From: an uncultured Ilyobacter sp.
Lineage (GTDB): Bacteria > Fusobacteriota > Fusobacteriia > Fusobacteriales > Fusobacteriaceae
NCBI RefSeq assembly: GCF_963668085.1
Contig: NZ_OY764059.1
Coordinates: forward strand, 1,984,001-2,048,000
Direction of reading: 5' to 3'
DNA length: 64,000 bases
The position numbers were made by a program, and so were the translations under genes. Positions 1-64,000 of the stretch are shown one piece after another; the first letter of the stretch is position 1, and each line of letters opens with the position of its first letter. The notes under the pieces are model-generated. The model had not been told where the DNA came from. It saw nothing but the letters and a program-made list of their open reading frames with translations, and did no database searches.

Positions 1-368
1 GTATCATAACCTTTTTTTTCCATTTCAACAAGGGTATTTCTTATCTCAGTTACAAACGAACAGGCTGCATCGTGTATTTCTACCTTTTTTTCTTTCAGTT
101 TATCATAGATTTCTTTTATTGTTCCGTGGGCTCTTATTATCACAACATCGCCCTCTTTGAGGTCATCCTCATTTTTTATGAGTGTTTCCTCTTCTAGTAT
201 TTCTATGCCTTTTTTTCTCAGGTCTTCTATTACATGTTCATTATGCACCAGCATTCCAAGCATAAAAATTCTTTTGTTTTTTTCCTTTATAGAGAGAGCC
301 TCTGAAAGTTCAACCGCTTCTCTGACTCCAAAACAAAAACCCATTTTTTCAGCTCTTACTATTTCCAT
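1..368 (-). CDS. ispH: 4-hydroxy-3-methylbut-2-enyl diphosphate reductase (IspH/LytB), 3' end cut off
   Basis: The reading frame runs from an ATG at 366-368 leftward off the window, giving the first 122 residues. I translated it from the sequence. GFCFGV near residue 10 carries the first cluster cysteine, then come an HNEHVI stretch, IIRAHG, and DAACSFV with the second cluster cysteine. These are IspH hallmarks: a [4Fe-4S] enzyme that makes IPP and DMAPP in the last step of the non-mevalonate pathway. Dxr of the same pathway is at 45503. The start lies 9 bases after the ptsH stop, and the end of ptsH (GAGGAG) may serve as its ribosome site, so it is probably cotranscribed with ptsI-ptsH. In some Clostridia and Fusobacteria IspH is fused to ribosomal protein S1; the truncation hides whether that holds here. 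Confidence 0.93.
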   Translation of the reverse strand, partial: MEIVRAEKMGFCFGVREAVELSEALSIKEKNKRIFMLGMLVHNEHVIEDLRKKGIEILEEETLIKNEDDLKEGDVVIIRAHGTIKEIYDKLKEKKVEIHDAACSFVTEIRNTLVEMEKKGYD

Positions 369-377
369 ATACGCCAA

Positions 378-647
378 TTACTCCTCATTGAATTTTTTGA
401 CTTCTATGAGATCTCTCAGTGCCTCTAACAAATGATTTTCATCTTCTCCGTCAGCCTCGAGAACAAGAGTTCTCCCTTGCTCTGCAGCCAAAAGCATAAG
501 ACCCATTATACTTTTACCATTAACCTCTTCATCATCACATTTTACAATTACATCTGAATCAAATTCGCTGGCAGTTTGCACAAAAAGAGAGGAAGGTCTA
601 GCATGAAGCCCGGCCTTGTTTTTAATCTGTACCTCTATACTCTTCAT
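378..647 (-). CDS. ptsH: Phosphocarrier protein HPr of the PTS
   Basis: This 89-residue protein carries phosphate from enzyme I to the sugar-specific EIIA proteins in the cytoplasm. The active-site His15 sits in GLHARPSS and the regulatory Ser46 in NGKSIMG. Both are at the standard HPr positions, and Ser46 suggests control by an HPr kinase, though none is in the window. AGGAGG stands just upstream of the ATG. It follows ptsI by 21 bases, an order (ptsI before ptsH) opposite to the usual one. Length and motifs are typical. Confidence 0.96.
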   Translation of the reverse strand: MKSIEVQIKNKAGLHARPSSLFVQTASEFDSDVIVKCDDEEVNGKSIMGLMLLAAEQGRTLVLEADGEDENHLLEALRDLIEVKKFNEE

Positions 648-668
648 AAAGTGGTCCTCCTAAATATA

Positions 669-2393
669 TCATATCACATGATTTTTTAACAAATCTTTTA
701 CTTCATTAGAATCCTTACAGGATAATATTTTATTCTTTAATTTTCTTATATCATTCATATCACTGTTTCTTATCAAGTGTTTGGCCCTAGGTAAGAAAGA
801 AGCGAGCATACTCAAATCTTTAATTCCAAAACTCATAAATGCTATTATCGCCATAGGGTCTCCAGCCATCTCACCGCAGACACTTACTTTTTTTCCGTGC
901 CTTATTCCAGCTTCTGCAACCATATTTATTGCCCTAAGTACCGCTGGATCATAGCAATCATAGAGATGTGACACCTCATCACTCAGCCTGTCTGCAGCAA
1001 GTATATACTGAGTCAGGTCATTGGTTCCTATACTGAAGAAGTCTACCTTTTCACCAAAAACATCTGCTAAAAGAGCAGCAGACGGAACCTCTATCATTAT
1101 CCCCACTTCTATATCATCTTTATAGTCTACTTTTGCGGCCTTTAATTCATCCTTAACCTCTTGTAAAATCTTTGCCGCTTCTTCTATCTCCCATAGGTTT
1201 GTCACCATAGGGTACATTATCTTGATATTTTTTCCATGAGCCACCCTCAGTATGGCCTTTAGTTGCTCTTTAAATATGCTTTTATGGGACAAAGTAAATC
1301 TAAGGCCTCTAAGCCCTAGAAATGGATTTTCCTCATCATTCATTTCATAATAAGATAGATGTTTATCTGCACCTATATCTAGAGTTCTTATTATTACAGG
1401 TCTGTCTCCCCCCAAGTCATTATAGACTTTTTCATATATCTCCATCTGTTTTGTTTCACTTGGAAAAAATTCAGAATCCATATATATAAATTCCGACCTA
1501 AAAAGTCCTATTCCGTCTGGGTTCTTCTTCTTTAGATCCAGCATATCCAGATCCCCGCCGACGTTTATACTGAGATCTAATTTACCACCGTCCAAAGTTA
1601 CAGCTGGAAGTTCTATTAATTTTTCAAGTTCACAGACCTTCTTATAAAGCTCATCCTGTTCATTTTCATAACTTTCAAAGACCTTATCTGTAGCATCTAT
1701 TATAACACACGAGCTTGATTTTCTGGTATCAAGTATTATATCCCCGTCCCACTCTCTCTGCATTATACTCTTTACACCCATCAGAGTTGGGATACCAAGA
1801 GCCTTAGCCAAGATTGCCACATGGGATGTCTCTCCACCATATTCAGTTATTATACCTAGAATATTTATATTAAAATGATGCATTTTTAGTAGTTCTGTGG
1901 GAAAAAGTTCCTTAGTTATTAAAATTTTCCCCTCTATATCCTCTAACTCACCCTCTTCACTTAAAAGGTTCCGTATAAGCTTTTCACCTACATCTTGTAT
2001 GTCTAGACCTCTTTGCCTATATACAGGATCATTCAACTGATTAAACATGTCCACATATTTTTCAATTACACTTTCTAGTATTTTTTCTACGTTTATCAGA
2101 TCCGATGTTATACGGGTGTTTATCTCTGATAAAAGTACAGGGTCATCTAGAATCATCAGGTGCACATTTAAAATTTTAAGCTCATCACTATTTATTCTTC
2201 CCTTTAGAGATTCTATGAGAAACTTTATCTCCTGTTTAGTCTCTTTTAGGGCGAACTTAAATCTGTTGATCTCATCATCAACTTTGTCTTCATCTATTTT
2301 ATATTCTGTAACGTCAACCTTTTTCTTCTTTCTAAAGTAAGGCTGTCCTATTACAATCCCTTCAAATATAGATTTTCCTTCTAGCCTTTCCAT
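669..2393 (-). CDS. ptsI: PTS enzyme I (phosphoenolpyruvate-protein phosphotransferase)
   Basis: Enzyme I takes phosphate from phosphoenolpyruvate and passes it to HPr. The 574-residue protein has the phosphohistidine site GGETSHVAILAKALG, the PEP-binding signature DFFSIGTNDLTQY, and the C-terminal CGEMAGDP with the catalytic cysteine. The frame stays open to an ATG at 2421-2423. The ATG at 2391-2393 (protein beginning MERLEGKS) is preferred because AAGGGG lies about 10 bases before it. The promoter at 2432-2460 would also start RNA near 2425, leaving the longer form almost leaderless. It is the first gene of a ptsI-ptsH-ispH unit. Confidence 0.95.
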   Translation of the reverse strand: MERLEGKSIFEGIVIGQPYFRKKKKVDVTEYKIDEDKVDDEINRFKFALKETKQEIKFLIESLKGRINSDELKILNVHLMILDDPVLLSEINTRITSDLINVEKILESVIEKYVDMFNQLNDPVYRQRGLDIQDVGEKLIRNLLSEEGELEDIEGKILITKELFPTELLKMHHFNINILGIITEYGGETSHVAILAKALGIPTLMGVKSIMQREWDGDIILDTRKSSSCVIIDATDKVFESYENEQDELYKKVCELEKLIELPAVTLDGGKLDLSINVGGDLDMLDLKKKNPDGIGLFRSEFIYMDSEFFPSETKQMEIYEKVYNDLGGDRPVIIRTLDIGADKHLSYYEMNDEENPFLGLRGLRFTLSHKSIFKEQLKAILRVAHGKNIKIMYPMVTNLWEIEEAAKILQEVKDELKAAKVDYKDDIEVGIMIEVPSAALLADVFGEKVDFFSIGTNDLTQYILAADRLSDEVSHLYDCYDPAVLRAINMVAEAGIRHGKKVSVCGEMAGDPMAIIAFMSFGIKDLSMLASFLPRAKHLIRNSDMNDIRKLKNKILSCKDSNEVKDLLKNHVI

Positions 2394-2431
2394 GAACATA
2401 ACCCCTTCATTAAGCATAATCACTTAAATAC

Positions 2432-2460
2432 ATTATATCCTATTTTAAAGTAATTTTCAA
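2432..2460 (-). promoter_or_regulatory. Promoter of ptsI-ptsH-ispH
   Basis: On the minus strand TTGAAA (2455-2460) and TATAAT (2432-2437) are 17 bases apart. The predicted start is near 2425, giving a leader of about 30 bases to the preferred ptsI start. Confidence 0.8.
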
Positions 2461-2661
2461 TTTATTTGAATCTCTTTAATGTACAAATCCAAGTACAAAC
2501 TAACCTTTTTAGCACTTTATTTTAGATACCCTGTAAACAAACTGTTTTTTTTACAGTATAACAAGTTTTTTTACCCCACTTTTATAGGGGGTTTTTTCCA
2601 AATACCTGTTTTCAGATATTTTTTCACTATATTTTTCTTTTTACTTAAAATCTTTTCCTCT

Positions 2662-2695
2662 CTAAAAAAAGCAGAGGATCAATACCCTCTGCTTT
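2662..2695 (-). terminator. Intrinsic terminator of glycerol operon copy 1
   Basis: AAAGCAGAGG pairs with CCTCTGCTTT (arms 2686-2695 and 2668-2677 on the plus strand) and is followed on the minus strand by TTTTTTTAG. It closes the glpA-oxidoreductase-DUF1667 unit. A near copy ends the second unit at 8911-8943. Confidence 0.88.
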
Positions 2696-2714
2696 GATAA
2701 TTCTATTTTTTTTA

Positions 2715-3062
2715 TTACATGTCCCGGGTAATCACAAGGTTTACACCTGTTCCAAAAATATCCTCTGCTATTACATCACCCATTTTTACCGGACCCTTTG
2801 CCGATATGCTGTTTATCAGCTCCATGCATTTTACGTTTAGTTCCTTAGGTATTGCTCCGTCTGTCTTTACAGGAACCCTGTTATGCAGTCCGTCTGTTAT
2901 CTTTATCGTAGAAGTTATTACCCTCGTAGGAGCAGTCAACTCTACAAATCCATATTTTTCTCCTCTAGGACATAGATTCCCTGTCACTTTATAATCATTT
3001 TCTACATCTACTTCCAAGTGGCATCCCATAGGACATACTATACAAATTAATTCTTTCTTCAT
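2715..3062 (-). CDS. DUF1667 cysteine-rich protein, glycerol operon copy 1
   Basis: This 115-residue protein begins with CIVCPMGC followed by CPRG about 17 residues later. The Cx2Cx3C...C pattern resembles the N-terminal [4Fe-4S] motif of molybdopterin oxidoreductases, so a metal or Fe-S centre is likely. I recognise it as the DUF1667 family, which often accompanies GlpA-like dehydrogenases in anaerobes; its biochemical role is not established. It is the last gene after two flavoproteins, and I infer that it shuttles electrons for them. The ATG at 3060-3062 is chosen over the adjacent TTG. The protein is identical to the copy at 8961. Confidence 0.85.
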   Translation of the reverse strand: MKKELICIVCPMGCHLEVDVENDYKVTGNLCPRGEKYGFVELTAPTRVITSTIKITDGLHNRVPVKTDGAIPKELNVKCMELINSISAKGPVKMGDVIAEDIFGTGVNLVITRDM

Positions 3063-3084
3063 CAAATATTCACCGTCCTTTTTC

Positions 3085-4344
3085 TTACTTAACTTCAGCT
3101 ATTGATACCTTTAATTCGTCTCCGACTATTTTATCAAGTATTTTTTTAGGTAGTATTATTTTCTCCATCTCTCCTGGAGCCAGATGTTTTTTAGTGAGGG
3201 ATACAAGAGTTTGATCTCCGTCTTTTACCTCTAACTTTACATCTCTGTAGACATTATTTACTCTCATAAATATTTCTAATTTATCATCTATATTTTCAAG
3301 TCTGATTTTCTGAGGAACAGTATAACTAACTCCAAAGTCAGCCTTAACTTTTTTGTATATGTCGCTCTGTTTTACATTTCCGCTTATATATCTTGCTGCC
3401 GCTTTTCCTGCTCTTCTAGATTCTGCGCTCACAAAGTCAACAAGGTCATGTACATGTACTACGTTTCCGCATGCAAATATTCCTGGAACACTTGTTTCCA
3501 TTAGTTCATTTACAATAGGTCCCGAAGTTCTCTGATCTATATCTATTTTTGCAGTTCTAGAAAGTTCATTTTCAGGTATCAATCCCACTGAAAGTAAAAG
3601 AGTATCACAATCATAGTGTATCTCCGTTCCAGGAATCGGTCTTCTGTTGGCATCTACTTTAGCTACAGTTATCCCTTCTACCCTCTCTTTTCCTTTTATG
3701 TTTGTTACAGTATGACTAAGTAATAGAGGTATATCATAGTCCTCTAAACACTGTACTATGTTTCTCGTAAGCCCTCCTGAAAAAGGCATAAGTTCTACTA
3801 CTGCTTCTACCTTAGCACCTTCTAAAGTCATTCTTCTAGCCATTATGAGACCTATATCTCCAGATCCCAAGATTACAACTTTTTTACCTACCATGTAACC
3901 TTCCATGTTTATGAATCTCTGGGCTGCTCCTGCGGTAAATACTCCTGCAGGTCTGTCTCCCGGTATAGAGATCGCTCCCCTTGTTCTTTCTCTGCATCCC
4001 ATGGCCATTATTATCGCTTCAGCCTCTACTTCCATGTATCCGTCTACAGTATTTATCAGTTGAAGTTTTTTAGTGTTATCCATGTTCAGCACCATGGTAT
4101 CTAGTTTATACTCTATACCTAATTCCATCATCTGGTTTATGAATCTTTGGGCATATTCAGGTCCTGTAAGTTCCTCTTTAAATTCGTGAAGTCCAAAACC
4201 ATTATGAATACACTGCTGTAGGATTCCTCCTAACTCTTTATCTCTCTCTATCACCAATATATCTTTTACTCCGTTATTCTTAGCCTCTATTGCTGCTGCA
4301 AGACCAGCTGGTCCTCCTCCTATAACTACAAGCTCACGTTTCAT
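3085..4344 (-). CDS. NAD(P)/FAD-dependent oxidoreductase, glycerol operon copy 1
   Basis: The 419-residue flavoprotein has an N-terminal FAD motif GGGPAGLAAA (residues 9-18), a second dinucleotide motif ILGSGDIGL near 158-166, and a C-terminal FACGNVVHVHDLVD segment that closes the FAD site. It belongs to the pyridine nucleotide-disulfide reductase superfamily, close to the subunits that accompany GlpA-like dehydrogenases and opine/amine oxidases, not to true thioredoxin reductases. Position 14 bases after glpA and 22 before DUF1667 suggests the three form a complex. It could move electrons from glycerol-3-phosphate to NAD(P) or another carrier; this is inference. All 419 residues are identical to the protein at 9331-10590. 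Confidence 0.88.
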   Translation of the reverse strand: MKRELVVIGGGPAGLAAAIEAKNNGVKDILVIERDKELGGILQQCIHNGFGLHEFKEELTGPEYAQRFINQMMELGIEYKLDTMVLNMDNTKKLQLINTVDGYMEVEAEAIIMAMGCRERTRGAISIPGDRPAGVFTAGAAQRFINMEGYMVGKKVVILGSGDIGLIMARRMTLEGAKVEAVVELMPFSGGLTRNIVQCLEDYDIPLLLSHTVTNIKGKERVEGITVAKVDANRRPIPGTEIHYDCDTLLLSVGLIPENELSRTAKIDIDQRTSGPIVNELMETSVPGIFACGNVVHVHDLVDFVSAESRRAGKAAARYISGNVKQSDIYKKVKADFGVSYTVPQKIRLENIDDKLEIFMRVNNVYRDVKLEVKDGDQTLVSLTKKHLAPGEMEKIILPKKILDKIVGDELKVSIAEVK

Positions 4345-4358
4345 TATATAATACCTCC

Positions 4359-5786
4359 CTATTTCGTTTCCCCTGTTAGGATGTAAGAGTTCTTCTTATC
4401 TAAAACAACCTCTTCCAAGCTTACATTCAGTTCTCTTGCCAATATCTCCTGAACTCTCGGACCGCAGAATCCTCCCTGACATCTTCCCATACCAGGTCTG
4501 CATCTCTTCTTAACTCCGTCTACAGTTCTTGCTCCTACTTTTCTATGAATAGAGCTTACAATTTCGCCCTCAGTTATATTCTCACATCTGCATATTACTC
4601 TTCCATACTGTGGATTTTCTTTTATCAGTTCTTTTTTCTCTTCTGCGTTTAGCTCCATGAATATTATCTGTTCTCTCTTAGGGTTAAAGTTTGCTTTTTC
4701 ATCTGCTCCCCCTAGTTTTTCCACTGCCATCTTAGCTACGTCTAGTCCTATTGCAGGCGCCGCAGAAAGTCCCGGAGATTTTATTCCTGCCACATCAAAG
4801 AATAGTGGTGCGCCAGGCGCTTCTTCTACTATGAAGTCTCCTCTGTCTCCTTCAGCTCTAAGCCCTGCGAAACTTCTTATTGACTCTCTGAAGTGAATTC
4901 CAGGAACAGATTTTACTGCATGCTCCTTTACAAATTCAAGTTGTTCTGTAGTTGTAGAGATATCATCTCTGTCATCCATATCTTGCGCGTCAGGTCCTAA
5001 TAATAGGTTTCCGTGAACTGTAGGAGTTACCAGTATTCCTTTTCCAAGTTCTGTTGGGCATTGGAATATTACCTGCCCTACAAGTTCCCCCTGTGTCTTA
5101 TCCATTACAAAGTACTGACCTCTTCTAGGTTTTATCTTGAAGCTTTCTTCAGATACCATGTTATGAATTTTATCTGCATAAACTCCTGAAGCGTTTATTA
5201 CTACCTTTGCTTCAAAGTTTTTTTCCTGTGTAATGATTCTGTATCCTGCCTCTAATTTCTCTATGTCAACAACTTCCTGGTTTAGTTCCACACTAACACC
5301 ATTTTCAGCTGCATTTTCAAGCATAGCTATTGTCAGTTCCCAGGGTCCTACAATCCCTGCTGTTTTCGCATGAAGCGCTGCTACGACGCTGTCGCTGATG
5401 TTTGGCTCCATTTTCTTTATCTCATCTTTTTCCAATAACTCCATTTCAGGTATACCGTTTATGATTCCTCTTTTATACAGTAAATCTAAGTGTCCTCTCT
5501 CCTCTTCAGAAAAGGCCAGAACCAGAGATCCGCATCTTTCAAAAGGTACTGCTAACTCATCGCATATTTTATCAAACATTGCATTTCCAAGAGCGTTGTA
5601 TTTTGCCATAAGAGTTCCCTCATGAGCATCATACCCCGCATGTACAATTGCAGAATTCGCCTTTGTTGTTCCATTTGATACATCATTTTCTTTTTCTATC
5701 ACCACTACATTAAGGTCATATTTAGAAAGCTCTCTGGCAACAGAAGCGCCTATAACCCCAGCCCCAATTATCGCAACATCATACAT
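4359..5786 (-). CDS. glpA: Glycerol-3-phosphate dehydrogenase, GlpA-like, copy 1
   Basis: The protein (475 residues) has a D-amino-acid-oxidase type FAD domain starting with GAGVIGASVAREL. It ends in a BFD-like [2Fe-2S] domain with Cys399, Cys401, Cys436 and Cys441. That architecture matches anaerobic GlpA, which oxidises glycerol-3-phosphate to dihydroxyacetone phosphate. GGGAGG lies 10-11 bases before the ATG. It is expressed behind its own promoter and terminator hairpin (5852-5973) and downstream of glpK. It differs from the second copy at 9 residues, 8 of them between about residues 125 and 220. Related 2-hydroxyglutarate oxidases share the fold, but the neighbours fix the assignment. 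Confidence 0.88.
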   Translation of the reverse strand: MYDVAIIGAGVIGASVARELSKYDLNVVVIEKENDVSNGTTKANSAIVHAGYDAHEGTLMAKYNALGNAMFDKICDELAVPFERCGSLVLAFSEEERGHLDLLYKRGIINGIPEMELLEKDEIKKMEPNISDSVVAALHAKTAGIVGPWELTIAMLENAAENGVSVELNQEVVDIEKLEAGYRIITQEKNFEAKVVINASGVYADKIHNMVSEESFKIKPRRGQYFVMDKTQGELVGQVIFQCPTELGKGILVTPTVHGNLLLGPDAQDMDDRDDISTTTEQLEFVKEHAVKSVPGIHFRESIRSFAGLRAEGDRGDFIVEEAPGAPLFFDVAGIKSPGLSAAPAIGLDVAKMAVEKLGGADEKANFNPKREQIIFMELNAEEKKELIKENPQYGRVICRCENITEGEIVSSIHRKVGARTVDGVKKRCRPGMGRCQGGFCGPRVQEILARELNVSLEEVVLDKKNSYILTGETK

Positions 5787-5851
5787 ATCTCTTCTACCTC
5801 CCTAATAAATAACTAAATTCAAGGATCTTTATTTAAGAAAGAATACCAGAT

Positions 5852-5906
5852 CAATAAAAAATGCCAAGTAAACAGGAAGGTACAATGGTACCCCTGCATA
5901 CTTGGC
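5852..5906 (-). terminator. Leader terminator (probable GlpP-controlled attenuator) before glpA copy 1
   Basis: On the minus strand GCCAAGTA pairs with TACTTGGC, enclosing CAGG/CCTG and GGTAC/GTACC nested stems, then ATTTTTTATT follows. It lies between the promoter at 5946 and glpA at 5786, about 35 bases after the predicted start. A terminator there must be overcome for glpA to be transcribed. The same element precedes copy 2, and a GlpP-type antiterminator gene is nearby. Confidence 0.78.
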
Positions 5907-5945
5907 TCTCATAATCTCTCTTGCCTTTATTATGTTCTTTTTTAT

Positions 5946-5973
5946 ATTATACTACTCTTTTGCTCATAGTCAA
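5946..5973 (-). promoter_or_regulatory. Promoter of glpA operon copy 1
   Basis: TTGACT (5968-5973) and TATAAT (5946-5951) on the minus strand are 16 bases apart, just after the glpK stop and before the leader hairpin. Confidence 0.75.
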
Positions 5974-6025
5974 TGTTTTTTTATCTTTAAATTTCCTAAG
6001 GCACAAAAACCAAGTTCTATTTAGA

Positions 6026-7537
<1,512 letters not shown>

Positions 7538-7576
7538 TTAACTTGACCTCCCAGAATTTTTAATATAAAAATCAGC

Positions 7577-8296
7577 TTAACTCCAAACACTTAGACATAT
7601 CATGTATATATTTGCCCCTATAATTCCTCCTACAATAGGAGCTACTACCGGAACCCATGCATAAGCCCAGTCAGAATCTCCCTTTCCTTTTATAGGAAGT
7701 AAGGCATGAGCTATTCTAGGTCCTAGATCCCTTGCTGGATTTATGGCGTACCCAGTAGGTCCTCCGAGACTTAGACCTAGTGACCAAACAAGTATACCTA
7801 CTAGAAGAGCCGCCATAGGTCCTACATTGTTGTTTCCGTTTGTTATTCCCATAACCCCTAAAACAAGCATAGCCGTTCCTATCACTTCAGTTATAAAATT
7901 CCACTTTGCTCCTCTTATTGCAGGGCCTGTAGAAAAAGTAGCAAGTTTACCGCCGGCATCATCTGTTTCATCATAATGCTGTTTATATGTCAGATATACA
8001 AGGATAGCTCCGGTAAATGCCCCTGCTACCTGAGCCGCTATATATCCAGGAACCATTGCCCAGTCAAAAGCCCCAACAGAAGCTAACCCCACAGTAACTG
8101 CAGGATTGATATGAGCCCCACTTACCCACCCTGTTACATACACTGCTATTGCCACTGCGAATCCCCAACCGGCAGTTATAACTATCCAACCACTGTTGTT
8201 ACCCTTACTCTTGTTTAGAACCACATTTGCAACTACGCCGTTACCAAGTAATATCAGGATCATCGTACCAATAAATTCTGCTAAATAAACTGCCAT
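7577..8296 (-). CDS. glpF: Glycerol uptake facilitator (aquaglyceroporin), copy 1
   Basis: This 239-residue inner-membrane channel lets glycerol diffuse in. It has the two NPA loops of the MIP family, NPA at residues 64-66 (GAHINPAVT) and NPARD at 186-190. The Asp after the second NPA marks glycerol rather than water channels. AGGAGG lies 8 bases before the ATG. It differs from copy 2 at about 24 residues, far more than the downstream genes do. Upstream it is linked to an extra DUF1667 gene instead of the attenuated leader seen for copy 2. Confidence 0.95.
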   Translation of the reverse strand: MAVYLAEFIGTMILILLGNGVVANVVLNKSKGNNSGWIVITAGWGFAVAIAVYVTGWVSGAHINPAVTVGLASVGAFDWAMVPGYIAAQVAGAFTGAILVYLTYKQHYDETDDAGGKLATFSTGPAIRGAKWNFITEVIGTAMLVLGVMGITNGNNNVGPMAALLVGILVWSLGLSLGGPTGYAINPARDLGPRIAHALLPIKGKGDSDWAYAWVPVVAPIVGGIIGANIYMICLSVWS

Positions 8297-8352
8297 TTTC
8301 CATTCCTCCTTTTTTTATCTTTCTAAAAACAATTCTTAAAACTACATTCTCA

Positions 8353-8700
8353 TTACATATCCCTTGTTATTACCAGATTTACACCACTTCCCAAGATATT
8401 TTCCACAACTATGTCCCCCGTTTTCACAGGAGCCTCTACCTCCAATTCACTTATTATCTTCATACATTCAAAATTTAGCTCTTTAGGTATTCCTCCATCT
8501 GTTTTTACAGGAACAACCTTATGAATACCCCCTTTTATTTTTATCGTAGAAGTTATAATTCTCTTCGGTGCAGTCATCTCCTCTTTTGCGTATATTTCAC
8601 CTCTAGGGCATTGGTTTCCAGTTACTTTAAATCCATCTGTGTCGTCAATTACCATATGGCATCCTATAGGACATACTATACACACCATTTCTTTTTTCAT
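8353..8700 (-). CDS. DUF1667 cysteine-rich protein, diverged third copy
   Basis: It keeps all features of the family: CIVCPIGC, then CPRG, then the closing GVNLVITRDM. By eye it is only roughly 60-65 percent identical to the two identical copies at 2715 and 8961. The ATG at 8698-8700 follows GAGGAGG. It sits alone in front of glpF copy 1 and after the terminator of copy 2, so it begins a DUF1667-glpF-glpK unit. Retained cysteines and an intact frame argue against decay. A different electron-transfer partner is possible but not shown. Confidence 0.83.
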   Translation of the reverse strand: MKKEMVCIVCPIGCHMVIDDTDGFKVTGNQCPRGEIYAKEEMTAPKRIITSTIKIKGGIHKVVPVKTDGGIPKELNFECMKIISELEVEAPVKTGDIVVENILGSGVNLVITRDM

Positions 8701-8910
8701 CAATACAGCCTCCTCTTCATAAATTTTCTTGAAAAAATTCAGATTCCATATTTTTCTATAACTTTAACTCTTTAAGTTCTTTTATAAAACATTACGTTTT
8801 CATTTAAGTTAAAAAACATATCCACTTTACTCATTCTGCACTTCTATCAATTATCATTTTATTTTTTTTATTTTTTTTATAAAAAACACCTTCAGACTCA
8901 TTTCAACTCA

Positions 8911-8943
8911 AAAAAAACAGAGGATCAGTATCCTCTGCTTTGA
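8911..8943 (-). terminator. Intrinsic terminator of glycerol operon copy 2
   Basis: CAGAGGAT and ATCCTCTG form a perfect 8-base stem (8918-8937) around CAGT, followed on the minus strand by seven T. It closes copy 2 before the diverged DUF1667 gene. The 8701-8910 stretch beyond it is very AT-rich; I found no convincing promoter in it. Confidence 0.87.
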
Positions 8944-8960
8944 TAATTCTATTTTTTTTA

Positions 8961-9308
8961 TTACATGTCCCGGGTAATCACAAGGTTTACACCTGTTCCA
9001 AAAATATCCTCTGCTATTACATCACCCATTTTTACCGGACCCTTTGCCGATATGCTGTTTATCAGCTCCATGCATTTTACGTTTAGTTCCTTAGGTATTG
9101 CTCCGTCTGTCTTTACAGGAACCCTGTTATGCAGTCCGTCTGTTATTTTTATCGTAGAAGTTATTACCCTCGTAGGAGCAGTCAACTCTACAAATCCATA
9201 TTTTTCTCCTCTAGGACATAGATTCCCTGTAACTTTATAATCATTCTCTACATCTACTTCCAAGTGGCATCCCATAGGACATACTATACAAATTAATTCT
9301 TTCTTCAT
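8961..9308 (-). CDS. DUF1667 cysteine-rich protein, glycerol operon copy 2
   Basis: The protein is residue-for-residue identical to the one at 2715-3062, and the DNA shows only scattered synonymous changes. The same Cx2Cx3C plus CPRG cysteine set suggests an Fe-S or zinc site. It is the final gene of the second glpA operon, 22 bases after the FAD oxidoreductase, and is followed by a terminator. Its role in the dehydrogenase complex is inferred from context only. Confidence 0.85.
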   Translation of the reverse strand: MKKELICIVCPMGCHLEVDVENDYKVTGNLCPRGEKYGFVELTAPTRVITSTIKITDGLHNRVPVKTDGAIPKELNVKCMELINSISAKGPVKMGDVIAEDIFGTGVNLVITRDM

Positions 9309-9330
9309 CAAATATTCACCGTCCTTTTTC

Positions 9331-10590
9331 TTACTTAACTTCAGCTATTGATACCTTTAATTCGTCTCCGACTATTTTATCAAGTATTTTTTTAGGTAGT
9401 ATTATTTTCTCCATCTCTCCTGGAGCCAGATGTTTTTTTGTAAGGGATACAAGAGTTTGATCTCCGTCTTTTACCTCTAACTTTACATCTCTGTAGACAT
9501 TATTTACTCTCATAAATATTTCTAATTTATCATCTATATTTTCAAGTCTGATTTTCTGAGGAACAGTATAACTAACTCCAAAGTCAGCCTTAACTTTTTT
9601 GTATATGTCGCTCTGTTTTACATTTCCGCTTATATATCTTGCTGCCGCTTTTCCTGCTCTTCTAGATTCTGCGCTCACAAAGTCAACAAGGTCATGTACA
9701 TGTACTACGTTTCCGCATGCAAATATTCCTGGAACACTTGTTTCCATTAGTTCATTTACAATAGGTCCCGAAGTTCTCTGATCTATATCTATTTTTGCAG
9801 TTCTAGAAAGTTCATTTTCAGGTATCAATCCCACTGAAAGTAAAAGAGTATCACAATCATAGTGTATCTCAGTTCCAGGAATCGGTCTTCTGTTGGCATC
9901 TACTTTAGCTACAGTTATCCCTTCTACCCTCTCTTTTCCTTTTATGTTTGTTACAGTATGACTAAGTAATAGAGGTATATCATAGTCCTCTAAACACTGT
10001 ACTATGTTTCTCGTAAGCCCTCCTGAAAAAGGCATAAGTTCTACTACTGCTTCTACCTTAGCACCTTCTAAAGTCATTCTTCTAGCCATTATGAGACCTA
10101 TATCTCCAGATCCCAAGATTACAACTTTTTTACCTACCATGTAACCTTCCATGTTTATGAATCTCTGGGCTGCTCCTGCGGTAAATACTCCTGCAGGTCT
10201 GTCTCCCGGTATAGAGATCGCTCCCCTTGTTCTTTCTCTGCATCCCATGGCCATTATTATCGCTTCAGCCTCTACTTCCATGTATCCGTCTACAGTATTT
10301 ATCAGTTGAAGTTTTTTAGTGTTATCCATGTTCAGCACCATGGTATCTAGTTTATACTCTATACCTAATTCCATCATCTGGTTTATGAATCTTTGGGCAT
10401 ATTCAGGTCCTGTAAGTTCCTCTTTAAATTCGTGAAGTCCAAAACCATTATGAATACACTGCTGTAGGATTCCTCCTAACTCTTTATCTCTCTCTATCAC
10501 CAATATATCTTTTACTCCGTTATTCTTAGCCTCTATTGCTGCTGCAAGACCAGCTGGTCCTCCTCCTATAACTACAAGCTCACGTTTCAT
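9331..10590 (-). CDS. NAD(P)/FAD-dependent oxidoreductase, glycerol operon copy 2
   Basis: The 419 residues are identical to those at 3085-4344, with a few silent base changes (for example around 9437-9443). FAD and NAD(P) motifs are therefore the same: GGGPAGLAAA at 9-18 and GSGDIG at 160-165. Operon position between GlpA and DUF1667 is also the same. Complete protein identity alongside diverged glpF genes points to recent duplication or gene conversion. Confidence 0.88.
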   Translation of the reverse strand: MKRELVVIGGGPAGLAAAIEAKNNGVKDILVIERDKELGGILQQCIHNGFGLHEFKEELTGPEYAQRFINQMMELGIEYKLDTMVLNMDNTKKLQLINTVDGYMEVEAEAIIMAMGCRERTRGAISIPGDRPAGVFTAGAAQRFINMEGYMVGKKVVILGSGDIGLIMARRMTLEGAKVEAVVELMPFSGGLTRNIVQCLEDYDIPLLLSHTVTNIKGKERVEGITVAKVDANRRPIPGTEIHYDCDTLLLSVGLIPENELSRTAKIDIDQRTSGPIVNELMETSVPGIFACGNVVHVHDLVDFVSAESRRAGKAAARYISGNVKQSDIYKKVKADFGVSYTVPQKIRLENIDDKLEIFMRVNNVYRDVKLEVKDGDQTLVSLTKKHLAPGEMEKIILPKKILDKIVGDELKVSIAEVK

Positions 10591-10604
10591 TATATAATAC
10601 CTCC

Positions 10605-12032
10605 CTATTTCGTTTCCCCTGTTAGGATGTAAGAGTTCTTCTTATCTAAAACAACCTCTTCCAAGCTTACATTCAGTTCTCTTGCCAATATCTCCTGAAC
10701 TCTCGGACCGCAGAATCCTCCCTGACATCTTCCCATACCAGGTCTGCATCTCTTCTTAACTCCGTCTACAGTTCTTGCTCCTACTTTTCTATGAATAGAG
10801 CTTACAATTTCACCCTCAGTTATATTCTCACATCTGCATATTACTCTTCCATACTGTGGATTTTCTTTTATCAGTTCTTTTTTCTCTTCTGCGTTTAGCT
10901 CCATGAATATTATCTGTTCTCTCTTAGGGTTAAAGTTTGCTTTTTCATCTGCTCCCCCTAGTTTTTCCACTGCCATCTTAGCTACGTCTAGTCCTATTGC
11001 AGGCGCCGCAGAAAGTCCCGGAGATTTTATTCCTGCCACATCAAAGAATAGTGGTGCGCCAGGCGCTTCCTCTATTATGAAGTCTCCTCTGTCTCCTTCA
11101 GCTCTAAGCCCTGCGAAACTTCTTATTGATTCTCTGAAGTGAATTCCAGGAACAGATTTTACTGCATGCTCCTTTACAAATTCAAGTTGTTCTGTAGTTG
11201 TAGAGATATCATCTCTGTCATCCATATCCTGCGCGTCAGGTCCTAACAATAGGTTTCCGTGAACTGTAGGAGTTACCAGTATTCCTTTTCCAAGTTCTGT
11301 TGGACATTGGAATATTACCTGCCCTACAAGTTCTCCCTGTGTCTTATCCATTACAAAGTACTGACCTCTTCTAGGTTTTATCTTAAAAGTTTCTTCAGAT
11401 ACCATGTTGTGGATTTTATCTGCATAAACTCCCGAAGCATTTATTACTACCTTTGCCTCAAAGTTTCTTTCTTGAGTTATTATTCTGTATCCTGTTTCTA
11501 GCTTTTCTATATCAACAACGTCTTGATTCAATTCTATATTTACGCCATTCTCTGCTGCATTTTCAAGCATTGCTATAGTCAGTTCCCAGGGTCCTACAAT
11601 CCCTGCTGTTTTAGCATGAAGAGCTGCTACTACCTCATCACTGATGTTTGGTTCTAGCTTTTTTATCTCATCTTTTTCCAATAACTCCATTTCAGGTATA
11701 CCGTTTATGATTCCTCTTTTATACAGTAAATCTAAGTGTCCTCTCTCCTCTTCAGAAAAGGCCAGAACCAGAGATCCGCATCTTTCAAAAGGTACTGCTA
11801 ACTCATCGCATATTTTATCAAACATTGCATTTCCAAGAGCGTTGTATTTCGCCATAAGAGTTCCCTCATGAGCATCATACCCCGCATGTACAATTGCAGA
11901 ATTCGCCTTTGTTGTTCCATTTGATACATCATTTTCTTTTTCTATCACCACTACATTAAGGTCATATTTAGAAAGCTCTCTGGCAACAGAAGCGCCTATA
12001 ACCCCAGCCCCAATTATCGCAACATCATACAT
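10605..12032 (-). CDS. glpA: Glycerol-3-phosphate dehydrogenase, GlpA-like, copy 2
   Basis: This 475-residue protein has the same FAD domain plus BFD-like [2Fe-2S] domain as copy 1, with all four cluster cysteines kept. Differences from copy 1 cluster in the middle of the protein (roughly plus-strand 11380-11660), while both ends are almost identical in DNA. It is preceded by the same promoter and leader terminator as copy 1. Both copies look functional. Confidence 0.88.
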   Translation of the reverse strand: MYDVAIIGAGVIGASVARELSKYDLNVVVIEKENDVSNGTTKANSAIVHAGYDAHEGTLMAKYNALGNAMFDKICDELAVPFERCGSLVLAFSEEERGHLDLLYKRGIINGIPEMELLEKDEIKKLEPNISDEVVAALHAKTAGIVGPWELTIAMLENAAENGVNIELNQDVVDIEKLETGYRIITQERNFEAKVVINASGVYADKIHNMVSEETFKIKPRRGQYFVMDKTQGELVGQVIFQCPTELGKGILVTPTVHGNLLLGPDAQDMDDRDDISTTTEQLEFVKEHAVKSVPGIHFRESIRSFAGLRAEGDRGDFIIEEAPGAPLFFDVAGIKSPGLSAAPAIGLDVAKMAVEKLGGADEKANFNPKREQIIFMELNAEEKKELIKENPQYGRVICRCENITEGEIVSSIHRKVGARTVDGVKKRCRPGMGRCQGGFCGPRVQEILARELNVSLEEVVLDKKNSYILTGETK

Positions 12033-12097
12033 ATCTCTTCTACCTCCCTAATAAATAACTACATTCAAGGATCTTTATTTAAGAAAGAATACCAGAT

Positions 12098-12152
12098 CAA
12101 TAAAAAATGCCAAGTAAACAGGAAGGTACAATGGTACCCCTGCATACTTGGC
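12098..12152 (-). terminator. Leader terminator (probable GlpP-controlled attenuator) before glpA copy 2
   Basis: The element is the same as at 5852-5906, shifted by 6246 bases: GCCAAGTA/TACTTGGC with nested CAGG/CCTG and GGTAC/GTACC stems, then a T-rich run. Its conservation in both copies supports a regulatory role. Confidence 0.78.
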
Positions 12153-12191
12153 TCTCATAATCTCTCTTGCCTTTATTATGTTCTTTTTTAT

Positions 12192-12219
12192 ATTATACTA
12201 TTCTTTTGCTCATAGTCAA
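12192..12219 (-). promoter_or_regulatory. Promoter of glpA operon copy 2
   Basis: TTGACT (12214-12219) and TATAAT (12192-12197) are 16 bases apart on the minus strand, matching copy 1. Confidence 0.75.
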
Positions 12220-12271
12220 TGTTTTTTTATCTTTAAATTTCCTAAGGCACAAAAACCAAGTTCTGTTTAGA

Positions 12272-13783
<1,512 letters not shown>

Positions 13784-13825
13784 TTAACTTGACCTCCCAG
13801 AATTTTTAATATAAAAATCAACCGA

Positions 13826-13869
13826 ATTATCAAATGTTAATATAAAAACACCGTAAGAAATTTGATAAT
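13826..13869 (-). repeat. Inverted repeat in the copy-specific glpF-glpK spacer
   Basis: ATTATCAAAT (13826-13835) and ATTTGATAAT (13860-13869) form a 10-base inverted repeat around 24 bases. It lies in about 108 extra bases present only between glpF and glpK of copy 2. No T-run follows, so it is not an obvious terminator; a processing hairpin or operator is possible. Confidence 0.5.
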
Positions 13870-13930
13870 AAACCTTTTAAAAATTATATGTTTAAAACTT
13901 TAATTTTATTTATTTCTCTAGAATTTCAGA

Positions 13931-14650
13931 CTAGCTCCAAACACTTAGGCATGCAGTATATAGCTGTGCCCCTATAATTCCTCCTATAATAGGAGCCACT
14001 ACTGGAATCCATGCATAAGCCCAGTCAGAGTCTCTCTTTCCTTTTATAGGAAGTAAGGCATGAGCTATTCTAGGTCCTAAATCTCTTGCTGGGTTTATAG
14101 CATATCCAGTAGGTCCTCCAAGACTTAGACCAAGTGACCAAACAAGTATACCTACTAGAAGAGCCGCCATAGGTCCTACGTTGTTGTTTCCATTAGTTAT
14201 CCCTAGTACACCCATAACCAGCATAGCCGCACCTATTATCTCAGTTATTGCATTCCACTTTGCTCCGCTTATTGCAGGACCTGTAGAAAAAGTAGCAAGT
14301 TTACCGTCTGCATCCTCTGTTTCGTCATAGTGCTGTTTATATGTCAGATATACAAGTACTCCTCCAGTAAATGCCCCGGCTACCTGAGCCGCTATATATC
14401 CTGGAACCATTCCCCAGTCAAAGGCTCCTATAGTTGCAAGTGCTATTGTTACTGCAGGATTGATGTGAGCTCCACTTACCCATCCAGTTACATATACTGC
14501 CACAGCCACCGCAAATCCCCAACCGGCAGTTATAACTATCCAACCACTGTTGTTACCCTTACTCTTGTTTAGAACCACATTTGCAACTACGCCGTTACCA
14601 AGTAATATTAGAATCATCGTACCTATAAACTCTGCTAAATAAACTCCCAT
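13931..14650 (-). CDS. glpF: Glycerol uptake facilitator (aquaglyceroporin), copy 2
   Basis: This 239-residue MIP channel has both NPA loops and the glycerol-type NPARD. It differs from copy 1 at about 24 residues, mostly in transmembrane segments and the C-terminus. GGAGGAG lies 8 bases before the ATG. It is the first gene of the main glp operon downstream of glpP, behind a promoter and a leader terminator (14686-14790) that copy 1 lacks. Confidence 0.95.
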   Translation of the reverse strand: MGVYLAEFIGTMILILLGNGVVANVVLNKSKGNNSGWIVITAGWGFAVAVAVYVTGWVSGAHINPAVTIALATIGAFDWGMVPGYIAAQVAGAFTGGVLVYLTYKQHYDETEDADGKLATFSTGPAISGAKWNAITEIIGAAMLVMGVLGITNGNNNVGPMAALLVGILVWSLGLSLGGPTGYAINPARDLGPRIAHALLPIKGKRDSDWAYAWIPVVAPIIGGIIGAQLYTACLSVWS

Positions 14651-14685
14651 TTCATCACTCCTCCTGTTTTTTTATATGCGTTTTC

Positions 14686-14741
14686 AAAATAAAAAAAACT
14701 ACAAAAAAGTCAGACACCTAAAGTGAACTTTTTTTGTAGTT
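14686..14741 (-). terminator. Leader terminator (probable antitermination target) before glpF copy 2
   Basis: On the minus strand AACTACAAAAAAAGT pairs with ACTTTTTTGTAGTT with a single bulge, then eight T follow. It lies between a promoter and glpF, with glpP directly upstream, which suits antitermination by GlpP. The stem sequence differs from that of the glpA leaders. Confidence 0.75.
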
Positions 14742-14761
14742 TCTCCATTCTCCTACTACAT

Positions 14762-14790
14762 ATATTATTTTAATTAAAATTCGCTTCAAA
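14762..14790 (-). promoter_or_regulatory. Promoter of glpF copy 2
   Basis: TTTGAA (14785-14790) and TAATAT (14762-14767) on the minus strand are 17 bases apart, upstream of the leader terminator. Confidence 0.6.
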
Positions 14791-14804
14791 GAACAACCAC
14801 GTGT

Positions 14805-14879
14805 ACACTTTTTAAAAGTTTTAGATCTTTTATTAGTCAAAGTGTGGTTATTTGTTACACTTTTATGTTATTACACTTT
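14805..14879. repeat. Cluster of ACACTTT / AAAGTGT repeats upstream of the glpF promoter
   Basis: ACACTTT occurs at 14805, 14857 and 14873, and its complement AAAGTGT at 14839, all within 75 bases upstream of the -35 region. GTGTACAC at 14801-14808 is a perfect palindrome overlapping the first. They could be binding sites for a transcription factor; none is identified. The rest of the 14651-15057 gap holds the leader, the promoter and the glpP terminator. Confidence 0.45.
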
Positions 14880-15003
14880 ATTGATATTGTCAATGAAACA
14901 AGTTAAAAATATTTTTTTCACTTTGATTTCTTATATATCTTCTAGACTGCAACCCCTGGTATCTCTCTATTCGATCAAAAATAGAAAATAATATAATTTC
15001 AAA

Positions 15004-15033
15004 ATAAAAAGACGAAGTTCAAGAAACCTCGCC
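15004..15033 (-). terminator. Intrinsic terminator of glpP
   Basis: GGCGAGGTT pairs with AACTTCGTC (two G-U pairs) around TCTTG, followed by TTTTTATTTT on the minus strand. Confidence 0.78.
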
Positions 15034-15057
15034 TTAATAATATAATCATATTTTTGA

Positions 15058-15624
15058 CTATACATCCCATAGTTGTGTTTTGGTCGTGGACACTCCAGAA
15101 GCTCCAGCTCCAAGAGCATTCATTATATCTTCTTTATCAGTTATCAAGCCCCCTGCTATTACAGGAAGATTTAGTTCGTTCGAAAGTCTTTTTATTATCT
15201 TTGGCATAAGTCCCGGCAGTATTTCCACTGCATCAGGTTTTGTTTCTCTAGCATATTTCAGACTGTTTTCCAAAGATATCGAATCCAAAAGAAAAAATCT
15301 CTGGATTACTCTTACATTTAGTTTTTTAGCGGTTTTAATCAAGTTATATTTCGTGCTTATTATTCCATCTAATGCCGTATTTTTTATAAGATATTCCAAA
15401 GCGTATGTAGAATGAGACAAGCCCTCTACTAGATCTGCATGTACAAAAACAATTTTACCTTTCTCCTTGAGCTCTTCCACCATGCCTTTTATATTAAACA
15501 AATTTGATGTAAGTATAAATACAATTTCACTTTCTTCCATTAGAGCCTTTTGAAATCCTTTCTCGTCCTTTATTGCCGGTATCACAGGATTTCTTTCAAG
15601 TATTTCTTTGATAAAATTTGACAT
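15058..15624 (-). CDS. glpP: Glycerol-3-phosphate-responsive antiterminator GlpP
   Basis: The 188-residue protein matches the GlpP family, RNA-binding antiterminators with a TIM-barrel-like fold that respond to glycerol-3-phosphate. Visible features are NPVIPAIKD near the N-terminus, IVFILTSN, VHADLVEGLS, DGIISTKYN, EILPGLMPKII and GGLITDKED. In Bacillus, GlpP allows transcription past terminators in glp leaders. Here three such leader terminators lie within 10 kb downstream on the same strand. The frame opens at a TTG (15643-15645), but AAGGAGG lies inside that extension and 7 bases before the ATG at 15622-15624, which is taken as the start. Confidence 0.9.
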   Translation of the reverse strand: MSNFIKEILERNPVIPAIKDEKGFQKALMEESEIVFILTSNLFNIKGMVEELKEKGKIVFVHADLVEGLSHSTYALEYLIKNTALDGIISTKYNLIKTAKKLNVRVIQRFFLLDSISLENSLKYARETKPDAVEILPGLMPKIIKRLSNELNLPVIAGGLITDKEDIMNALGAGASGVSTTKTQLWDV

Positions 15625-15744
15625 ATATTCCTCCTTAAAAAACAAGTAATTCTTACAAAACTAAAGAGATTTTTACTCATTGATTTTGTATAGAAATAAT
15701 ACCCTAACTTAATTATAACACTGAATATCCTTTATTATAAGTTT

Positions 15745-15777
15745 AAAATAAAAAGTAGAGGAGTTGCCTCTACTTTT
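15745..15777 (-). terminator. Intrinsic terminator of the nfnAB gene
   Basis: AAAAGTAGAGG and CCTCTACTTTT form an 11-base perfect stem (15751-15777), followed by TTTATTTTAAA on the minus strand. Confidence 0.88.
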
Positions 15778-15820
15778 TAACTTGTATATTCATAAAATTA
15801 TCACAAAACTTTTATAAAAA

Positions 15821-18127
15821 CTATTTTTTCCTCTTTTTCTCCAAATATACCTCTATTTCAGCTGCTGCTTTTTTTCCAGCTTCCATTGCGAGAATTACCG
15901 TAGCCGCACCTGTTACTGCATCTCCACCGGCATATACACCTTCTCTCGAGGTTCTGTAGCTTCCCTCTTCTGTAGCTATACAGTTCCATTTGTTTATATC
16001 AAGACCCTCAGTTGTAGACGGTATCAAAGTATTCGGTTTAGTTCCTATAGCCATTATAACGCTGTCCACTTCCATCACAAATTCAGATCCCTCTATCTCA
16101 ACAGGTCTTCTTCTGCCTGATTGGTCAGCTTCTCCTAGTTCCATTCTGACACATCTCATCCCCTCTACTGCTCCTGTAGAATCAACGATTATTTCTACCG
16201 GGTTTACAAGGACATCCATTATTACGCCTTCCTCTTTTGCATGGTGTACCTCTTCCACTCTAGCAGGAAGTTCAGCCTCACTTCTTCTATAAACTATGTG
16301 AGTTTCAGCACCGAGTCTAGCAGCAGTCCTAGCTCCATCCATGGCCACATTTCCCCCACCTACTACTGCACATTTTTTACCCACGGCAACAGGAGTCATA
16401 TAACCGGTTTTATGTGCCTTCATTAGATTTACCCTTGTTAAAAATTCATTTGCAGAAAATACTCCGTTTGCATTTTCACCGGGAATCCCCATAAAGTTTG
16501 GAAGTCCAGCACCGCTTCCTATAAATACAGCACTATATCCCTCTTTTTTCATAAGATTATCCACAGTGAAAGTTTTTCCAATTACTGCATTTGTTACTAT
16601 CTCTACCCCTAGTTTTTTTACATTTTCTATCTCTTTTTGGACTACTTTTTCTTTAGGTAACCTAAACTCCGGTATACCGTAAGTCAGTACTCCTCCAGCT
16701 TCATGTAATGCTTCAAAAACAGTCACTTTATAACCTAATTTTGCCAGTTCACTGGCTGCGGCAAGTCCTGCAGGTCCGCTTCCAACTACAGCTATTTTTT
16801 CTGGTTTTTCTTCTGCCTGGTCAGCCTTTGTCCCATGCATTAGTGCATAGTCCCCTACAAATTTTTCCAACTTACCTATTGATACAGGCTCTCCCTTTAT
16901 TCCAACTATACATTTAGCTTCACATTGAGATTCCTGTGGACATACTCTTCCGCATATTGCAGGAAAACATGAGCTTTCAAATATTATTTTAGCTGCCTCA
17001 TCTATATTTGATTTTTTTAGCTCCTGTATAAACCCAGGTATGTTTATCGATACAGGACATCCCTCTATACACTTGGCATTTTTACAATTTAGACATCTTT
17101 CCGATTCACATATGGCTTCTTCGAGAGTGTAACCTGTACACACCTCTTCGAAATTTTTAACTCTTATTTCAGGATCTAAAGAATGTGCTATAACTCTTTT
17201 TTTCTTATCTCTTTCTACCGGTTTTTCTTCTTTATGGTCATGGCATCCGCAGCCACCGTGATGATGTTCATGTCCGCTTTCATGGTCCTCTTTTTCCAGG
17301 ATTTTTCTACCCTCTTCATTTTTATACATTCTCTGCCTTCTCATGGCCTCATCAAAGTCCACTTGGTGCCCGTCAAACTCAGGACCATCTACACATGCAA
17401 ATTTAACCTCATCGCCTATTGTCACACGACATGCCCCACACATACCGGTTCCATCAACCATTAGGGGATTCAAGCTGACAACTGTTGGCAAGTTATACTC
17501 CTTGGTTTTCATTGCTACAAACTTCATCATGATCATAGGTCCTATTGCAACAACCTCATCATATTTTTTCCCATCTTTTTCTACTAACTGCTCTAAAAGG
17601 TCGGTTACTTTTCCGTGGACTCCATAACTTCCGTCATCAGTACATATATAGAGGTTCTTAGAGACCTCTTTAAACTCATCTTCTAGTATAAGAGTATCTG
17701 CACTTCTAGTCCCTATTATCACATCTACATCTATATTATTCTCTTTCATCCATTTTACCTGGGGATACACAGGTGCAGTTCCTACTCCCCCTGCTATAAA
17801 AAGAAACTTCTTTTTCTTTAACTTTTCTATATCTTCATTTACAAATTCACTTTCATGTCCTAAAGGACCTGCTACATCTATAAAATAATCCCCTTCATTC
17901 ATTTGGCCCATGCTTTGAGTACTTTGTCCAAGCACCTGAAAAACAATAGTTACAAGACCTTGTTCTCGGTCATAATCACAAACTGTAAGAGGTATTCTCT
18001 CACCTTTTTCTTCATTTCTTACTATAAGAAAATGTCCTGGCTTAGCCGAATTGGCAAGTGCCGGAGCATATATATCCATCAAATATATATTTTCAGTTAA
18101 TTTTCTTTTTTTCTTTATTTCAAACAT
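15821..18127 (-). CDS. Fused NfnA-NfnB: NADH-dependent reduced ferredoxin:NADP+ oxidoreductase
   Basis: The protein has 768 residues. Residues 1-275 are a PyrK/NfnA-like reductase: FAD domain, NAD site IAGGVGTAPVYPQ (111-123), and a [2Fe-2S] site with Cys230, Cys233 and Cys245. A His-rich linker (282-298) follows. Residues 310-768 resemble the NADPH glutamate synthase small chain/NfnB. They carry a cysteine cluster at 345, 348, 353 and 357, a second at 387-406, an FAD motif VGSGPAGLAAA (448-458), and the NADPH motif VVGGGNVAMDGARTA. Separate NfnA and NfnB bifurcate electrons between NADH, ferredoxin and NADPH; fusion of both halves supports that role. Databases may label it dihydroorotate dehydrogenase/glutamate synthase, but no pyrimidine or glutamate genes adjoin. 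It has its own promoter and terminator. Confidence 0.87.
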   Translation of the reverse strand: MFEIKKKRKLTENIYLMDIYAPALANSAKPGHFLIVRNEEKGERIPLTVCDYDREQGLVTIVFQVLGQSTQSMGQMNEGDYFIDVAGPLGHESEFVNEDIEKLKKKKFLFIAGGVGTAPVYPQVKWMKENNIDVDVIIGTRSADTLILEDEFKEVSKNLYICTDDGSYGVHGKVTDLLEQLVEKDGKKYDEVVAIGPMIMMKFVAMKTKEYNLPTVVSLNPLMVDGTGMCGACRVTIGDEVKFACVDGPEFDGHQVDFDEAMRRQRMYKNEEGRKILEKEDHESGHEHHHGGCGCHDHKEEKPVERDKKKRVIAHSLDPEIRVKNFEEVCTGYTLEEAICESERCLNCKNAKCIEGCPVSINIPGFIQELKKSNIDEAAKIIFESSCFPAICGRVCPQESQCEAKCIVGIKGEPVSIGKLEKFVGDYALMHGTKADQAEEKPEKIAVVGSGPAGLAAASELAKLGYKVTVFEALHEAGGVLTYGIPEFRLPKEKVVQKEIENVKKLGVEIVTNAVIGKTFTVDNLMKKEGYSAVFIGSGAGLPNFMGIPGENANGVFSANEFLTRVNLMKAHKTGYMTPVAVGKKCAVVGGGNVAMDGARTAARLGAETHIVYRRSEAELPARVEEVHHAKEEGVIMDVLVNPVEIIVDSTGAVEGMRCVRMELGEADQSGRRRPVEIEGSEFVMEVDSVIMAIGTKPNTLIPSTTEGLDINKWNCIATEEGSYRTSREGVYAGGDAVTGAATVILAMEAGKKAAAEIEVYLEKKRKK

Positions 18128-18236
18128 CTTCTTCCCCCTACTTTTATTTTTTGTGAAAAGTATACCCCTATAATCTTTCCACTTATAGCCTTATTTTATG
18201 TCTCTCTATTGAAAAAAATCATTTTAATTAGTTGAA

Positions 18237-18245
18237 ATTATACCA
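18237..18245 (-). promoter_or_regulatory. Extended -10 promoter of the nfnAB gene
   Basis: TGGTATAAT on the minus strand is an extended -10 element; no good -35 is visible 16-18 bases upstream. It gives a leader of about 105 bases. Confidence 0.5.
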
Positions 18246-18318
18246 TAATATCTCTGTTTTGGCCACTTTTAAACCTGAAAGAAATTTTGATTTAAAAAAA
18301 GTCCAAAAAATAAAAAAA

Positions 18319-18394
18319 TGGCGCTTCCAGCTGGACTCGAACCAGCGACAACGCGATTAACAGTCGCGCGCTCTACCAACTGAGCTATGGAAGC
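18319..18394 (-). tRNA. tRNA-Asn (GTT anticodon)
   Basis: The 76-base cloverleaf has the acceptor stem GCTTCCA/TGGAAGC, D loop AGCTCAGTTGGTAGAGC, anticodon loop CTGTTAA (GTT), T arm GGTTCGAGTCC and encoded CCA. It is the last gene of the rRNA operon. Straight after CCA the minus strand reads T7-A-T6, which could help end transcription. Confidence 0.95.
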
Positions 18395-18406
18395 ACATAT
18401 ATAAAA

Positions 18407-18524
18407 GCTTGGCAAGTACCTATCCTCCCGGAGGGCTGCCCCTCAAGTACTTTCAGCGTATGCAGGCTTAACTTCTGGGTTCGGAATGTGACCAGGTGTA
18501 CCCCTACAGCTATTCTCACCAAGC
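18407..18524 (-). rRNA. rrf: 5S ribosomal RNA
   Basis: About 118 bases. The ends GCTTGGTGAG and GTACTTGCCAAGC pair as helix I. The conserved interior CCGAACCCAGAAGTTAAGC is present on the minus strand. It follows 23S by about 70 bases. Confidence 0.93.
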
Positions 18525-18597
18525 TGTTATCAACATTTATATATTGATATCATATTCTTTTGTCTGCCATGGGCATTCAAAACTATATAGTAGATTT

Positions 18598-21530
<2,933 letters not shown>

Positions 21531-21668
21531 AATTGTTCATCAGCTAACTCTCTTTCTTGACAAATTTTACTTCGAATGAAATAAATTCATTCTCGAAAAT
21601 TTCGTCAGAAAAAAAATTTAATGTTGATTTCTCTACTATATAGTTTCCAATGTCCATACATAAAAAAA

Positions 21669-21744
21669 TGGTGGAGATAAGCGGAGTCGAACCGCTGACC
21701 TTCGCAGTGCAAGTGCGACGCTCTCCCAACTGAGCTATATCCCC
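21669..21744 (-). tRNA. tRNA-Ala (TGC anticodon)
   Basis: The 76-base cloverleaf has the acceptor GGGGATA/TATCTCC, anticodon loop CTTGCAC (TGC) and encoded CCA. It is one of two spacer tRNAs between 16S and 23S. Confidence 0.95.
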
Positions 21745-21751
21745 ATACCTA

Positions 21752-21828
21752 TGGTGCGTTCGAGTGGACTCGAACCACCGACCTCACGCTTATCAGGCGT
21801 GTGCTCTAACCACCTGAGCTACGAACGC
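21752..21828 (-). tRNA. tRNA-Ile (GAT anticodon)
   Basis: The 77-base cloverleaf has the acceptor GCGTTCG/CGAACGC, anticodon loop CTGATAA (GAT) and encoded CCA. It lies first in the 16S-23S spacer, 7 bases before tRNA-Ala. Confidence 0.95.
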
Positions 21829-21882
21829 GTTTTAGTAATGAGAACACTACCAAATAAATAGAGAAGGTTGTCTGTGCTCCTT

Positions 21883-23408
<1,526 letters not shown>

Positions 23409-23419
23409 AAGTTTATTTA

Positions 23420-23470
23420 AATCTCTTGCGAGATTATTAACACCTAACTTGGTCCAAATCTTGTTTGGAC
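23420..23470 (-). other. rRNA leader hairpins upstream of 16S
   Basis: Two short perfect stems lie between the promoter and 16S: AATCTC-GCAA-GAGATT (23420-23435) and GTCCAAA-CAAGA-TTTGGAC (23452-23470). They are likely precursor processing or antitermination structures. The rest of the 23409-23718 gap holds the promoter and the dacA terminator. Confidence 0.5.
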
Positions 23471-23568
23471 TTCTTTATGTCATATCTGACATTCTTTTGA
23501 CTTCCTTCTCTATTTAATTGCTAATGTCCTATATTTCCTTTCACACCGCTCTCTTGCGGACAAGAAAT

Positions 23569-23597
23569 ATAATAACATAACTAAAAAGATGAGTCAA
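23569..23597 (-). promoter_or_regulatory. rRNA operon promoter
   Basis: TTGACT (23592-23597) and TATTAT (23569-23574) are 17 bases apart on the minus strand. A very A/T-rich tract directly upstream resembles an UP element. Confidence 0.82.
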
Positions 23598-23680
23598 CGA
23601 TTTTTTTCTTTTTTTTAACAAAATTTTATCTAGAATACATTGTTAAAATTCATACCTTAACAAAACTAGGGTTTAAAACT

Positions 23681-23720
23681 AAAAGAGTCCCCTTTCACGA
23701 ACATGAAAGGGGACTCTTTT
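23681..23720 (-). terminator. Intrinsic terminator of dacA
   Basis: A perfect 17-base stem (AAAAGAGTCCCCTTTCA with its complement) encloses a 6-base loop and is followed by AGTTTTAAA on the minus strand. The dacA stop codon overlaps the stem base. Confidence 0.85.
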
Positions 23721-24825
23721 AGAATATTTTTTTAACTTTATCTAGAAATCGCTCTTTTTCTACACTCTCTATAGTATAAATTTTCCCCTCTTTAACTTGT
23801 TTCCCATTTATAATAAGCTGATAACTACCTAGTACTCTCTCCTTTGTTACGGGAGCCTCTATACTTTTTATATAGGTCTTTCTTATTTCCACTCCCCAAT
23901 TTTTACTAATCAACTGTTCAAAATCTTCCTCTGGATATCCATATATAGTATCTTTTTTTCCGCCCTCAACATCCACTTCAACCATTGGCTTTGACATTTC
24001 TATCAGTTTCTCCACATGATATTCATCATAGAATTTATCTAAGTGTTCAGTTACGACTTTATCTCTTGTTTCTTCATCAGGTGATCCGAACACTACTACT
24101 ATAGTCGTTATCCCGTCTCTTTTTGCAGCGACACTTATGTTATAACCTGCTTTAGAGTGATGGCCCGTTTTTATTCCGAAAATCCCCTTTTCCTTGGAAA
24201 GAAGCTTATTTCTGTTGACCAGACGCTGAGTCCCATCTTGTATAAAGTCCTTTTTTAACGAGGCAATGGTTATGTACTCTGGATATTTCAGTGCCTCTAA
24301 GGATAATTTATAAATCCCTAAAGCAGTTCCTTTATCCATGGGTTTACCAGTCATAGAAGAGGGAAGGCCCGTAGGAGTATAAAACTCCACTTCATCTTCT
24401 AGACCCAGTTCTTCAGCCTTTTGATTCATCTCTTTCACAAACGAATCCACATCTCCCATACCTATATGCTCTGCAAGGGCATAGGCTGCATTATTAGCAG
24501 AATAAATTGCAGTAGCCTTTATAAGGTCTCTTACTGTCAGTCTAGCTCCTCCTGGAATCCAGATCATGCTTCCTCCCACAGACCTCGCTTCTGAAGTTAT
24601 TTCCACTCTGTCTTCTAGGCTTATATCTTTGTTTCTGATATGATCGTAGGTTATCATCATCGTCATCATTTTAGTGACAGATGCCATAGGATGCTTTTCA
24701 TTAAAATTTTCCCTATAATAGACATTTCCACCCATGTCCCCAATCAACAAAGATGTATAATCTTCATTTGCAAAGGTTATCAAACAGAATATAACAGATA
24801 AAAATATTCCAATTTTTTTTCTCAA
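23719..24825 (-). CDS. dacA: D-alanyl-D-alanine carboxypeptidase (penicillin-binding protein 5 type)
   Basis: This 368-residue exported protein trims the terminal D-alanine from peptidoglycan stem peptides. An N-terminal signal peptide (about residues 1-19) precedes the SxxK motif Ser49-Val-Thr-Lys52, SxN at Ser109-Ala-Asn111 and KTG at 219-221, the three active-site motifs of the family. A smaller C-terminal domain follows from about residue 265. The start is a TTG with GGAG about 10 bases upstream. It has its own promoter and terminator. Confidence 0.92.
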   Translation of the reverse strand: MRKKIGIFLSVIFCLITFANEDYTSLLIGDMGGNVYYRENFNEKHPMASVTKMMTMMITYDHIRNKDISLEDRVEITSEARSVGGSMIWIPGGARLTVRDLIKATAIYSANNAAYALAEHIGMGDVDSFVKEMNQKAEELGLEDEVEFYTPTGLPSSMTGKPMDKGTALGIYKLSLEALKYPEYITIASLKKDFIQDGTQRLVNRNKLLSKEKGIFGIKTGHHSKAGYNISVAAKRDGITTIVVVFGSPDEETRDKVVTEHLDKFYDEYHVEKLIEMSKPMVEVDVEGGKKDTIYGYPEEDFEQLISKNWGVEIRKTYIKSIEAPVTKERVLGSYQLIINGKQVKEGKIYTIESVEKERFLDKVKKIF

Positions 24826-24860
24826 TTATTCTCAACTCCTGTTTATTTTTCGATCGAAAT

Positions 24861-24888
24861 ATTATATCATTTAAATATTTTTTTTCAA
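24861..24888 (-). promoter_or_regulatory. Promoter of dacA
   Basis: TTGAAA (24883-24888) and TATAAT (24861-24866) are 16 bases apart on the minus strand; the -10 is also preceded by TGA. Confidence 0.7.
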
Positions 24889-24916
24889 AATATAAAGAGG
24901 GGAATATTCCCCTCTT
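24889..24916 (-). terminator. Intrinsic terminator of iscS-iscU
   Basis: AAGAGGGGAATATTCCCCTCTT is a near-perfect palindrome at 24895-24916, followed by TATATTTTG on the minus strand. Confidence 0.8.
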
Positions 24917-24927
24917 AAGTTAAAGTT

Positions 24928-25296
24928 CTATTTTTTGCTCATATAATCTTCTATAGCAGCTTTTATACCTTCTTCTGCAAGTACAGAGCAGTGCATTTTT
25001 GCAGGTGGTAGACCATCTAGTGCTTCTGCTACAGCTTTATTAGTAAGCTGTAAAGCTTCACTTACATTTTTATTCAATATCATTTCAGTAGATATAGACG
25101 AAGTTGCTATAGCCGATGCACAGCCAAAAGTTCTAAACTTTACATCCTTAATAATATCATTTTCTATCTTTAGAAATATTTCCATAACATCTCCACATGA
25201 AGGACTCCCTACTTTCCCATATCCGTCTGGATCCTCTATTGTTCCTACATTTCTCGGATTCATAAAATGATCCATTACTTTTTCTGAATACTGCAT
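24928..25296 (-). CDS. iscU: Iron-sulfur cluster scaffold IscU/NifU N-terminal type
   Basis: This 122-residue scaffold protein assembles Fe-S clusters from sulfur delivered by the adjacent cysteine desulfurase. The three cluster cysteines are present: Cys34 in PSCGD (with Asp36), Cys59 in FGCASA and Cys103 in MHCSVLA. It starts 21 bases after iscS. The many Fe-S enzymes in this window (Nfn, IspH, HydE, endonuclease III, GlpA) would depend on it. Confidence 0.94.
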   Translation of the reverse strand: MQYSEKVMDHFMNPRNVGTIEDPDGYGKVGSPSCGDVMEIFLKIENDIIKDVKFRTFGCASAIATSSISTEMILNKNVSEALQLTNKAVAEALDGLPPAKMHCSVLAEEGIKAAIEDYMSKK

Positions 25297-25317
25297 CTAT
25301 TCCAGCTCCTTTATTTT

Positions 25318-26490
25318 TTATTTTCCAGCTTTAAATTCATTCCAAAGAGGTGATATCATTCTCAATTTTTCAACAATAGGCGGAAGTTCCTGCAACACAT
25401 AATCAACTTCCTCTCTAGTATTATATTTACCAAAACTAAATCTTATGGTTCCGTGAGCAATCTCAACGGGTATTCCCATTGCAAGTAAAACATGTGATGC
25501 CTGAAGATCATCTGAAGAACAAGCCGATCCAGAACTAACAGCTATCCCTTTAAAGTTAAGGGTAAGAAGTATTGATTCCCCTTCCAAATATTTAAAGGTA
25601 ATGCTAGAAGTTCCAGGAAGCCTCTTAGCACCTTTTGCGTTAATTTGTATTTCAGGTACTCTTTTGAGAAGTTCACTTTCAAAATAATCCCTCAACTCTT
25701 CTTCTCTTTTAAATTCTTCCTCTATATTTCTGTGTGCCACCTCAAGGGCTTTTGCCATACCTACCATCCCAGGTACATCAGATGTTCCAGGTCTGAGTTT
25801 CTTCTCCTGTCCCCCTCCAGTAAGCACCTTTCCCAGTCTTGTTCCGGCTTTTATAAATAATCCCCCTATACCCTTAGGACCATAAAATTTGTGTCCTGAA
25901 AATGTAAGAAGGTCTATACCCATCTCTTTAGGTTTTATATCTAGCTTTCCAACAGTCTGCACTGCATCTACATGAAAAACAATTCTGTTTTCTTTAGCCA
26001 GTTTTCCAATCTCTTCCACTGGCTGGATACTTCCCACCTCATTGTTTCCATGCATCACTGTTATCAGTATTGTTTCTTTTTTTATTGCCTTTTTCAGCTC
26101 ATCGAGTTTTATGACCCCATTTTCATCTACAGAAACATAGGTTACCTCATATCCCTCTTTTTCAAGTTCCCTGCATGTATTCCTAACTGCAGGATGTTCT
26201 ACAGCACTTGTTATTATATGATTTCCTCTTTTTCTATAAGCCTTTGCTACCCCTCTTATTGCAAGGTTGTCAGATTCCGAACCCGAACCTGTAAATATAA
26301 GTTCATCTGTCTCTATTCCAAAGATATCCGCTATTGTTTTCCTAGCCTCAACCATCGCTTTTTTAGATTCATTTCCAAAACTGTGCATGCTAGACGCATT
26401 TCCATAAATTTCACTAAAATAAGGAAGCATGGCTTCGAGAGCTTCCTTGTCCATCTTTGTTGTGGCGTTATTATCTAGATATACTCTCAT
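25318..26490 (-). CDS. iscS: Cysteine desulfurase (IscS/NifS)
   Basis: This PLP enzyme releases sulfur from cysteine for Fe-S cluster assembly. The 390-residue protein has YLDNNATTKMD at the N-terminus, the PLP lysine in SGHKFYGPKG, and the catalytic cysteine in the SSGSACSSDD loop. The frame stays open upstream to 26550. The promoter at 26522-26550 would start RNA near 26515, excluding that form. GGGGAGAGG stands 6-7 bases before the chosen ATG at 26488-26490; the ATG two codons earlier is the alternative. It forms an operon with iscU. Confidence 0.93.
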   Translation of the reverse strand: MRVYLDNNATTKMDKEALEAMLPYFSEIYGNASSMHSFGNESKKAMVEARKTIADIFGIETDELIFTGSGSESDNLAIRGVAKAYRKRGNHIITSAVEHPAVRNTCRELEKEGYEVTYVSVDENGVIKLDELKKAIKKETILITVMHGNNEVGSIQPVEEIGKLAKENRIVFHVDAVQTVGKLDIKPKEMGIDLLTFSGHKFYGPKGIGGLFIKAGTRLGKVLTGGGQEKKLRPGTSDVPGMVGMAKALEVAHRNIEEEFKREEELRDYFESELLKRVPEIQINAKGAKRLPGTSSITFKYLEGESILLTLNFKGIAVSSGSACSSDDLQASHVLLAMGIPVEIAHGTIRFSFGKYNTREEVDYVLQELPPIVEKLRMISPLWNEFKAGK

Positions 26491-26521
26491 TTTCATCCTC
26501 TCCCCAATAGAAATTAATCTA

Positions 26522-26550
26522 ATAATACCATTCTTTATTCCCAATGTCAA
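26522..26550 (-). promoter_or_regulatory. Promoter of iscS-iscU
   Basis: Consensus TTGACA (26545-26550) and TATTAT (26522-26527) are 17 bases apart on the minus strand. It rules out upstream start codons for iscS. Confidence 0.85.
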
Positions 26551-26600
26551 GAATATATTTGTACTTTTTACACTCTGAGTTTACTAAGTTTCTCATGAGT

Positions 26601-27275
26601 TTACAGGGATATATTCAACTTTTTTTCGGCTATTTTCCTCATTGTCTTTCTTCCGTAATTACACAAGTGGTTGATTTCACAGATACAGCATTTAGGCCTT
26701 CTGGCTATGCACACGTCTCTGCCCTGAAGAATTAGATAGTGAGAGAAGTCTATCCACCGTTCTTTAGGAACTATTTTCATAAGCTCTCTTTCTATCTTCT
26801 CTACATTTTCTTCCTTCACAAATCCGATCAGGTTACTCAGCCTCTTCACATGAGTATCTACTGTGACACCGTCTGAAAGACCCCATATCTCTCCCCTTAC
26901 AACGTTGGCTGTTTTTCTTCCAACCCCTGGAAGAGCGATTAGATTTTCCATTTGTGAGGGAACCTTTCCTCCGTATTTCTCCACGAGTTCTTTGCTGCAC
27001 ATCTTTATATTCTTAGCCTTGTTTCTAAAAAAACCCGTACTCTTAATATGATTTTCCAGCTCTTTTTGAGGCATATCCATGACAGACTCAGGTGTATTTA
27101 CTACTTTAAACATCTTTTCTGTCACCATGTTTACCCTGACATCGGTACACTGAGCCGACAGAATAACGGCTACCAAAAGCTCAAAATCTGTATTATAGTT
27201 TAAAGCGCAGTGAGGTTTTCCAAACTTTTCATTTAGAATTTTTATTATTTTTTTAGCTTTTTCTACCTTGGTCAT
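26601..27275 (-). CDS. nth: Endonuclease III
   Basis: This 224-residue base-excision repair glycosylase/AP lyase has the helix-hairpin-helix LPGVGRKTANVV and the following VDTHVKRLS with the catalytic Asp. The C-terminal [4Fe-4S] motif is CX6CX2CX5C (CIARRPKCCICEINHLC). The start overlaps the end of the PolX-like gene by 23 bases, and AGGAGG is well placed. The overlap suggests the two are made together, perhaps as a repair pair. Confidence 0.94.
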   Translation of the reverse strand: MTKVEKAKKIIKILNEKFGKPHCALNYNTDFELLVAVILSAQCTDVRVNMVTEKMFKVVNTPESVMDMPQKELENHIKSTGFFRNKAKNIKMCSKELVEKYGGKVPSQMENLIALPGVGRKTANVVRGEIWGLSDGVTVDTHVKRLSNLIGFVKEENVEKIERELMKIVPKERWIDFSHYLILQGRDVCIARRPKCCICEINHLCNYGRKTMRKIAEKKLNISL

Positions 27276-27729
27276 CTTCCACCTCCTGAAGTCTATACCT
27301 TTCTTCAGGTTTTATATAGGCAATCCCTATTTTTCCATATATCTCTTCTTCTTGTATATTTTCTTCAATAATCTCAAGACCTTTTTCTGCATAAATTCTC
27401 TCTATAAATTTTACATGAGCTTTCGGACCTGTTGAATGCCATAAGGTATAAGTGTATTTTGTGCTGTTTTCAGGTATTGCATGGATACATATTCCGCTTT
27501 TTAGCATAAACTCATACTTGTTTAAAGGTTTTTTTATCTGAGGATATAAAGCTACCATTTCCAAGATCCTTTCCTCAGATCCCTCTACCACAAAATCTAT
27601 ATCTCCCACGTCTTTTCTCCTTCTTCTGAGACTTCCGCTGGCATCACATCTAAAACCTTTTTCTCTTATATATATACATAGTTTTTTATATTCTTTTAAA
27701 GCAAAGTTGTATTCGAATCTTTTCTCCAC
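27253..27729 (-). CDS. Short PolX-like nucleotidyltransferase (DNA polymerase beta palm domain)
   Basis: This 158-residue protein contains GSLRRRRKDVGDIDFVV, the metal-binding strand of the DNA polymerase X palm with two Asp. A later TGPKAHVKFIER segment and YIKPEERY correspond to the end of the PolX polymerase core. Full PolX proteins also have an N-terminal helix-hairpin-helix region and a PHP exonuclease domain, all missing here. The start is GTG with AAGGAG 7 bases upstream. It overlaps nth, so a role in gap filling during base excision repair is a reasonable guess; other minimal nucleotidyltransferases are possible. Confidence 0.7.
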   Translation of the reverse strand: MEKRFEYNFALKEYKKLCIYIREKGFRCDASGSLRRRRKDVGDIDFVVEGSEERILEMVALYPQIKKPLNKYEFMLKSGICIHAIPENSTKYTYTLWHSTGPKAHVKFIERIYAEKGLEIIEENIQEEEIYGKIGIAYIKPEERYRLQEVEDDQGRKS

Positions 27730-27757
27730 TTATCTTCTCCTTGAAGAATTTTTAACT

Positions 27758-27766
27758 ATTATATCA
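27758..27766 (-). promoter_or_regulatory. Extended -10 promoter of the PolX-like gene and nth
   Basis: TGATATAAT on the minus strand sits about 30 bases before the GTG start. No clear -35 is visible. Confidence 0.5.
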
Positions 27767-27967
27767 CACCTTAATATTCTATAGAAAAAAAATTATATTA
27801 TTTATACTATGGTAAAATTCATTTTTTTTTGATAAGCTAGAGAATAAGATCATTATTTTTACAGACTTTTATTCTGATAAGGTACAAGTTGTCTATACTC
27901 ATACTTTAAACTTACGTTTTAAATCAAATAAACATTCATATATATTAATTATTAAAGGGGGCTTTTC

Positions 27968-29170
27968 ATGAATTATTCAACTCGAGTCAAAAATTTAAAA
28001 ACATCTCCAATCAGGAAACTCTTACCTTATGCCATAGAAGCAAAAGCAAAGGGTAAAAAAATATATCACCTTAATATAGGTCAGCCTGACATAAAGACTC
28101 CAGAATCTTTTTTCACTGCCATATCATCTTCACAGACTGAAGTTTTAGCTTATTCCAATTCCCAGGGAGATCCAAATCTAATAGAGGCGATTTCTGATTA
28201 TTACAAAACTTATGATATGGACTTTGGAATAGACGAGATACTTATAACCATAGGAGGAAGTGAAGCTCTCCTTTTTGCCCTTATAGCAACCTGTGACCCA
28301 GGGGACAACGTAGTCGTTCCACAGCCTTTTTATTCAAGCTACCCAGGTTTTGGATGCATGGTAAACGTAGAGGTTTCCCCTATCACAACTCATGCCGAAG
28401 ATGGTTTTAGACTCCCCTCTAAAGAGGAGATAGCAAAATCTATAAATGAAAAGTCTAGAGCTATAATTATCTCTAATCCCGGAAATCCTACTGGGGTTAT
28501 TTATACCAGAGAAGAGATGGAAACTCTTGCAGAACTTGCGATAGAGCACGATCTATTTATAATCTCCGATGAAGTTTACAGAGAATTTGTTTACGACGGT
28601 GATTATACAAGCTTTGGAAAATTAGAACATGTAAAAGATAGGGTTATTATTGTAGACAGTATCTCAAAACGTTATAGCGCTTGTGGATCGAGAATAGGCT
28701 CTCTTGCAAGTAAGAACAAAGAACTTATGGCTCAGATGTTAAAACTCTGTCAGGGAAGACTCTGTGCCCCTACTCTTGAGCAGATCGGTGCTACGGAGCT
28801 CTACAAGACACCTGCAAGCTATTTTGAAGAGGTTAACAAAGAGTATAAAAAAAGGAGAGATGTTCTATATCGTGAGCTTAGCACCATTGAAGGAGTGGTT
28901 TGTACAAAACCTGCCGGTGCATTTTATACAATAGTTAAACTCCCTGTGGAAAGTGCCGAAGATTTTGTCATCTTCATGATTAGAGATTTTGACATGGATG
29001 GAGAAACTGTTATGATGGCTCCTGCAGAAGGGTTTTATTCAGAGCCTGGATTAGGTAAAGACGAAGTTAGGATCGCTTATGTACTCAACGAGGAATCTCT
29101 AGTAAGAGCTATCTCCATTTTGAAGGCAGGTCTCGAAAAGTACAACTCTATAAAGAACTCTCAAAAATAA
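27968..29170 (+). CDS. Pyridoxal-phosphate aminotransferase, class I/II (aspartate aminotransferase family)
   Basis: This 400-residue protein, one of three plus-strand genes in the window, has the fold-type I PLP motifs: NPGNPTGVIY, SDEVYREFVYDG, and the PLP lysine in SISKRYSACGSRIGS. A C-terminal EVRIAYVLNEESLVRA contains the carboxylate-binding Arg. The family includes aspartate and related amino-acid aminotransferases; substrate is not decided by sequence. AAAGGGGG lies about 8 bases before the ATG. I saw no convincing promoter in the 238-base gap upstream. Confidence 0.87.
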   Translation: MNYSTRVKNLKTSPIRKLLPYAIEAKAKGKKIYHLNIGQPDIKTPESFFTAISSSQTEVLAYSNSQGDPNLIEAISDYYKTYDMDFGIDEILITIGGSEALLFALIATCDPGDNVVVPQPFYSSYPGFGCMVNVEVSPITTHAEDGFRLPSKEEIAKSINEKSRAIIISNPGNPTGVIYTREEMETLAELAIEHDLFIISDEVYREFVYDGDYTSFGKLEHVKDRVIIVDSISKRYSACGSRIGSLASKNKELMAQMLKLCQGRLCAPTLEQIGATELYKTPASYFEEVNKEYKKRRDVLYRELSTIEGVVCTKPAGAFYTIVKLPVESAEDFVIFMIRDFDMDGETVMMAPAEGFYSEPGLGKDEVRIAYVLNEESLVRAISILKAGLEKYNSIKNSQK

Positions 29171-29255
29171 TTGGATTTAAAGCCATTGCAAATCAGTCTA
29201 AAAATCAATGCACTCATATTTAGATTTTTGACTGCAGATAACTCAATGAACCATA

Positions 29256-29283
29256 AAGGGGGCTTCTAGAAAGAAGCCCCCTT
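29256..29283. terminator. Shared terminator between the aminotransferase and tyrS
   Basis: AAGGGGGCTTC and GAAGCCCCCTT form an 11-base stem around TAGAAA between two convergent genes. T-rich sequence flanks it on both strands, so it may work in both directions. Confidence 0.78.
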
Positions 29284-29323
29284 GTATTTATATAAACCTT
29301 ACAACTGAAATATCACTTTAATG

Positions 29324-30541
29324 TCACTTTATAACCTTTACTATTTTTTTCTTTCCTGCTCTTACTACCATTCCATCCTCTATCTTTATAACTGCCTTTA
29401 GGTCTTTTACCGCTTCATCATTTATCTTGAATCCACCCTGACTTATCAGTCTTCTGGCTTCAGAGGTAGACTTAAGAAACATCAGCTCTCTTACCAAAAG
29501 ATCTATAGCACTGACTTCATCTGCATCTATTTTTACCTCAGGAAGGTCTACAGCCATATTTCTGTTGGAAAATACATTTTCAAACCACTCTCTGGCCTGT
29601 TTTCCCTTTTCTTCAGAGTGATAAATTTTTACAATCTCTTCTCCGAGTCTTTTTTTACAATCCATAGGGTGAATTGTCCCATTCGCAACTCCCTCTTTTA
29701 AGGATTCGATCTCTTCTAATGATACATCTGTCGCAACTTCATAATAATTCCACATTAACTCGTCAGATACGGACATTACCTTACCAAACATATCGTTAGG
29801 TGCCTCTGTCACCCCTATATAGTTCCCGAGGGATTTTGACATCTTTTCTACTCCGTCAAGTCCTACAAGAATAGGCATCATCATGCACACCTGCTGCTGC
29901 TGTCCGGCATTTTTCTGAAGGTCCCTTCCTCTTAATATATTAAACTTCTGTTCTGTGGCTCCAAGCTCCACGTCTGCCTCTATAGCCACAGAGTCATACC
30001 CTTGAAGGATTGGATACATGAACTCCACAAGAGATACAGGTTTCCCCTCACTGAGCCTTTTAGAGAAGTCTTCCCTCTGAACCATCTGGGCCACTGTAAA
30101 CTGAGAAAGAAGCTTCAGTACATCTTCAAGAGAAAGTTTCTCAAGCCAGTCTCCGTTATACACAACTTCTGTTTTTTCAAGATCAAGAATAAGCTTTACC
30201 TGCTCAAGATAAGTCTCTATATTTTTCTGTATATCTTCGGCGCTCAGCATCTTTCTAGTTTCAGATTTCCCTGTAGGATCGCCTATCCTTGCTGTGAATG
30301 TTCCTATCAAAAACTTCACTCTGTGTCCTAGATCCTGAAACTGTCTAAGCTTTCTAAGGGGAACTGCGTGCCCTATATGAAGGTCTGAGCCTGTAGGGTC
30401 TATCCCTAGTTTTACAACCAAAGGCTTCCCAGTTTCCAAGGATTTTTTTATTTTATCTTCTAGTTCTCTTTCAGAGATTATCTCCTCTACACCCCTTTTT
30501 AGGATCTCCATCTGTCTTTTTACCTCTTGTTCCATATTCAT
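29324..30541 (-). CDS. tyrS: Tyrosyl-tRNA synthetase
   Basis: This class I synthetase charges tRNA-Tyr. The 405-residue protein has HIGH in GSDLHIGHAVPL, KMSKS in VEKMSKSLGNYI, and a C-terminal S4-like RNA-binding domain (about residues 340-405). Two nearby ATGs (30545 and 30539) are possible; GGGAG is 3 bases from the first and 9 from the second, so the second is used. Upstream lies a leader with a tyrosine-rich small frame and a terminator (30574-30795), suggesting control by tyrosyl-tRNA supply. No T-box motif is present. Confidence 0.95.
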   Translation of the reverse strand: MNMEQEVKRQMEILKRGVEEIISERELEDKIKKSLETGKPLVVKLGIDPTGSDLHIGHAVPLRKLRQFQDLGHRVKFLIGTFTARIGDPTGKSETRKMLSAEDIQKNIETYLEQVKLILDLEKTEVVYNGDWLEKLSLEDVLKLLSQFTVAQMVQREDFSKRLSEGKPVSLVEFMYPILQGYDSVAIEADVELGATEQKFNILRGRDLQKNAGQQQQVCMMMPILVGLDGVEKMSKSLGNYIGVTEAPNDMFGKVMSVSDELMWNYYEVATDVSLEEIESLKEGVANGTIHPMDCKKRLGEEIVKIYHSEEKGKQAREWFENVFSNRNMAVDLPEVKIDADEVSAIDLLVRELMFLKSTSEARRLISQGGFKINDEAVKDLKAVIKIEDGMVVRAGKKKIVKVIK

Positions 30542-30573
30542 AAACATACACTCCCTTCACAATTTTTATAATT

Positions 30574-30604
30574 AAAAAACCCCATAGGATGCACCTATGA
30601 GGCT
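30574..30604 (-). terminator. Attenuator terminator in the tyrS leader
   Basis: AGCCTCATAGG pairs with CCTATGGGGTT around TGCAT, followed at once by six T on the minus strand. It stands 33 bases before tyrS. An upstream TGAGG (30620-30624) can pair with CCTCA of the 5' arm and so compete with the terminator. Confidence 0.8.
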
Positions 30605-30690
30605 CATATATACTAAACTTTCCTCAACCATAGATACAGACCCTTTTTTATCATCACAAATTAGGTCTATACTTTAAAGTACAGCCCTTT

Positions 30691-30738
30691 TTAATGGTAA
30701 TAATAATAGTATCCGTTATAGTTGATTTTTTTATTCAT
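30691..30738 (-). CDS. Tyrosine-rich leader peptide of tyrS
   Basis: A 16-codon frame reads MNKKINYNGYYYYYH then stop: 6 of 15 residues are tyrosine, five of them consecutive. GGAGG lies 6-7 bases before the ATG, and a good promoter lies just upstream. Four bases after the stop a hairpin (30664-30687, GGGCTGTAC with GTATAGACC) begins. The second arm can instead pair with GGTCTGTA (30635-30642). The terminator before tyrS follows. This is the layout of ribosome-mediated attenuation: scarce tyrosyl-tRNA would stall the ribosome on the Tyr codons and change the fold. The reading frame and signals are directly visible; the mechanism is inferred. Confidence 0.82.
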   Translation of the reverse strand: MNKKINYNGYYYYYH

Positions 30739-30766
30739 TTTTTCCTCCAAGATCAAATCATAAGAA

Positions 30767-30795
30767 AGTATATCATATTATATTAAAACTCTCAA
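30767..30795 (-). promoter_or_regulatory. Promoter of the tyrS leader
   Basis: TTGAGA (30790-30795) and TATACT (30767-30772) are 17 bases apart on the minus strand, overlapping the end of the GNAT gene. RNA would start about 22 bases before the leader-peptide ATG. Confidence 0.78.
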
Positions 30796-31268
30796 GACTT
30801 GAGTTTTTTTACGTAAAGAAGGTGCTCTATCCCGTGATAATCCTCTACTTTTTCAAATATAAAACCTGATTTTTCAAAGGTTTTAATAGAAGCCTCATTC
30901 TCCTCCAGAATATAGCCTAAAACTATCTCTATATTTTCACAAGACAAAGCCAGTTCTTTTATACCTTTTAAAATAGCGGCTTTTCCCATGCCTTTTCCCC
31001 TGCTTGACTTTGACATATATATACTCAATATAGCGGTTTGCCCGTCAAGTTCGAACTTAAGCTGACCCAAAAACTTACCCTTTGAATCTTCTAAAACATA
31101 AAGTAGGAAGTAGGGAGATTTTATGAGAAATTTATACCACTTTTTATGATTTTCCCACTCTTGTTTCTCATTTTCTGTATAATACTTTTTCACATAATCC
31201 TTGTGAAGATGCTCATATATTTCGGGTATATCACGTTCTTCTGCTCTTCTCAAAACAACATCTTTCAA
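30792..31268 (-). CDS. GNAT-family N-acetyltransferase
   Basis: The 158-residue protein has the GNAT pattern: a central beta sheet with LGQLKFELDGQTAILSIYMSKSSRGKGMGKAAIL, where RGKGMGKA is the acetyl-CoA phosphate loop. Later come the helix and strand of ENEASIKTFEKSGFIFEKVEDY. It resembles RimJ/RimL or sugar-amine acetyltransferases; the substrate is unknown. The start is TTG with AAGGTG upstream. It is monocistronic, with a promoter at 31327. Confidence 0.85.
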   Translation of the reverse strand: MKDVVLRRAEERDIPEIYEHLHKDYVKKYYTENEKQEWENHKKWYKFLIKSPYFLLYVLEDSKGKFLGQLKFELDGQTAILSIYMSKSSRGKGMGKAAILKGIKELALSCENIEIVLGYILEENEASIKTFEKSGFIFEKVEDYHGIEHLLYVKKLKS

Positions 31269-31326
31269 AAAATCACCTTATCAAAATAAAACTTAATTAA
31301 TCTGTCTCACACCTTTAATAGCTTCA

Positions 31327-31355
31327 ATTATAACACATATAAACTTTTTTAACAA
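31327..31355 (-). promoter_or_regulatory. Promoter of the GNAT gene
   Basis: TTGTTA (31350-31355) and TATAAT (31327-31332) are 17 bases apart on the minus strand. Confidence 0.65.
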
Positions 31356-31442
31356 AAACAATATAAGCCTATATTCTTGGTTCAACCTCTGATTATTTTA
31401 TTAGAAATTCTTTCTATTTCAAATCATTCAATAAGAAAATAT

Positions 31443-31469
31443 AAAAAACGCCCCTATAAAAAGGGGCGT
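31443..31469 (-). terminator. Intrinsic terminator of pyk
   Basis: ACGCCCC and GGGGCGT pair (31448-31469), followed by TTTTTTAT on the minus strand. Confidence 0.88.
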
Positions 31470-31476
31470 ATTTCTG

Positions 31477-32889
31477 CTACTTTACAACTATAACTTTAAA
31501 TGAGTTTGTAGTTCCCACCTTGAATACTTCTTCTCCGCAAGTCGCTACAATTATATCTCCACTTTTTGCAAGTCCTTTAGCTACTGCCTCTTCTTCTACT
31601 ACTGCATAGAATTCGTCTAAAGTCATTACATTCTTTCCAACAAAAGACTCTACTCCTCTTGAAAGAGCAAGCTGATTCGCAGCCTTTGAGTTGTTTGTAA
31701 GAGCCAGTATATGAGCAGTCGGGAAATATTTTCTAAGGGCTCTTGCCGATCTTCCACTCTGAGTTCCTACAGCTATAAGTTTTGCATTTAGTACCTCTGC
31801 CGCGTCTACAGTTCCCTTTGCTACGGCCTCTGTTATGCTTATCTCTCCTTCGAAGTCCATGTCATATGCAGGGATCATTGAGTCTGTTTTTTCAGCTATC
31901 TGCGCCATTATCTCTACCGCTTCTACAGGGTATTTACCTTTGGCTGTTTCTCCAGAAAGCATTACTGCATCTGTACCGTCGATTATTGCATTGGCTACGT
32001 CTCCAGCCTCTGCTCTTGTAGGTCTTGGGTTTTTGATCATAGAATCTAGCATCTGAGTTGCAGTTATTACCATTTTCCCGATCTCGTTACACTTATCTAT
32101 CATCATTTTCTGAGCAAATGGAACTTCCTCCACTGGAATTTCTACCCCTAGATCTCCTCTGGCAACCATTATTCCGTCAGATAATTCTAAGATCTCGTCA
32201 AAATTGTCCACACCCTCTTGATTTTCTATTTTAGAGATTATTTTTATGTCCTCTCCGCCATTTTCATCTAGGACTCTTCTCACTTCTCTTACGTCATCTG
32301 CTTTTCTGATGAAAGATGCAGCTACGAAATCCACTTTTTGATCACAACCAAATTTAAGGTCGCCTTTATCTTTTTCAGAAAGAGCAGGAAGTTGAACAGA
32401 TGTTCCAGGAAGGTTTATTCCTTTATTCTCTCCAAGTTCTCCTGTGTTGTTTACAAGACACTTAACTTCCTCGTCTGATACTGATTTTACAGTAAGTTCT
32501 ATAAGACCGTCATCTACAAGTACTGTATCCCCTTCTTTAAGGTCTTTAGCGATTCCTTCATAAGTAACTGCAACAATGTTTTTATTACCTACAACACTTT
32601 TATCAGTTGTAATTGTAAATTCTTGTCCTGCTTCAAGAGTTACGTCTTTTCCGTCTTCTAACTTTATAGTTCTGATCTCAGGCCCTTTAGTATCTAAAAG
32701 AATAGCCACTCTAGCTCCTGTTTCTTGATTTACTTCTCTCATAGTCTTGATTCTTTCACCATGCTCTTCATAGTTTCCATGGGAAAAATTAAGTCTCATA
32801 ACGTTCATACCTGCATTAACAAGATTTGTAAGCATCTCTTTACTTTCTGATTTAGGACCTATCGTACATACTATTTTCGTTTTCTTCAC
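31477..32889 (-). CDS. pyk: Pyruvate kinase
   Basis: This enzyme makes pyruvate and ATP from phosphoenolpyruvate, the last step of glycolysis. The 470-residue length matches PykF-type enzymes without the extra C-terminal domain. Seen are [23 protein letters not shown], the catalytic-lysine signature [14 protein letters not shown], and [12 protein letters not shown]. The start is GTG with AAGGGGG 8-9 bases upstream. It is monocistronic, next to eno, which is transcribed separately. Confidence 0.96.
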
Positions 32890-33034
32890 TTAGTGTTCCC
32901 CCTTAATATTTTTCAAAATCTGACATTCCAACTTCCAAAATTTTCCCTAGTTAAGATATAGACTGTATTTTTAAAAATCAAATTGATTTTTTAAACTCGC
33001 TTTTAACTTAATCACTTATTCCAGTGTACATTAA

Positions 33035-33063
33035 ATTTTATCCTTTTATACTTTTAAAGTCAA
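33035..33063 (-). promoter_or_regulatory. Promoter of pyk
   Basis: TTGACT (33058-33063) and TAAAAT (33035-33040) are 17 bases apart on the minus strand, giving a long AT-rich leader of about 140 bases. The gap 32890-33257 otherwise holds only the eno terminator. Confidence 0.72.
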
Positions 33064-33222
33064 GAAACGTATCGAGTGATATTTAAACTTTACGAGATCA
33101 AAAAAAGACCTTTATTTTCATTTTAAGATCTTTTGTTTCATATAACTTCATTTATTAATCCAATCATTAACCATAGCTAACATCAAAATTTTTATCTTTT
33201 TTATTCTTAATTGCCTGACATT

Positions 33223-33249
33223 AAAAAAAGGCCGCCAATTAAGGCAGCC
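33223..33249 (-). terminator. Intrinsic terminator of eno
   Basis: GGCTGCC pairs with GGCGGCC (one G-U) around TTAATT, followed by seven T on the minus strand. Confidence 0.87.
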
Positions 33250-33257
33250 TCTAGTTA

Positions 33258-34633
<1,376 letters not shown>

Positions 34634-34731
34634 GACAGGGCTTTGTTCTATTTTTAATCATATGTTACTCATTAATGACCCAAAATATTTTTATGTGTCA
34701 TTTTGAATTTTAAAGTTCTGTTACAGTGCTA

Positions 34732-35508
34732 TTAATCCCTGTCTAATATCCCTCCAAGAATTCCACCTGCCACAGCTCCACTTAGGAGAGTTCCTCCAGA
34801 ACCACCTCTTTCTCTAGAGCTCCCCATATTGGCATAAAGTCTCTCAGCGAGTTTGGATATAGGCATACTCTGAATATAAACTCTGCCAGGCCCCTCAAGG
34901 GTTGCTAGAAAAAGCCCTTCTTTTCCAAAAAGTGCGTTTTTAAATCCGCCTACAAATCTTATATCATAATCTACACTCCTTTCAAATCCAACTATACATC
35001 CGGTATCAACACGGAGAGCTTCCCCAGCTTTGAGATCTTTCTCTATGATGGACCCTCCTGCATGGACAAATGCCATACCATCTCCCTTGAGCCTCTGGAG
35101 TATGAAACCCTCCCCGCCAAAAAACCCGGCTCCCAATTTTTTTGTAAAAGCCACATCTATGTCTATGCCGTTAGCTGCACATAAAAATGAATCTTTCTGA
35201 CACATAAACTCTCCGTTAAACTTATTTAAATCCAGAGGAATTATCTGCCCCGGGTAGGGAGCACTGAACCCTACTGACTTTTTTGATTTTCCATTATTTT
35301 TAAATGTTGTTATAAAAAAACTTTCTCCTGTTATCATTCTTTTGAAGCCTCCAAAAAGACCCCCTCCGGCTCCAGTCTGCATCTCTATTTGAGATTCCAT
35401 ATAAGTCATGGCACCAGCCTCAGCCCTTACTCCCTCTCCGGGATCCAGTTCTATCTCTACAAGCTGCATATCATGTCCAAAAATTTTGTAGTCTATAACA
35501 TCTGCCAT
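34732..35508 (-). CDS. AIM24/TIGR00266 family protein
   Basis: The 258-residue protein is glycine-rich, with TGAGGGLFGGFKRMITGESFF and GAGFFGGEGFILQRLKGDG, the paired beta-sandwich repeats of the TIGR00266/AIM24 family. Its molecular function is unknown. The C-terminus is a Gly/Ser-rich tail (SRERGGSGGTLLSGAVAGG). The frame starts at 35523, but GGAGG lies inside that extension and 8 bases before the ATG at 35506-35508, which is used. It is monocistronic. Confidence 0.85.
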   Translation of the reverse strand: MADVIDYKIFGHDMQLVEIELDPGEGVRAEAGAMTYMESQIEMQTGAGGGLFGGFKRMITGESFFITTFKNNGKSKKSVGFSAPYPGQIIPLDLNKFNGEFMCQKDSFLCAANGIDIDVAFTKKLGAGFFGGEGFILQRLKGDGMAFVHAGGSIIEKDLKAGEALRVDTGCIVGFERSVDYDIRFVGGFKNALFGKEGLFLATLEGPGRVYIQSMPISKLAERLYANMGSSRERGGSGGTLLSGAVAGGILGGILDRD

Positions 35509-35598
35509 TACTTTTACCTCCATTATTTTGTTTTACACCTAATCTTACACCAAAAATTATACAATTCTCAAGAAAAATAATTTTATAATTTAAAATAC

Positions 35599-35627
35599 AA
35601 AAACAGGCCTGCTAAATAGCAGACCTG
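35599..35627 (-). terminator. Intrinsic terminator of the PpiD-like gene
   Basis: CAGGTCTGCTA and TAGCAGGCCTG pair (35604-35627, one G-U), followed by TTTTTG on the minus strand. Confidence 0.85.
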
Positions 35628-35632
35628 AATAA

Positions 35633-37360
35633 TTATTTTTCAATTATTTTTTTCAGTTCTTCTTGGGATTCAATATTCAGAAAATCATACTTAACTCTGT
35701 CCTTGACTTCGTCAAAGGCAGCTTTTTTGTATTTCACTTCTTTTATCTTTTGGAATACATAGATCTCCCCTTGAGATTCTACAAACTGAAATTTATTAAG
35801 TTCACTCTTAAATATATCATTGGCAAGTTCAATTTTGTATCCTAGCTCTGGAATGTATCCGCCTTCTGTTATTCCAGTATAGACTTTACTAGATGCTATA
35901 TTTTTTCCGCCCTTAGATACTTCTTCAAATGTCAGCTCTTTATTTTGAAGTTTTTCAACTACCGATAAAGCTTCATCTTTTACAAGTTTTTTAGTATCCT
36001 CAGATATTTTGTCAGTAATAAGTATATGTCTAGCTTTTGCCTTAGACTCTTCTTTTTCTTCTACGTAAATAATATGGTGTCCAAATTGTGTTTCGACTAT
36101 TTCAGGATAAACCTTTCCAGCTTCTCCTTCAAATACAGCATCTTCAAAAGATTTTACCATCTGACCTTTTTCAAACCATCCTAGGTCTCCACCTTTTGGT
36201 CCAGAAGGTCCATCTGAATATTTTATAGCAAGATCCTCAAAGTTTTCAGGAGTTGCTTCCTTTAGTATCCCTTTGGCTTTTTCCAAGGCTATCTCTTTAT
36301 CTTTTTCTGAAACTTCAGCCTTGAACTCTACAATATTTGCATCAGCACTTGCCGCAGTATCATAAGCCAGCTTATTTTTTTCAAAGAAGTTTTTTAGCTC
36401 ACTATCACTTACCTTATAAGACTCTTTTATCTCTTTTTCAAGTTTTGTTCTAAGTCCGTAGAGCTTGTCTGTTGTAGAGAGGTTTTCCTCTACAGAGATT
36501 CCTCTAGTTATTGCTTCTTTCGCTATCTTTATATCAGCTTCAAAAGATTTTTTTGTCATCTCTTCTGCCTGGTCGATCTCTCCCCCTGTAGCAAATAAAT
36601 TTCTGATAGTTCTGTTAGCCATATCGACATTAGTTATTACGAATCCATCTTTTTCAAGGGCAGGTTGCTCTAAGTATTTCACATACTCTTCTTCTACAGC
36701 CTCTAATTTCATATTTTCTTTTTCTTCATGTAAAAGAGCAGAGTATTTTTCTATGCCTTTTTTCTCTTTCAGTTGAGCCTCTAGCTCCGGTTTAACCTCT
36801 TCGTAAGTTTTTCCAAGATATAGTCCATACTTATTTTCCTCGTATTCCTCTTTTAACTCATCTTCACTAGGGTTATATTGTTCTTTTATAGTTTCGATAG
36901 TTTTTTCCAAAAGCATTCCCTCTTCAATCTCTTTTTTGAGAGTTGTTTTTGTGTATCCCTGTATTTGAAGCATTCTTTTAAATTGTTCCTTATCATTTAT
37001 AGAGTTTACAATCTTGTCATATTCAGCATTTATATCTTTTTTAGGAACTTTTACCTTGAGCTTCTTTGCTATCTGCATCGTCAGTTCCTTTTCGATCACC
37101 TGATTAAAGGCAATTAGGTTGCTTAGTTCCTTGTCTAGGTTCGTGCCGAAGTATTGCTGATAAACTCCAGATAGATTCGTCATAGTTCTTTCTACTTTTA
37201 AGGTCTGTACCTTTTCTCCGTTGATTTTAAATGCATAACTCTGATTTCCCATTCCCATTCTTATATTTGATATGATAACCGTTAGCATAGATACAAAAAA
37301 AGCTATAGTTATCACCCAAATAATAGGCTTCATGTTTTTCCTGAATTTTCTGACAGCCAT
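35633..37360 (-). CDS. PpiD/SurA-like peptidyl-prolyl isomerase, membrane anchored
   Basis: This 575-residue protein has an uncleaved N-terminal membrane anchor (about residues 12-31, IIWVITIAFFVSMLTVII) and a SurA-type chaperone region. A parvulin domain near residues 310-430 shows KYSDGPSGPKGGDLGWFEKGQMVKSFE and TQFGHHIIYVEE. A second, partial parvulin-like start (KARHILITDK) follows. It probably helps fold exported and outer-membrane proteins on the outer face of the inner membrane. GGGGG precedes the ATG. Confidence 0.86.
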   Translation of the reverse strand: MAVRKFRKNMKPIIWVITIAFFVSMLTVIISNIRMGMGNQSYAFKINGEKVQTLKVERTMTNLSGVYQQYFGTNLDKELSNLIAFNQVIEKELTMQIAKKLKVKVPKKDINAEYDKIVNSINDKEQFKRMLQIQGYTKTTLKKEIEEGMLLEKTIETIKEQYNPSEDELKEEYEENKYGLYLGKTYEEVKPELEAQLKEKKGIEKYSALLHEEKENMKLEAVEEEYVKYLEQPALEKDGFVITNVDMANRTIRNLFATGGEIDQAEEMTKKSFEADIKIAKEAITRGISVEENLSTTDKLYGLRTKLEKEIKESYKVSDSELKNFFEKNKLAYDTAASADANIVEFKAEVSEKDKEIALEKAKGILKEATPENFEDLAIKYSDGPSGPKGGDLGWFEKGQMVKSFEDAVFEGEAGKVYPEIVETQFGHHIIYVEEKEESKAKARHILITDKISEDTKKLVKDEALSVVEKLQNKELTFEEVSKGGKNIASSKVYTGITEGGYIPELGYKIELANDIFKSELNKFQFVESQGEIYVFQKIKEVKYKKAAFDEVKDRVKYDFLNIESQEELKKIIEK

Positions 37361-37393
37361 TATGTCCCCCTTAGTATTTTTAATATTTCTTCA

Positions 37394-37422
37394 ATTATAG
37401 CAACTGATAATTCAATTTTCAA
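37394..37422 (-). promoter_or_regulatory. Promoter of the PpiD-like gene
   Basis: TTGAAA (37417-37422) and TATAAT (37394-37399) are 17 bases apart on the minus strand. Confidence 0.8.
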
Positions 37423-37432
37423 TCTATTTAAC

Positions 37433-37459
37433 AAAAAAAGGCCTCAAAGGCCTTTTTTT
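37433..37459 (-). terminator. Intrinsic terminator of the NtrC-like gene
   Basis: AAAAAAAGGCCT and AGGCCTTTTTTT flank a 3-base loop; symmetric, so it may also act on the other strand. Confidence 0.85.
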
Positions 37460-37478
37460 CACCAATTAAAAATCTTTA

Positions 37479-38867
37479 TTATGCTTTTTGGTCAAGATTA
37501 TATTTTCTTATTTTCTCATACAAAGTTGTTCTTCCTATTCCAAGAAGTTTTGCAGTTTCCTGCTTATTCCATCTAGTCTTTTGCAGAGCAGTTGCTATTA
37601 CTACCTTCTCAACTTCGGCTAGATCGTATATCTCCTGTTCAAGGATATCCTTTAGAGGACCTACACCTATTACGGTTTTATTTTCTAAAGTATCTGATTT
37701 CATCTTTATTTCCAGAGGAAGGTCTTCTACACTTATTGCCTTGGTATTAGAGAGGATTACCATTCTTTCAACTATATTTTTAAGTTCTCTGATATTTCCA
37801 GGATAAGAATACTCCATTAGGTATTTCATCGCTTCTCCTGAAATTACAGGCATCTCTCTGTGAAGTTCGAGGATTATCTTGTTTAGGAAATAGTTTGCCA
37901 GTAGAGGTATATCTTCCCTTCTGTCTCTTAGAGGTGGTACCTCAATTGGAAATGCTGACAATCTATGATAAAGATCACTTCTGAATTTACCTTTTTCAGT
38001 TTCCTCTTTGAGGTTTTTATTTGTAGATACTATAAATCTAACATCCACTCTTCTTGATTTATTTCCACCAACTCTTCTAAATTCACCATACTCTATGACT
38101 CTAAGAAGTTTTGCCTGGGACTTAAGATCCATAGCAGATATCTCGTCTAAAAATACCGTTCCCTTATCAGTTTCTTCTAAAATTCCCCTTTTACTGGAAG
38201 AGGCCCCTGGGAAGGCTCCTCTTTCATAACCAAAAAGTTCTGATTCTATAGATTCAGAAGGCAGGGAAGCACAGTTTATTATTATAAAGTTATTTCTTCT
38301 TCTGTCACTTTTCTTAAATATCTCTTTTGCTATAAGCTCTTTACCTACTCCGTTTTCTCCGCTTATAAGAACAGTAAGGTCACTTTCAGCGACTCTCTCC
38401 ACAAGATTTTTTACCTCTTTTATCTTCAGAGTCTGACCGACTATCTCATTTGCCTCTTCTACATAAGAAAGCTTTTCTTCTAATTTTCTTTTTTCTTTAA
38501 GAAGTTCTAAGTTTTTCAGAGCCGGGATTATTATCCTATTCATTTCTTTAAGATTTACAGGCTTCAGCAGATAATTATAAACATCTGCACTTTTAAGTTC
38601 ATTTATTATATCCTCTTTTTCTTCGTCTATAAGACCTACTGTAACAAAATCCTTACCTATTCCGCCAAGTTTTCTTTTTACTTCTGCGAAGCTAAACCAT
38701 GTCATATATTCATCTAGCAGTACGATGTCAAAATCACTCTCTCTAAGCATGTCTAGCCCATCTAAAAAGTTATTAAATGTTATTACCTCATATTCTTCAG
38801 AAAGTTCTTTTCTTATTTGCTTAAGAGTTTCTTTTCTCTCTGAAATTGCCAAAATTGACTTTTTCAT
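37479..38867 (-). CDS. NtrC-family sigma54 activator-like regulator with altered GAFTGA motif
   Basis: The 462-residue protein has three domains: receiver (1-118), AAA+ (about 142-375) and a C-terminal Fis-type helix-turn-helix (WNKQETAKLLGIGRTTLYEKIRKY). Walker A is GENGVGKE at 170-177 and Walker B is GTVFLDEI. The sigma54-contacting loop, normally GAFTGA, reads GAFPGA (217-222; codon CCA at 38208-38210). The receiver keeps Asp52 and Lys102. It lacks the usual acidic pair (ISERKE in place of VDDE) and the conserved Thr. It may therefore not be phosphorylated normally or may not activate sigma54 in the usual way. Targets are unknown. Confidence 0.85.
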   Translation of the reverse strand: MKKSILAISERKETLKQIRKELSEEYEVITFNNFLDGLDMLRESDFDIVLLDEYMTWFSFAEVKRKLGGIGKDFVTVGLIDEEKEDIINELKSADVYNYLLKPVNLKEMNRIIIPALKNLELLKEKRKLEEKLSYVEEANEIVGQTLKIKEVKNLVERVAESDLTVLISGENGVGKELIAKEIFKKSDRRRNNFIIINCASLPSESIESELFGYERGAFPGASSSKRGILEETDKGTVFLDEISAMDLKSQAKLLRVIEYGEFRRVGGNKSRRVDVRFIVSTNKNLKEETEKGKFRSDLYHRLSAFPIEVPPLRDRREDIPLLANYFLNKIILELHREMPVISGEAMKYLMEYSYPGNIRELKNIVERMVILSNTKAISVEDLPLEIKMKSDTLENKTVIGVGPLKDILEQEIYDLAEVEKVVIATALQKTRWNKQETAKLLGIGRTTLYEKIRKYNLDQKA

Positions 38868-38935
38868 ATCTATTTTTCCTCCTGGTTTGTTCTAAAATAA
38901 AGCGTTCTATTTTCGCTTATTGTTTCTATATCTGT

Positions 38936-38964
38936 ATTATAATAGATATTCACAATTTCTTCAA
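38936..38964 (-). promoter_or_regulatory. Promoter of the NtrC-like gene
   Basis: TTGAAG (38959-38964) and TATAAT (38936-38941) are 17 bases apart on the minus strand, a sigma70-type promoter. Confidence 0.75.
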
Positions 38965-39077
38965 TACCATAAATAAAAAAATATATAAAAATAAAACAAA
39001 GAGTTTATTTTTTGGCTTTTATAAAATATCTGTGTACTCAATTTTTGGGGAGATTCATGTCCATTTTACGTATTTTA

Positions 39078-39383
39078 CTATTTCAGATATAAGTCTACAG
39101 AGCTAACAACTATTTTAAATGTAATATAATAATCCATAGTTTCTTTTTTTATTCTGAATTTTTCAACAAGTTTATAACAACGGTCCTTTTCTAAAACAGT
39201 GAATATAGCACTGTCTGTTCCAGGCCACACATGACTGTCCAAGTGTTTTTTACTTTTTTCCCAAGAACCCTTTAGTGATGGAAAAACTGTATATTCCTCT
39301 ATACCCTCCCCCACCAAAATTTCCACAAGCTCCTCCTCTAATGAAGAGTCGCATATTATTCTAAGCAATTTATACTCTTCCAC
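39078..39383 (-). CDS. Small PII-like transporter-associated protein
   Basis: The 101-residue protein resembles the PG0541-type family of small ferredoxin-like/PII-like proteins encoded beside RND efflux genes. It starts LLRIICDSSLEEELVEIL, has the SHVWPGTDSAIFTVLE core, and ends in a beta strand. It follows tolC by 29 bases, which supports the link. The start is GTG with GGGGAGG 8 bases upstream. No inner-membrane pump or adaptor gene lies next to it. I recognise the family only by memory of pattern, so treat the name as tentative. Confidence 0.6.
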   Translation of the reverse strand: MEEYKLLRIICDSSLEEELVEILVGEGIEEYTVFPSLKGSWEKSKKHLDSHVWPGTDSAIFTVLEKDRCYKLVEKFRIKKETMDYYITFKIVVSSVDLYLK

Positions 39384-39412
39384 CTCACATGCCTCCCCTC
39401 TGGTTTACACCT

Positions 39413-40675
39413 TTATTTAAGATATTCTTGATATTCTTCATAGGCTAGGTAATAGTCTAAACTCGCCTCTAGAAGTGATAGCTTCGCCTCTCTAAGGTCA
39501 CTTTCTATCTGTAGAAAATCTATGACACTCACCAGGCCATTTTCATACCTTCTTTTTTCCACACTATAATTTTCATATGAAGATTCCACAGCCGCCTGCT
39601 GTTCTTTTACTGTTTCTTTCAGCCTAACAAGTTCCGAGTAATTACTCCTTAAAGTTACCTCTATATCGTCTCTTGCTTTCATCTCAAGGTTTTTAGATTT
39701 TTCAGTTTCATTTTTATACCTGTTATATGCATTCAAATTCTGTCCAAATTCAAATAAGTTCATTGTAACAGTTATACCTGCATCCCACTGCCACTCTTCT
39801 GAAGCTCCGTCAAAATCACCCTCCTCACCTGTGTATCCAAGGGTAAAATCAACTTTTGGAAAAAATTCTGCCCTGGCCAGAGATTCATTGGCCTTTGTAA
39901 TTTCATAATCCAACCTTGCCATTTTCGAGTCCCTGTTATTTTCCCTCGCTAACTCTACGTCAGCCTCTATATCTATTCCCGATAAATCATAATTCACAGA
40001 ATCTATAGGCCGAAGTTCTAGTTCCCTCCTTCTATCAATTCCTATTTCATTTTTCAGTTCCAACTGTGTGATCTCTGTAATATTTTTCACTCTTATAATA
40101 TTTGTCCTGATATTCCTGACTCTAGTGGCAAATGGAAGCACATCTGCCTTTGAAAAAAGCCTTAGCTCGTATTTTCTCTGGGCTTTTTTATACTGCCCTT
40201 CTACATCTTTCAGTGAGGCCTGATATACCTCTAGCTCATTTTGAAATTTCAGTATATTTAGATATTTTTCTATAATCAGAAGCCTCAGCTCACTTCTGGA
40301 TTTTAAAAATTCATAGTCTGAAAGTTCTCTTATTTTTTTTGCCGCCACTATCCCGGCACCGATTAATCCTCCCCTATACAATGGTTGTATAAGCTCTATT
40401 CTGTTATAATAGTTTTCATCTCTATCCAAGTTGTCTCCATAGATATTTTCCTCGTTTTTATCGTAGAGACCGGTGTAACTTATTTTCGGAAGTGCCTCTT
40501 TGTATGCCTCCCTTACTTGAAGCTCTGAGTTTTCCAAATCAATATCTGCATTTTTTATAGTATAGCTGTTGGATAGAGCTCTTTCTATACACTGGTTTAA
40601 GTTAAGGGTAATTGCTTCACCAGATACATATACAGATAAAGAGATTATCAGCGTCACAATTAGAATTTTTTTCAT
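39413..40675 (-). CDS. tolC: TolC-like outer membrane efflux protein
   Basis: The 420-residue protein has a signal peptide (about 1-19, MKKILIVTLIISLSVYVSG). It has two tandem OEP domains rich in long helices, each starting with a pattern such as LNLNQCIERALSNSYTIKNADIDLENSELQVREA. This is the trimeric outer-membrane channel of type I secretion and RND/ABC efflux. GAGGAGAG stands 7-8 bases before the ATG. It is upstream of the PII-like gene and downstream of a tetR gene across a convergent pair. Partner pump genes are not in the window. Confidence 0.88.
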   Translation of the reverse strand: MKKILIVTLIISLSVYVSGEAITLNLNQCIERALSNSYTIKNADIDLENSELQVREAYKEALPKISYTGLYDKNEENIYGDNLDRDENYYNRIELIQPLYRGGLIGAGIVAAKKIRELSDYEFLKSRSELRLLIIEKYLNILKFQNELEVYQASLKDVEGQYKKAQRKYELRLFSKADVLPFATRVRNIRTNIIRVKNITEITQLELKNEIGIDRRRELELRPIDSVNYDLSGIDIEADVELARENNRDSKMARLDYEITKANESLARAEFFPKVDFTLGYTGEEGDFDGASEEWQWDAGITVTMNLFEFGQNLNAYNRYKNETEKSKNLEMKARDDIEVTLRSNYSELVRLKETVKEQQAAVESSYENYSVEKRRYENGLVSVIDFLQIESDLREAKLSLLEASLDYYLAYEEYQEYLK

Positions 40676-40862
40676 CTCTATCTCTCCTCACATTAAAATT
40701 AGAACATGCTACAAATTAATTTACCACCTCATTCAAAAACTTCTTTTTAAAATTTTTAATTAAATTTTTCCCATCTTTTGTAAAAAAAAATATACACAAT
40801 GGTTCTTAACCGACAAAATTTATGATACAATATTATAAAATCAAATCTAAAGGAGTGGAATC

Positions 40863-41201
40863 ATGGATAAAAAATACAGAATGATAGAAACAAATGAAAT
40901 GGGAGAAGAGATTCACATAGAATATCCTGATGCCTTTATAGTAGAACAATTTACACCTCTTATAGAGAGAATAGAAGCAAACAAACCTAAATTACTAGAG
41001 CCTTTAAAAAAACTAAAAACTGAAATAGGAGAAGACAATTTTGAAAAATATTTCAACACTCTTCTTGATATTAAAAAATTTGAAAATCAGATGATGATAA
41101 CAACAGACAGAAATATAAACAGAAGTATCATCACAAGACAGTTCATGGATCATATTCACAGATGCTTTGAGGTTGATTCTGTGAGAATAGTGGTTCAGTA
41201 G
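40863..41201 (+). CDS. Hypothetical protein, weakly DnaA domain I-like
   Basis: The 112-residue cytoplasmic protein is not confidently recognised. Its second half (LKKLKTEIGEDNFEKYFNTL, then NQMMITTDRNINRSIITRQFMDHI, then VDSVRIV) follows the helix-strand-helix order of the DnaA N-terminal interaction domain. That similarity is weak and seen only by eye. AAAGGAG lies about 8 bases before the ATG. It is a lone plus-strand gene divergent from tolC and convergent with tetR, sharing a terminator with tetR. Confidence 0.65.
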   Translation: MDKKYRMIETNEMGEEIHIEYPDAFIVEQFTPLIERIEANKPKLLEPLKKLKTEIGEDNFEKYFNTLLDIKKFENQMMITTDRNINRSIITRQFMDHIHRCFEVDSVRIVVQ

Positions 41202-41280
41202 CAGAGGTTAATGGTATATAATCCTCAACTTTATTTTCTTTAGTTTAAAAATTAGCCTTGTTTTAAATGAAAAATACTTA

Positions 41281-41320
41281 AGACTAAAAAAAACCGGAAA
41301 AATCCGGTTTTTTTTAGTCT
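41281..41320. terminator. Bidirectional terminator between the hypothetical gene and tetR
   Basis: AGACTAAAAAAAACCGGA pairs perfectly with its complement around AAAA (18 base pairs), with A/T runs in the outer stem on both strands between convergent genes. Confidence 0.88.
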
Positions 41321-41973
41321 TATTTCAAGAAACCACCGATTGTTACCTGTTCCATCAACTCGGTTATCTCATCTAATTTAAACATTTTTATATTTTTTTT
41401 GAGCTCTTCTCTGGACTTTAGTTTTGTTTCACCAAAATACTCCTCACCTGTGAGAAAAGTATATATAAAGACCCTCAGATGATTTGACAAACCCCGTGCA
41501 GAGAGTTTTATCTTCCCCTGCAGAGATTCTTGCAGCTCTTTCTTGTGCATCTCAAGAAGTCTCTCAAAATACTTGGTGGATGTATAGCATAGATTATACT
41601 TTAACGCCTTTATCTCTTCAGTGTCTTTTGTATTATTTGAATATAAAACTTTCAATCTGTAAAGAGACATATCCGGTGCTTCAAAGCAATCTTTTAGATA
41701 CTCCCTGCATATATATCTGTACTTTTTTTTCAGTGATAGATCTAGACCAAGGATTTTATCAAACTTTTCCCGCCTCTCTCTCACATCTAGGTTTAATATG
41801 TGTACAAAAATTTCTTCTTTGGATTTAAAATAATTATAAAAAGTGCCCTTAGAAATGCTGCCTGACTTGGCTATATCTTCAATTGTTGTGGAAGTGTAAC
41901 CTTGCGTAACAAAGGTTTTTCTTGCTGCCTCTACTATAAGATCTCTTTTGACTCCATTTTCAACAGTTTCCAT
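41320..41973 (-). CDS. TetR/AcrR-family transcriptional regulator
   Basis: The 217-residue protein has the TetR DNA-binding helix-turn-helix at about residues 20-60 (TTIEDIAKSGSISKGTFYNYFKSKEEIF). A divergent all-helical ligand-binding domain follows. Position near tolC suggests control of an efflux system. GGGAG lies 7 bases before the ATG. An inverted repeat between its own -35 and -10 suggests it represses itself. Confidence 0.88.
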   Translation of the reverse strand: METVENGVKRDLIVEAARKTFVTQGYTSTTIEDIAKSGSISKGTFYNYFKSKEEIFVHILNLDVRERREKFDKILGLDLSLKKKYRYICREYLKDCFEAPDMSLYRLKVLYSNNTKDTEEIKALKYNLCYTSTKYFERLLEMHKKELQESLQGKIKLSARGLSNHLRVFIYTFLTGEEYFGETKLKSREELKKNIKMFKLDEITELMEQVTIGGFLK

Positions 41974-42017
41974 AGCAATCTCCCTTTTGCATTAAATAAA
42001 ATTTCTTGTCCAATATT

Positions 42018-42046
42018 AATATACCATTAAATTTTTTTAATGTAAA
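42018..42046 (-). promoter_or_regulatory. tetR promoter with operator-like inverted repeat
   Basis: TTTACA (42041-42046) and TATATT (42018-42023) are 17 bases apart on the minus strand. CATTAAA and TTTAATG (42025-42042) form an inverted repeat lying between them, the classic place for TetR autorepression. Confidence 0.62.
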
Positions 42047-42099
42047 GTAGCCGCCAATACATTAAAAGACTATTTCTTAAGGACTATTCAGGGACTAAA

Positions 42100-43365
42100 T
42101 TATAATTTAAACCATTCTTCCATTACATCAATAATACGATCCATCTCCTCTTCTGTTGCTATATAAGGAGGCATTGTATAGAGGTGTCTATAAAATGGTC
42201 TGAGCCATACTCCCCTGTCACATGCAAATTTTTGGAATCCCTTGAGACTCTTAGATTCTTTTACCTCTATAACCCCAGTTACTCCTAGGATTCTCACGTC
42301 CTTTATTTTATCAGATTTTATATTCCCCAGTCTTCTTCTCAGCTGTTTTTCGATTGCTTCTATTTTTTCTAGATAGTTTTCTCTTTCAAATATCTCCATA
42401 CTCTTAAGTCCGATTGCACAAGTAAGGGCATTTCCCATATATGTAGGTCCATGCATAAAGGCATCCCTTCCACTATCTGAATAAAAAGCCTCAAATACCT
42501 TTGTACTGGCAATTGTTGCTGCATGACCCAAATAACCTCCAGTAAGTGCCTTGCCTAGAACAACTATATCAGGGACTATATTGGTGTGATCCATTGCAAA
42601 AAGTTTTCCAGTTCTTCCAAATCCTGTTGCAACCTCATCAAAAATAAGCAGCACATCATATTTATCACAGATTTCTCTGGCTCTTTCTAGATACTTAGGA
42701 CTGTAAAAATTAAATCCTCCTGCTGCCTGTATAAGCGGTTCCACTATAAAGGCCGCCACCTCACTGTGTTTTTCCTTTAAAAATTCCTCTAATTTAGCTA
42801 TATCTTTTTCAACATTTTCCTCTGAAGCATCATAGCCTCCCGTAGGTCTGTCTATGTGATATGTGTCTCTAAATAAGTTTGAAAAAGCCCCGTGGTAAGC
42901 TGGGTCATCCCCTACCTCCATTGTTTTAAAGGTATCTCCGTGATAACCTCCCTTAAGACCTACTATTTTTATCTTGTTCTCATAGCCCTTATTTGAAAAA
43001 TATTGGATAGCCATCTTCAAAGCCACTTCTACTCCCACAGATCCGCTGTCAGAGAAGAACACGTGATTTAAACCTTCTGGAGTTATCTCCACTAGTTTTT
43101 TTGCCAGATTCTCAGCAGGGTCATGGGTGAGTCCTCCTAGCATTACATGAGAAAACTTTTCCATCTGCTCCACAGCTGACTTGTTCAACTCGTCGTTACT
43201 GTATCCGTGACATGCACACCACCATGAAGCTACACCGTCTAGCAGTTCTCCACCGTCTTTTACCTTTATCTTCATCCCCTTAGCCCATTCAACATGAAGA
43301 TTTTCATCTTTTGTTTTCATTTGAGCATAGGGATACCATAAATTCATCTCTTCCATTTTTACCAT
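42100..43365 (-). CDS. bioA: Adenosylmethionine-8-amino-7-oxononanoate aminotransferase
   Basis: BioA transfers an amino group from S-adenosylmethionine in biotin synthesis (KAPA to DAPA). This 421-residue class III aminotransferase has WYPYAQM near the N-terminus, SWWCACHGYSN, the PLP aspartate in LLIFDEVATGFGRTG and lysine in VVLGKALTGG. WLRPFYRHLYTMPPY near the C-terminus is typical of BioA rather than other class III enzymes. No other biotin genes are beside it. GGGAGG lies about 12 bases before the ATG. It follows rseP by 37 bases. Confidence 0.92.
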   Translation of the reverse strand: MVKMEEMNLWYPYAQMKTKDENLHVEWAKGMKIKVKDGGELLDGVASWWCACHGYSNDELNKSAVEQMEKFSHVMLGGLTHDPAENLAKKLVEITPEGLNHVFFSDSGSVGVEVALKMAIQYFSNKGYENKIKIVGLKGGYHGDTFKTMEVGDDPAYHGAFSNLFRDTYHIDRPTGGYDASEENVEKDIAKLEEFLKEKHSEVAAFIVEPLIQAAGGFNFYSPKYLERAREICDKYDVLLIFDEVATGFGRTGKLFAMDHTNIVPDIVVLGKALTGGYLGHAATIASTKVFEAFYSDSGRDAFMHGPTYMGNALTCAIGLKSMEIFERENYLEKIEAIEKQLRRRLGNIKSDKIKDVRILGVTGVIEVKESKSLKGFQKFACDRGVWLRPFYRHLYTMPPYIATEEEMDRIIDVMEEWFKL

Positions 43366-43402
43366 TTTTTATTTTTACCTCCCTAGATATAGATTAAAAT
43401 TT

Positions 43403-44425
43403 TCAATCTGATATCAGATTGAATACATCATTCATTGTTATAAAAAGTATGAGACCTATAAGCACAATCATCCCTGCCATATGAAGCCTTTCTTCAAGCT
43501 TTTTATTTACTGTTACTCCTATCAGTTCCAATATTACAAAGACTATCCTACCACCATCTAAAGCCGGAAAAGGAAGCAGATTGAATATTCCAATATTAAC
43601 AGAAAGCAAGGCAGTCAACCACACAAGAAGTGAAGCTCCCCCCTTTGAGGCTTCTCCTACAACTTTTATCATCCCAACTGGACCGGTTATATCGTCAGCC
43701 TTTACCCGACCTGTTACAAGGAGTTTCAGTCCACTTATTATCTGCACAAAGAGATCCTTAAAAACTCCTCCTGCAACTTTGAAACTTTCAATAAAACCAT
43801 ATTTTTCTACAGTGTATTCAGGTAATATTCCAAGCAGTGGCTGATCTCTGCCAGGTTCATATATTGGCTCTACCAAAAAAGTCATCTCTTGTCCATCCCT
43901 TAGAACTTCTATCTTTAAAGGAATCTCACCTGCCTCTTCCTTCATTACCTCACTTATATCTTTCCAGTCAACTATTTCCCTATCATTGATTTCAAATATT
44001 CTGTCCCCTTCTAAAATCAGCTCATAAGCATTAGAGGATTCCATTATACCCCCTATTACTGCCTCCTCACTTTGAATCATCTTCCCGCCGGAAACTACCA
44101 TAAAGTATATTATAATCAATGCAAGAGAGAAGTTCATAAATACACCGGCAAAAAGAACTATGAAACGTGAAAAAGGGGATTTAGTGTTGAAGCCATCTTC
44201 CACTTCACTATCCACTTCCATCCCCTCTATATTTACAAAACCACCCACAGGAATCGACCTTACTGAATAAGTAGTCTCAATTCCCTCGTAAGAATAGAGC
44301 TTTGGCCCCATCCCAATGGAAAACTCTGAGACAGGCATCTTAAAAAACTTTGCAGCCAAAAAATGCCCCAGCTCATGAATAAATATGATAATTCCCAGTA
44401 TAAGTATTGTTATTAAAACATTCAT
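43403..44425 (-). CDS. rseP: Site-2 protease RseP (intramembrane zinc metalloprotease)
   Basis: The 340-residue inner-membrane protease has HELGH at residues 17-21 in the first transmembrane segment and a PDZ domain around 110-190. FPALDGGRI near the C-terminal end supplies the third zinc ligand. It cleaves membrane-bound regulators or signal-peptide remnants. GGAGG stands 4 bases before the ATG. It follows the lipoprotein gene in a dxr-tmk-lipoprotein-rseP-bioA run. Confidence 0.94.
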   Translation of the reverse strand: MNVLITILILGIIIFIHELGHFLAAKFFKMPVSEFSIGMGPKLYSYEGIETTYSVRSIPVGGFVNIEGMEVDSEVEDGFNTKSPFSRFIVLFAGVFMNFSLALIIIYFMVVSGGKMIQSEEAVIGGIMESSNAYELILEGDRIFEINDREIVDWKDISEVMKEEAGEIPLKIEVLRDGQEMTFLVEPIYEPGRDQPLLGILPEYTVEKYGFIESFKVAGGVFKDLFVQIISGLKLLVTGRVKADDITGPVGMIKVVGEASKGGASLLVWLTALLSVNIGIFNLLPFPALDGGRIVFVILELIGVTVNKKLEERLHMAGMIVLIGLILFITMNDVFNLISD

Positions 44426-44469
44426 AAATCCTCCAGATTAAACTGTCCTAAGCAATAAAAGTATTTCTT

Positions 44470-44718
44470 TTATTTATTTAAATTTTCAAGCATGAAATCG
44501 TCGTTTTCTATCTCAGGTTTGTAGTCGTATTGAGGTACAAACTGTTCTTTGTAAAGAGGTTCTACTCCCTCTTCAAGGTTAACTTCTGAATAAATGACTT
44601 TTTCCTCACTTGAAGGTCTTCTTGAAAACCTTTCCTCATCTCCAGCTGCTTCTTTTATCTCGATAGAACCACAGGCCGCTAATAACAAAGTCACAAACAA
44701 AACAGTCAATTTTTTCAT
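44470..44718 (-). CDS. Small lipoprotein of unknown function
   Basis: The 82-residue protein has a short signal peptide ending in the lipobox LLAAC (Cys16). The mature remainder is very acidic (SSEEKVIYSEVNLEEGVEPLYKEQ). No domain is recognised. It lies between tmk and rseP in the same direction with short gaps, so it is probably cotranscribed. Its small size hints at an envelope accessory role. Confidence 0.75.
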   Translation of the reverse strand: MKKLTVLFVTLLLAACGSIEIKEAAGDEERFSRRPSSEEKVIYSEVNLEEGVEPLYKEQFVPQYDYKPEIENDDFMLENLNK

Positions 44719-44744
44719 CTATAACACCTCCCGTTAGGAGACCA

Positions 44745-45416
44745 TTACAGTATCTCTTTCACAGCTTCAAAAATCTCCTCTGAAATATCATCTATTTTTC
44801 TCAGTCTGCTTCTTTCTACACACATTATCTCTTTCCACCCGTATGTCTTTGCAATATTGCATGCATTTTGATGGGACATTCTCAGATATTCCAAGTCTTT
44901 CTCATGAATATCCTTGTCCTCCTCTCCGGTTATCTTATTTTTTCTTTCAGACATCAGCTCCTGAGCCACATCCACAGGCATATTTAAAAAGAAAACAATA
45001 TCAGGCTTTGGAATACCCATTTTCTCATATTCTAGATCCTCAAGCCAGTCTAGATATTTTATTTTTTCATGTGGATCTATAAATTTAGAAGCCTGGTGAA
45101 CCATATTTGAAGTTGTGTACCTGTCTGTTATCACCACTCCGGCTTCCAAATAGAAATCTTCCCACTCCTTCTTAAAAGAAGCATATCTGTCCACTGCATA
45201 CATCGTCGATACAGGGTAAGGATTTACATCGCTGGCCTTCTCTCCAAACTCTCCGGCCAGATACATTTTTACTGGAGCCGATGCAGGGCTGTCATAATTT
45301 GGAAATGATATTTTTTTTACCTTTATTCCCTGTGATTTTAATTTTTCGTATAAAATCTCCGTTTGAGTCTGTTTTCCGCTAGAGTCTGTTCCCTCTATTA
45401 CTATGAGCTTTCCCAT
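44745..45416 (-). CDS. tmk: Thymidylate kinase
   Basis: It phosphorylates dTMP to dTDP. The 223-residue protein has the P-loop IEGTDSSGKQTQ (normally ExxGxGKT/S), DRYASFKKEW and VITDRYTTSNMVHQ, and the LID region RKNKITGEEDKDIHEKD. Of two adjacent ATGs the second (45414-45416) is used because AAAGGA is 6 bases from it and only 3 from the first. It lies after dxr. Confidence 0.92.
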   Translation of the reverse strand: MGKLIVIEGTDSSGKQTQTEILYEKLKSQGIKVKKISFPNYDSPASAPVKMYLAGEFGEKASDVNPYPVSTMYAVDRYASFKKEWEDFYLEAGVVITDRYTTSNMVHQASKFIDPHEKIKYLDWLEDLEYEKMGIPKPDIVFFLNMPVDVAQELMSERKNKITGEEDKDIHEKDLEYLRMSHQNACNIAKTYGWKEIMCVERSRLRKIDDISEEIFEAVKEIL

Positions 45417-45502
45417 CATTTATCCTTTCTGACTTTATTAAACCCCTACAGGTGCATTCTACTATATTTGAATTAAATTATTATTAACATAATTTAATAA
45501 TT

Positions 45503-46651
45503 TTATGCAAAATTAGCCATCACCCAGTTCCTAGTTTCCTCGTCTACTTTTTTTATAGTATCAAAATCAAGGGTTTCCACAGGACTATGTCTGTCCATTG
45601 CCTTTCTTAATATCTTATATATTTCTAAAAAAATTATTTTTCCTTCTAAAAAAAGATCTACTGCCACTTCATTGGCTGCATTAAAAACTGTCGGCATAGA
45701 TTTTCCTATTTTACCAGCCTCAAATGCATATTCAATCCCCTTAAATACTTCACAGTCTGGTTTTTCAAAGGTAAGTTGTGACATTTTTTTCAAATCCAGA
45801 CTTTTAAAACAAGGGTTTGCTTCTCTCTCTGGATAAGTAAAGGCATATTGTATCGGTACCTTCATATCAGGTGCTCCAAGTTGCGCCATAACCGTAGTAT
45901 CCTGAAATTCAACCATAGAATGAACTATGCTCTGGGGATGTACCAGTACCTCTATACTCTCATAGGGCACCTTAAATAATTGATGTGCCTCTATTACTTC
46001 TAGTCCTTTGTTTACAAGGGTAGATGAATCTATCGTTATCTTTTTCCCCATTGACCAGTTGGGATGTTTCAGGGCTTCTTCCACAGTGACATTTTTTAAT
46101 TCCTCTAGTGTCTTCCCTCGAAAGGTACCTCCACTGGCTGTTATTATTATTTTTTTTATTTCTTTTTTTCTCCCACCCAGCATAGACTGAAATATAGCAG
46201 AATGCTCACTGTCCACAGGTATTATCTCAGCTTTCTCATACTCTTCTAAAAGTTTGTTTATAAGATCTCCTGCCGCTACCATTGTTTCCTTATTGGCAAG
46301 GGCTATTCTTTTCTCCTTTTTTATAGCTTCTATTGTAGCCTCTATACCTACAGCACCGCTTACTGCAGTCAAGACGGTGTCCGCCTCATCTAGTCCTCCC
46401 AGTTTTTTCAGTCCTTTTTCCCCACTATAAATTTCCAGGTCAGGATATCTTTCCTTTATAGCTTTAAATCCATTTTCAGTTCCAACAGATACATATTTTG
46501 GGGAGAACTCCTCTATCTGTTCTAACAAAAGCTCATGGTTTCTGTGGGCACTCATTGCCAGGACCTTAAATTTTCCTTTGTTGTTTCTTATTACTTCAAG
46601 GGCATTTGTTCCAATGCTGCCTGTAGATCCAAGTATTGTTATCATTTTCAT
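45503..46651 (-). CDS. dxr: 1-deoxy-D-xylulose 5-phosphate reductoisomerase
   Basis: Dxr commits DXP to isoprenoid synthesis by making MEP with NADPH. The 382-residue protein shows the NADPH motif [25 protein letters not shown], the metal site [11 protein letters not shown] and SGGTFRGK. IspH, the last enzyme of this pathway, is at the left end of the window, and UppS, which uses its products, is 2 kb away. GGGGG lies 7 bases before the ATG. Confidence 0.96.
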
Positions 46652-46670
46652 TAATTTACCCCCTAATGAA

Positions 46671-46694
46671 GAAAATAGGCAGCTTTGGCTGCCT
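46671..46694 (-). terminator. Weak terminator-like hairpin between cdsA and dxr
   Basis: AGGCAGC and GCTGCCT pair around CAAA, followed only by ATTTTC on the minus strand. It may reduce readthrough from cdsA into dxr rather than stop it. Confidence 0.5.
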
Positions 46695-46702
46695 TTAGTT
46701 TT

Positions 46703-47527
46703 CTAAACAAATAATATTTTAAGCAGATAAAACATTGTAGGCACGACAAATATCATACTGTCAAATCTATCTAATATTCCTCCGTGTCCTCCTAGGAGAT
46801 TTCCTGAATCTTTTATCTTGAAATCACGTTTAAAAAGTGACTCACCTAGGTCACCTATTTGAGCCGTCGCACTGACGAAAATACCTATTGCCACAACTCC
46901 TACAAAAGAAAGAGAACTATCTTTGAGATAGAAAAAATATCTTATTATTCCAAGGGTCAGAACTGTAAAAAATATTCCACCTATCGTTCCCTCTATGGAT
47001 TTTTTCGGGCTTATTTCACTTAGCCCTCTCTTAAAAAACTTCCTTCCTGTGGAAAGTCCTACAAAATAGGCAGACGAGTCACAGACCCACACCATGAGCT
47101 GGGCAGTCAGTATCCATAAGTTGCCCTGGGGTAAAAAACTCATAGCAATTATATGAGAAAAAAGAAAAGAGATATACATCACTCCAAGAAGTGTCCCTCC
47201 TATATCCCTGCTTGCTTCCTCAGAACAATTTTCAAAGATTCTGCTGACTATAAGTAACATCACTCCAAGTGAGATTACAAGTGGTAATAGTTCACCAAAA
47301 TCATGTCCCTTCATATACATATAAGTTAAGTTAGGTATAGAAAGCCCCAGAAGCATACCCAGTGTTTTTAGCGGTCTTTTTCCAGATTTTTCCATCATGT
47401 TAAAAAACTCATAAAGGGCAGTTCCTATTATTACATTGGCAAAAAGTAGAAGAAGCAGCCCCCCACTCAAAAGTATGTAGATCAAAACCGGTATACCAAG
47501 TATAGCTACAATTAGTCTACTTTTCAT
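46703..47527 (-). CDS. cdsA: Phosphatidate cytidylyltransferase
   Basis: CdsA makes CDP-diacylglycerol for phospholipid synthesis. The 274-residue multi-pass membrane protein has SPKKSIEGTIGG and the C-terminal CDS signature DLGESLFKRDFKIKDSGNLLGGHGGILDRFDS. Its start overlaps the end of uppS by 11 bases, so the two are translated from one message. Confidence 0.95.
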   Translation of the reverse strand: MKSRLIVAILGIPVLIYILLSGGLLLLLFANVIIGTALYEFFNMMEKSGKRPLKTLGMLLGLSIPNLTYMYMKGHDFGELLPLVISLGVMLLIVSRIFENCSEEASRDIGGTLLGVMYISFLFSHIIAMSFLPQGNLWILTAQLMVWVCDSSAYFVGLSTGRKFFKRGLSEISPKKSIEGTIGGIFFTVLTLGIIRYFFYLKDSSLSFVGVVAIGIFVSATAQIGDLGESLFKRDFKIKDSGNLLGGHGGILDRFDSMIFVVPTMFYLLKILFV

Positions 47528-48221
47528 TATTTAATCCTCCAAATCGCCTTTCTCTTTTCATATATGTATTCAGGGCTTTTTCCAGTTCCTTCTCATCAAA
47601 GTCCGGCCAGGCCAGATCTGTAATATAAATTTCTGTATATGCTATCTGCCACAAAAGAAAATTTGATATTCTGATCTCTCCACTGGTTCTTATGAGCAGT
47701 TCAGGGTCAGGAATATCGCTGTACATATATTTAGCAAAACTTTCCTCAGTTACCTCTGTTAATCCGTCTTTTATTACTTTATTGACTGCGTCAACTATTT
47801 CAGACCTTCCGCCGTAATTAAAGGCTATGTTGAGGGTTATTCTATCATTGTCCTTTGTTAGTTTTTCTGTCTTTTCTATCTCTTCAAGAAGTTCTTTGTT
47901 TACCCCGTCTTTTTTACCTGAAACCATGAGACGAACACCGTTTTTCATCATTGTGTTTTTTTCACTTTTCAGATACTCCTTAAAGAGTTTCATGAGGGTA
48001 TCTACCTCTTTTTGAGGTCTCTTCCAGTTTTCCGTGGAAAATGCATATACTGTTAGATACTTTATACCTAGCTCTCCTGCATGGGTCAGAATTTTTTTTA
48101 GAGCCTTAGCTCCTGCTCTGTGCCCCATTGTTCTAGGAAGAGCTCTTTTTTTTGCCCATCTCCCATTCCCATCCATTATTATAGCTATATGATTTGGTAT
48201 TTTTTTTTCCGAACCTGACAC
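47517..48221 (-). CDS. uppS: Isoprenyl (undecaprenyl) diphosphate synthase
   Basis: This cis-prenyltransferase builds the lipid carrier for peptidoglycan and outer polysaccharides. The 234-residue protein has HIAIIMDGNGRWAKKR near the N-terminus, YAFSTENWKRPQKEV and the C-terminal LIRTSGEIRISNFLLWQ. The start is GTG with a weak GGCGG upstream. The uppS-cdsA-dxr order is common. In the 281-base gap upstream I saw the frr terminator but no convincing promoter. Confidence 0.95.
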   Translation of the reverse strand: MSGSEKKIPNHIAIIMDGNGRWAKKRALPRTMGHRAGAKALKKILTHAGELGIKYLTVYAFSTENWKRPQKEVDTLMKLFKEYLKSEKNTMMKNGVRLMVSGKKDGVNKELLEEIEKTEKLTKDNDRITLNIAFNYGGRSEIVDAVNKVIKDGLTEVTEESFAKYMYSDIPDPELLIRTSGEIRISNFLLWQIAYTEIYITDLAWPDFDEKELEKALNTYMKRERRFGGLNNEK

Positions 48222-48421
48222 AAAATTACCGCCTTTTTTTTAAATTACATTATATTCTATCATATTTAGAGGGTTTTTTCCACAGGCAATAGCCTTTGAT
48301 AACTACACGATATCAGAGCCTTTCTCTCCTCTGTAATTAATTTTCAAAACTGCGCCTATAACATTTTTCCAAAAGTGAGTATCAGCATGGTAAAACTTCC
48401 TCTTAATAAATTTATAATAAA

Positions 48422-48459
48422 ATTAAAATAGAAGTCTGGCTTTCAGGCTAGACTTCTAA
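48422..48459 (-). terminator. Intrinsic terminator of frr
   Basis: TAGAAGTCT and AGACTTCTA pair (48430-48459), followed by ATTTTAATTTTATT on the minus strand. Confidence 0.78.
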
Positions 48460-48502
48460 TTATTTTCAAACTAAATATTCCTTTGGTAAAAACTGACTAT
48501 TT

Positions 48503-49063
48503 TTATACAGTAGTTATCTCTTTTTCTTTCTTTTTAAGTAGATCGTCTACTAACTTGATGTGATCATCAGTTATTTTCTGAGTATCATCTTCAAATGACT
48601 TTAACTCATCCTGAGTTATGTCTCCGTCCTTTTCTAATCTTCTAAGGTGGTTGTTGGCATCTTTTCTTACGTTTCTTATGGCAATCTTACCATTTTCAGC
48701 TTCTGTCTTTGCCAGTTTTACGTATTCTTTTCTTCTCTCAGCAGTTAATTCAGGTATTTGAAGTCTTATTATTTTACCGTCGTTATTAGGAGTAAGCCCT
48801 AGATTTGATAGCATGATTGTTTTCTCTATCTTTTGCATTATAGATTTATCCCAAGGATCAATTACTAAAAGTCTAGCCTCTGGAGCTGATACATTAGCAA
48901 CCTGATTTAAAGGCATCTCAGATCCATACTGCTCTACTTTTATTCCGTCTAACATTGATACGCTTGCTCTTCCTGCTCTGATTGAAGCAAATTTATGTTT
49001 TGTAGATTCAATAGCCTTATCCATTTTTTCTCTACAGTCATTCATGATTTCTTGTGCAGACAT
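48503..49063 (-). CDS. frr: Ribosome recycling factor
   Basis: The 186-residue protein splits the post-termination ribosome together with EF-G. Typical features are SIRAGRASVSMLDGIKVEQYGSEMPLNQVANV, IPELTAERRKEYVK and NVRKDANNHLRRLEKD, with long helices at both ends. It is the last gene of rpsB-tsf-pyrH-frr, the usual bacterial order. Confidence 0.97.
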   Translation of the reverse strand: MSAQEIMNDCREKMDKAIESTKHKFASIRAGRASVSMLDGIKVEQYGSEMPLNQVANVSAPEARLLVIDPWDKSIMQKIEKTIMLSNLGLTPNNDGKIIRLQIPELTAERRKEYVKLAKTEAENGKIAIRNVRKDANNHLRRLEKDGDITQDELKSFEDDTQKITDDHIKLVDDLLKKKEKEITTV

Positions 49064-49126
49064 TTATTACCTCCCATATAATATCAATTATTTATTTTCT
49101 TATTATTTTGCAGATATTTTAAAGAT

Positions 49127-49843
49127 TTATCCCTCTATTACTGTTGTTCCTATCTCTTCACCAGTTATAACTCTTCTTATATTCCCTTCTAGCAAGGAAT
49201 TAAATACAATAATTGGAAGATTATTTTCTCTGCAAAGGGATATTGCAGTGGCATCCATTACCTTAAGATCTTTATTTAAAACCTCTGTATAAGTAACAGT
49301 TTCATACTTCATAGCGTCACTATGCTTGACAGGATCCTTATCATAGATTCCGTCCACTTTTGTAGCCTTTATTACAACATCAGCATTTATCTCTATAGCC
49401 CTTAGTGCCGCTGCGGTATCCGTTGTAAAATAAGGATTACCAGTCCCAGCTCCAAATATTACAACTCTTCCCTTTTCCATATGTCTTTGGGCTTTTCTTT
49501 TTATGAAAGGCTCAGCAATTTTAGGCATCTCTATTGCTGTTTGCACTCTAGTTTGCACACCTATTTTTTCAATGGAGTTTTGAAGTGCCAAAGAGTTGAT
49601 TACAGTGGCAAGCATTCCCATATGGTCTCCTGTCACCCTGTCTACACCTTGTTCTGCACCTGACAGTCCTCTAAAAATATTTCCTCCACCTATTACAATA
49701 GCCACTTCTACTCCGAGGTCTACAACTTCTTTTATCTGTCTTGCATAAGATCCTATAACTTCTGAAGAAATTCCAAACTCCTGGTCTCCCATCAATGCTT
49801 CTCCACTAAGCTTTAAGAGAACTCTCTCATATACAGGTTTCAT
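49127..49843 (-). CDS. pyrH: UMP kinase
   Basis: PyrH phosphorylates UMP to UDP. The 238-residue amino-acid-kinase family protein has [21 protein letters not shown], and [23 protein letters not shown], including the UMP-binding loop. It lies between tsf and frr, as in most bacteria. Only 64 bases separate it from tsf, and they contain a strong terminator, so its expression may need readthrough. Confidence 0.97.
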
Positions 49844-49864
49844 CTGTTAACCTCCCAGTTATTT

Positions 49865-49893
49865 TAAAAAAAGGGGATGCAGCAGCATCCCCT
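49865..49893 (-). terminator. Terminator after tsf
   Basis: AGGGGATGC and GCATCCCCT pair around TGCT, followed by seven T on the minus strand. It separates rpsB-tsf from pyrH-frr. Confidence 0.87.
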
Positions 49894-49907
49894 ATAATTT
49901 TTAACTA

Positions 49908-50795
49908 TTATCCGTTAATTTGAGCTGCAACTTCTGCTGCGAAATCAGATTCTTCTTTCTCGATTCCCTCTCCAACTTTCATTCTCTTAAATGAAAGTAC
50001 AGAGATATCTCCTGCAAATTTCTCAACAGTTTCTTTATTTTCTGCTCTTACATATATTTGATTAACTAGACAGCTTTCCTCGTAGAACTTATTCATTTTA
50101 CCTATAAGGATTTTCTCTATGATTTGAGCTGGTTTTCCTTCAGCCTCAAGTTGCTTTCTAGCGATCTCTTTTTCTTTCTCAAGGTCATCTGTAGTTACTT
50201 CAGATGAGTTTAGGTACTTTGGATCAAGTGCAGCTACGTGCATAGCTATCCCGTTAGCCTTTGCTTTGTTTGTATCTGTAGCCTCTCCAGACATCTCTAC
50301 GATTACAGCTAGTTTTCCACCTAAGTGGCTGTATGTAGCTACAAATCCGTCAGTAGTAACCTTTTCAACTCTTCTAAGGTTCATGTTTTCACCAATTTTG
50401 GCGATTAGTTCAGTTATTAAAGTTTCTACAGTTTTTCCATCTATCTCTACAGCTTTAAGCTCTTCAACTGTATTTATTTCACTGTTAAGAGAGATCTCAA
50501 CAAGTTTTTTTCCAAAGTTTATGAAAGCCTCATTTTTAGCAACGAAGTCAGTCTCTGAGTTGAATTCTATTAATACAGCAGTTTTGTTGTCAGCTGAAAC
50601 ACCATCAAAAACAAGTCCTTCTGCTGCTGTTCTTCCTGATTTTTTAGCTGCTTTAGCCATACCTTTTTCTCTTAGGTAGTCGATAGCTGCTTCCATATTT
50701 CCTTCTTTTTCTGTAAGTGCTTTCTTACAATCCATCATTCCAGCACCAGTTTTTTCTCTTAGCTCTTTTACCATCTTAGCTGTGATAGCTGCCAT
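49908..50795 (-). CDS. tsf: Elongation factor Ts
   Basis: EF-Ts recycles EF-Tu by nucleotide exchange. The 295-residue protein has the N-terminal UBA-like domain [19 protein letters not shown] with the TDFVAKN signature ([12 protein letters not shown]) and two core domains. It follows rpsB with an intervening hairpin (50854-50880), which may lower tsf transcription relative to rpsB. Confidence 0.97.
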
Positions 50796-50853
50796 TTATT
50801 TTTCCTCCCTAGTGAGTTTTTATTTCTTTTTGATTATATTAATTAATACAAGA

Positions 50854-50880
50854 ATTGAGTACCGATTTCAAGTACTCAAT
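50854..50880 (-). terminator. Hairpin between rpsB and tsf
   Basis: ATTGAGTAC and GTACTCAAT pair around a 9-base loop. The following TCTTGTATTAATT is a poor U-run, so it is either a partial terminator or a processing/stability element. Confidence 0.5.
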
Positions 50881-50907
50881 CCGTTATTTTATATGTTGAG
50901 TCAGCTA

Positions 50908-51654
50908 TTACTCAGCTGATCCTGCTTCTATTACAGTTTTCTCTGCAGCTTTTGCTCTTTCAGCTTCAGCTCCTTGGTTCCCTTCGATAACTGCATTTGC
51001 AACGATTGTAGACATAAGTTTTACAGATCTGATTGCATCGTCATTTGCTGGGATAGGATATGTAATTGGCTCAGGGTCTACGTTTGAGTCAACCATAGCG
51101 ATTACAGGTATTCCTAGCTTAACTGCTTCTGTGATTGCAAGAGCCTCTTTCTTTACGTCAACTACAAATATAGCTGCCGGAAGATTTTTCATGTTCTTGA
51201 TTCCAGAAAGGTTTTTAGAAAGTTTAGCAAGCTCTTTTCTTAATTGAGCAGCTTCTTTTTTAGTATAAGAATCGTCTAAAGTTCCGTCCTTATCCATAGT
51301 TTCAAGCATTTTAAGTCTCTCTACTCTAGCTTTGATAGTTTCAAAGTTAGTTAGCATTCCACCTAGCCATCTGTTGTTGATATAGTACATTCCAGCTCTT
51401 TCAGCTTGCTCTCTGATAGAGTCTTGTGCTTGCTTTTTTGTTCCTACAAAAAGTACTGATCCACCGTCAGCAGCTATTCCTCTTAGTACTGAATAAGCCT
51501 CTTCGATTTTTTTTAGTGATTTGTGTAGATCGATTACGTGAATTCCGTTTCTCTCTGTAAAGATGTACTTAGCCATCTTAGGGTTCCATCTTTTTGCTTG
51601 GTGACCGAAGTGTACTCCAGCCTCAAGTAGTTGCTTCATAGTTACTACTGCCAT
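50908..51654 (-). CDS. rpsB: 30S ribosomal protein S2
   Basis: The 248-residue S2 protein has [22 protein letters not shown] at the start, [15 protein letters not shown] and the C-terminal [15 protein letters not shown]. The frame is open back to 51762. GGAGG lies 8 bases before the ATG at 51652-51654, and the extension is leader RNA between promoter and gene. Promoter and a hairpin (51702-51735) precede it. Confidence 0.97.
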
Positions 51655-51701
51655 TTTTTTCCTCCTAAATAATTTGGTTTTTTCTTCCACTGACCTCAAA
51701 A

Positions 51702-51735
51702 CTAGGACATCTGCTTTTGCAGACACCATCCCTAG
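51702..51735 (-). promoter_or_regulatory. Structured leader of rpsB
   Basis: CTAGG and CCTAG enclose GTCTGC-AAAA-GCAGA(T), forming a two-part hairpin 35-70 bases after the predicted start and about 50 before the gene. Ribosomal protein S2 autoregulates through its leader in other bacteria; similar control is inferred here. Confidence 0.5.
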
Positions 51736-51768
51736 AAATAACCAGTGTGTGTATTTAAACAACGCTTC

Positions 51769-51797
51769 AGTATACCATCAACCATCTCTTTTGTCAA
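51769..51797 (-). promoter_or_regulatory. Promoter of rpsB-tsf
   Basis: Consensus TTGACA (51792-51797) and TATACT (51769-51774) are 17 bases apart on the minus strand. Confidence 0.85.
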
Positions 51798-51946
51798 TGA
51801 TTCCAATTGATTTTGAAGTTAATTTCTAGTGAAAATTATTATTAAATTTGAATTTTCCGGGGAATTATAATATCCTATATAAAAATACAATATCTAAATA
51901 ATAAATAAAAAAATGATTTATTGTCTGTTGTTTAAGGAGGGATATT

Positions 51947-52567
51947 ATGAATAAAGCACTTTTGATTGTTGACGTTCAAAATGATTTTTGTGAAGGAGGT
52001 AGTTTAGAGGTAAAAAATTCTTTAAATATTATTCCTGTTATCAATAAATTAATTGATAGATTCAAAAAACAATCATGGCCTGTTATAGCTACAAAAGATT
52101 GGCACCCATCTAACCACAGAAGCTTTGCCTCAGTTTCGGGAGGTAAAGTCGGCGAATTGGGGGAATTGAATGGATTACCGCAAATATGGTGGCCCGATCA
52201 CTGTGTTCAGGGAACCAAAGGTGCAAAACTTCATCCTGATTTAAAATCAGTAGACTTCGTTATACATAAAGGTTCTAATCCTGAAGTGGATTCTTACAGC
52301 GGCTTTTTTAGTGCTTCAGGAGAGGCTACCACTTTAGAAGGTCTTCTGAAAAAACAAAAGATTGATACACTCTACATAGCTGGATTGGCTACTGATTACT
52401 GCGTTAAATTTACAGTTCTAGATGCCTTGTCACTAGGATATAAAGTTATTGTAATAAAAGATGGATGTCAGGGAGTAAACCTAAACCCAGAAGATTCCCA
52501 ACTGGCCTTTTCTGAAATGATGGAAAAGGGGGCTATAATTCTCTCTAGCACAAAAATTGAAATTTAA
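51947..52567 (+). CDS. pncA: Nicotinamidase (PncA)
   Basis: The 206-residue protein converts nicotinamide to nicotinic acid in NAD salvage. It has the catalytic Asp in LLIVDVQNDFCEGG, the metal site in KDWHPSNHRSF, WPDHCVQGTKGA, a catalytic Lys in VIHKGSNPEVDSYSGF, and the nucleophile Cys in GLATDYCVKFT. AAGGAGGG lies 6-7 bases before the ATG. It is a single plus-strand gene between rpsB and hydE, divergent from rpsB. Confidence 0.94.
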   Translation: MNKALLIVDVQNDFCEGGSLEVKNSLNIIPVINKLIDRFKKQSWPVIATKDWHPSNHRSFASVSGGKVGELGELNGLPQIWWPDHCVQGTKGAKLHPDLKSVDFVIHKGSNPEVDSYSGFFSASGEATTLEGLLKKQKIDTLYIAGLATDYCVKFTVLDALSLGYKVIVIKDGCQGVNLNPEDSQLAFSEMMEKGAIILSSTKIEI

Positions 52568-52575
52568 ACAAAATA

Positions 52576-52604
52576 AATCCGGGTTTTTTTAACCCGGATT
52601 TTTT
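52576..52604 (+). terminator. Intrinsic terminator of pncA
   Basis: AATCCGGGTT and AACCCGGATT pair around TTTTT, followed by TTTT on the plus strand. Confidence 0.87.
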
Positions 52605-52614
52605 AATACTTTTA

Positions 52615-53703
52615 TTATCTGTTTTTTCTTTTGAAAAAATGTGGTGAATCTCCCCACTCTCCGTAAGCTATTTCATCTCCTACAGACTTTACCCTTCCAG
52701 CAAGACACCCTTTACACTGCTCTGCTGTGTCATCAATACACGGCTTATCATTATATAGTTGGTATTTTGCCCTGTACTCGTCTTTTGTGGTTATTGGCAT
52801 CAGAACATTTGCTCCTGCCTTTAAGCCTTTTTCCCTACCTAGGGGGTCTAAACCTTGGAGTGCCGTTGTGGCAGCTATATTGATATCTTTTAAGTATATT
52901 CTAGAAAGAGCTATCATTTTTAGCCCAAGTGAGACTCGTTTCTCTTTAGGCATGACCATTTCTCTGTAAGCTTCTCCCATTGGAGTTTCATCAGAAATTA
53001 TATAGGGTCCCATCCCTATCATATCAACATCTATCTTTTCGTAGAAAAGTATATCTTCCACCAAGTCCTCATTGCTTTGCCCAGGAAGTCCTATCATCAC
53101 CCCTGTCCCCACTTGGTAACCTATATCACGTAGTTCCTTTAGACACATAATTCTATTTTCAAATTTATGTTTATCATCTTGAGGATGGATTTTTTTATAC
53201 AGTTCTTCATTGCTTGTTTCAATTCTAAGCAAATATCTATGTGCTCCGGCATCAAACCATCTTTTATAGGTTTCTCTGCTCTGCTCCCCCAGGGAAAGGG
53301 TTATTCCCAGTTTTCCTCCTGAAAGTTTTTTTATCTCTCTGATAACCTCTTCTACAAATACTGTGAACTTTTCATCTTGTCTTTCTCCAGACTGAAGGAC
53401 CAGTGAACCATAATCATTTTCATATATCCATTTAGCACTTTCTAGTATATCTTTTTTGTCCATAAAAAACCGCTCTACACTGCTGCTACTTCTTCTTATC
53501 CCACAGTAACTGCAGTCTTTTATACAGTTGTTGCTAAACTCTATAAGCCCCCTATAGAAAACTTTTTTCCCAATCTCTCTTTCTTTTATTTCATAGGCCT
53601 TCTCAAATATAAGATTAAGTTCTTCAGGATCCTCTATATTCATTAGATACAAAAGATCTTCTCTATTGAGTTTTTCCTTATTTAAAATCTCAGAAGTTTT
53701 CAT
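52615..53703 (-). CDS. hydE: [FeFe]-hydrogenase maturase HydE (radical SAM)
   Basis: HydE helps build the diiron subcluster of [FeFe]-hydrogenases. The 362-residue radical-SAM protein has CxxxCxxC as Cys60, Cys64 and Cys67 (NNCIKDCSYCGIR). LVLQSGERQDEKF and GTGVMIGLPGQSNEDLVEDI are family features, and the C-terminal MPITTKDEYRAKYQLYNDKPCIDD also fits. HydF, HydG and the hydrogenase itself are not in the window. BioB is the main look-alike, but these motifs fit HydE better. GGAGG lies 4-5 bases before the ATG. Confidence 0.9.
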   Translation of the reverse strand: MKTSEILNKEKLNREDLLYLMNIEDPEELNLIFEKAYEIKEREIGKKVFYRGLIEFSNNCIKDCSYCGIRRSSSSVERFFMDKKDILESAKWIYENDYGSLVLQSGERQDEKFTVFVEEVIREIKKLSGGKLGITLSLGEQSRETYKRWFDAGAHRYLLRIETSNEELYKKIHPQDDKHKFENRIMCLKELRDIGYQVGTGVMIGLPGQSNEDLVEDILFYEKIDVDMIGMGPYIISDETPMGEAYREMVMPKEKRVSLGLKMIALSRIYLKDINIAATTALQGLDPLGREKGLKAGANVLMPITTKDEYRAKYQLYNDKPCIDDTAEQCKGCLAGRVKSVGDEIAYGEWGDSPHFFKRKNR

Positions 53704-53733
53704 TTTTCCTCCATATCTTTTATTATTTAGTTT

Positions 53734-53742
53734 ATTATATCA
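53734..53742 (-). promoter_or_regulatory. Extended -10 promoter of hydE
   Basis: TGATATAAT on the minus strand about 30 bases before the start codon; no good -35. Confidence 0.5.
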
Positions 53743-53795
53743 CAAAGTTTTTGATTTTTGACCAGTTTTATAAATAATTTTTATACCACATCAAA

Positions 53796-53828
53796 AAAAG
53801 AAAAAAAGAGAGACCGAAGTCTCTCTTT
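53796..53828 (-). terminator. Terminator of the alpha ribosomal operon
   Basis: AAAGAGAGAC-TTCG-GTCTCTCTTT is a 10-base stem with a UUCG tetraloop, followed by T-rich sequence on the minus strand. Confidence 0.92.
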
Positions 53829-53838
53829 AAAAGCATTA

Positions 53839-54189
53839 TTATACTAGTTCAATAATTGCCATTTCTGCTGAATCGCCTCTTCTTACAGTAGTTCTGATGA
53901 TTCTAGTATATCCACCGTTTCTTTCAGCGTATTTTGGTCCAAGTTCAGCAAATAATTTTGCTACAGCTGCATCATCTCTTAAGAAAGCAAAAGCTCTTCT
54001 TCTAGCAGAAAGATCTCCTTTTTTACCAAGAGTTACCATTCTCTCAGCAAACTTTCTTAATTCTTTAGCTCTAGTAACTGTAGTTTCTAATCTTTCTTCT
54101 CTTAATAAAGATATAGTTAAGTTCATAAGCATAGCTTTTCTGTGGTCTGCTCTTCTACCTAACTTTCTATATGATTTATTATGGTTCAT
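53839..54189 (-). CDS. rplQ: 50S ribosomal protein L17
   Basis: The 116-residue L17 has the family start [18 protein letters not shown] and end [22 protein letters not shown]. It is last in rpsM-rpsK-rpsD-rpoA-rplQ, before the terminator. Confidence 0.97.
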
Positions 54190-54215
54190 TACTCAGCAAT
54201 CCTCCTTATCCTTAA

Positions 54216-55193
54216 TTATTCAGAAGATCCATTCTGCGATAAATCGAATCCTAATTCCTTCATTTTATCGAGAATCTCATCTAGAGATTTTCTTCCAAGG
54301 TTCTTAATTTTTAGAAGTTCATTAAGAGATAGTATAGCTAGTTGCCCTACTTCCTCGATACCAGCTTTCTTTAGACAGTTAAATGATCTTACTGTTAAGT
54401 CAAGCTCTTCTATCTTTAAGTTAAGAACATCTTCATCTTTAGAAGAATCAACTTCTTCTACTTCTTCTTCCTCTAGATCTCCTCTTAAATTCTCCATTCC
54501 GTTTCCTATATCTAGGAATGGATCAAAGTGTAATCTCAGAAGTTCTACTGCATAAGAGATAGCATCTCTTATAACAATACTTCCATCAGTTTCAACATTT
54601 AGAGTCAGTTTATCGAAGTCAGTCATTCTTCCAACCATAGTATCTTCTACGCTGTAAGAAACTCTCTTTATCGGAGTGTATATTGCATCTATAGTTATAT
54701 AGTCTACAGACCAATCTTTTCTCTCGATATCCTCTGCTACAACAAAACCTTCACCTGTATCCACAAGAAATTCCATGTTTATCTCTTTTTCTGTAGTTAT
54801 AGTGCAGATAACCTGGTCTGGATTTATGATTTCCAATTCAGAATCAGGGTTAATATCTGCTGCTGTAACTATTTTTGGACCTTGAACAGAAAGAGTCATT
54901 CTTTTTTCACCAGAAGTTTCAGTTTTTACAATTACCTCTTTTACATTAAGTATTATGTCAGTAACTGCTTCTTTTACTCCCTCTATGATCGAGAACTCAT
55001 TTAACACTCCGTCTATTCTTATTCCTTTTATAGCCGCTCCTGGAATTGAAGACAATAAAACTCTTCTCAGGGCATTTCCAATTGTATGTCCATAACCTCT
55101 ATATAGTGGCTCAACAATGTATTCAGCCTTAAAGTCACTTTCTTTAACTTCGGAAATATTGATACTTCTTGAATGTTTTTCAATTTTTAACAT
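54216..55193 (-). CDS. rpoA: RNA polymerase alpha subunit
   Basis: The 325-residue subunit has the N-terminal assembly domain (EPLYRGYGHTIGNALRRVLLSSIPGAAI) and the C-terminal DNA-binding domain (LDLTVRSFNCLKKAGIEEVGQLAILS). An acidic linker (EEEEVEEVDSSKDED-like) joins them. The C-terminal domain would contact A/T-rich UP elements such as that before the rRNA promoter. Confidence 0.97.
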   Translation of the reverse strand: MLKIEKHSRSINISEVKESDFKAEYIVEPLYRGYGHTIGNALRRVLLSSIPGAAIKGIRIDGVLNEFSIIEGVKEAVTDIILNVKEVIVKTETSGEKRMTLSVQGPKIVTAADINPDSELEIINPDQVICTITTEKEINMEFLVDTGEGFVVAEDIERKDWSVDYITIDAIYTPIKRVSYSVEDTMVGRMTDFDKLTLNVETDGSIVIRDAISYAVELLRLHFDPFLDIGNGMENLRGDLEEEEVEEVDSSKDEDVLNLKIEELDLTVRSFNCLKKAGIEEVGQLAILSLNELLKIKNLGRKSLDEILDKMKELGFDLSQNGSSE

Positions 55194-55220
55194 TTAATCA
55201 ACTCCTATATAAAGGATTTA

Positions 55221-55808
55221 TTATCTAGAGTAGAACTCAACGATCAAAGCTTCGTTTAATTCAAAATCTAAGTCGTCCTTTGTAGGGTTTTGTAATACTT
55301 TCCCTGTAAAACTAGCTTTATCTACTTCTAACCAAGATGGAGCATTTGAGGCTTCTACAGCACTCTTGATTATCTCAACATTTTTAGAGTTTTCAATTAC
55401 AGATATTACGTCTCCAACTTTTACTCTGTAAGATGCGATGTTTACTTTTCTTCCATTTACAGCTACATGTCCATGAGAAACTACTTGTCTCGCTTGTCTT
55501 CTAGTCTTAGCTATACCAAGTCTGTAAACTACGTTGTCAAGTCTTCTTTCAAGGTACTGTATCAGGTTAAGACCTGTAACCCCATCTCTTCTGTTTGCTT
55601 CAGCATATAGTTTTCTGAACTGCTTTTCCATTACACTATATATGAATTTTGCTTTCTGTTTTTCTCTCAACTGAATAGCATACTCAGTTGGTTTTCTATT
55701 TGCATTTGGTCTAGGTCCTCTCTTAGAAGATTTGTTTACTCCTAAAACAACTGGATCTATACCAAGAGCTCTACATTTCTTTAAAACGGGCTGTCTATTT
55801 CTTGCCAT
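55221..55808 (-). CDS. rpsD: 30S ribosomal protein S4
   Basis: This 195-residue primary 16S-binding protein has the S4 RNA-binding domain RRLDNVVYRLGIAKTRRQARQVVSHGHVAVNGRKVN-like segment (residues 90-130). It lacks the N-terminal zinc cysteines of some S4 proteins (only Cys13 is in that region). S4 regulates the alpha operon in E. coli; a structured segment before rpsM is described separately. Confidence 0.97.
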   Translation of the reverse strand: MARNRQPVLKKCRALGIDPVVLGVNKSSKRGPRPNANRKPTEYAIQLREKQKAKFIYSVMEKQFRKLYAEANRRDGVTGLNLIQYLERRLDNVVYRLGIAKTRRQARQVVSHGHVAVNGRKVNIASYRVKVGDVISVIENSKNVEIIKSAVEASNAPSWLEVDKASFTGKVLQNPTKDDLDFELNEALIVEFYSR

Positions 55809-55887
55809 TTCTCTAATATTCCTCCTTTATAAAATTCTACACAAAAATGAGCTTCTACCTTTTACGATACCTCGATAAGTAGAGAAA

Positions 55888-56277
55888 CTACACTCTTCTT
55901 CTTTTAGGTGGTCTGCAACCGTTGTGTGGAACTGGAGTTACGTCAGAAATTTTAGTAACCTCTAATCCCGCAGCCTGCATTGATCTTATACAAGCTTCTC
56001 TTCCTGAACCAGGACCTTTCGTTTTTACTTCGACCTTTTTCATTCCATTTTCAATAGCTACATTTGCAGCTTGCTCTGCTGCAATTTGTGCAGCAAATGG
56101 AGTTGATTTTTTAGTCCCCTTAAATCCTGATGTTCCACCTGATTTCCAAGTAATTACTTTTCCTTCAGTGTCAGTAATGGTAACAATAGTATTGTTGAAG
56201 TTTGAGTGTATATGAGCTATTCCGTTAGGAATATTTTTTAATTTTTTCTTGATTTTAGCTACTCTTTTCTTAGCCAA
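55888..56277 (-). CDS. rpsK: 30S ribosomal protein S11
   Basis: The 129-residue S11 has [18 protein letters not shown] and ends with [17 protein letters not shown]. The start codon is TTG (56275-56277) with GGAGG 8-9 bases upstream; no nearer ATG is possible without losing the conserved basic N-terminus. Confidence 0.96.
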
Positions 56278-56330
56278 GTTAAGCTACCTCCTTACTATTA
56301 AACTGTCTATCTGAATACAATCCACATTTA

Positions 56331-56687
56331 CTATCTCTTGATAGGTTTCTTTGGACCTTTTACTGTTCTAGCATTTGTCTTTGACTTTTGTCCTCTTACT
56401 GGAAGATTCATCTTATGTCTAAGACCTCTATAGCACCTGATGTCCATAAGTCTTTTTACTGAAAGTCTTACGTCCTTTCTAAGGTCCCCTTCTACTTTTA
56501 CTGTGTCAATTATAGCTCTTACTTTGTTCAACTCTTCCTCAGTCAAGTCTTTTACTCTAGTATTGAAATCTACTCCAGCTTCTTTCAAAACTTTCTGAGA
56601 AGTTGGTCTTCCGATTCCATAAATATAAGTTAAAGCTATCTCGATTCTTTTGTTTCTAGGAATGTCTACTCCTGCTATTCTAGCCAA
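56331..56687 (-). CDS. rpsM: 30S ribosomal protein S13
   Basis: The 118-residue S13 has [25 protein letters not shown] at the start and [14 protein letters not shown] at the end. The start codon is TTG (56685-56687) with AGGAGG about 7 bases upstream. It is first in the alpha cluster proper and is preceded by 176 bases containing strong inverted repeats, suggesting translational control. Confidence 0.96.
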
Positions 56688-56754
56688 CGTTTCTTCCTCC
56701 TATTCCGAAAATTTATATATTTGTTGATATAACAACCAACTAAACACTTTCTTC

Positions 56755-56825
56755 GGCATGCCCTGATCAGATCAGGTCGTGGCCCTACGGCTCAACATGC
56801 CTTTACAGTACCTGATATCAGTACT
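56755..56825 (-). promoter_or_regulatory. Structured RNA segment between rpmJ and rpsM
   Basis: Three inverted repeats are visible: GGCATG (56755-56760) with CATGCC (56796-56801), CCTGATC/GATCAGG (56762-56776) nested inside, and AGTAC/GTACT (56807-56825) around TGATATCA. No T-run follows, so it is not a terminator. Its place before rpsM matches the E. coli S4-binding leader of the alpha operon, though no sequence homology is claimed. Confidence 0.55.
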
Positions 56826-56863
56826 ATAATTACCTAAAAATTAAATCTCAATCAAACGGCAAA

Positions 56864-56977
56864 TTATCCTTGAACTTGTTTATGTTTTGGATTGTCGCAG
56901 ATACATCTGATTTTTCCATGTCTTTTGATAACTTTGCATTTTTCACAAATTTTCTTTATAGATGCTCTTACTTTCAT
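56864..56977 (-). CDS. rpmJ: 50S ribosomal protein L36
   Basis: A 37-residue protein read directly from the sequence: [20 protein letters not shown], then [17 protein letters not shown]. Cys11, Cys14 and Cys27 with His33 form the zinc ribbon of the C+ L36 type. The start is 24 bases after the infA stop. Confidence 0.97.
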
Positions 56978-57001
56978 TTCTTTCCCCCTTCCACATCCTG
57001 A

Positions 57002-57223
57002 TTATGATTTCTTCCTGTATACTATTCTACCTCTTGATAAATCATAAGGTGAGATTTGTACTGTTACTTTGTCCCCAGGTAAGATTTTTATGTAATGCAT
57101 TCTCATCTTCCCAGAGATGTGACCTAGAATTACATGGCCGTTTTCTAGCTCTATCTTAAACATAGCGTTTGGTAGAGATTCTAGAACCGTACCTTCTAAT
57201 TCAATGACATCTTTTTTCGACAT
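57002..57223 (-). CDS. infA: Translation initiation factor IF-1
   Basis: The 73-residue single OB-fold protein has [38 protein letters not shown] and [16 protein letters not shown]. The frame extends to 57250, but AGGAGG stands 5-6 bases before the ATG at 57221-57223 and the length then matches the family exactly. Confidence 0.97.
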
Positions 57224-57302
57224 AATTCCTCCTACTAGACAGAATTTCATATTATTCTAACACTTTCACTATAAAAAGTCTAGTCTTTTTTGTTTTTTTT
57301 GA

Positions 57303-58070
57303 CTAGTCCAATTGACTCAAAATCACTGGTTTTCCTTCGATTATAGCAATAGAGTGTTCAAAGTGAGCTGACCTTTTACCATCTTTGGTTACGGCTGTCC
57401 ATCCGTCACCTAGAATATTCACTTTATACGAACCGCAGTTGACCATGGGCTCAATTGCTAGCACCATTCCATTTTCTATTTTTAAACCTCTGCCTTTCCT
57501 ACCAAAGTTTGGGATAGCAGGGTCCTCATGCATAGATTTCCCGATTCCGTGTCCACAAAAATCTTTAACAACAGAGAAACCGTTAGACTCTACAAATTTT
57601 TGTATGGCGTTGCCTACATCTCCTAGTCTGTTTCCTACCACTGCCATCTCAATACCTATTTCTCTGGATTTTTTAGTAACTTCAAGTAATTTTTTAGACT
57701 CTTCATCTACTTCCCCCACAGGAAAGGTTATTGCAGAGTCTCCATAAAATCCATTTAGTTCTGTAACAACGTCTATACTTACAATATCTCCGTCCATTAA
57801 AATCTTGTCCGCCCTAGGTATTCCATGTACAACCTCTTCATTTACTGATATACATGATCCAGCAGGAAAGGGATTTTCAGGTCCCCCAACCCCTATACTG
57901 GCAGGAAAAGCTCCCTGAGATCTTATATAATCATCTATGATTTTATTTATCTCTAGTGTAGAAATCCCAGCCTTTATATGTTTTGGCAAAATCTCTTCAT
58001 ATAGACGGGCTATTATCTGATTTGCTTCTTTTATTTTTTTTATTTCATCTATAGTTTTATAAACAATCAT
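57303..58070 (-). CDS. map: Methionine aminopeptidase, type I
   Basis: It removes the initiator methionine. The 255-residue enzyme has the five metal ligands in DIVSIDVVTELNGFYGDSA (two Asp), FCGHGIGKSMHEDPAIPNF (His), AIEPMVNCGS (Glu) and the terminal EHSIAI (Glu). The adk-map-infA-rpmJ order is standard. Confidence 0.96.
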   Translation of the reverse strand: MIVYKTIDEIKKIKEANQIIARLYEEILPKHIKAGISTLEINKIIDDYIRSQGAFPASIGVGGPENPFPAGSCISVNEEVVHGIPRADKILMDGDIVSIDVVTELNGFYGDSAITFPVGEVDEESKKLLEVTKKSREIGIEMAVVGNRLGDVGNAIQKFVESNGFSVVKDFCGHGIGKSMHEDPAIPNFGRKGRGLKIENGMVLAIEPMVNCGSYKVNILGDGWTAVTKDGKRSAHFEHSIAIIEGKPVILSQLD

Positions 58071-58097
58071 ATTTCAATCCTTTCAATCCTGAGGTAA

Positions 58098-58739
58098 TTA
58101 CCCAAGGATGGAAATTATATCCTCAGTTACCTCAGCTACATCTTTTGTACCGTCAAGTTCTGCAAGGACACCTTTTTCCTTGTAGAAGTCAAAAAGAGGA
58201 GCAGTTTGTGAGTGATATTCTCCTAGTCTTTTTTCCACTGTCTCTGCAGTGTCGTCTTTTCTAGTTATTAGTTCTCCTCCGCAGAAGTCGCATTTCCCCT
58301 CTTCTTTAGAAGGATTAAATTCCACGTGGAAAGATGCCCCGCAGCTTTTGCATACTCTTCTACCTGTTATTCTTCCTACTATCATCTCATCAGGTACATT
58401 TAACGATATTACCTTATCTAAAGATATATTCATCTCTTTCATTAGTTCTTCTAGGGCTTCTGCCTGGGCAAGAGTTCTAGGAAAACCGTCAAGAATAAAT
58501 CCTTTTTTACAGTCTTCTTTTGCAAGTCTGTCTCTTATTATTCCTATGATTGTTGAGTCTGGAACAAGTTTTCCATCATCCATGTATTTTTTTGCTTCTA
58601 GTCCCATTTTTGTTCCATCTGCAATAGCAGATCTCAGTATATCTCCAGTTGAAATTTGAGGGATTCCGTATTTTTCGATTAAAAACTTAGCCTGGGTCCC
58701 TTTCCCTGCTCCTGGAGCACCAAATAACATTATGTTCAT
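58098..58739 (-). CDS. adk: Adenylate kinase
   Basis: The 213-residue enzyme interconverts AMP, ADP and ATP. It has the P-loop GAPGAGKGTQA and FILDGFPRTLAQAEAL. The LID contains a zinc site, CKSCGASFHVEFNPSKEEG then CDFCGG, with four cysteines. It is first in a unit downstream of the secY terminator, so it should have its own promoter; only a TATAAT near 58790 is seen. Confidence 0.97.
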   Translation of the reverse strand: MNIMLFGAPGAGKGTQAKFLIEKYGIPQISTGDILRSAIADGTKMGLEAKKYMDDGKLVPDSTIIGIIRDRLAKEDCKKGFILDGFPRTLAQAEALEELMKEMNISLDKVISLNVPDEMIVGRITGRRVCKSCGASFHVEFNPSKEEGKCDFCGGELITRKDDTAETVEKRLGEYHSQTAPLFDFYKEKGVLAELDGTKDVAEVTEDIISILG

Positions 58740-58901
58740 TCAGACACTCATCTCCTCTTTATTTTTTATTTTTACACAGTTGTTATTATACTATAATTCC
58801 CTTTAAAATGCACTTTTTTTAAAGCTTTTGTAAGAAATAGTGCTTTTTTATTATAATTATCTCAAAAGTCTTATTTTTCAAAGGTTGAAACTTGATTTTG
58901 T

Positions 58902-58930
58902 AAAAAAAAAGACACGGAACAAGCCGTGTC
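58902..58930 (-). terminator. Strong terminator after secY
   Basis: GACACGG and CCGTGTC pair around a 6-base loop, followed by nine T on the minus strand. It separates the spc genes from adk-map-infA and the alpha genes. Confidence 0.9.
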
Positions 58931-58937
58931 AGTAGTT

Positions 58938-60218
58938 TTATAAAAAACCTTTATATTCCTTCATTACAAGGTGAGCATTTATCTGTTGTACAGTATCAAG
59001 TGCAACTCCCACAACTATTATGATACCAGTTCCTCCGAAAAATACAGGAAGTCCCATTGAACTGAATATCGCTATAGGTAACACTGACACTGCAGCAAGA
59101 AATGCTGCTCCTCCCCAGGTAATCTTTGTGACAACATTTTCCAAGTATACAACTGTCTCTTCTCCAGGTCTTATTCCTGGGATAGTTCCTCCGCCCTGTT
59201 TCAAGTTGTCAGCAACTTTCTCAGGATCAAACATGATGGCAGTATAGAAAAATGAGAAAAACATAATCAAAGCTGCATAAGTTATTAAGTAAACAGGATG
59301 AGTTTGAGTAAATAGTCTTCCTAACATTATTCTTCCAGGCATATCTGCTGGTAACGAACTTACTATAAGAGATGGAATCATCATAAGTACTGAAGCAAAG
59401 ATTACCGGCATTACACCAGCAGTATTCAGTTTTAATGGAAGGTAAGTGCTTTGAGCCACTCCCCCTTTACCGCTAAATCCTCTTCCCACATAGTGAATAG
59501 GTATTTTTCTCTGTCCCAGTTGAAATACTACTATTCCAGCGACAGTTAAAACTGCAAAAGCTGCTACGATCACAAGAATTGGAATAAGAAACTTACTGCC
59601 CTTCATGTTTTGTACTGTTTGTACAACTGTTGATGGCATTCTAGATATTACATTTAAGAATATCAGAAGTGAAATACCGTTTCCTACACCTTTTAGAGAT
59701 ATCTGTTCTCCAACCCACATAAGAAACACAGTTCCCGCTGTAAGTGTGGTGACAGTAGTTGTTACAAATCCAAAGCCTGGAGTTGTAACAAGACCTGCGG
59801 ATTGAAGCCACATACATACACCAAATCCCTGTATCATTGCAACTACAATAGTCAGATACCTAGTCCACTGAGTGACCTTGTTTCTCCCTGATTCACCTTC
59901 TTTTTGAATCTCTTCCAGCTTAGGAATAATAACTGCCAGCAAACTCACCACGATGGATGCATTGATGTAAGGCATTACCCCAAGCGCAAAAATGGAGACT
60001 CTTTGAAAGGCTCCTCCTGAAAACATATTTATATAGCCAAGAAGGTCATTCTGAGCTGTCATTGATGCTAACCTGTCAATGTCCACGCCAGGAGCAGGGA
60101 TATGTGTCCCTACTCTGGCTATTAAGAACATCAACAGAGTGAAGATAATCTTTTGTTTCAGCTCAGGTATTTTGCCTATGGCATTTACCTTTTCATTGAA
60201 TCTTTCTAACAAAGTCAA
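58938..60218 (-). CDS. secY: Preprotein translocase channel SecY
   Basis: The 426-residue protein with ten membrane segments forms the Sec channel in the inner membrane. GTHIPAPGVD, QIGFGVCMWLQSAG-like TM2 to TM4, RKIPIHYVGRG, and the cytoplasmic loop PEKVADNLKQGGGTIPGIRPGEET are typical. The start is TTG (60216-60218) with GGGGTG upstream. It follows rplO by 51 bases. Confidence 0.96.
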   Translation of the reverse strand: MTLLERFNEKVNAIGKIPELKQKIIFTLLMFLIARVGTHIPAPGVDIDRLASMTAQNDLLGYINMFSGGAFQRVSIFALGVMPYINASIVVSLLAVIIPKLEEIQKEGESGRNKVTQWTRYLTIVVAMIQGFGVCMWLQSAGLVTTPGFGFVTTTVTTLTAGTVFLMWVGEQISLKGVGNGISLLIFLNVISRMPSTVVQTVQNMKGSKFLIPILVIVAAFAVLTVAGIVVFQLGQRKIPIHYVGRGFSGKGGVAQSTYLPLKLNTAGVMPVIFASVLMMIPSLIVSSLPADMPGRIMLGRLFTQTHPVYLITYAALIMFFSFFYTAIMFDPEKVADNLKQGGGTIPGIRPGEETVVYLENVVTKITWGGAAFLAAVSVLPIAIFSSMGLPVFFGGTGIIIVVGVALDTVQQINAHLVMKEYKGFL

Positions 60219-60269
60219 AACTCTTCACCCCGCCTTTTTACTAAAAACCATAACTATGGTGAATTTTTA

Positions 60270-60749
60270 CTACTTGTTATTTCCAGCGATGTCAGCAAAA
60301 GTCTTAACTTCTATGATTTCTACTACTCCACCTTGAGCTTCGATAGCTTCTTTAGCAGATGCAGAAATTTTATGAGCTTTTACCGTAAGCTTTTTCTCTA
60401 AAGATCCCTTTCCAAGAACTTTTAGACCAGCCATCATTTTTTTAACGATTCCAGCTTCTTTTAAAGCTTCTGGAGTCACAACAGATCCTTCTTCAAATCT
60501 GTTTAAAGTATCAAGATTAACAACTGCATAATCTTTTCTGAAAAGCGAGTTAGAGAATCCTCTCTTAGGCACTCTTCTGATTAAAGGCATTTGTCCACCT
60601 TCAAATCCAACGTGAACATAAGAACCTGATCTTGACTTCTGTCCGTTATGTCCTTTACCTCCAGTTTTACCAGTACCAGAAGACTCTCCTCTTCCGATTC
60701 TTTTCCTGTCTTTTCTAGGTACAGAAGGCTTCAATTCGTTTAATTTCAT
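60270..60749 (-). CDS. rplO: 50S ribosomal protein L15
   Basis: The 159-residue L15 has the glycine-rich N-terminus [27 protein letters not shown] and the C-terminal helix [15 protein letters not shown]. It starts 7 bases after the rpmD stop, with AGGAGG at the end of rpmD serving as the ribosome site. Confidence 0.97.
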
Positions 60750-60756
60750 TCTTTTG

Positions 60757-60936
60757 TTACACCTCCTCTACATTGAGTAGGTAAGATACTAAATGAACTT
60801 TCCCTACAATATCAGGTGTTGCTTCTAGTTCTACAACATTATTTATCTTCTTAAGCCCTAGCGACTTTACAGTTGCTATATGGTTAGGCTTTCTTCCGAT
60901 CATGCTTTTTACAAGCTTAATTCTAAGCTTTGCCAT
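60757..60936 (-). CDS. rpmD: 50S ribosomal protein L30
   Basis: A 59-residue protein read directly from the sequence, starting [20 protein letters not shown] and continuing with [17 protein letters not shown]. This is the L30 core IGR-x-x-x-H-x-x-TV-x-x-LGL. It lies between rpsE and rplO, its standard place. Confidence 0.97.
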
Positions 60937-60948
60937 TATACTTACCTC

Positions 60949-61452
60949 CTAGCTTAAGATATCCTTTACTTCTTTACCTCTTAAAGTAGCGATTTGCTCA
61001 GCTGTTCTAAGCTCTCTTAAACCTTCTATAGTCGCTCTTGCAACATTTCCTTTAGTTCTAGATCCTCTGATCTTTGTAAGAATGTTGTGTAGACCTGCCA
61101 ACTCTAGAATTTCTCTACAAGCAGAACCTGCTATTACCCCTGTACCTTCATGAGCTGGAGCCATCCAGATTGAAGTAGCTCCCCATTTTCCAATGATTTC
61201 ATGAGGGATAGTTGTTCCTTTAAGAGATACTGTTATCATATTTCTTTTTGCCGCAGCTATAGCCTTCTTGATTGCATCAGGTACGCCGTTAGCTTTTCCT
61301 AGTCCAATACCTACTTTACCGTTCTCATCTCCAACCGCAGCTAGAACTGAGAAAGATATAGTTCTTCCACCTTTTGTGGTTTTAGAAACTCTAGATATTT
61401 TTAGTATCTTTTCTTCAAATTGTTTTTCTTCTCTATTTACAAACTTAGACAA
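60949..61452 (-). CDS. rpsE: 30S ribosomal protein S5
   Basis: The 167-residue S5 has the N-terminal double-stranded-RNA-binding fold (KTTKGGRTISFSVLAAVGDENGKVGIGLGKA) and the C-terminal IRGSRTKGNVARATIEGL. The start codon is TTG with GGAGG upstream. Confidence 0.96.
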   Translation of the reverse strand: MSKFVNREEKQFEEKILKISRVSKTTKGGRTISFSVLAAVGDENGKVGIGLGKANGVPDAIKKAIAAAKRNMITVSLKGTTIPHEIIGKWGATSIWMAPAHEGTGVIAGSACREILELAGLHNILTKIRGSRTKGNVARATIEGLRELRTAEQIATLRGKEVKDILS

Positions 61453-61476
61453 GTGATATCCTCCTCTCTACAAGAA

Positions 61477-61845
61477 TTAGAATTTCAGACCTGCTTCTCT
61501 TGCAGCTTCAGCAAGAGCAGCAATCCTTCCTGTGTATACATATCCAGATCTGTCAAATACAATGTTAGTTATTCCTTTAGCCGTAGCTCTCTCAGCAATA
61601 GCTTTCCCTACTAACACAGCAGATTCAACATTTCCTCCGTGTTTAACATCTGATTTGATCTCTTTATCAATTGTTGATGCAGCTACTAATGTAGTTCCAT
61701 TAACGTCATCGATAAGTTGAGCAAAGATGTTCTCGTTAGATCTATATACAGAAAGTCTTGGTCTCTCAGCTGTACCAGAAATCTTATTTCTGATAGATAA
61801 TTGTTTTCTTTTTCTTACAGCTTGTCTGTCAACCTTTTTAAACAA
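61477..61845 (-). CDS. rplR: 50S ribosomal protein L18
   Basis: The 122-residue L18 shows [20 protein letters not shown] and [26 protein letters not shown], which contact 5S rRNA. The start codon is TTG with GGAGG 8 bases upstream; no ATG is available nearby. Confidence 0.96.
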
Positions 61846-61874
61846 CTGACTTACCTCCTTTTTGTCAAGCTACC

Positions 61875-62411
61875 TTACGATTTTTTTCCTTCTTTTCTTC
61901 TAACAACCTCGTCCGAGTACTTAACACCTTTTCCTTTATATGGCTCAGGAGCTCTCTTTGATCTGATCTCAGAAGCAATCTGCCCGACTACCTGTTTTTC
62001 AATTCCGTCTATATGAATAACTGTATTTTTTTCTACAGTAAATGTTATTCCTTCAACTTCGTTGATAAGAACTGGGTGAGAATATCCTAAAGATAACTCT
62101 AGTCCTTTTCCTTTTGCTGCAGCTCTGTAACCTACACCTACTAGGTTAAGAGTTTTTCTGAAGCCTTGGCTTACTCCTAATACCATGTTATTGATAAGGG
62201 CTCTCGTAGTCCCGTGGAGTGCTCTCGTTTGTGGAAGATCGTTAGGTCTTTCTACAACGACTTCGTTGTTTTCTATTTTTATAGTTAATTCTTTTGAAAA
62301 TTCATTAGTTAAAGTCCCTTTTGGTCCTTTTACAGCAACTTGATTGTCTTCGTTAACTGTAATTTCAACACCAGCAGGCACTAAAATAGGTTTTCTACCT
62401 ACTCTTGACAT
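61875..62411 (-). CDS. rplF: 50S ribosomal protein L6
   Basis: The 178-residue L6 starts [17 protein letters not shown], has two repeated alpha-beta domains, and ends in the signature [24 protein letters not shown]. Confidence 0.97.
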
Positions 62412-62436
62412 TTATTGTGCACCTCCTATGCTTATA

Positions 62437-62832
62437 TTACCAAACGAATGCAAGTACTTCTCCACCTACGTTTTCTCTTCTAGCGACTTTATCAGTGATA
62501 ATTCCCTTAGAAGTAGAAACTATGGCGATTCCTAAACCAGACAATACTCTTGGCATTTCCTCTACAGAAGAGTAAACTCTTCTTCCAGGCTTAGAAATTC
62601 TCTTAATTCCTTTAATAATTCTTTCTTTTCCAGAATATCTAAGATAAACTCTGATATTCTTTTTATTTCCATCAGTTATTACTTTGAAGTTAGAAATATA
62701 TCCTTCTTCTTTAAGAATCTCAGCGATTCTTTCTTTTGCATTCGAGTGAGGAACATCTGCCTTTTCATGCATTACTGCATTGGCATTTCTTACTCTTGTT
62801 AACATATCAGCGATTGGATCTGTTAAATACAT
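62437..62832 (-). CDS. rpsH: 30S ribosomal protein S8
   Basis: The 131-residue S8 starts [17 protein letters not shown] and ends with [27 protein letters not shown]8 represses the spc operon in E. coli; no such site was looked for outside the window. Confidence 0.97.
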
Positions 62833-62857
62833 CTACGAAAATCCTCCTTCCTATCAA

Positions 62858-63145
62858 TTACCAAGATGACTTTTTAATACCAGGGATTAAACCAGCACCG
62901 GCTAATTGTCTAAATTTTACCCTCGAGATTCCAAATTCTCTCATGTACCCTCTTGGTCTACCGTCTAATTGACATCTGTTTCTTTTTCTCACAGGTGACG
63001 CATTTTTTGGTAATTTATTAAGCTCAAATGCAGCTTCCATATCACCGTCATTTACTCTTTTTTTCAATTCTGCTCTTTTAGCAGCGTATTTATCGCAAAG
63101 TTCGGCTCTCTTGACGTCTCTAGCGATCATTGACTTTTTAGCCAT
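62858..63145 (-). CDS. rpsN: 30S ribosomal protein S14 (long form)
   Basis: The 95-residue protein is the zinc-free long form. It has [34 protein letters not shown] and lacks the CxxC pairs of the short type. Confidence 0.97.
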
Positions 63146-63166
63146 TTACTTTAACCTCCTCACTAA

Positions 63167-63718
63167 TTACTTTTTAAAAGGCATTCCGAAAGCCTTAAGT
63201 AATGCTCTTCCTTCTTCATCCGATTTGGAAGAAGAAACGATAGTGATAGACATTCCAAGTAGTTTATCAACTTTATCATAATCGATTTCAGGGAAAACTA
63301 ATTGGTCTCTAAGACCTATAGAATAGTTTCCTCTTCCGTCAAAAGCATTTGCAGAAACTCCTTCGAAATCTCTAACCCTTGGAAGCACTACGTTTACTAA
63401 TCTATCTAAAAAGTCGTACATTCTTTCTTTTCTTAGAGTTACTTTTACACCGATAGGCATTTCTTCTCTAAGTTTGAATCCTGCTTCAGACTTTCTAGCT
63501 TTTCTAACTATTGGCTTCTGTCCAGAAATAATTGTAAGATCATTTAGGGCTGCATCGATAAGCTTTGAGTTTTGAGTAGCTTCGCCTACACCCATGTTAA
63601 CTACGATTTTTTCTAGCTTAGGGCATTCCATTACATTTTTTAGTCCTAACTCTTTCAGAAGAGTAGCAACTATTTCTTCATTGTAAAACTTATGATATCT
63701 AGAAACGTATTTAGACAC
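63167..63718 (-). CDS. rplE: 50S ribosomal protein L5
   Basis: The 183-residue L5 has [23 protein letters not shown], the P-site/5S contact region [23 protein letters not shown], and the end [14 protein letters not shown]. The start is GTG with GGGAGG about 8-9 bases upstream. Confidence 0.97.
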
Positions 63719-63736
63719 TTACGTTATCCTCCCTTC

Positions 63737-64000
63737 TTATAAAACTTCTCCCGATACTTTTGAGTATCTTACTTTTTTCCCGTCCACAAATTTAAATCCA
63801 GTTTTTGTAGGTTTTCCAGCTTTCTCATCAAACAGCATAACTTTTGATGAGAAAATAGGAGCTGGTTTAGTTACAACTCCACCTTGTGGGTTCATTGGAG
63901 TTGGCTTCATATGCTTAGTTACTACGTTTATTCCCTCTACTACAACTTTACCTTTTTTAGTAAAAACTTGTAGTACTTTTCCAGTCTTACCTTTATCTTT
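63737..64000 (-). CDS. rplX: 50S ribosomal protein L24, 5' end cut off
   Basis: The last 87 residues before the stop at 63737-63739 were translated from the sequence. They begin [20 protein letters not shown], the KOW motif of L24, and continue with [20 protein letters not shown]. The start codon lies beyond the window. It is upstream of rplE, as expected in the spc operon. Confidence 0.95.

Follow-up and report, generated by a model that had tools for sequence, protein, structure and literature searches.

How the gene for tyrosyl-tRNA synthetase, tyrS, is controlled in a fusobacterium is the question raised by the short leader that precedes it in the window, that is, in the whole stretch of 64,000 nucleotides analysed here, which is part of G000, a Fusobacteriota genome of 3.10 Mb in three contigs. 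In Firmicutes, tyrosyl-tRNA synthetase genes are usually under T-box control, and in Bacillus the tyrS T-box brings about antitermination under tyrosine starvation. The preliminary description of this locus proposed that tyrS is controlled here by an attenuator with a leader peptide rich in tyrosine codons. Our analysis leads to the same reading: tyrS is very probably controlled by ribosome-mediated transcription attenuation in response to charged tRNA-Tyr, as suggested, at the level of sequence, by Tyr-run leaders in relatives, compensatory changes in the antiterminator and the lack of a T-box match at the leader.

All leader elements and tyrS itself lie on the minus strand of the window, and the parts of the attenuator are in place (Table 1). 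The promoter, the Shine-Dalgarno sequence and the frame with six tyrosine codons were found as first described, and the gene is indeed tyrS by its profile matches. The preceding ORF (30792-31268) ends inside the -35 hexamer of the leader promoter. In a 2.3 kb region around the leader there are 9 promoter-like sites against 7.3 expected, a count that alone is not above chance, and 6 terminator-like sites against 1.2 expected. A -10 element of the form TGnTAnnnT ahead of the leader ATG was seen again by eye in the relatives inspected, less clearly in loci L084 and L071. The alternative hairpin arms that had been noticed are also present, since GGGCTGTAC (30687-30679) pairs with GTATAGACC (30672-30664), and the latter has an alternative partner in GGGTCTGTAT (30643-30634). 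The core of segment D, TGTATCTATGG (30638-30628), pairs with E, with C or with A, its partner within E being TCATAGGTGCA (30600-30590). The terminator has a stem of 12 pairs (30605-30577) and a U-run that ends at 30574; its presence was confirmed, while the distance of 33 bases to tyrS given for it holds if the gene starts at ATG 30541. The longest tyrS ORF begins at the first ATG, 30547, but because G042, a genome of the same genus, and G043 both read ATA at this position, ATG 30541, 33 bases past the U-run, is the likelier start.

Table 1. Features of the tyrS leader and gene, in positions of the window
Feature	Position	Strand	Remarks
Promoter TTGAGA-17-TATACT, for leader and tyrS	30767..30795	-	Extended -10, TG ahead of the -10 hexamer
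GGAGG, Shine-Dalgarno sequence of leader ORF	30744..30748	-	Five bases ahead of ATG 30738
Leader ORF MNKKINYNGYYYYYH-stop, 15 codons, 6 Tyr	30691..30738	-	Kind conserved in relatives
Segment A, leader Tyr codons	30720-30718 and 30711-30697	-	
Segment B, GGGCTGTAC	30679..30687	-	Right behind leader stop codon; pairs with C
Segment C, GTATAGACCT	30663..30672	-	Partner is B or D
Segment D, GGGTCTGTATCTATGGTTGAGG	30622..30643	-	Partners are E (antiterminator), C or leader codons A
Segment E, terminator 5' arm (30605-30594) and loop	30590..30605	-	
Segment F, terminator 3' arm (30588-30577) and U-run	30574..30588	-	
tyrS, tyrosyl-tRNA synthetase	29324..30541	-	TIGR00234, 401.7 bits; Pfam tRNA-synt_1b

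A frame of this kind might be a chance ORF in AT-rich DNA next to an ordinary constitutive terminator, and the promoter count given above as well as the composition of the genome would allow for it. Five tyrosine codons in a row match twice in the 3.1 Mb genome, both strands counted together, one match being the tyrS leader, compared with three matches of the reversed control pattern; for four codons there are 45 matches, two of them in the tyrS leader, compared with 49 for the control. Since the reversed pattern is as frequent, Tyr-codon runs are not rarer genome-wide than composition gives. Of the 43 other four-Tyr matches 20 were inspected, and two of these fall within a small ORF that has a Shine-Dalgarno-like site ahead of it; no terminator was seen by eye after either ORF. 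The comparative data, however, speak against chance. Type-I tyrS was found in 51 of the 98 genomes of the phylum (P0001 search, E up to 1e-60), and 57 of the 61 genomes of the window's family have a tyrS (TIGR00234), 15 of type I and 42 of a divergent type. Up to 450 bases upstream of the gene were compared at 92 loci (51 type I and 41 of the 42 divergent), counting as leaders ORFs of 6-40 codons with an ATG start, a Shine-Dalgarno-like site and at least three consecutive Tyr codons. A run of at least three was present in 20 of the 92 regions and a run of at least four in 12, as opposed to 9 and 0 of 5520 dinucleotide shuffles under the same criterion and to none of the 92 reverse strands for runs of either length. 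For amino acids other than Tyr, runs of at least three were most numerous for Leu, with five, and none of these amino acids had a run of four in any of the 92 regions. On the run-of-four counts against shuffles and the reverse strand we reject the chance ORF, whose probability we regard as negligible. The 92 regions include the shortened stretches L026, L063, L068 and L084 as well as L012, which ends at a contig end 7 bases before its match; L039, L040, L055 and L056, which cover no more than the beginning of tyrS and gave no tblastn match, were replaced by the longer stretches L130-L133, and G051, whose tyrS begins at a contig end, was left out.

The occurrence of a Tyr run in close relatives, on which the preliminary description had made its proposal depend, was borne out in 13 of the 14 readable type-I regions of the window's family (L012 not counted), with leaders in genera g1, g8, g9, g10, g13 and g14, each of the 13 having GGAGG, AGGAG or GAGG just ahead of its ATG. 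The type-I family locus L019 (G058) has no Tyr leader, and none was found in the 36 type-I tyrS regions from other families, one of which (L026) is 74 bases long. Genus g14 supplies six of the 13 type-I leaders, and these are nearly identical, so that the independent unit is the genus; counted in this way, there are six independent genera for type I and two or three (g5, g6, perhaps g11) for the divergent type. Before divergent tyrS genes Tyr leaders were present at 7 of 41 loci and are unrelated to the type-I leaders; a further divergent-type leader, MLLYYYYYYSNSDLY of L084, is reached from a TTG start and stands outside the 20. At three loci of genus g6 (L061, L062 and L066) a short TTG-start ORF upstream of tyrS was seen by eye to resemble a truncated TyrS N-terminus, followed by DYRYC.

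The leaders of g5 and g6 also share a conserved NNVF/IxTxS stretch ahead of the Tyr run, as would be expected if the leader acted not through codon supply but through a stall specific to the peptide sequence, similar to TnaC or ErmC, or through translational coupling. Between genera, however, the leader sequences vary widely except for the Tyr run, and both terminator and antiterminator sit between leader and gene, which leaves the coupling or peptide-specific mechanism improbable.

Direct reading of uncharged tRNA-Tyr by a T-box riboswitch is suggested by the gene, as the accessible text of PMC2494555 gives the T-box as the usual tyrS device of Firmicutes, and by the window's own genome, in which three weak T-box matches, two of them close together, lie at G000:C2:81267-83719 (64-67 bits, cut-off 93). 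At the leader itself (30500-30860), by contrast, there was no T-box match even at E 10, and an Rfam scan of the leader returned neither a T-box nor any other family at its cut-off. A search across the phylum, with stricter filters that can lose weak matches, yielded 28 T-box places in 21 of the 98 genomes, 2 of them above the cut-off and none at a tyrS place. A T-box at this leader was thus rejected, and we consider it extremely unlikely, while the genome as a whole may use both T-box and leader-peptide devices. Elsewhere in the window, at 56749-56808 on the minus strand, an S4-Fusobacteriales ribosomal protein leader (RF03133) was detected above its cut-off.

The pairing alternatives of the attenuator were examined in 21 leaders, and both the folding and the compensatory changes that had been named as checks came out in its favour. 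The window's leader RNA folds better than its shuffles (z -5.08, 0 of 200), the RNA from ATG to terminator beats shuffles at p <=0.05 in 20 of 21 leaders, a hairpin ahead of a T run could be assigned in all 21 (a count without a null), and the leader stop codon is 101-139 bases from the U-run in 18 of the 19 leaders listed and 68 bases from it in L023. In 10 of the 13 type-I leaders, leaving out the three near-identical g14 leaders L014, L015 and L017, 88 of 100 cells of the D:E antiterminator are paired, and 46 of 50 in its core, compared with at most 59 of 100 and 24 of 50 in slid registers, which are the only control for a register that was set by hand and chosen for pairing, and is thereby favoured. 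The hand-set register was used because whole-leader MAFFT alignments put segment D wrongly in several genera. The helix is kept with compensatory changes, D8:E3 being A-U in five sequences and G-C in five, and at D10:E1 six sequences have G-C, three have A-U and one has no pair. The energy of the D:E duplex gave p values of 0.030-0.152 against shuffles in 19 of 21 leaders (9 at <=0.05) and was no better than shuffles in L011 (p 0.65) and L087 (p 0.78). A strong C:D duplex of -7 kcal/mol or better was present in 18 of 21 leaders, the values for C:D, like those for B:C, being best duplexes without a null. In the fold of the ribosome-free RNA, D also pairs with the leader codons A.

From this anatomy a mode of action can be proposed. 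A ribosome would load at GGAGG and translate the leader. With ample tyrosine it would complete the leader and leave, whereupon A and C would take up D, the terminator E:F would form and transcription would end before tyrS. When Tyr-tRNA is scarce, the ribosome would halt on the Tyr codons and cover A, so that D would be free to pair with E, no terminator would form and tyrS would be transcribed. In 19 of the 21 leaders E, the terminator 5' arm, was less paired upstream with the real leader codons than with shuffled ones, in 8 of them at p <=0.05; the effect was opposite in L084 (p 0.99). Masking of the RNA by a ribosome stalled on the Tyr codons raised upstream pairing of E relative to the ribosome-free RNA in 19 of 21 leaders, by at least 0.3 in six of the 21 and by at most 0.05 in nine including the tie L084, and lowered it in L044. 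(For the energy and masking tests the terminator arm of L072, first drawn too long, was reset by hand.) When a ribosome at the stop codon was compared with a stalled one, availability of D changed in the expected direction in g1, g9 and slightly in g8, not as expected in g10, g13 and g14, and in the opposite direction in the divergent-type loci L074, L076, L083 and L087; pairing of E changed as expected in g1, g13 and five of the six g14 leaders and not as expected in g8, g9, g10 and L044. As stop-codon and stalled ribosomes are not cleanly told apart in this way, it is from the anatomy that we infer the direction of the switch, together with stalling at the Tyr codons and the response to tyrosine.

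The leader RNA also matches RF04312, the 'trpB motif', a strong riboswitch candidate in the literature, at 30673-30568 (40.6 bits, E 1.4e-4), and it could accordingly be a ligand-binding riboswitch of this or a similar type with an incidental small ORF. However, 40.6 bits falls short of the curated family cut-off of 59, and membership by score was rejected; furthermore, the codon run is amino-acid specific and is kept while the RNA sequence changes. The sub-threshold matches in the phylum mostly stand behind leaders whose codons, for His, Tyr, Thr, Leu or Trp, vary along with the gene downstream, which likewise points away from a riboswitch and renders it an improbable explanation for the tyrS leader. 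At E up to 0.01 there are 69 RF04312 matches in 46 of the 98 genomes, with none of the 98 genomes above the cut-off. Directly upstream of 47 of the 69 is a small ORF with a run of at least three His, Tyr, Leu, Thr or Trp codons, and of 39 a run of four or more, as compared with 63 and 6 of 6900 shuffles, respectively; this test, of six residues, allowed ATG, GTG and TTG starts and a looser Shine-Dalgarno set than the tyrS test.

The 47 runs consist of 34 His, 9 Tyr (counting the mixed aromatic leader L186), 2 Leu, 1 Thr and 1 Trp, and by eye they mostly fit the downstream genes: His runs precede family-3 solute-binding proteins and HisZ-like proteins, Tyr runs tyrS and AgcS-type symporters, the Thr run thrS, a Leu run an SNF-family transporter and the Trp run TrpX. 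Scans of the downstream proteins of ten representative loci passed curated NCBIfam cut-offs for thrS (L181), PutP (L162), TrpX (L161), AgcS (L177, L194) and DAHP synthase (L003), and a broad NCBIfam cut-off for the SNF protein (L189), while HisZ (L159) and the TrpX of L200 were below theirs. The solute-binding protein of L137 falls into a general Pfam family only, so that the name 'histidine transporter' comes from the codons alone. The remaining 22 matches lack such a run, but in nine of them the leader residues were judged by eye to suit the gene, as with FWYFYYF before DAHP synthase (L141), QPIPPR before PutP (L162, L178) and single Trp codons ahead of the TrpX genes of L147 and L161; in the other 13 there is no fitting leader. 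Five-Tyr-codon leaders stand before AgcS-type sodium:amino-acid symporters in L177, L194, L195 and L202, which suggests that these symporters carry tyrosine. In the window's own genome the leader L003 (G000:C2:476290-476406, minus), MTSQNFTNWYFYYYFRN, has Trp, Tyr and Phe codons before DAHP synthase and ends terminator-like, with similar leaders in L141 and L186, and in I. polytropus an ORF beginning MMAKFTWWWQNK precedes a TrpX-like ABC substrate-binding operon at a locus that matches neither RF02863 nor RF04312 at E up to 0.01. Comparable switches that respond to other amino acids appear to exist in related bacteria. A further small ORF of the window's genome, MFRLTITTTIIIM at L005 (G000:C3:829886-829987, plus), has a thrL-like Thr/Ile run before a terminator-like hairpin, about 450 bases past which an ORF reads like aspartate-semialdehyde dehydrogenase. 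The trpB gene was seen in two of the seven genomes of genus g6, by eye close behind another gene, and a scan of genome contigs for the trpB consensus gave one match, in Neptunitalea.

Outside Fusobacteriota two Lactobacillales loci on plasmid records were considered. In S. suis (L224:1119-1181) a leader ending TYFYGYFR-stop, and in E. gallinarum (L225:1159-1387) one ending AYFSYFR-stop, each stand before an ABC solute-binding gene. The E. gallinarum RNA is Rfam RF02863, 'Enterococcus sRNA 2410' (89.5 bits, cut-off 61), the match to which starts inside the leader codons, and a search of plasmids for more copies of the Enterococcus element found only itself; the S. suis locus matches neither RF02863 nor RF04312 at E up to 0.01. 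In its accessible text, PMC4448216 proposes riboswitches for aromatic amino acids ahead of ABC transporters and of aroFBC-tyrA, and from their resemblance the S. suis and E. gallinarum loci would appear to be the elements meant there. Taken together, Fusobacteriota may possess phylum-wide modular leader-peptide attenuators (Tyr, His, mixed aromatic, Thr, Leu, Trp, Pro) of a shared design in which the codon run alone sets specificity, and RF04312, streptococcal gbs1262 and gbs2033, and RF02863 may be the RNA bodies of such attenuators rather than riboswitches. We offer this joint reading tentatively, at somewhat less than the even chance that we first gave it, because the RF04312 cut-off was reached at none of the loci examined in the phylum or in Lactobacillales, and because the S. 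suis locus is matched by neither of the two Rfam models. If true, it would explain why the genes behind these orphan candidates vary, and the codon run would name transporter substrates, with the AgcS-type symporter, for example, as a tyrosine carrier.

The attenuator reading extends amino-acid attenuation to tyrosine and tyrS, and to a phylum in which our literature search found no leader peptide described; it places the device before two divergent types of tyrS. The preliminary description had known of none for tyrS in this lineage, and neither a Tyr leader peptide before tyrS nor any Fusobacteria leader-peptide attenuator was found described in the accessible portions of the literature searched (full text, with few subscription journals). 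Work by Lopatovskaya et al. 2010, reportedly on attenuation across bacteria, could already list such cases. Leaders of the tyrS type offer a direct way to test whether an orphan riboswitch candidate should be reclassified, and some such candidates may be attenuators of this design; in addition, leader codon runs could predict the substrates of unassigned amino-acid transporters.

Among known systems, the trp, his, leu and pheST attenuators of Proteobacteria and Actinobacteria share with the tyrS leader a short ORF of cognate codons, an alternative antiterminator and an intrinsic terminator, but the tyrS leader senses Tyr, controls tyrS and sits in Fusobacteriota. An aminoacyl-tRNA synthetase gene is the target here as it is for pheST and for Streptomyces trpS and leuS (as far as given in the accessible text of PMC1262725), and a stem built partly of leader codons is likewise reported, in what is available of PMC2659441, for Shewanella leuA. 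The 'trpB motif' RF04312 (PMC11109978) and S. agalactiae gbs1262 (PMC4448216), which in our interpretation would be the same element, are described in the parts of these papers available as a P1 hairpin followed by a terminator, with the antiterminator in the right shoulder of P1 as in the present leader; they differ from it in that they were proposed as riboswitches, in that the match here is under the cut-off and in that the leader ORF lies outside the Rfam model. According to the same portion of PMC11109978, the trpB motif is found in both Firmicutes and Fusobacteria, with an amino-acid ABC transporter as the most frequent gene behind it, and the paper leaves room for a classic attenuator. 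In Firmicutes, his genes have His leader peptides (PMC2965389, PMC9413887, each in its accessible part) that are, like the tyrS leader, attenuators beyond Proteobacteria and Actinobacteria, the only two phyla in which, as PMC2965389 states, leader peptides had been shown before it added Firmicutes; they have three to five consecutive His codons (PMC9413887) and differ from the tyrS leader in amino acid and phylum. The Bacillus tyrS T-box controls the same gene but reads the tRNA directly, and a T-box was not found at the window's leader. The attenuator design is a known one, and what is new is the amino acid (Tyr), the gene (tyrS) and the phylum.
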